Shown here: one piece after another, positions 1 to 21,768 of the stretch
Layout: each line of letters begins with the position of its first letter
How positions within the stretch are numbered: the stretch's first letter is position 1
Source of the DNA: a virus
DNA length: 21,768 nucleotides
Direction: 5' to 3' (one strand)
Virus record (IMG/VR): IMGVR_UViG_3300009093_001221
Span: 1-21,768 of that record
Notes under the pieces: generated by a model
What the model saw: the letters and a program-made list of their open reading frames with translations, nothing else
Told to the model about the DNA's origin: nothing
The model's database searches: none
Translations under genes and position numbers: made by a program

Positions 1-180
1 CTATTGCGGCGCGGAGTCCTGCGGCGACGGCGCAATCTCGGCTGCGAAGGCAGAGACCTTGGCGGCGTCAGCGGTTTCCTGTTCGCTGACGGCCGGGCCC
101 GCCGCGTCGGCCCTGGCCTTGGTGATGGCCGCATTGAAGGCTGTGCGCAGGGTGTTCATGGCGTCATCCATGGCGGACAT
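1..180 (-). CDS. Small hypothetical protein sharing its C-terminal tail with the neighbouring gene
   Basis: This is a 59-residue protein of unknown function, Ala-rich and probably helical. Its stop codon is the first three bases of the window. The start is the ATG at 178-180, preceded by a good AAGGAAG-type ribosome site ending about 7 bases upstream; a second in-frame Met lies at residue 4. The C-terminal half (DAAKVSAFAAEIAPSPQ, about residues 37-53) closely matches the end of the adjacent 147-residue protein (DAAAVLAFAHEISPTPQ). The two therefore look like paralogues, or proteins sharing one interaction tail. Unlike its neighbour it has no membrane segment. It lies 16 bases downstream of that gene on the same strand and is probably co-transcribed. 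No family is recognised. Confidence 0.7.
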   Translation of the reverse strand: MSAMDDAMNTLRTAFNAAITKARADAAGPAVSEQETADAAKVSAFAAEIAPSPQDSAPQ

Positions 181-196
181 GGGGCAGTTCTTCCTT

Positions 197-640
197 TCAG
201 GGTTGAGACGCCTGCGGCGTCGGGGAGATCTCGTGAGCGAACGCCAGGACCGCGGCTGCGTCCCTGACCTGGGTGGCGGCGACTACGGGAGCGGCTAAGG
301 CCGACGCCGGCTGGGCCCCGATGCCGGCGATCACGGCGGCGACCTGGTCTCTGACGGCGGCGAGCGCCGCAAGACGTGCGTGGCCTTCCGCCACCAGCTT
401 CGCTTCGGCGTCCTCTGCGCGGGCCGACATCTCGGCGAGATCCCGCCGCAGCTGCGCATTCTCGGCGGAGATGATGCCCGGCAGGTCGCGCTTCAGCGCC
501 TCCCAGGAGGCTTCGGCGCTCGATGCCAGGGTATTCGCCAAGTCCTTGCCGCTCGGCGTCGCCGGTGGCTTGTGATGCGTGACGACGTATGCCCCCAAGA
601 GCACCAGGGCCACGATCACGAGGCCAATGAGAATGTCCAT
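197..640 (-). CDS. Membrane-anchored coiled-coil protein
   Basis: This is a 147-residue protein of unknown function. Residues 2-20 form one hydrophobic membrane segment (ILIGLVIVALVLLGAYVV). A charged, Ala/Glu-rich stretch at about 45-95 reads as a coiled coil, and a Pro/Ala linker leads to the C-terminal tail shared with the next gene. The ATG overlaps the stop of the upstream lysozyme-like gene as TGATG, so translation is probably coupled. The topology (N-terminal anchor plus periplasmic or cytoplasmic coiled coil) resembles i-spanins and other lysis or entry accessory proteins, but an Rz-like gene is already present at 4377-4754. A lysis accessory or virion role is therefore only a possibility. 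Confidence 0.75.
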   Translation of the reverse strand: MDILIGLVIVALVLLGAYVVTHHKPPATPSGKDLANTLASSAEASWEALKRDLPGIISAENAQLRRDLAEMSARAEDAEAKLVAEGHARLAALAAVRDQVAAVIAGIGAQPASALAAPVVAATQVRDAAAVLAFAHEISPTPQASQP

Positions 641-1305
641 CAGGCGCTCCTGAGATGATTGAAGGTGGTGGCGACGATGCCGGCGATGGCGAGGCCGCCC
701 GCGACGGTCAGCAGCACCGTCTGCGCGTGCTCGATCATCGGTGCGCCGGCGAACTGGCTGAGTTGATCGGCCCAGCCCTTGACCACGGGAGCGTAGGACG
801 CGAGATGGGCCCCCCCGGCGCTGAGCAACGCGAGGCCGCTTCCGACCTGCGCCAGAAAGGGCTTCTGCCTGGCGAGCGGCGCTCCTTTCGCGTCCGATAC
901 GCCGGCCATGTGGATCGCCTCGGCGATCACCGCGTCCGAGTACGGGCTCACGCCGTTCTCATGCAGGATGATCGCCCTGACCAACGGGATCATCACCCCT
1001 GAAGTGTCCACGTCGATCTCGGCTTCGGGGTTGACGCCGACGCTAGCCGCGACGGCCGCGACATAGGCCGCCGTGTTGTTCTCCGAGGACGGCGCCCACC
1101 GGCTGATGATCCCGCGCAAGGTCCGCAGGCCATATTGGTTCTGGTAGGTCAAGAGGGTCTTCGCCAGCGCGCGGATCCCCCATTGCGGCGTCTTGAACAC
1201 GATGAAGCGAGGGTCGCCGGACTGGTCGGCCGCCATGCCCTGCCACTTCACGGCTCCGCGCTCGAGGTTACCAGGATTGTCGTTGCGGATGCCGCGAGGG
1301 GTCAT
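640..1305 (-). CDS. Lysozyme-like phage protein of the 'GIRNxNPGN' family with a hydrophobic C-terminus
   Basis: This 221-residue protein opens with GIRNDNPGNLE and continues with an FxxPxWGIRAL segment, a II-RWAPSSENNT segment and ILHENG. That pattern belongs to a phage family variously annotated as structural protein or peptidoglycan-degrading, lysozyme-like protein. Murein cleavage during entry or lysis is inferred from the family. The C-terminal third (about 150-221) is hydrophobic, with probable membrane segments near 152-170 and 194-212, so the domain may be tethered to the inner membrane. The ATG at 1303-1305 has a GGGAG ribosome site about 8 bases upstream. The gene ends in a TGATG overlap with the coiled-coil membrane gene. 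It is the only endolysin candidate in the window, and it lies some 3 kb from the spanin genes. Confidence 0.7.
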   Translation of the reverse strand: MTPRGIRNDNPGNLERGAVKWQGMAADQSGDPRFIVFKTPQWGIRALAKTLLTYQNQYGLRTLRGIISRWAPSSENNTAAYVAAVAASVGVNPEAEIDVDTSGVMIPLVRAIILHENGVSPYSDAVIAEAIHMAGVSDAKGAPLARQKPFLAQVGSGLALLSAGGAHLASYAPVVKGWADQLSQFAGAPMIEHAQTVLLTVAGGLAIAGIVATTFNHLRSA

Positions 1306-1337
1306 CGGTTGATCTCCCTGGCCCGAATCCCATCTAC

Positions 1338-1370
1338 CGCCGAGGGCCGCCCTGTGGATGACCCTCGGCG
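1338..1370. other. Stem-loop in the leader of the lysozyme-like gene
   Basis: A perfect 9-bp inverted repeat (CGCCGAGGG at 1338-1346 pairing with CCCTCGGCG at 1362-1370) encloses a 15-base loop. It sits in the 159-base gap (1306-1464) between the large fibre-like gene and the lysozyme-like gene, 33 bases upstream of the latter's ATG. No T-run follows on the minus strand, so it is not a classical intrinsic terminator. A leader RNA structure or attenuating hairpin is possible. Nothing else stands out in this gap apart from the downstream ribosome site. Confidence 0.4.
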
Positions 1371-1464
1371 CCGGACGAATTTTGGCGGGCTGTTCCTGTG
1401 AAGGTGGTGGGCGTCCGACCTGCAGGCGGCGCGTCGGCGGCCTGGGGGTGGAACGGCGGTAGGC

Positions 1465-3156
1465 TTACGGCTTCAGCAGCATGCTGATGCAGACGGCCGC
1501 GCCGGAGTTTCCGGACGTGAAGCCTGACGCCGTGCAGATGCGCGTTCCAACTGAGCCGGCGGCGCTGATCGCCTCGTCCGAGACCTGGAAGAACGCGACC
1601 GAGGTCTGGTCGTTCGGGCGTTTGGAAATGAGGTTCTGGTTCGCCGGCAGCAGCGTCTGGCCATAGTCCTTGGTCTCGTAGTAGCCGATCGCACAGATGA
1701 GCCGCGTATTGGGCACGCTGGCGATCACGCTCGGTAGCGTCAGCAGAATGCTCGGATTGGGACTTGAGATCGCTACACTCATGTCATCGATCCCGCCGCA
1801 ATGGCCGTAGTTCAGCAGCAGATATGTGCAGCGGCCGGGCGCGATGGACATCGTGACGTGCGGTGCGGCCCCTCCTCCGATGTTGCCCCAAGCGTGGCCC
1901 GGCGCGGTCACGTCCGCGGCCGTGGCCCTCTTGGCGTAGGCGACGACGTTGTTGGGCCGCCCACCCGAGCTGGCGTTGACCACTGGCATGGCGGAACCGC
2001 TGTGGCTCGGGATCGCCCAGCCGGTCGAGGCGATCGCTATGCCGTTGTCCAGGTTGGAAGCGTTGACAGTGATGACCAAGAGCACGAGTTGATCGTTGAG
2101 TGCTATCCCACAGCCGCGATTGTCCACGTCGAAGGACGCGACGGCTCCGGGTGAATCGCCCACTGACCACAGGCAGGCTGGGTTTGAACCTTGCGGGCCG
2201 GCGACGCCGAATGAGGCGTCGTAGAGGACCGGGGTGTTGCCCCAGGAGGTTTCCGGGCTGGCCAGCGACCAAGTGGCCGTGTTGCTGCCCTGCTCCGTCA
2301 TGAAGCCGGTGTGATCTCCCTCATGGAACACGTCGAGTTGCGTTCCGAATAGGTTTGCGCCGCCCACGCCGAGGTTCATCGGACCATCGTTCCAGATCTT
2401 CTGGATGAACGAAGCCGGAGCCACGCCTGCATTTGCTGCCAGCACATCGGAGGTGTGGGTGTCCAGAAGGAAGCGACCAATGTCGAAGGAGTTCTTGTTG
2501 GGCGCCCCTGACACGCCATCTTGCCCGATGCCAAAGCCTCGGGCGTTCGCGAAGATGTAAGGAACGAAGGTGGCCGAGATGGGTGCTGGACCGGAGGCCG
2601 GCGGATTTCCGGGAATATTGTCCGGCACACTGCCAGCATACTCCGTGTAGCCGACAGTCTGCTGGACCCCGTTCCACAGGATATTGACGAAGCGCGAACC
2701 AGGGATCGCCAGGCTCCATAGGATCGTCAGGTTGCCGAAGACCCCGTTCTTGTCCGCGAGGAACCCGGGGACGCTGCACAGGATCGCGTTGCCCACATGG
2801 TCCGCGAAGTTGACCCGAAGCGAACCAGCATTTCCCCCCGCGTTGTCGATAGCGATATTGAGGCCCTGGACGCCTTCGGACTGGTAGCCGGGGAAGAGGG
2901 TGGTGACGATTTCCTTGTTGTGGACGTTGAAGTTGCCGTCATTGCCGGGGTTCGACTGCAGACCGCAGATGCCTTTGAAATCGAAGGACAGAATTCCGAA
3001 GGATGTGTCCGTCGTCCCGAGCTGTGTGGACTTGATGTAGGTTTCGGGGTGGATGCGGGTGGCCGCGGGCGCGAATGTGAGCGCGGGCAGGCCCCCCCCT
3101 TGCACGTGCCGGTTCTGATGCCCGGGTCCCTTGCCAGTTCCGGCGTGCAGCGCCAT
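1465..3156 (-). CDS. Large beta-rich virion protein, probable tail fibre or spike
   Basis: This 563-residue protein is rich in Gly, Ser, Asn and hydrophobic beta-type segments, with no obvious enzymatic motif, signal peptide or membrane segment. The first 45 residues (Gly/His/Pro-rich) could be a virion-binding arm. The rest reads as one or more jelly-roll or lectin-like folds with scattered cysteines (for example near residues 327 and 347). Size, composition and position after the lysis genes suggest a receptor-binding fibre or spike, or a capsid fibre; I do not recognise the family. The ATG at 3154-3156 lies two bases after the stop of the 107-residue gene, with only a weak ribosome site, so coupled translation is likely. 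Internal starts cannot be excluded. Confidence 0.65.
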   Translation of the reverse strand: MALHAGTGKGPGHQNRHVQGGGLPALTFAPAATRIHPETYIKSTQLGTTDTSFGILSFDFKGICGLQSNPGNDGNFNVHNKEIVTTLFPGYQSEGVQGLNIAIDNAGGNAGSLRVNFADHVGNAILCSVPGFLADKNGVFGNLTILWSLAIPGSRFVNILWNGVQQTVGYTEYAGSVPDNIPGNPPASGPAPISATFVPYIFANARGFGIGQDGVSGAPNKNSFDIGRFLLDTHTSDVLAANAGVAPASFIQKIWNDGPMNLGVGGANLFGTQLDVFHEGDHTGFMTEQGSNTATWSLASPETSWGNTPVLYDASFGVAGPQGSNPACLWSVGDSPGAVASFDVDNRGCGIALNDQLVLLVITVNASNLDNGIAIASTGWAIPSHSGSAMPVVNASSGGRPNNVVAYAKRATAADVTAPGHAWGNIGGGAAPHVTMSIAPGRCTYLLLNYGHCGGIDDMSVAISSPNPSILLTLPSVIASVPNTRLICAIGYYETKDYGQTLLPANQNLISKRPNDQTSVAFFQVSDEAISAAGSVGTRICTASGFTSGNSGAAVCISMLLKP

Positions 3157-3158
3157 GG

Positions 3159-3482
3159 CTAGAGCCCGGCGCCCACGGTGAAATAGATGTCCGCCGAGCC
3201 TGTCGCGGTGACCGCCGCGATGTGGGTGATCGGCGATGTCGGATCGTTGTTGACGGTCAGGACTTCTGTCGCGCCCGGCGCGATGGGCTTGTCAGGGTTG
3301 CTGGCCGAGGCCGTGACCGTCGCGTCCTTGCCTTTCCGTAGGAAGACCGTGGCCGCGCCCGAATTGTAGACCTCGAGCTGGAACTCCCCCGTAGGCGCCC
3401 GCAGCAGCTTGGCGCGGTCGGTCCCGCTTGTGGTGGCGGTGATCTTCACCGTGGCGTCGTCCAGCCAATGGAAGGGCTTCAT
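3159..3482 (-). CDS. Small beta-rich phage protein
   Basis: This 107-residue protein starts MKPFHWLDDATVKITATTSG. It has alternating hydrophobic/polar segments typical of a small beta-sandwich, and no Cys or membrane segment. The ATG at 3480-3482 has a GGAG site 8 bases upstream. The stop lies two bases before the start of the large fibre-like gene, so the pair probably forms one unit. The product may decorate or adapt the downstream fibre. The family is not recognised, and the role is inferred only from position and composition. Confidence 0.65.
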   Translation of the reverse strand: MKPFHWLDDATVKITATTSGTDRAKLLRAPTGEFQLEVYNSGAATVFLRKGKDATVTASASNPDKPIAPGATEVLTVNNDPTSPITHIAAVTATGSADIYFTVGAGL

Positions 3483-3506
3483 ATGCTTGTCTCCGTCAGG
3501 AAGGTT

Positions 3507-3542
3507 GCCCGCGGCCCGGCGGGCCTGGTGGGCCTGGTGGGC
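3507..3542. repeat. Hairpin plus short tandem repeat in the gap between divergent genes
   Basis: GCCCGC (3507-3512) and GCGGGC (3519-3524) form a 6-bp stem with a 6-base loop. This overlaps a 9-base unit GGGCCTGGT repeated twice in tandem (3521-3538) and followed by GGGC. The element lies between the leftward 107-residue gene and the rightward DUF2239 gene. On its own it may be slippage-prone low-complexity sequence. Confidence 0.4.
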
Positions 3543-3625
3543 GCGGAACGAAAGAACAGGAGGTCTCGTCGCCGACGCCGCTGAGACGGCTGTTCAGTCG
3601 GCCCGCTGTGGAGTATTTTCATCCG

Positions 3626-3633
3626 GGTATAAC
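3626..3633 (+). promoter_or_regulatory. Candidate -10 element for the DUF2239 gene
   Basis: GGTATAAC matches the Caulobacter housekeeping -10 consensus GCTANAWC at all but one position and contains the sigma-70-like hexamer TATAAC (3628-3633). It is 18 bases upstream of the ATG at 3652, so the transcript would have a very short leader. No convincing -35 is present at the right distance, which keeps confidence moderate. Confidence 0.4.
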
Positions 3634-3651
3634 GATCGGTCGGCGCGAACC

Positions 3652-4215
3652 ATGTCCTCTCCCCCTGACAAGCTTTCGGCCTTCGTTGGCGTCACACTGA
3701 TTGCGCGAGGCGACCCATCAGCCGTGGCGCGCGCCGCCCACGCGAACAGAGCTGCTCAGCCGCTGATCTTCCATGACGCCACGGGTCGCCCTGTGGAATT
3801 CGACCTGCGAGGCTCGGTCGAGGACGTTCTCGCAAGGCTGGCGTCCTTCGCCGCGCCGGCGAAGGCCGTCCGCGGCCGCCCCAAACTCGGCGTAACCGCC
3901 CGCGAGGTGACCCTCCTGCCCCGTCACTGGGACTGGCTCGCCGCCCAACCCGGCGGCGCCTCGGCGGCCTTGCGCCGGCTGGTCGACCAGGCGAGACGAG
4001 ATTCCGGCGGCGGCGAAGCCGTGCGCCTCGCGAAGGAAGCCACCTACCGGGTCATGACCGCGCTCGCCGGAGACTTGCCTGGCTACGAAGAGGCCACCCG
4101 AGCGCTGTTTGCCGATGATCGTGCGCGCTTCGAACAGCTCACCGCGGATTGGCCGGGCGACGTGGGCGCCTACGTCCGCGAACTCAACGGGAGGGCGGAC
4201 GCGCCTTCCCGGTGA
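3652..4215 (+). CDS. DUF2239 family protein (accessory gene in the lysis region)
   Basis: This 187-residue protein matches DUF2239 across its core: a small N-terminal domain; the LIFHDATGRPVEFDLRGS segment (about residues 38-55); RGRPKLGVTAREVTLLPRHW (about 75-94); then WLAAQPGGASAALRRLVDQAR. The family is cytoplasmic and has no established function. The RGRPKLGV stretch resembles a basic nucleic-acid-binding hook, but that is only an impression. I chose the ATG at 3652 because the family motif begins just after it. The gene is read against the operon and appears to have its own promoter. Its 3' end overlaps that of the o-spanin gene by 32 bases, tail to tail. DUF2239 genes are usually chromosomal, so this looks like a host gene picked up as phage cargo. 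Confidence 0.85.
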   Translation: MSSPPDKLSAFVGVTLIARGDPSAVARAAHANRAAQPLIFHDATGRPVEFDLRGSVEDVLARLASFAAPAKAVRGRPKLGVTAREVTLLPRHWDWLAAQPGGASAALRRLVDQARRDSGGGEAVRLAKEATYRVMTALAGDLPGYEEATRALFADDRARFEQLTADWPGDVGAYVRELNGRADAPSR

Positions 4216-4486
4216 CCTGGTCCTCCAACGCATGCTCGGCGGCATGTGTCTGCACGGCGAGCGCCCGGGCGGCGTCACAGGCCACGATCTGAGCGCCGCG
4301 AGTGGCGTAGCCGATCTCCAGGTCCGCCTGGGTGGGCGATTGGGGCAGCAGATAGAGATCGCAGCTCTCCGACGCCTCAGCCGGCATTTCCACGCGCGGC
4401 GCAGCCGGCGAGCGCGGGATCGTCGTCGCACAGCTGCAGGTCAGCATCGCGCAGGCGAGCAGCGCGGGCGGGGTCGAGCGGCGCAT
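4184..4486 (-). CDS. Rz1: Rz1-like outer-membrane spanin lipoprotein
   Basis: This 100-residue protein begins inside the upstream Rz-like gene in another reading frame, the classical Rz/Rz1 arrangement. It starts MRRSTPPALLACAMLTCSCA: a short basic region, a hydrophobic core and closely spaced cysteines at residues 12, 17 and 19, consistent with a lipoprotein signal. Which cysteine is lipidated is unclear, because none sits in a perfect lipobox (LLAC at 9-12 is closest but early). A Pro-containing linker follows. The ATG at 4484-4486 has a strong GGAGGA site five bases upstream. With the i-spanin it would bridge the envelope and fuse inner and outer membranes in the last step of lysis. The 3' end overlaps the DUF2239 gene. 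Confidence 0.75.
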   Translation of the reverse strand: MRRSTPPALLACAMLTCSCATTIPRSPAAPRVEMPAEASESCDLYLLPQSPTQADLEIGYATRGAQIVACDAARALAVQTHAAEHALEDQVTGKARPPSR

Positions 4487-4754
4487 TGGCGTCCTCCGAT
4501 TTCAGGGCCTTGGGCGTGAGCTGGGCGACGACGGCCTTGGCGGCGTCGCGCCGACGGATGACCGCATCGACCCGTTGGGCGCTGGCCTGGGCCCCCTGCG
4601 CCTCCAGACTCGCGACCTTCGCCTGCGCCAAGGCCGCCTCGATCTTGGGGCGCTCCTGGGCGACGCCGTCATGACGGCCTTTCCAGTATAGACCGCCTGC
4701 AAGGGTCACGATCATCGCGGCGGCCACCAGCGTCAGGACAAGGCGAGGGCTCAC
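4377..4754 (-). CDS. Rz: Rz-like inner-membrane spanin
   Basis: This 125-residue protein has one N-terminal membrane segment (about residues 4-22, LVLTLVAAAMIVTLAGGLYW) and then a charged Ala/Gln/Glu-rich periplasmic region (about 30-90) that reads as coiled coil. This is the typical i-spanin layout. Two cysteines near the C-terminus (about 109 and 118) could form inter-subunit disulphides. The GTG start at 4752-4754 overlaps the stop of the holin-like gene by four bases, so coupled translation is likely. The o-spanin gene starts within it in another frame, which is the strongest evidence for the assignment. Confidence 0.78.
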   Translation of the reverse strand: MSPRLVLTLVAAAMIVTLAGGLYWKGRHDGVAQERPKIEAALAQAKVASLEAQGAQASAQRVDAVIRRRDAAKAVVAQLTPKALKSEDANAPLDPARAARLRDADLQLCDDDPALAGCAARGNAG

Positions 4755-5053
4755 CGCGGCGATCTCCGGCCCTCGGCACCGTCGACGACCGCCGCGACCT
4801 CCTGGAGGGCGACAGAGTGGCGGGTTTCGAGGTGCGCCAGACGCGCCTGGTTGCCCGCCCAGACCTGAGCCATCGCCCAGGCCAGGAGGGACAGCGCGAT
4901 GACCCAGAAGCGATTCTTCAGGCCCTCGACAGCTTTCAACGTGTCAGCGGCGGTGTGCCTGATCTCCCCCAAGCGCTCCTCACAGCGTGCTTCATGGTCG
5001 GCGAGACGCTGCTCCACCGCCGCCAGGCGTTCAGGACCTGTAGGCGCCGCCAT
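4751..5053 (-). CDS. Single-pass membrane protein with coiled coil, holin candidate
   Basis: This 100-residue protein starts MAAPTGPERLAAVEQRLADH. A charged heptad-like helix (about 8-45) precedes one membrane segment (about 47-67, containing FWVIALSLLAWAMAQVWAG) and a polar C-terminal tail. Coiled coil followed by a hydrophobic helix recalls the haemolysin XhlA type of phage protein. Its place directly before the spanin pair suggests a holin or holin partner. I chose the ATG at 5051-5053 because it overlaps the upstream stop as TGATG; a longer reading to 5143 would run through the end of the upstream gene. Holin function is inferred from context. Confidence 0.65.
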   Translation of the reverse strand: MAAPTGPERLAAVEQRLADHEARCEERLGEIRHTAADTLKAVEGLKNRFWVIALSLLAWAMAQVWAGNQARLAHLETRHSVALQEVAAVVDGAEGRRSPR

Positions 5054-5973
5054 CAGCCGGCTGCCCCGAAAATTGAGCTGAGGCTGGCGCCCGGCGCCAA
5101 CGCCGCCGCAGCCATCGCAGCCGGATCGAAGGATAGGCCCCAATTGGATCCCTTGGTGCTACCGGTGCTTACGTTGCTGGCGGTCCCATTCGTCGTCTGC
5201 CCGGTGAACAGATTTATCGGCAACCCATTCAGCATGGCCACGACCTGGGCGGTGCTGGTCACCGGCGCCTGGTCTTGCTGCTGGGTGATGTTGCGCAGGT
5301 CGTCGCCGGTCGCCGTCTGGGTGGCGATGTTGGCCCGCTGGTTTGCGCCATAGGCGCCGGCGATATTCGCGAACTGCCCCGCCGCCGCCAGCCGCTGCGC
5401 CTGCTGCTGTTGCTGCAGTTGCGCCTGGGAGGTGGCGCCGCCCAGCGCCTGGGCGAAGCCTTGCGATCGAAGGGTTCCGAGCGTCGTGGCCCGCGCCCGC
5501 GCGAGTTCGCCCTCGGTGGCCGATTGGGTCAGCGCCGCCCCCGAACCGCCGAAGGCGCCCGAACCCGCGAGGTCGAGGGCCTGCTGCGCCCTCACCTTCG
5601 CGTCGTTGGCGTCGAGGTCCGCCGAGGTCGCGCCCACCACCTGCTTCAGGTAGGGATTCATGAGCTGGCCGATGTTGTCCGCGATGCTCGGCGTATCGCT
5701 GTTGGCGACCGCGCCGGTCAGGTTCAAGGCGGCGTCATAGTCCCAGGGCGTGCCCGAAAGATTGGTCGCGTTGGCGCCGGCCAGGTTCTGCAGATAGTTC
5801 GCCGGCGCGACGAAACTCTGCGGATCCGCCCCCAGCAGTCCGCCCACCCGCCCGGCGACATTCTGCGTCAGGCTCGACGCCCACTCCGGGACGTTGGGCG
5901 TGGTCGTGGAGTTGGTCGTGGTGTTCGAGGTGCCGCTCGTGCTCGATTTCGAGCCGCCGATCTTCAAGCTCAT
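5053..5973 (-). CDS. Probable internal virion (DNA ejection) protein
   Basis: This is a 306-residue, low-complexity, Ala/Gln/Ser/Thr-rich protein. It has a Ser/Thr/Asn-rich N-terminus (about 8-27), a central NPYLKQVVGATSADLDANDA segment and a GSGAFGGSGAALTQS segment. It also has a Gln run near 182-190 and a Gly/Ala-rich hydrophobic C-terminus. The NPYxxQVV...SGAFGGS pattern recurs in podovirus proteins encoded next to the tail nozzle, usually called internal virion or tail proteins. A role in DNA ejection is inferred from this and from its place between nozzle and lysis genes. The ATG immediately follows the upstream TAG, with an AAAGGA site about seven bases before it. It ends in a TGATG overlap with the holin candidate. 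Confidence 0.65.
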   Translation of the reverse strand: MSLKIGGSKSSTSGTSNTTTNSTTTPNVPEWASSLTQNVAGRVGGLLGADPQSFVAPANYLQNLAGANATNLSGTPWDYDAALNLTGAVANSDTPSIADNIGQLMNPYLKQVVGATSADLDANDAKVRAQQALDLAGSGAFGGSGAALTQSATEGELARARATTLGTLRSQGFAQALGGATSQAQLQQQQQAQRLAAAGQFANIAGAYGANQRANIATQTATGDDLRNITQQQDQAPVTSTAQVVAMLNGLPINLFTGQTTNGTASNVSTGSTKGSNWGLSFDPAAMAAAALAPGASLSSIFGAAG

Positions 5974-6342
5974 CTAGAGATCCTTTCCGACGATGCGCGC
6001 CAGGGGCGCGTAGCCTTTCGATTTCAATGTCCGCTCCCAGCCGGCCCGGCCGATCACCAGGGCGCGGCGGCATCCGCTCGCGCGGCCCCATGCTTCGACG
6101 AGCGGCAGGATCTCGGTCTCGAGCTCCTCGCGCTCGCCGCCGGCCAGCCAGATCAGCAGCCGCCGCTCACCCGGGTCCGCCTCGACCAGCGCGATCAAGG
6201 CGCTCCGCGACCCCGGCCAGAGCCGCGCCTCGCCACGGCCGATCGCAAGCTTCACGTCGTCTAGCGAATGGGTTCGCCCGGCGTGATCCAGCGCGGCCTC
6301 CAGCCAGGGCGCGCACCGCGCCCAGTCGACCTCGAAGCTCAT
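5974..6342 (-). CDS. GNAT-like small phage protein
   Basis: This 122-residue protein starts MSFEVDWARCAPWLEAALDH. It has the pattern of a podovirus family encoded beside the nozzle gene: an LWPGSRSALIALVEADPGER segment, a LLIWLAGGE strand, then WGRASGCRRALVIGRAGWER and a Gly-Tyr turn near the end. The fold resembles a shortened GNAT acetyltransferase (Arg/Gly-rich GRxGW turn). Enzymatic activity is unproven, and members are often listed as internal virion or hypothetical proteins. I chose the ATG at 6340-6342 because it overlaps the nozzle-gene stop by four bases (ATGA). A longer reading to 6594 would run through the end of the nozzle gene. Confidence 0.7.
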   Translation of the reverse strand: MSFEVDWARCAPWLEAALDHAGRTHSLDDVKLAIGRGEARLWPGSRSALIALVEADPGERRLLIWLAGGEREELETEILPLVEAWGRASGCRRALVIGRAGWERTLKSKGYAPLARIVGKDL

Positions 6343-7871
6343 CGCCGCCCCGCGGCGGTGGCATCGAAAACCGGCTGTCCAATTCGGCATGCGGTCGGCG
6401 CGCTGGAACCTGCGAACGTCACCTTGAAAAGGCGTCCGGAAATCAGCACGTCCGCCTTCGCATCGCCCGCCGCCATCGCCGGCGCGGTCACGACCTGCTC
6501 GCTGTCCTGCGGATGCCGCCGCGCAGACAGGCTCACCGTCACCGGCCCCTGCTGGTCTTTGAAGTCCGGCCAGATTTCCCGAACAAGCATGCAAGTATCG
6601 GGGTCAAGGTAGCTGTCGGCCGTCTCAATGAACCAGGCGAACGGCTGACCATCGGCCGAGTGGCCCTTCTCATGGTGGTAGACGCGGCCCTCGTAGGTCA
6701 CACCCAGCGGATAGAGCGAAGGTCCGGCGTCCACGAAGGCCGTACGCGCCATGATCCCGCGGTGCCAGGCCCCGGCGTCGCCGCCGGAAAGCGCCAGGCT
6801 CAGGTAGCGGCTGTTCTCATAGCCATCCCGGCTGTCGGGATAGTCGAACCGCACCTCCGAGAATTCGGCATTGGAGGAAGCGATGACCTTGTCACCCTGG
6901 CTCGCCGCCAATTGGTCGGCGAAATCCTGGCGTATGGGGCACGGGATGGCCTGAGGTTGGCCGCCTATGCCGTAGCTGTAGAACTGCCGATCGGGACTCG
7001 CCCAGAAGGCCGTCTGGCCGACCACCACCGCAGCGTTCGGCCCGATCAGGCCGCAGTTGCGGCCGACCCGATCGAACCGCCATGGCTGGTTCAGCGCGCC
7101 TACGAAACTCCCCAGGAACAGGGCGTCGCTCGTCCAGACCAGCATGTAGGGTCCGCACATCCTGCCGGCGACGATCCGCCCGCCGCCGGTCAGCACATAC
7201 TCCCGCGCCGTCGACCCGGGCGCCGTCGTGCTCCACTCGTCGTTCTTGCGGATCGAGGAATGGCGGATGCACAGCGGATTGAAGGTCCCGGAGAGCTCTT
7301 CGTTGCAGCCCAGCGCAAAGACCTGGTAGCCGCCGTTCAGGGGCGCCACCAGCATGTGGGTCACGTTGGCCGGCGCATTCGCCAGCGCCACGGCCTTCAC
7401 GGCCGTGTCGTTCGTCCAGCTGAAGATCGTCTGGTTCCGCGGACTGGCCAGCAGGTTCTGACCCCAGGCCCCGAACGACCAGGTCAGTGGGAAATAGTCC
7501 GTGGTCGAAGGCTGACCGAAGCCGCCGAAGCCATAGGCGCCGGTGCCATAGCCGGCGCTGCCCGCGCCGTCGATCGCCCCGGTCGTGAATCCCGACGTCG
7601 GCGTGAGGTCGACCAGCGTCCCACCCTGCCACAGCTGCAGTTTCAGATGCGTCCCGAACGCCACGTTCAGCACCGCGGCGTTGTCGCTCCAGGGGAAGGC
7701 TGTGCGGCACACGCCGGTCAACGGCGTGGCCGTCAGGCTTTCCCAACCCCCGATCACCTGGGCGCGGCCGAGCCGGAACCGCACGTTGGACCCGTCGGCC
7801 CAGCGACCGTTTCCGGAAAAGCTGGTGTCGTCGCCGTTGAGACCAGGCGGCAGATCGAGCGGAATTCGCAT
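6339..7871 (-). CDS. Tail nozzle / stabilisation protein (P22 gp10-like role)
   Basis: This is a 510-residue protein. Its N-terminus (MRIPLDLPPGLNGDDTSF, then GRWADGSNVRFRLGRAQVIG) is the hallmark of a podovirus tail protein family placed where P22 gp10 and T7 gp12 nozzle proteins occur. Repeated strands with aromatic turns (for example WTNDTAVKAVAL, MLVWTSDALFLGSF, AFWASPDRQFYSYG) suggest a beta-propeller body. I chose the ATG at 7869-7871 over an in-frame one four codons upstream because GGGAG sits five bases before it. The protein would extend the tail below the adaptor and close the DNA channel. It is the first minus-strand gene to the left of the inserted glycosyltransferase/methyltransferase pair. 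Confidence 0.8.
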   Translation of the reverse strand: MRIPLDLPPGLNGDDTSFSGNGRWADGSNVRFRLGRAQVIGGWESLTATPLTGVCRTAFPWSDNAAVLNVAFGTHLKLQLWQGGTLVDLTPTSGFTTGAIDGAGSAGYGTGAYGFGGFGQPSTTDYFPLTWSFGAWGQNLLASPRNQTIFSWTNDTAVKAVALANAPANVTHMLVAPLNGGYQVFALGCNEELSGTFNPLCIRHSSIRKNDEWSTTAPGSTAREYVLTGGGRIVAGRMCGPYMLVWTSDALFLGSFVGALNQPWRFDRVGRNCGLIGPNAAVVVGQTAFWASPDRQFYSYGIGGQPQAIPCPIRQDFADQLAASQGDKVIASSNAEFSEVRFDYPDSRDGYENSRYLSLALSGGDAGAWHRGIMARTAFVDAGPSLYPLGVTYEGRVYHHEKGHSADGQPFAWFIETADSYLDPDTCMLVREIWPDFKDQQGPVTVSLSARRHPQDSEQVVTAPAMAAGDAKADVLISGRLFKVTFAGSSAPTACRIGQPVFDATAAGRR

Positions 7872-7945
7872 GCCGTCTCCCATGAAGAAGTGGATGGACG
7901 CGGGCCACGTCGACGAAGGCGGGCAAGCTCGTTAAGGACAGCGGA

Positions 7946-9658
7946 ATGCCCGACCAGCCGACCGACGCCGTCATCCGCTTTGAGCCCGACGGCTACGATC
8001 TGAACCGCCCTTGGCTGCTTGGGCGCCAGTCCGCCGGCAACGGATTTCTGCGCGCCGCCGTGCAGGGGCGTGGCGAAGGTCCGGTTTACGGCTACACGCC
8101 TCTCAAGGCGTCGGCGCAGATGTTCGAGCGCATGGTCCGAGATTTCGACCCGGCGGCGGAGCCGATCTGGATCCACGGCGAACAGCCGGAGCGAATTGGC
8201 CAGACCCGCGGTGTCCTCTACATCGCCGATCCGACGCTGACGACGTTCGCCCGCGTGCGGTTGCGCGTAGGCCCGGCAAGCTACTCACTTTGCGGGGTCA
8301 CCCACACCCTGGCCTCCGCCAACATGCAGCAGGTGCTCACGGAGCTCCTCTCCGAGGCGGTGACGCCCTGGGACGCGCTCATCTGCACATCGACCGGCGC
8401 TTTGAAGAGCGTGCAACTGGTGTTGGAGGCGCAGGGGGATTTCCTGAAATGGCGCTTCGGCCCGCAGGTGCGCCTGCAGCCGCCGCAGCTCCCCATCATC
8501 CCCCTTGGCGTCCACTGCCGCGATTTCGACATCGGCGAGGATGAACCGCATGCCGCGCGGGCCAAACTCGGCATCGCGCCCGAAGAGGTCGCGGGCCTCT
8601 ACGTCGGACGCCTCGTCTACGCCGGCAAGGCCCATCCATTGCCGATGTTCCTCGGCCTGCAGGCCGCCGCCGAACGGACGAGGCAGAAACTGGTCTTGAT
8701 CCTTTGCGGCCGCGCGCCGACCGAGAATATCGAGGCGGCCTACCTTGCCGGCGCCGCGAAGTACGCGCCCGACGTCCGGCTCGTCCGGGTCGACAGCCGC
8801 GACGACGATGCGCGGCGCAGCGCCTGGGCGGCGGGCGACATTTTCATCTCGCTGGCCGACGGCATCCAGGAAACCTTCGGCCTGACGCCGCTCGAGGCGA
8901 TGGCCCGCGGCATGCCGGTCCTGGTTTCCGACTACAATGGCTACCGCGACACCGTGCGGGACGGGGTGGATGGGTTCCGCGTCGCCACCTGGGCCCCGGA
9001 GGCCGGTATGGCAGGCCAGACCTACGCCCTACGGCACGAACTCGCCGCCATCACCTATGATCGCTACTCGTGGGTCGTCGCCGCCGCGACATCCGTCGAG
9101 ATGGCGGAACTTGTCGATCGCCTGACCCTCTTGGTCGAGCAGCCGGACCTTCGCCGGACCATGGGCCTCGCCGGCCAGGCCAGGGCGCGAGAGTTGTTCG
9201 ACTGGGCCCATGTCTTTCGTCAGTACCAGGCTCTCTGGGCCGACCTGAACGCGCGCCGCGCCGCCGCAGCGGCGAACCCCGAAGACCTGGCATGGGCGCA
9301 GGCCGCGCCGCGTGCGGCCCCGTCCCGCCTCGACCCGTTCCACACCTTCGGCCACTACCCCACAACCCGGATCGGCCATGCCACCCAGGTCGCTCTCGCC
9401 GAGGGCGTGACCCTCGAGACCTATCGCGAACGGGCCCGCGACGACCTTTTTCCGGGCGTCGTGGTCCCTGAGGTCGTCGTCCTGCCGATGTGGTCCGAAC
9501 TCGAAAACGGCCCCAAGACGATCAAGGCCCTCGCCCGTGTCGCCCAACTCTCGCCCGATCTCGCGGTCGTGGTGGTGGGAACGCTGGCGAAGATGGGGCT
9601 GGTGGTGTTGCGGGCGGCGACGTGGTCCGGTGAAACCGGCGACAAGGCTGAACGTTGA
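7946..9658 (+). CDS. GT4-type glycosyltransferase with C-terminal extension
   Basis: This 570-residue, apparently cytoplasmic protein has a GT-B layout. The N-terminal half contains a GVTHTLASANM segment. The donor-binding half contains YVGRLVYAGK (about residues 219-228) and the E-x7-E motif in ETFGLTPLE (E309 and E317), followed by AMARGMPVLVSDYNGYRD. These are hallmarks of retaining GT4 enzymes using nucleotide sugars. About 110 residues follow the usual GT4 end (from roughly 455) and resemble no domain I know. The ATG at 7946 has an AAGGA site seven bases upstream. The start lies 74 bases from the divergently read nozzle gene. With the methyltransferase gene downstream it may alter the host surface polysaccharide or a virion component; the acceptor is unknown. 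Confidence 0.85.
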   Translation: MPDQPTDAVIRFEPDGYDLNRPWLLGRQSAGNGFLRAAVQGRGEGPVYGYTPLKASAQMFERMVRDFDPAAEPIWIHGEQPERIGQTRGVLYIADPTLTTFARVRLRVGPASYSLCGVTHTLASANMQQVLTELLSEAVTPWDALICTSTGALKSVQLVLEAQGDFLKWRFGPQVRLQPPQLPIIPLGVHCRDFDIGEDEPHAARAKLGIAPEEVAGLYVGRLVYAGKAHPLPMFLGLQAAAERTRQKLVLILCGRAPTENIEAAYLAGAAKYAPDVRLVRVDSRDDDARRSAWAAGDIFISLADGIQETFGLTPLEAMARGMPVLVSDYNGYRDTVRDGVDGFRVATWAPEAGMAGQTYALRHELAAITYDRYSWVVAAATSVEMAELVDRLTLLVEQPDLRRTMGLAGQARARELFDWAHVFRQYQALWADLNARRAAAAANPEDLAWAQAAPRAAPSRLDPFHTFGHYPTTRIGHATQVALAEGVTLETYRERARDDLFPGVVVPEVVVLPMWSELENGPKTIKALARVAQLSPDLAVVVVGTLAKMGLVVLRAATWSGETGDKAER

Positions 9659-9766
9659 AATTACACCTCCGGAGACGAGTGCGGCGAACGCGGTATCGAA
9701 GCGGTTGGAGGCCACGGCAGGTCTAGCGGGATGCGACCGGTTAGCTTCCCGTGGTAGTGTCGCAAA

Positions 9767-10432
9767 ATGAGTGCAGATGCGGTCGCGGACGCGCGGGGGA
9801 TTTACGAGCGATTTCAGGACGAGCAGTTGGCCGCCTCACCGTTGTCCTCGATTGCCGATTGGGTGGCGAGTGGGAGGCCGCCTAGCGCCCTCGAACTGCG
9901 AAACGCCGGATTTACATCGGAGGGGCCAGCAGAACTGAAATTCGTCCGCTTGGGATTTGCGCGGCAGTGGGGTTTCGCGATCCCCTGCGCTGAGATGGTC
10001 GAGGCACTTCGCCCCCTGTCCCCGTTGGTCGAATTGGGCGCCGGAACTGGCTATTTGGCGGCGATGTTACAGAATGCCGGACTAGACATCGTCGCCACAG
10101 ACGCACAGGTCGTCGGCCCCATTGGCTATGGCTTTCAGCTCGGCCGTTACCGTCCTCTAGTTCTATCTGACGCTACGGCGGCCGTCCGAGGCTATCCAAC
10201 TCGATCGGTATTCTGTTCCTGGCCTACCCAGGGCGATCCCTGGGCACTCGATGCTGTCCAAGAGATCGAACCAGGACGCCGTCTCGCGTTAATTGGAGAT
10301 GGACCCGAGGGCGTAACGGGCACGCCAGATCTCTATGAATTTCTCAAGATAGCTTTCGAGGTGTTGGCCGAAGTGGATATCCCGCAGTTCCCCAAATGTC
10401 GGGACAAGCTGACGATCCTCCGTAGGCGCTAG
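9767..10432 (+). CDS. Class I SAM-dependent methyltransferase
   Basis: This 221-residue protein has motif I ELGAGTG (residues 89-95) in a Rossmann-type strand-turn-helix, and an acidic motif II position (IVATDA, about 109-114). The later FCSWPTQGD and IGDGPEGVTGTP segments are typical of a small SAM-methyltransferase family of unknown substrate. The base composition is visibly less GC-rich than in neighbouring genes, with codons such as TTA, ATT and GAA, which suggests separate acquisition. The ATG at 9767 lacks a clear ribosome site. The 108-base gap after the glycosyltransferase shows no convincing promoter. The stop shares the bases CTAG (10429-10432) with the stop of the opposing adhesin gene. 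A joint role with the glycosyltransferase, such as O-methylation of a surface sugar, is inference. Confidence 0.8.
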   Translation: MSADAVADARGIYERFQDEQLAASPLSSIADWVASGRPPSALELRNAGFTSEGPAELKFVRLGFARQWGFAIPCAEMVEALRPLSPLVELGAGTGYLAAMLQNAGLDIVATDAQVVGPIGYGFQLGRYRPLVLSDATAAVRGYPTRSVFCSWPTQGDPWALDAVQEIEPGRRLALIGDGPEGVTGTPDLYEFLKIAFEVLAEVDIPQFPKCRDKLTILRRR

Positions 10433-11055
10433 GCACGCATATACACCGCGATCGCGAGCCCGGGACCAGGAAGCGTACCGCCCTGCCCATTCCCGGCCCC
10501 ATGACCGACACTGTTTGTCCCTGCCATTTGCCCGTGCCCGCCCCGGTACGGGAGCATAGCGGGCGCTCCTGCTCCACCATCGGCTGCAGCGCTATGAAGG
10601 CCGCCCGGGCCACCTCCCGTTCCAGCGCCGGTAGCGCCATTGGAACTGGTTGAACCCGCGGTTCCGGGGCTCCCGTTGAGGTTGACATCCCCGCCCGTTG
10701 CGATTCCGCCCGTTACGACAGATGCCCTGCCTGCGGAGGCAATCGAGCCATCCGGAAAGGTCGCCGTGGTGTCCACGTAGTTCAAAGCGAACTCACCGAC
10801 TACAAGCGTGACAGTTTGTGCCAAGGTCAGAAATTTTGTGACCTCTACGTAAGCACCGGATGCCCCACCAGCTGTAACGACCGAACCATCACCGCCCGCG
10901 CCCCAGAGCACGAATTTCCAATACCCGGCCTTCGGCGGCTTGAAGACGTAGGATGCCCCCCAGGGAAAGACGAACGGCTCCTGAAGCCGCTTGTTTGACT
11001 TCCCCGGCCGCATCGATTGACTGACGAACCCCTTGAGGGATTGCCCCGCCGGCAT
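10429..11055 (-). CDS. Glycine-rich adhesin-like tail protein
   Basis: This is a 208-residue protein. An N-terminal part (about 1-55) leads into YWKFVLWGAGGDG and GGASGAYVEV strands, then a long Gly/Ala/Ser/Asn-rich region (about 110-200). The layout matches glycine-rich domains at the tips of phage fibres, where polyglycine-II sandwiches present loops to the receptor. Receptor recognition is inferred from that resemblance. I chose the ATG at 11053-11055 because it overlaps the upstream stop as TGATG; a longer reading to 11298 would run through the neighbouring gene. Composition is less GC-rich than in the structural genes, consistent with exchange of receptor-binding modules. Its 3' end meets the methyltransferase gene at a shared CTAG. 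Confidence 0.75.
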   Translation of the reverse strand: MPAGQSLKGFVSQSMRPGKSNKRLQEPFVFPWGASYVFKPPKAGYWKFVLWGAGGDGSVVTAGGASGAYVEVTKFLTLAQTVTLVVGEFALNYVDTTATFPDGSIASAGRASVVTGGIATGGDVNLNGSPGTAGSTSSNGATGAGTGGGPGGLHSAAADGGAGAPAMLPYRGGHGQMAGTNSVGHGAGNGQGGTLPGPGLAIAVYMRA

Positions 11056-11465
11056 CAGTAGTCCGCCCATTCTGCAATGAAGTTGAAGCTCTTGGAAATA
11101 CCGGTCGCCACGTAGATGCGCTCGCTCGCCTGGAGGATCATCGGGTTGTCGTCGCTGAACCCGAAATCCACTGTGAGCGAGCCGTCCGTGCCGCTGACGG
11201 TGTCTGAGCCGCAGGTCTGCGCCGCAGCCAGGAACTTCGTCGTCCCCGCATCGATGGACCGGTAGATCTGCAACGCGCTGGCCGTCACCGTCTCGCAAGG
11301 GACGGCCACGATCCGCGTCAGCCGGCCTCCGCTCGATCCCGCGGTGAGCAGTAGCGTTGCGGTCGGCGGGCTAGCCGGCGTGAAGTTGGTGTTGGCGGTG
11401 GACACATTGACCATCGCCGACTTCGGCGTTTGCGGGGTGATGATGGAATTGGCTGTCCCGGGCAT
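11055..11465 (-). CDS. Beta-rich tail-associated protein
   Basis: This 136-residue protein is Thr/Ser/Ala-rich with alternating beta-type segments and two cysteines (about residues 57 and 85). It begins MPGTANSIITPQTPKSAMVN and has no membrane or enzymatic motif. It lies between the fibre gene and the glycine-rich adhesin, is coupled to the latter by TGATG, and has an AGGAG site six bases before its ATG. A fibre-linker or baseplate-like role is plausible from position only. I do not recognise the family. Confidence 0.65.
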   Translation of the reverse strand: MPGTANSIITPQTPKSAMVNVSTANTNFTPASPPTATLLLTAGSSGGRLTRIVAVPCETVTASALQIYRSIDAGTTKFLAAAQTCGSDTVSGTDGSLTVDFGFSDDNPMILQASERIYVATGISKSFNFIAEWADY

Positions 11466-11474
11466 GGAGGGCTC

Positions 11475-12113
11475 CTAGAGGGCGACCGCGAGGGCGACCT
11501 GCACCCCCAGGATCTTGCTGCTGAAGTCGGAGAGGTCGGCGGTGGCGATCGGTTTCCAGAGCGCCGTCGCACCGTTGGTGAACAACGCCTGCCCGGCCGC
11601 TCCCGCCTGGGCCGGCAGGATCCCGGCGTTGGCGGTGAAGGCCAGGTTGTCGGCATAGGCCTTGGTGGCGGCGTCCTGCGGCCCGCTCGGATCGGCGACC
11701 GAGGTGAGCCGCTGGGCTGCGAAATCCGTGGCGACCACCCGCCTGACATTGGTTCCGTCGCAGATCGCGGTCACGGCCTCGCCGGGCTGGATCACCGCCG
11801 TCGCGCCGGCGCCCGTGGTGATCGTGACCGCGCCCGAACAGGCGTTCCACACGTGATAGCTCTTGCTGACGCTGGGGATGCTCACCGTGAACGGGCCGGC
11901 GCCGGTGAACTTCACCATCGCCGCGCGGGCTTCGTCGTCGCCGGCGTTGGCGGTGGTGAGCGCATAGTCGCCGGTCAGGGCCTTGGTCAGCCAGCCCGCC
12001 ACCGCGTAGTCGGCGTGAGCCAGCACCGTGTTCAGCTTGTCGCCCCAGAGATTGATGTTCTCGCCGGTGAACTGCAGCTCGAAGCGCAGGGAGGCGGAAA
12101 ATGACGACGGCAT
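11475..12113 (-). CDS. Tail fibre protein
   Basis: This is a 212-residue protein. The N-terminus (SLRFELQFTGENINLWGDKL, then LNTVLAHADYAVAGW) matches a fibre family common in alphaproteobacterial phages. The VADPSGPQDAATKAYAD segment (about 138-154) is the typical tail-fibre repeat hinge. A middle section (about 70-130) forms a beta-rich domain, and the C-terminal part is short for a fibre. Receptor binding may therefore be completed by the two downstream proteins, which would act as fibre extension and tip. The ATG at 12111-12113 overlaps the upstream stop as TGATG. Confidence 0.75.
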   Translation of the reverse strand: MPSSFSASLRFELQFTGENINLWGDKLNTVLAHADYAVAGWLTKALTGDYALTTANAGDDEARAAMVKFTGAGPFTVSIPSVSKSYHVWNACSGAVTITTGAGATAVIQPGEAVTAICDGTNVRRVVATDFAAQRLTSVADPSGPQDAATKAYADNLAFTANAGILPAQAGAAGQALFTNGATALWKPIATADLSDFSSKILGVQVALAVAL

Positions 12114-12358
12114 CAGACGACCACCGCGCCGGTGTCTTCACGGACCCAGTGGACCCCGTCGGAATGGGCCAGGACGTTGAGGTCGCTGATCAGCGCCACG
12201 CACTGCGGATAGCTCGCCGCCGGCGGCAGCTTGGCCTGCGCCACGGCGAAAACTGGTGCGGGCGCCCCGGGGGTCTGCAGCGCGCGGATTGCGTCGTGGA
12301 TCGATGTCAGCACCGCGTGGAAGGCGGCCGGGATCCCCGGCCCAATGGGCGTCAGCAT
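12113..12358 (-). CDS. Small conserved phage protein
   Basis: This 81-residue protein starts MLTPIGPGIPAAFHAVLTSI and contains LPPAASYPQCVALISDLNVL and HSDGVHWVREDTGA. The pattern is familiar from tailed-phage gene sets next to fibre genes, but no function is known to me. The ATG at 12356-12358 lies two bases after the adaptor stop, with GGGGAG about nine bases upstream inside the adaptor gene. It ends in a TGATG overlap with the fibre gene. It may be a fibre-attachment or trimerisation helper, which is inference from position. Confidence 0.7.
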   Translation of the reverse strand: MLTPIGPGIPAAFHAVLTSIHDAIRALQTPGAPAPVFAVAQAKLPPAASYPQCVALISDLNVLAHSDGVHWVREDTGAVVV

Positions 12359-12360
12359 GG

Positions 12361-13002
12361 TCAAACTCCCCTGGTGATGTCGAAGTCCGCCCGGCCCCGG
12401 CGCGGAATCTCGGTGGCCAGCGTGCGCGGCGACCGGGCGCGGGCGTCCTTGGTGTTGATCTCGGCGATCGCCCGGTCCAGCCGCGCCTCGTAGGCCGCCG
12501 CCAGGGCGTCGTCGCGCAGGAATGGGCCGGCTTCGGCGAGCGTCGCGAACAGATAGGCGTCGGGATAGTCCGCCAGGAGCCCGTTGGTCGGCTGGCCGGG
12601 TGACAGCGCGAACCGCGCCAACATCCGCAGCACCAGGCCATAGGTCTGGTCGCAGGGCCGGTCGAAGGCCAGGTTGCTCCCGTCGATCGACCAGCTGCGC
12701 GGCTGCCCCTGCAGGCTCGAGGCGCCCAGCAGGCTGGGCTCGATGAACCGCAACGCCTGGCGCTCGCCGGATATCGCGATCCACAGCGCCAGCGGCTCGG
12801 CGAAACCGGCCGGGAGCGGCAGCGTGCGCGCGCCGGCGGTCGCCGTCAGCGTGACCTCGACTTCCGCGAGTCGCGCCCGCAACACCCGGTTCAGCCGGGC
12901 TTCCGCCAGGGTGATGAATTCCGGGATGCGCTGGATCAGATCCCCGCGCACCAGCCAGTTGGCCGCGGCCGCCTGCAGCTCGGCATAGGTCGTGATGGAC
13001 AT
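12361..13002 (-). CDS. Head-tail adaptor (P22 gp4 / T7 gp11-like)
   Basis: This is a 213-residue protein. The N-terminal helix (MSITTYAELQAAAANWL) and the IPEFITLAEARLNRVLRARL segment are characteristic of podovirus adaptor proteins, which form a ring under the portal. A beta-containing middle and an Ala/Arg-rich helical C-terminus (about 140-200) follow. The gene lies between head and tail genes, as P22 gene 4 does. The product would seal the portal after packaging and provide the platform for the nozzle. P22 gp4 also has muralytic activity, but nothing here shows that. Confidence 0.82.
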   Translation of the reverse strand: MSITTYAELQAAAANWLVRGDLIQRIPEFITLAEARLNRVLRARLAEVEVTLTATAGARTLPLPAGFAEPLALWIAISGERQALRFIEPSLLGASSLQGQPRSWSIDGSNLAFDRPCDQTYGLVLRMLARFALSPGQPTNGLLADYPDAYLFATLAEAGPFLRDDALAAAYEARLDRAIAEINTKDARARSPRTLATEIPRRGRADFDITRGV

Positions 13003-13090
13003 GGTGATCCTGTTCGTCGGATTGCATGGACGTGCGTCGGCGCGCGCTCGACGCGCGTCACGGCGACTGACAAGGTTCGGCTTCTTGTGA

Positions 13091-13588
13091 CTACGCGCCA
13101 GGCTGGGTCGCTGGCCCAGGTCTATCGGCCGGCGGATAGGCTTCGGCTGTGCCGTCCGCTCTCAGACGGATGAGGCTCGACCTGATCTGGAGCGCCGCCT
13201 GGCCGGACACTACAATTCGCGTGGTCTCGCCATTGGTCACATACTGGTCTTGCCCGGACGCGATGCAGACGCCGTGGGCGTCGAGAATCTTGACCGCGGC
13301 ATCATTGTCCCCAGTCTTCCAGTTGACCCACAGGTCGTCGCACGCGTCGTTGCAGGTGACGGTGTTGGCGGCGCCCAACACTACGACGACCTGCCGACCT
13401 CCGGCGCGCGTCACATCACCCCCGGCGACGACCACCTGGAGATCGTAGGCCGGATCGCGCGCAGGGGCCGGGAGGGCGACCGTGGCAAGCCATACCATCG
13501 CGAACATTGCACTTCCGGTGATCGCCCCCCAAGAGAAGGCGGTCAGCCGAATTCGGCGCGCCGGCGACGCCTCCGATTGCCCGATCAT
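13091..13588 (-). CDS. Membrane-anchored accessory protein with CxxxCDD domain (paralogue 2)
   Basis: This is a 165-residue protein of unknown function. A polar N-terminus is followed by one membrane segment (about 19-40) and then a domain facing the periplasm or outside. That domain carries GGDVTRAGG, the TCNDACDDLW motif (C79, C83, D84, D85) and VKILDAHGVC, with a third Cys at 108, and it ends in a Pro-rich tail. The upstream protein has the same order of motifs, so the two are paralogues. I chose the ATG at 13586-13588 because it overlaps the upstream stop by four bases (ATGA); an in-frame start at 13651 would run through the neighbour. Neither protein resembles a structural component, so cargo acting on the envelope is the likely role. 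Confidence 0.7.
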   Translation of the reverse strand: MIGQSEASPARRIRLTAFSWGAITGSAMFAMVWLATVALPAPARDPAYDLQVVVAGGDVTRAGGRQVVVVLGAANTVTCNDACDDLWVNWKTGDNDAAVKILDAHGVCIASGQDQYVTNGETTRIVVSGQAALQIRSSLIRLRADGTAEAYPPADRPGPATQPGA

Positions 13589-13986
13589 GATTGCGGCCTC
13601 GGTGGGGCGGGGCTCGTCCTGAGACCAAGCCACCAGGCGTGCCGCGCCCACGGCGCACGCCGTAGCCCGTTCCAGCGTTCGACAAGAAGCCGGCTGTCAG
13701 CATCGAGCACGCGGACCCCCAACAGATCGCCGGATACCCACGGGATGTCGTCGCAGGTCCCACGGCAGTGCTGTCGGATCAGCAGGTGAGAGGAGGCAAG
13801 CACGATATCCTCTGCCCCCACCCGGCTGAGGTCGGCGCCGCGCCCCGTCAACATGGCTCGCTCGAGACGCCCGCCATGGTCGCGATGGAGAAAGGCTTCA
13901 TACCCTATCCCCCCTACGAGAAGGATGGCGGTGAACCCCGAAACGCCCACGGCCATTCCGGCTAGGAAGCGCAGCATCCTGCCCAT
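13585..13986 (-). CDS. Membrane-anchored accessory protein with CxxxCDD domain (paralogue 1)
   Basis: This is a 133-residue protein of unknown function. Residues 5-28 form a membrane segment (FLAGMAVGVSGFTAILLVGG). The exported part contains GADLSRVGAED, the HCRGTCDDI motif (C74, C78, D79, D80) and VRVLDADSRL, aligning with the next gene. The paired cysteines could form a disulphide or bind metal. It ends in an Arg/Trp/Pro-rich tail. The ATG at 13984-13986 has a GAGG site about six bases upstream; Met4 is an alternative start. A GAAC-N7-GAAC box lies 46-60 bases upstream. The pair interrupts the head operon between the candidate decoration gene and the adaptor gene. Superinfection exclusion or host-envelope modification are possibilities, not shown. 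Confidence 0.7.
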   Translation of the reverse strand: MGRMLRFLAGMAVGVSGFTAILLVGGIGYEAFLHRDHGGRLERAMLTGRGADLSRVGAEDIVLASSHLLIRQHCRGTCDDIPWVSGDLLGVRVLDADSRLLVERWNGLRRAPWARHAWWLGLRTSPAPPRPQS

Positions 13987-14031
13987 TCTTGCCTCTCGTT
14001 CGAGACCACGTCCAAAGCTCTATCATGACCG

Positions 14032-14046
14032 GAACGAAGTGGGAAC
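14032..14046. promoter_or_regulatory. SOS-box-like direct repeat upstream of the paralogous membrane pair
   Basis: GAAC-GAAGTGG-GAAC is a perfect match to GAAC-N7-GAAC, the reverse complement of the alphaproteobacterial LexA site GTTC-N7-GTTC. It lies in the 128-base gap between the decoration-like gene and the paired membrane-protein genes, 46 bases before the start of the first. A rightward promoter-like sequence (TTCGAG, 16 bases, TATCAT at 14021-14026) precedes it. The leftward -10/-35 elements are unclear. Confidence 0.6.
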
Positions 14047-14114
14047 GAAAATGCCGTGCGACAGGGCGACGCCACATGTGCGGTGGGCGGAGTTGATAGC
14101 TGTCGGCCGCAAGC

Positions 14115-14423
14115 TCAGAACACCGCCGCGCCGAAGGTCTTTTCCGGTCGGAAGTAGAACAGCAGATAGGGTTCCGTGGCCGGATCGATCGCGCTCGCGG
14201 TCATGTTGCCGAACGTGATGGCCAGAGTGTCCGTCGCCGACACCCTGGCGGTGCTCACCACCAGACCGGCGTGCAGCGATGGCTTGTTGACGTGGACAAA
14301 GTCGCCGGGCCTGAGGCCCTTCACGGTGAAGCTCTGTTCGGCCGAGGTGTTGGCTGCAACCGAGGCGACATCGAGCGCCAGCGCGCAGACGCCGAAACGG
14401 TCTTCGTTGATCATGGCGCCCAT
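14115..14423 (-). CDS. Small head protein, candidate decoration protein
   Basis: This 102-residue beta-rich protein starts MGAMINEDRFGVCALALDVA, with SFTVKGLRPGDFVHVNKPSL and RVSATDTLAITFGN strands and a YLLFYFRP end. Similar small proteins commonly follow the coat gene in related phages. A capsid-cement or decoration role is inferred from that position and size. The ATG at 14421-14423 has a strong GGAGGG site six bases upstream. It lies 82 bases downstream of the coat gene on the same strand, and no promoter is evident between them. Confidence 0.7.
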   Translation of the reverse strand: MGAMINEDRFGVCALALDVASVAANTSAEQSFTVKGLRPGDFVHVNKPSLHAGLVVSTARVSATDTLAITFGNMTASAIDPATEPYLLFYFRPEKTFGAAVF

Positions 14424-14505
14424 GGGCGGCCCTCCGATTTGAGATTGGAAGAGATGCGCGGAAGGAGCCGCCCGCTTGCGAGAGCAGCTCCCCGCGTTCA
14501 ATGCG

Positions 14506-15720
14506 TCAGTGGTTGGCCAACCGGCAGGCGAGCTGCGGGCGGATCGTCTTGAACCCGTAGAGCACGTCGAGCCGGCACGGGAACTTGTCCGAGTTGATGT
14601 CGTACTGCCGCACGATCCGCATCGAGACCCCGTCGAAGGCCTCCCGCGCAGCGAAGTCGACACCCCGCGGCATCACCATATCGGCGCTCGCGAAGGCGAA
14701 GGCCCCTTTCTGGTAGGCCATGGACAGACCGTAGTTCGTGGAGATCACCCCCGAGAAGCTCAGGGCCGCCGTGGCCGACGTGGTCGGGATCACCACATTC
14801 TGATAGGGCCCGCTCAGGACGATCGCCGGCGTGATCGAGACCGCCCCGGCGCCGCCGGCGTAGTCCGCCGCCACAGCGAACTGCTGCAGGATGCCGGTGG
14901 ACTGCTTGGTTTCCGGATGCACCCGGAACACGTTGGCGATGGTGAAGATGTCGCCCTTCACTGCCGCACCCGTACCGGTCGCGACGGTGATCGATGTCAC
15001 CGGCGTGGCGACAAGCGGCAGTACGCCGACCAAGGTCGAGGTGGTGTAGGCGCCCGTGGCCGCGCCGCGCGAATGCGAGGGCCACAACGTGTTCTCCATG
15101 AAGTCGAACCCGGCGGTCCGCCCCATGAAGCCTTCGCGGTTCTGCTTGCTGATCGTGGTCTGGTCGTTGAACAGGCCCTTCAGGGCGTCGACCAGGTCGA
15201 CGTTGTCCTGGGTGTTCAGGTTGCAGGTCCGGCCGTTCAGGGGCGCCAGGTTGTCCACCAGGATCTTGCGGCCCTGCAGCACCTTGGCGAACGTCGCCGA
15301 CTGCCCCTGGTTGTCCACCTGGTTGTAGACGTCCTTGTACATGGTCATGGCGTCGGACTCGATGTTCGCCGCCAGCACGGCCATGGCCGGCTCCAGGATG
15401 CGCTCGGAGAAGTCGTCGAGGGCCAGAGTCAGGTCCACCGAGGTGAAGTTCAGGTCGACGCCCTTCTGGGTCTGCACCTTCAGGTCCACGGAGGTCTCCG
15501 TGGTGTCGTTGAGCGTGCTGTTGTTGCCCAGGGGGGCGCCGGTTCTCACCACATACTGGTTGGGCAGGCGCACCTTCAGGGTGTCGCCGATCTTGGCGCC
15601 CTGACGGGCGAAGCTGTCATCGTATTCGCGCGTGATCGAGCCTACGAAGTTGAGTTTCTGGTGCAGCACGCGCAGGGCCTCCCGCGTCACCGCGGTCGGC
15701 GTCAGGATGGCGTTGGCCAT
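14506..15720 (-). CDS. Major capsid protein, P22 coat family
   Basis: This 404-residue protein has the P22 coat-type N-terminus (MANAILTPTAVTREALRVL) and the RVRLPNQYV-like segment near 50. It also has a long helix with AMAVLAANIESDAMTMYKDV (spine helix) and the EGFMGRTAGFDFMEN segment about 197-211. The insertion-domain-like part and the C-terminal YDINSDKFPCRLDVLYGFK agree with the family. It forms the icosahedral shell in an HK97-type fold, assembled on the scaffold encoded upstream. The ATG at 15718-15720 has an AAAGGA site about eight bases upstream. A rightward membrane gene separates it from the scaffold cluster, so it may need its own promoter; none is obvious in 15721-15930. Confidence 0.9.
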   Translation of the reverse strand: MANAILTPTAVTREALRVLHQKLNFVGSITREYDDSFARQGAKIGDTLKVRLPNQYVVRTGAPLGNNSTLNDTTETSVDLKVQTQKGVDLNFTSVDLTLALDDFSERILEPAMAVLAANIESDAMTMYKDVYNQVDNQGQSATFAKVLQGRKILVDNLAPLNGRTCNLNTQDNVDLVDALKGLFNDQTTISKQNREGFMGRTAGFDFMENTLWPSHSRGAATGAYTTSTLVGVLPLVATPVTSITVATGTGAAVKGDIFTIANVFRVHPETKQSTGILQQFAVAADYAGGAGAVSITPAIVLSGPYQNVVIPTTSATAALSFSGVISTNYGLSMAYQKGAFAFASADMVMPRGVDFAAREAFDGVSMRIVRQYDINSDKFPCRLDVLYGFKTIRPQLACRLANH

Positions 15721-15800
15721 TTGGTCGTCCTTTCAAGGATGGGGTTGTGATTGAGCCGCGAAAGCCGCCGAGGCGCGGAGACCGCGCGTGCTCGGCGCCG

Positions 15801-15817
15801 GCCGGCAGTCAGCCGGC
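15801..15817. other. GC-rich stem-loop upstream of the coat gene
   Basis: GCCGGC (15801-15806) and GCCGGC (15812-15817) pair around an AGTCA loop. No T-run follows on either strand. The element lies about 80 bases upstream of the coat ATG, in a 244-base gap (15721-15964) that also holds a tandem GAGTCTT repeat near 15827-15841 and the promoter/SOS-box region of the rightward membrane gene. A leader hairpin is possible. Confidence 0.3.
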
Positions 15818-15904
15818 GGCGGCTTTGGAGTCTTGAGTCTTCGGCGGGCCCGGTGTTCCGGGCGGTGGCCCAGGAAGGCTCAGCCCGGATCGGCGCCCTA
15901 CCGC

Positions 15905-15933
15905 TTGTCACGCGGACAAGCGTCACCTATGTC
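15905..15933 (+). promoter_or_regulatory. Candidate promoter for the 132-residue membrane gene
   Basis: TTGTCA (15905-15910, five of six consensus bases) is followed after exactly 17 bases by TATGTC (15928-15933, a weak -10). The SOS-box-like repeat begins two bases after the -10, so LexA bound there would cover the start of transcription. The ATG lies 31 bases after the -10. Confidence 0.45.
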
Positions 15934-15935
15934 TT

Positions 15936-15950
15936 GAACGAAACAGGAAC
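15936..15950. promoter_or_regulatory. SOS-box-like direct repeat upstream of the 132-residue membrane gene
   Basis: GAAC-GAAACAG-GAAC is a perfect GAAC-N7-GAAC direct repeat. The second half is followed by CGTTC at 15957-15961, giving an additional inverted GAACG/CGTTC pair. The box ends 14 bases before the ATG at 15965. Confidence 0.65.
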
Positions 15951-15964
15951 GCGAGCCGTTCTCG

Positions 15965-16363
15965 ATGTGGTCTATAAAAAGCCTTTCCGTTTGGCAGCGA
16001 TGGTCCGGCTCGGTCTTGGTCGTCGGGATGTCCTTCGTCCTCATAGGGGCTGGCATCGGGCGAAACTTCGGAGACGTGGATCTGTGGCTGGCCTACGGCG
16101 GCGCGGCGGCCTACGTCGCGGGCGCCGGCATCTGGTCGATCGCGTCTGCCTGGGACGCCGGTGGCGTTGTCCGCCGCCTGCTGTTGATCTGGTTGCCCGC
16201 TCTCATACCGGTCGCCTGGCAGGCCTCGGCCGTCCACGCGACGCGTCAGGACGACACCAATGCCTTGGCCGTGATGATGTTGATGCCGCCGGTGGCCGCG
16301 ACCTGCCTCGCTGGCGCGGTGGCGACGCTCATCACCCTGCTGGGCCCGCACGATACGGACTAG
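15965..16363 (+). CDS. Four-helix membrane protein (accessory gene)
   Basis: This is a 132-residue, strongly hydrophobic protein with four probable membrane segments (about 15-33, 41-60, 69-88 and 104-127). It has a polar loop with His/Arg/Asp at 91-98 and no recognised family. The basic N-terminus (MWSIKSLSVWQRW) fits a cytoplasmic start. It is read against the operon, between the coat gene and the gene downstream of the scaffold, and appears to have its own promoter with an SOS-like box at the transcription start. The stop lies 42 bases from the end of the opposing gene, with no clear terminator between. It does not resemble a virion part. Membrane-acting cargo (exclusion, division control or lysis timing) is a guess. 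Confidence 0.7.
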   Translation: MWSIKSLSVWQRWSGSVLVVGMSFVLIGAGIGRNFGDVDLWLAYGGAAAYVAGAGIWSIASAWDAGGVVRRLLLIWLPALIPVAWQASAVHATRQDDTNALAVMMLMPPVAATCLAGAVATLITLLGPHDTD

Positions 16364-16405
16364 AGCCGTCGCGATGATGTTTCGCAGGGGTCGAAGGGCG
16401 GCGGC

Positions 16406-17080
16406 TCAAAGGGCCGGATAGCGCAAGTACGCCGCCAGATCCAAAGGCGGCGGCGGAGCGCCGTCGTCGCGAAGATGGGTCCGGTAACCCGGCGTTCGTC
16501 CATCTCCCATCCGTCGACCGAAGATCGGCTCCGAAACATCGCCAGCGAAGCTGTTCGAGTTGCTGTCCCAGATGCCGTAGAAATTGCCGCCCCGATTGAC
16601 GCCCTGGGCGTGGAGCAGTGCTGGCAGGGCTGCCTGCTCTGCAGTCTCGTTCGGCAGGAATCTCGAGCCAAGCACGCGGGACGGCTTCGCATAGTCTTTG
16701 CTTTGAGCCGCGGGCGTTACGGCGGCGCGGACCCGGTTCGAGCCGTCGATCGTTCCGCCCCAGAAGTCGGGGCCTTCAAGCGAAGGCTCGCCTCTGGCGA
16801 TGAGTCGCCTGCTGCCGTCGTCGTACTCCACGAACATGTGGTCAGCCAAGCCAGCGGCGTTTTCCACCGGCCGGGCGTGAACCGTCACTTCCGTGCCCGG
16901 ACCGCGTCGTGGGGCCATCTGCAGCGCCACAAGTTCCCGCGGCGAAAGAAGGATGCCATCTGGCGATGGGGTCTGGCTCCGGATTGCGCCCAGCAACCCG
17001 CCGGGATCGGGAGCGGGCACGAGCAGCGACCCATTGTTCGCCAGGAACGGATTGCCGGTGGAACTGGGAGCTTCGCTCAT
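16406..17080 (-). CDS. Head-operon protein with possible papain-like (permuted NlpC/P60-type) features
   Basis: This is a 224-residue protein. The first 45 residues (MSEAPSSTGNPFLANNGSLL onwards) are polar and Pro/Gly-rich. The central part has DHMFVEYDDGSRRLIARGEP (about 80-99), and the C-terminal part NFYGIWDSNSNSFAGD (about 166-181). A His followed by a strand with a D-G turn, then a later N-S-N-S-F-A helix start, recalls permuted papain-like folds found in phage and toxin proteins. Here a Ser sits where such families often carry Cys or Ser. This is pattern resemblance only. The ATG at 17078-17080 overlaps the scaffold stop as TGATG, so the two are translationally coupled. It could be a head-maturation factor or a packaged enzyme. 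Confidence 0.65.
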   Translation of the reverse strand: MSEAPSSTGNPFLANNGSLLVPAPDPGGLLGAIRSQTPSPDGILLSPRELVALQMAPRRGPGTEVTVHARPVENAAGLADHMFVEYDDGSRRLIARGEPSLEGPDFWGGTIDGSNRVRAAVTPAAQSKDYAKPSRVLGSRFLPNETAEQAALPALLHAQGVNRGGNFYGIWDSNSNSFAGDVSEPIFGRRMGDGRTPGYRTHLRDDGAPPPPLDLAAYLRYPAL

Positions 17081-17901
17081 CAGCGGCCCCGCCGCATCTG
17101 TTCGTTGCGGCGCTTCATCCATTCCTTGGTGGCGAGCTCGTCGCGCACGCCGCCGCCGCCGGCCGCCGAACCGCTGACCATGATCGCTGGCCGCACGGCC
17201 TGGGCGCGGACGGCCGAGGCCGCGGCGCCGTCCTGGCGCCGGGTGCTGTCGCCCCGATAGGCGCAGTGCAGGATCTTCCAGACCCGCGGATCGTCCGCGG
17301 CGCCCAGTTCGTCCAGCGTCACCCCGTGGCCGCGGGCGTAGTCCACCAGCTTGGCGGCCAGTTCCGGCGACCAGCCGTCGATCTCCTGCTGCAGCTTCTG
17401 CCCAGTGGCGGCCATGCGCGCCGCCGCCTCGCGCGCCGCCTGCACCTCGGCGCGCGAGCGATGGTGCGCCAGGGTCTGCGCCAGGCCGTCGCGCGCCTGG
17501 GCCAGAGCTTGGAAGCGGCCCCACAGAGCCTGGGCGCCGTGCGGGTCATGCGCCGCGAAGGCCTGCCAGTCGACGCCGCGCAGGTCGGCGAGCTGATGAT
17601 CCAGCGCCGCCAGCTGCACGCCGCCGGCGTGGGCGTGGCCCACCGCGTGGGCCTGCTGGGCCACGGCTTCCCGCTCCGCGATCAGCGCGCGGCGATGCTG
17701 CGCCAGTTCCTGGGTCTTGCGGGTATAGTCGGCCTGCCGCAGGAACCCGCCCTTCAGGGCGCCGGGCAGCTGATAGACGTCGCCCTCGTGCTCGACCTCG
17801 AAGGTGTCGTCGTCCGGCCCGTCCCCGGTGGCGTCGGGAAGGTCCTGGTCCACAGGCGCGATAGCGTCCTCGCCCATCAGGGCGTCGTCGTTCTTGTCCA
17901 T
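17080..17901 (-). CDS. Scaffolding protein
   Basis: This is a 273-residue, highly charged, helical protein. It has an acidic N-terminus (about 1-35), a short beta patch (FEVEHEGDVYQLP) and FLRQADYTRKTQELAQHRRA leading into a long Ala/Gln/Arg coiled-coil region (about 55-175). A Gly-rich linker then leads to a basic C-terminal helix (ELATKEWMKRRNEQMRRGR). The acidic start, helical core and basic tail, placed between portal and coat genes, fit a P22-type scaffold whose C-terminal helix binds the coat. The ATG at 17899-17901 has an AAGGGA site about five bases upstream. The C-terminal tail is partly repeated in the neighbouring glycine-zipper protein. Confidence 0.82.
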   Translation of the reverse strand: MDKNDDALMGEDAIAPVDQDLPDATGDGPDDDTFEVEHEGDVYQLPGALKGGFLRQADYTRKTQELAQHRRALIAEREAVAQQAHAVGHAHAGGVQLAALDHQLADLRGVDWQAFAAHDPHGAQALWGRFQALAQARDGLAQTLAHHRSRAEVQAAREAAARMAATGQKLQQEIDGWSPELAAKLVDYARGHGVTLDELGAADDPRVWKILHCAYRGDSTRRQDGAAASAVRAQAVRPAIMVSGSAAGGGGVRDELATKEWMKRRNEQMRRGR

Positions 17902-17974
17902 GTTTTCCCTTGGGATGGCCGCCCGTGGGCGGAGGTGGAGAAAGGCGCGCGTGGCGCGAAACGGGCGTCTTGAG

Positions 17975-18451
17975 CTATTGGCCGGCGATGTGGCGCCAGC
18001 GGTCGTTCATCCACTGCTTCGTGGCGTCGAGGTCATTGTCGATCTCGCCCCGCGGATCGCTCACGATGCGGTCGATCCGGGCGGCGTGGTCGTCATAGAT
18101 GCGCTCACCGACGCCTTGGCCGAAGGCCGAGCCCACAGCCGCCCCGATAGGCGCATTCACGCCGCCGGCGGCCGCACCCAGGGCTCCCCCCGCGGCTCCG
18201 CCTGCGAGCCCGCCAGCTAGGCCGAACCACGCGCGGGTCTTGTTCGGCGACATCGCCACATCCGCAAGGTCGAAGACCAGCGCAGGCGCGCCGGGTATCC
18301 GCTTCAAGAGGAAGCGGGCGCCGGGCTTCGCGGATTTCAGCATTCCTTCGCCGACCCGCTCCACAGCTTTGGCTTGACCATCGAGGAGGCCGCCGGCGAC
18401 CTGCGACGCGCCGGGCGCATAGGGGCTTGCGCTGCCATCTTCGTCGGCCAT
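17975..18451 (-). CDS. Glycine-zipper protein with scaffold-like C-terminal tail
   Basis: This is a 158-residue protein. Residues about 70-112 form a glycine-zipper hydrophobic region (GLAGGLAGGAAGGALGAAAGG, then APIGAAVGSAFGQGVG) of the kind that inserts into or assembles in membranes. It is flanked by charged helices. The end (DLDATKQWMNDRWRHIAGQ) resembles the scaffold's C-terminus (ELATKEWMKRR). The ATG at 18449-18451 is preceded by GGAGGT four bases upstream, better than the in-frame GTG at 18463. It lies between portal and scaffold genes. A role as an internal head protein delivered with the DNA, or a membrane-pore component, is inferred from these features. The start is only 53 bases from the divergent membrane gene. 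Confidence 0.7.
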   Translation of the reverse strand: MADEDGSASPYAPGASQVAGGLLDGQAKAVERVGEGMLKSAKPGARFLLKRIPGAPALVFDLADVAMSPNKTRAWFGLAGGLAGGAAGGALGAAAGGVNAPIGAAVGSAFGQGVGERIYDDHAARIDRIVSDPRGEIDNDLDATKQWMNDRWRHIAGQ

Positions 18452-18469
18452 CTGGACCTCCACCGTTGA

Positions 18470-18497
18470 TTGAAATTCTTTCCGGCCGCGCTAGACT
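18470..18497 (+). promoter_or_regulatory. Promoter of the 221-residue membrane gene, probably leaderless
   Basis: TTGAAA (18470-18475) and TAGACT (18492-18497) are separated by 16 bases. Transcription would start about 18504-18505, at or beside the ATG at 18505, so the mRNA would have essentially no leader. No ribosome site precedes the ATG, which agrees with this. Confidence 0.55.
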
Positions 18498-18498
18498 C

Positions 18499-18513
18499 GA
18501 ACGAATGCAGAAC
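18499..18513. promoter_or_regulatory. SOS-box-like direct repeat overlapping a start codon
   Basis: GAAC-GAATGCA-GAAC is a perfect GAAC-N7-GAAC repeat. It begins one base after the -10 hexamer, and the ATG at 18505-18507 lies inside it. A further CGTTC (18518-18522) makes an inverted GAACG-N3-CGTTC with the second half. A repressor here would block initiation directly. It also lies 48 bases from the divergent glycine-zipper gene. Confidence 0.68.
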
Positions 18514-19170
18514 GAACCGTTCACGCCACGGAATCCCGACCGGTCCACGTCGCTGGGCATGCAGGCCGAAAAGCTCGTTGGCCTCCCGCCCCTCTTCTTC
18601 GCGTTCGGCCTCTACAAGAACGACCCCGATATGTACGCCATCGCCTTCATCACCTGGGCGATCGGCTACTTCGTCTGGGGCCTGTGGGCGCTGTGGCGGG
18701 TCGCGGACCGTTTCCCGCGCGGTGATGTCTGGCGCGCCGTCGCGATCCTGGTCTATGGCGGCGCGCCCTGGCTTGTGGCGCCTCTGCCGGGAGCTCTGAT
18801 TGGCGGTCGCGCCGGCGCCTGCATCGCCTTCCTCCCGATTTTCGCCGGCGGCGTCTGGGCCTTCGTGACCGCGGGCAACCTCAGTCCCGATCCCCCGGCG
18901 CCGCAACGCCGCGCATGGCTGCTTTGGGGCAGCACCGCGATCTGCGCGCTCTGGGTCGGCGTGGGCGGCCTGGTGTCCGCGCTGCTCATCACGCATCCGC
19001 ACAGCGACGGGACTGTCTATTACCCCTTCGTCGGACTGGCAGCGGCCATTGGCCTGGCGAACCTGCCCTTGGCCGCCCTGCTGGGTCGCAGCGCCTTTCG
19101 CGGGTTCACACGCCATCGGCCGCTTACGGCAGAGTCGCTGCTTGCGGACTCCACGGCGCCCATCCCCTAG
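18505..19170 (+). CDS. Multi-pass membrane protein (accessory gene)
   Basis: This 221-residue protein has five or six probable membrane segments (about 27-37, 43-65, 77-97, 103-124, 137-163 and 171-194). A polar N-terminus (MQNEPFTPRNPDRSTS) and a cytoplasmic-type basic C-terminal loop frame them; I recognise no family. The ATG at 18505 is chosen over upstream in-frame positions because the -10 box lies just before it and the sequence after it is the first convincing coding stretch. It is read against the operon between portal and scaffold clusters. Its stop shares CTAG (19167-19170) with the portal stop. Its promoter/SOS-box layout marks it as separately regulated cargo. Confidence 0.75.
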   Translation: MQNEPFTPRNPDRSTSLGMQAEKLVGLPPLFFAFGLYKNDPDMYAIAFITWAIGYFVWGLWALWRVADRFPRGDVWRAVAILVYGGAPWLVAPLPGALIGGRAGACIAFLPIFAGGVWAFVTAGNLSPDPPAPQRRAWLLWGSTAICALWVGVGGLVSALLITHPHSDGTVYYPFVGLAAAIGLANLPLAALLGRSAFRGFTRHRPLTAESLLADSTAPIP

Positions 19171-21095
19171 CGCTGCATCACCTTCATCCGGTTGGTTTCG
19201 GCCTCGAAGGCTTCGATCTCCAACTGGCGCGTCGCGTGGGCGCGATCCTGCTTCAGCGCGGCGATCTCGGCCTTCGCCGCGGCAAGCGCCTGGGCGAGTT
19301 GGGCCAGCTGCGCCTGGGCCGCCTGGGCCGTCTGCGCGTCCGGGGACCCGCCGCGGGCCTGGGGCGGCAGCATGGCCTGCAGCCGCTGCGCCACCTCGTC
19401 GGCCCCCGGCCAGTCGAGGTTCTTGGCCAGCAGGTCGCCGATCACCGGGGCTGCGGCCGGATAGGCGCGGATCAGCTCGATCATCTGGTTGGCCGCCTCC
19501 TCCCGGCGGCTGGTGAAGCTGGGTCCGGAGGTCACCGTCAGGTCGTAGGTCCCGACCGTCAAGTCGTAGACCTTCTCGATCTCGCGGATCTGGCCGGTCG
19601 GGTCCGCGGCCGCCCCCGCTGCGGCGCCCGGCGGCTGGTTCACCGGCACCGCTTGCGACTGCCCGTCCGGTCCCAGCACCCGCACGACGCGCGGCGTCGA
19701 ATAGACCCTGGGGATCAGGTCCAGCAGAATCCGCCCGGCGTGCCGCATCGCCCGGTTCAGGTTGTCGATGTAGTGGAAGGTCGAGACGTCGCCTTCCCGC
19801 TGGCGCATCAGGATCGCCTTGCCCGAGGTCTCGTTCGACCGCGCCCCGAGGCTCGCGTCATAGAGCCCCATGATCGACTTCATGTCGTCGCTGGCGCTCA
19901 GCGCCTCGGCCATCGCCCCGGCCGGCGGTCCGGCGAAGCCCTGGCGCATCGGCGGCTCGGGTCCGTCGTACTCGATATAGGCGTGGCTCTGGATGTTGGC
20001 CGTGGCCCACTTGGCGCTGTCGGTCTCGAAGGCGCCCTTGCGGCCGATGAACGGCGTCTTGGGCGCCAGCGCGACGAGCTCCGTCGAGGTCGTGCGCCAG
20101 TAGTTGAACATCCGCTGCGGATCCTTGGCGTCGCGCACCAGGCTGCGCAGCCGCCTGCGGCCGTCGATATGCAGTTCCTCGCCATAGACCGGCACGATGG
20201 GGATGTACTTGCCCGCCCACTCCACGGTCTCCAGCACCTCGGCGCCCGTCAGGATCCGCTGGGTGACCTTGTGGCTCGCCACGCTGCGCGGCCGGCCTAC
20301 GACGGTGACGCCGAGCGCATCGAACATCGCCTTCTGCTTCTCGTAGGTCTCGACCTCGACCACCTGGCCGTCGGACAGCGCCACGATGCTCCGCTGCACA
20401 GCCACACGCTGCCAGTGCTCGGCCACCATCACCCGGTCGCCCTCGAGCCAGGGCCCCGTCAGCGACGCATAGCTGTCCGCCGTCCAGTCCACGGCGTCCG
20501 CGCCCTTCCAGCGCGCCTCGAAGGCGGCCTTCGGCAAGGTGTCGACCACGAACGCCGAGTTCCAGTCGGATGAGTCCGCCGCCGTCCCGTCGGGGTCGCC
20601 GTAGATCGAGAACGGATTGGCCACCCGCTCGATCGCCAGATCCTGATCGAAAGTGTCGTCGGACGAATAGCGCGTGTTGATCCGGAAGTAGCCGAACCCG
20701 CCGGTCACCGCGAAGTCGAGCGCGGTGTCGTAGGCGACCTCCGCGTCCGAGCTCTGCTCGATGTGCCGGATCAGGCCGTTGAATACCTCGGCGGTCTTGG
20801 GGTCGGCCTGGCTGTCCACCGGATGGACGACGATCGAGGGCTTGTTCTGCCTGGCGTCATTGACCACCTGGCGAATGAAGGCCGGCAGCCGGTTGATGGT
20901 CAGGCAGGGCCGCCCGTCCAGGTCCCGCTCGCGCTTGATCTCAGCCGGCCACTGCTCGCCGAGCCTCGCGAACTTGAGGTCGTCCAGCGCGTCGCGCCGG
21001 TTCTCGGCCTCGGCGTCCGCCGCCCGCTCGAAGGCCTCGCGGGCCTCTTTGATGATCTCGTCGTCGGACAAGGCTGGCCCCCACGGAAAGCACAT
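19167..21095 (-). CDS. Portal protein, P22-like
   Basis: This 642-residue protein forms the dodecameric ring for DNA packaging and exit. Family features include the FARLGEQWPAEIKRERDLDG and RPCLTINRLPAFIRQVVNDA segments (about 43-80), then VTGGFGYFRINTRYSSDD and the ANPFSIYGDPDG turn. The IPIVPVYGEEL core and the SNETSGKAILMRQREGDVST segment (about 419-438) follow. A Gln/Ala-rich helical C-terminus (about 580-642) matches the barrel end of P22-type portals; P22's own is longer (725). The start is uncertain. ATG at 21093-21095 is listed, but TTG at 21069-21071 (giving MSDDEIIKEA) has a G-rich stretch upstream and the more typical N-terminus. It is the first gene after the strong promoter at 21248-21276. 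Confidence 0.92.
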   Translation of the reverse strand: MCFPWGPALSDDEIIKEAREAFERAADAEAENRRDALDDLKFARLGEQWPAEIKRERDLDGRPCLTINRLPAFIRQVVNDARQNKPSIVVHPVDSQADPKTAEVFNGLIRHIEQSSDAEVAYDTALDFAVTGGFGYFRINTRYSSDDTFDQDLAIERVANPFSIYGDPDGTAADSSDWNSAFVVDTLPKAAFEARWKGADAVDWTADSYASLTGPWLEGDRVMVAEHWQRVAVQRSIVALSDGQVVEVETYEKQKAMFDALGVTVVGRPRSVASHKVTQRILTGAEVLETVEWAGKYIPIVPVYGEELHIDGRRRLRSLVRDAKDPQRMFNYWRTTSTELVALAPKTPFIGRKGAFETDSAKWATANIQSHAYIEYDGPEPPMRQGFAGPPAGAMAEALSASDDMKSIMGLYDASLGARSNETSGKAILMRQREGDVSTFHYIDNLNRAMRHAGRILLDLIPRVYSTPRVVRVLGPDGQSQAVPVNQPPGAAAGAAADPTGQIREIEKVYDLTVGTYDLTVTSGPSFTSRREEAANQMIELIRAYPAAAPVIGDLLAKNLDWPGADEVAQRLQAMLPPQARGGSPDAQTAQAAQAQLAQLAQALAAAKAEIAALKQDRAHATRQLEIEAFEAETNRMKVMQR

Positions 21096-21141
21096 ATGCA
21101 AGCGCCCGCGCGAGCATTCCCGGCGGGTAGAATGGCGGCCC

Positions 21142-21157
21142 GCTCCCAACCGGGAGC
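21142..21157. other. Stem-loop in the portal leader
   Basis: GCTCCC (21142-21147) and GGGAGC (21152-21157) form a perfect 6-bp stem with a 4-base loop. It lies in the roughly 145-base leader between the predicted start of transcription (about 21241) and the portal ATG. No T-run follows, so a terminator is unlikely; a leader structure is possible. No small gene with a convincing start is visible in 21096-21240. Confidence 0.35.
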
Positions 21158-21247
21158 CGAACCGCAAACGGTGTTGGAAATCGCGACCTGGCCGCCGCTC
21201 ATCGCCTCTAGGGCGGAGCGTTAGGCGCACCAATCAACGCTGACAAA

Positions 21248-21276
21248 ACTCTACCGAAAAGTCGTCGCGATGTCAA
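21248..21276 (-). promoter_or_regulatory. Strong promoter for the portal/structural operon
   Basis: Read on the minus strand, a perfect -35 TTGACA (21271-21276) is followed after exactly 17 bases by TAGAGT (21248-21253), four of six matches to TATAAT. Transcription would start near 21241 and run into portal, glycine-zipper and scaffold genes. This is a host sigma-70-type promoter rather than a specialised late promoter. It begins after the stop of the membrane gene at 21319. Confidence 0.7.
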
Positions 21277-21291
21277 GAACAAAAAGAGAAC
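21277..21291. promoter_or_regulatory. SOS-box-like direct repeat abutting the portal promoter
   Basis: On the plus strand it reads GAAC-AAAAAGA-GAAC; on the minus strand GTTC-TCTTTTT-GTTC, the textbook form of an alphaproteobacterial LexA site including an AT-rich centre. It directly touches the upstream edge of the -35 element, so bound LexA could hinder RNA polymerase on the structural operon. Confidence 0.7.
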
Positions 21292-21318
21292 TAATTCGGT
21301 CGCGCAAGTCGAATGCCA

Positions 21319-21768
21319 TCACTCAGCGTCCGTGCGCCGGCGCAATTCGGTGAACAGCCAAGCGCCGGCGGGAAGCGCGGCGAGGCCGGGAAGGATCAGT
21401 CGGATGGCCAGGTAATCGCCCCAACTCTCGAAGGAGACCTTCTCACTGTCCAAGACCAGCCAACAAACCACCCCGGCTAGGCCGAGCGCCAGAACAACCG
21501 GCGCCATCCAGCGCAGGGCCGTCGCCCGACGCCCCGCTTTGCGCGAGGCGCGCCAAAGCCATAGCGAAGCGACGAGCAAGGCCGGTCCGCTTCCGGAAAG
21601 TCCAAGGGATAACAACACCAAAAGGGTGGGCGCCTCAGGAAAATCCCGCAGCAAGAACAATCCAACACCCACCAGCACCTGTAGCCCCCGGGCGAGGGCC
21701 GCAACGCCCGTCACCATCAGACCGATCGCGACGGCGTAGGCGGCAATTCGGCGAACTTTAGGTTGCAT
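21319..21768 (-). CDS. Multi-pass membrane protein at the window edge
   Basis: This is a 149-residue protein whose ATG is the last codon of the window, so its upstream region cannot be examined. Four or five hydrophobic segments are visible (about 8-25, 29-40, 47-72, 87-106 and 119-140), with a basic loop near 74-86 and a charged C-terminus. No family is recognised. It lies upstream of the portal promoter, where terminase genes are expected nearby, and resembles the other small membrane genes inserted in this operon in size and type. It could equally be a longer gene whose start lies outside the window. Confidence 0.65.
   Translation of the reverse strand: MQPKVRRIAAYAVAIGLMVTGVAALARGLQVLVGVGLFLLRDFPEAPTLLVLLSLGLSGSGPALLVASLWLWRASRKAGRRATALRWMAPVVLALGLAGVVCWLVLDSEKVSFESWGDYLAIRLILPGLAALPAGAWLFTELRRRTDAE

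Follow-up and report, generated by a model that had tools for sequence, protein, structure and literature searches.

Direct repression of late phage genes by the host SOS repressor is already known from the tectivirus GIL01 of Bacillus thuringiensis, whose late promoter P3 is repressed by host LexA acting with the phage protein gp7 (PMC6182141), which is a precedent for the late-expression wiring that the initial annotation called unusual. In Caulobacter, the published LexA operator is GTTCN7GTTC (PMC12700426), which a passage of PMC9578287 traces to da Rocha 2008, and in the Caulobacter GTA a palindrome between the -35 and -10 elements recruits the antiterminator GafZ (PMC11150451). Here we describe a promoter in a 21,768-nucleotide stretch of viral DNA (all of IMG/VR record IMGVR_UViG_3300009093_001221, hereafter the window) that resembles both systems. 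With a probability of roughly 0.75, we read it as a LexA-repressed late promoter belonging to a phage-derived element, P22-like and vertically inherited, of Phenylobacterium-type bacteria, with a suggested requirement for an element-encoded protein, ORF196.

The portal promoter and other boxes in the window

The window carries, on its minus strand, a portal gene followed by genes for a scaffold, a P22-type coat and further virion proteins, with genes for small probable membrane proteins inserted among them:

19167..21095, minus strand: P22-type portal protein gene (PF16510, E 3e-204), start ATG 21095 or TTG 21071
17080..17901, minus strand: scaffolding protein gene (phrog_3927)
14506..15720, minus strand: P22-type coat protein gene (PF11651)
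18508..19170, plus strand: 220-aa probable membrane protein gene, a reversed insert between the portal and the next late gene, no Pfam match
15965..16363, plus strand: 132-aa probable membrane protein gene, a reversed insert upstream of the coat gene
13585..13986, minus strand: 133-aa probable membrane protein gene, inserted
21319..21768, minus strand: 149-aa probable membrane protein gene, right end of the window

Two further plus-strand genes, one glycosyltransferase-like and one of no assigned function, lie reversed among the tail genes at 7946-10432; the first is retained in some relatives, and no LexA box accompanies the pair.

Upstream of the portal gene, the promoter is laid out as follows:

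21277..21291, minus strand: predicted LexA (SOS) box GTTCTCTTTTTGTTC, abutting the -35 directly; the motif also occurs at host lexA, recA and imuA
21271..21276, minus strand: -35 element TTGACA, 6/6 match
21254..21270, minus strand: 17-bp spacer, with a dyad conserved in relatives (a putative GafZ-like element) that the window copy fits weakly
21248..21253, minus strand: -10 element TAGAGT, 4/6 match
21230..21247, minus strand: initial transcribed region TTTGTCAGCGTTGATTGG, which is conserved; transcription is expected to begin near 21241

The initial annotation had described TTGACA, a 17-base spacer and TAGAGT ahead of the portal, with an SOS-like repeat directly against the -35, and both descriptions are borne out: the promoter (minus strand, 21276-21248) is the top sigma-70-like site within 9500-21768, and GTTCTCTTTTTGTTC (21291-21277) adjoins its TTGACA, a fusion (GTTCN7GTTCTTGAC) that appeared in none of 2000 first-order Markov simulations of the window. 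The portal itself probably starts at ATG 21095 or TTG 21071, which, with transcription starting near 21241, would leave a 5' leader of roughly 150-170 nt; the mechanical 688-aa reading frame beginning at 21233 was rejected because that position falls within the leader. Directly before the portal start (~21097-21140, minus strand) lies a GC-rich inverted repeat, CCCGCCGGG...GCGCGGGC, similar in relatives and possibly a leader hairpin.

The box is present at the portal promoter but is not confined to it. GTTCN7GTTC matches the window four times against 0.65 expected, and at least four matches were found in 0 of 100 shuffles and 7 of 2000 simulations. The other three matches all lie at the inserted genes, and a further one lies just beyond the window on L001, the contig that continues it:

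18499..18513, plus strand: predicted LexA box GAACGAATGCAGAAC, downstream of a promoter-like TTGAAA-16-TAGACT (18470-18497)
15936..15950, plus strand: predicted LexA box, between a weak TTGTCA-17-TATGTC, which it follows closely, and the start of the reversed small gene 15965..16363
14032..14046, minus strand: predicted LexA box, 46 nt upstream of the 133-aa gene 13585..13986
L001 4162-4176: fifth box, before the 149-aa gene 21319..21768

The start codon of the plus-strand gene 18508..19170 falls inside GAACGAATGCAGAAC, an arrangement that suggests a leaderless mRNA blocked by LexA. At several inserted genes the box is located past the -10 or overlaps the start codon, which is the placement of repressor sites. 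A sixth box, also on L001, forms a full composite promoter ahead of a 232-aa gene. Start codons inside boxes were also seen at reversed inserted genes in two related genomes (G012, region 32516; G072, region 20090).

Identity and conservation of the box

The same motif marks the core SOS genes of related hosts. In genomes carrying relatives of the element, GTTC-N7-GTTC precedes lexA in 16 of 16 cases and recA in 14 of 15 (the exception is L154, and L157 was left out as the second fragment of a split recA). It stands at the start of the imuA-imuB operon in 11 of 12 related genomes, imuA being named by its position about 800-1000 bp upstream of an imuB-type polymerase gene, and at none of 13 dinB-type genes. 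Two imuA 15-mers, GTTCTTATTTTGTTC and GTTCCTATTTTGTTC, are letter-identical to boxes before the portal in relatives. Across 81 aligned composite promoters (of 102 non-redundant), the TTT before the second half-site, which the search did not impose, is 95-98% conserved, and the fourth base of the first half-site is C in 95%. The elements conserve the box and are enriched in it, and the hosts' lexA, recA and imuA have it in common with them. This gives good support to LexA-type control and to the assignment of the portal box to the Caulobacteraceae LexA box GTTC-N7-GTTC on sequence grounds.

The portal promoter is no isolated case: in many of the relatives with upstream sequence, dozens in all (from IMG/VR and Caulobacteraceae genomes), the fusion recurs ahead of the portal as the module GTTCNNNNTTTGTTC-TTGAC-N-TAGNNT. 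Where 7.9 boxes would be expected in 15 related elements, 62 were counted, almost without exception on the late strand, whereas their flanking host DNA holds 5 against 6.3 expected. Conservation is not uniform. Some promoter copies have a degenerate first half-site (for example, GTTG or GTTT), and the element of Phenylobacterium J367 has its box promoter 672 bp upstream of the portal rather than beside it. The box before the portal is absent in some relatives, including one 85% identical (L004) that retains the -10 and start region but has other sequence in place of the box and -35. A distant clade (L057-L067, ~65% portal identity) has the same box inverted, 6 bp before TTGAC, which is better explained by an orientation-free repressor site than by a fixed activator site.

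We considered whether GTTCN7GTTCTTGAC is a general SOS promoter of these hosts, as it was found in 70 of 101 genomes of the genus. In portal-less genomes, the composite often precedes orphan small-terminase-like genes or short phage-like ORFs; these downstream genes, together with decayed remnants of this element in two portal-less genomes, indicate that it is largely an element-type promoter. The LexA identification therefore rests on lexA, recA and imuA and not on the 70/101 count. Five portal-less sequences (L225, L233, L234, L237 and L239) place composite promoters before orphan small-terminase-like genes in chromosomal DNA with no obvious other phage genes.

Such scattered promoters also bear on the first alternative, in which an activator encoded by the element, such as the small ORF94 with its GafY-like position, binds the repeat and recruits polymerase from about -45, the likeness to a LexA box being fortuitous. 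GafY sites in Caulobacter likewise precede scattered orphan genes (PMC11150451), and the box in composite promoters always abuts the -35, where activators bind. However, the 8-base core, including the TTT that precedes the second half, is the same in host imuA boxes, several boxes cover a start site or start codon, a position from which no activator could act, the distant clade has the box flipped, and the published GafY element (ACTATG, about -120) differs from it (PMC11150451). We regard an activator site as unlikely.

Still less probable is a lambdoid-prophage arrangement in which the S24/XRE repressor encoded by the element binds the box. An S24 regulator is indeed widespread (84 of 101 genus genomes) and is encoded at the element's left end, but its own divergent region holds different candidate operators, palindromes of the form CTGTA...TACAG, with a GTTC box in only some of these regions, and the GTTC box occurs at core SOS genes. 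In 12 genomes, the S24 regulators keep the catalytic serine (GHSM) and lysine (VLVKR) and read GRVGAN at the cleavage-site position, where LexA reads Ala-Gly. The protein may be non-cleavable, comparable to the missing key residues reported for RogA. Finally, a chance or passively inherited match beside a constitutive promoter, free of LexA regulation, is the least probable reading: a few relatives have lost the box, yet its eight-fold enrichment is confined to the element and it is conserved among 102 non-redundant promoters and, in flipped orientation, in the distant clade.

The carrying element and its regulatory genes

The element that carries this predicted LexA-repressed promoter does not look like an ordinary prophage. 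The portal was matched in 49 of 101 genomes of the genus, and in 11 of 15 genomes the element is bounded on the right by murA, DUF2948 and hisD or the next genes of that block, while a left flank of cysE-DUF3126 is common to five of the 15 (flank genes were named by sequence recognition). No tyrosine integrase, the only type searched for, lies near the portal in 13 of 15, and no integrase or replication genes were recognised by eye in the gene list of one genome (G015). Portal distances follow those of the neighbouring murA and hisD (r = 0.81-0.83, Mantel p = 0.001) but hardly those of unlinked recA (r = 0.05) and weakly those of unlinked lexA (r = 0.25, p = 0.06). Coat, TerL and another virion protein track lexA more closely (r = 0.48-0.76), and this mixed pattern makes some exchange likely.

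Two genomes lacking the portal (G025 and G052) hold remnants at the same locus, each with S24, ORF196 and a box promoter; that of G052 also retains terminase genes and, at the expected beginning of the structural genes, a second box promoter. In the latter (L307, 14744-17764), the structural genes are deleted between the retained box promoter and DUF2239-murA, leaving a clean remnant. Portal dN/dS is ~0.09 in the closest pairs, no internal stops occur in 15 copies, and the median dN/dS is 0.29 for portal versus 0.14 for murA.

Mostly integrase-less, at one locus in most genomes checked and present there as remnants elsewhere, the element looks vertically inherited and GTA-like. It appears to be ancestral, under purifying selection and decaying in places. 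An ordinary temperate P22-like phage was set aside, as no tyrosine integrase lay near the portal in 13 of 15 genomes and no integrase or replication gene was recognised in the G015 gene list, and so was membership of the RcGTA/CcGTA family proper, as the RcGTA-type capsid cluster was absent and portal and coat are P22-type. A fuller proposal, to which we give somewhat less than even odds, is that Phenylobacterium harbours an ancestral, vertically inherited GTA built on a P22-type (short-tailed) phage, with head genes unrelated to those of RcGTA and late promoters gated both by SOS, through LexA boxes, and by a RogA/GafZ-like module at the -35/-10 dyad.

Evidence for this second layer begins in the spacer. 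Across ~100 copies, the promoter consensus is roughly TTGAC-ATTCGCGCGCGAATTTG-NTAGNGT-TTTGTCAGCGTTGAT, in which start-region conservation is partly selected for, since that region was aligned to a template. A dyad centred in the spacer scores z = 6.3 against column shuffles at its best centre (next best, 3.1), reaches 113 versus 90.1 (sd 4.3) in 28 diverse promoters and shows matched changes on both sides; the window's spacer fits it weakly. In related elements, from which S24 and ORF196 are known since both lie outside the window record, the left end has a different content: there a 214-aa S24-type regulator is accompanied by two small ORFs (~80-115 aa and 69 aa; no Pfam match) and ORF196, and in four genomes a LexA-box promoter starts 1-9 bp after ORF196.

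Profile-profile comparison of ORF196 with DUF6456, the domain of GafZ-type proteins of this family, scored 37.4, whereas 40 column-shuffled controls reached at most 23.0 and the reversed alignment 10.9. ORF196 had no individual Pfam match, its structure model matched nothing in the PDB, and a PF20057 search of related genomes gave no match over the cut-off, which leaves its relation to GafZ remote and unproven. Family-wide searches suggest that DUF6456, the regulator domain of classical GTAs, and a P22-like portal may rarely occur together in one genome. The initial annotation had proposed a host promoter under direct LexA control. The LexA part stands, supported by the boxes at host lexA, recA and imuA and by conservation and enrichment, but the host-only wiring probably does not: the dyad and conserved start region in ~100 copies, the S24 regulator and the remotely GafZ-like protein make it likely that a late regulator of phage type is also at work.

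Proposed control and comparison with known systems

In undamaged cells, LexA bound to GTTC-N7-GTTC just upstream of the -35 would block polymerase at the adjoining TTGACA. DNA damage would activate RecA and lead to LexA cleavage, and the portal promoter would open, as would the element's remaining late promoters with LexA boxes and its inserted membrane-protein genes. This sequence of LexA occlusion and RecA-driven opening is strongly supported by sequence. The conserved -35/-10 dyad and start region suggest a second requirement at the portal promoter. If the Caulobacter GTA is a guide, the S24 repressor, transcribed divergently, probably holds off the ORF196 operon, and ORF196 would load on RNA polymerase at the spacer dyad and carry it through the late genes.

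If this is correct, the host DNA-damage repressor directly holds capsid and inserted membrane-protein genes across much of a genus, and particle production, perhaps with DNA transfer, would be tied to DNA damage. Alongside the Caulobacter GTA, the Alphaproteobacteria would then have a second GTA-like lineage of independent origin for comparison, as well as a directly testable case of SOS and antitermination logic at a late promoter.

A literature search of open-licence papers yielded no account of an element of this kind from Phenylobacterium, and what appears to be new is the setting: a P22-type, chromosomally inherited alphaproteobacterial element that combines a regulatory module like that of a GTA with LexA boxes at many transcription units. 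GIL01 P3 shares LexA boxes within the late promoter and also needs a phage-encoded activator (PMC6182141). However, GIL01 infects a Firmicute, is unrelated, lacks a dedicated repressor and persists as a linear extrachromosomal phage, whereas the Phenylobacterium element, a P22-like one, resides in the chromosome, encodes an S24 regulator and carries boxes at many of its units. The Caulobacter SOS (LexA) regulon has the identical operator, GTTCN7GTTC, in its promoters, but the targets here are capsid, tail and inserted membrane-protein genes of a phage-derived element. Closest in regulatory layout is the RogA-GafY-GafZ system of the Caulobacter GTA, which has an S24-like repressor of 213 aa (214 aa here), a small activator, an antiterminator, a GafZ-recruiting palindrome in the spacer of the promoter and scattered accessory promoters (PMC9632790, PMC11150451); the putative counterpart of the antiterminator here is ORF196, a remote profile match. 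Unlike that agent, which belongs to the RcGTA-type (siphovirus-like) family and whose cluster promoter was described in a paper that makes no mention of LexA, the Phenylobacterium element has a P22-type head (PF16510, PF11651) and LexA boxes in its promoters.
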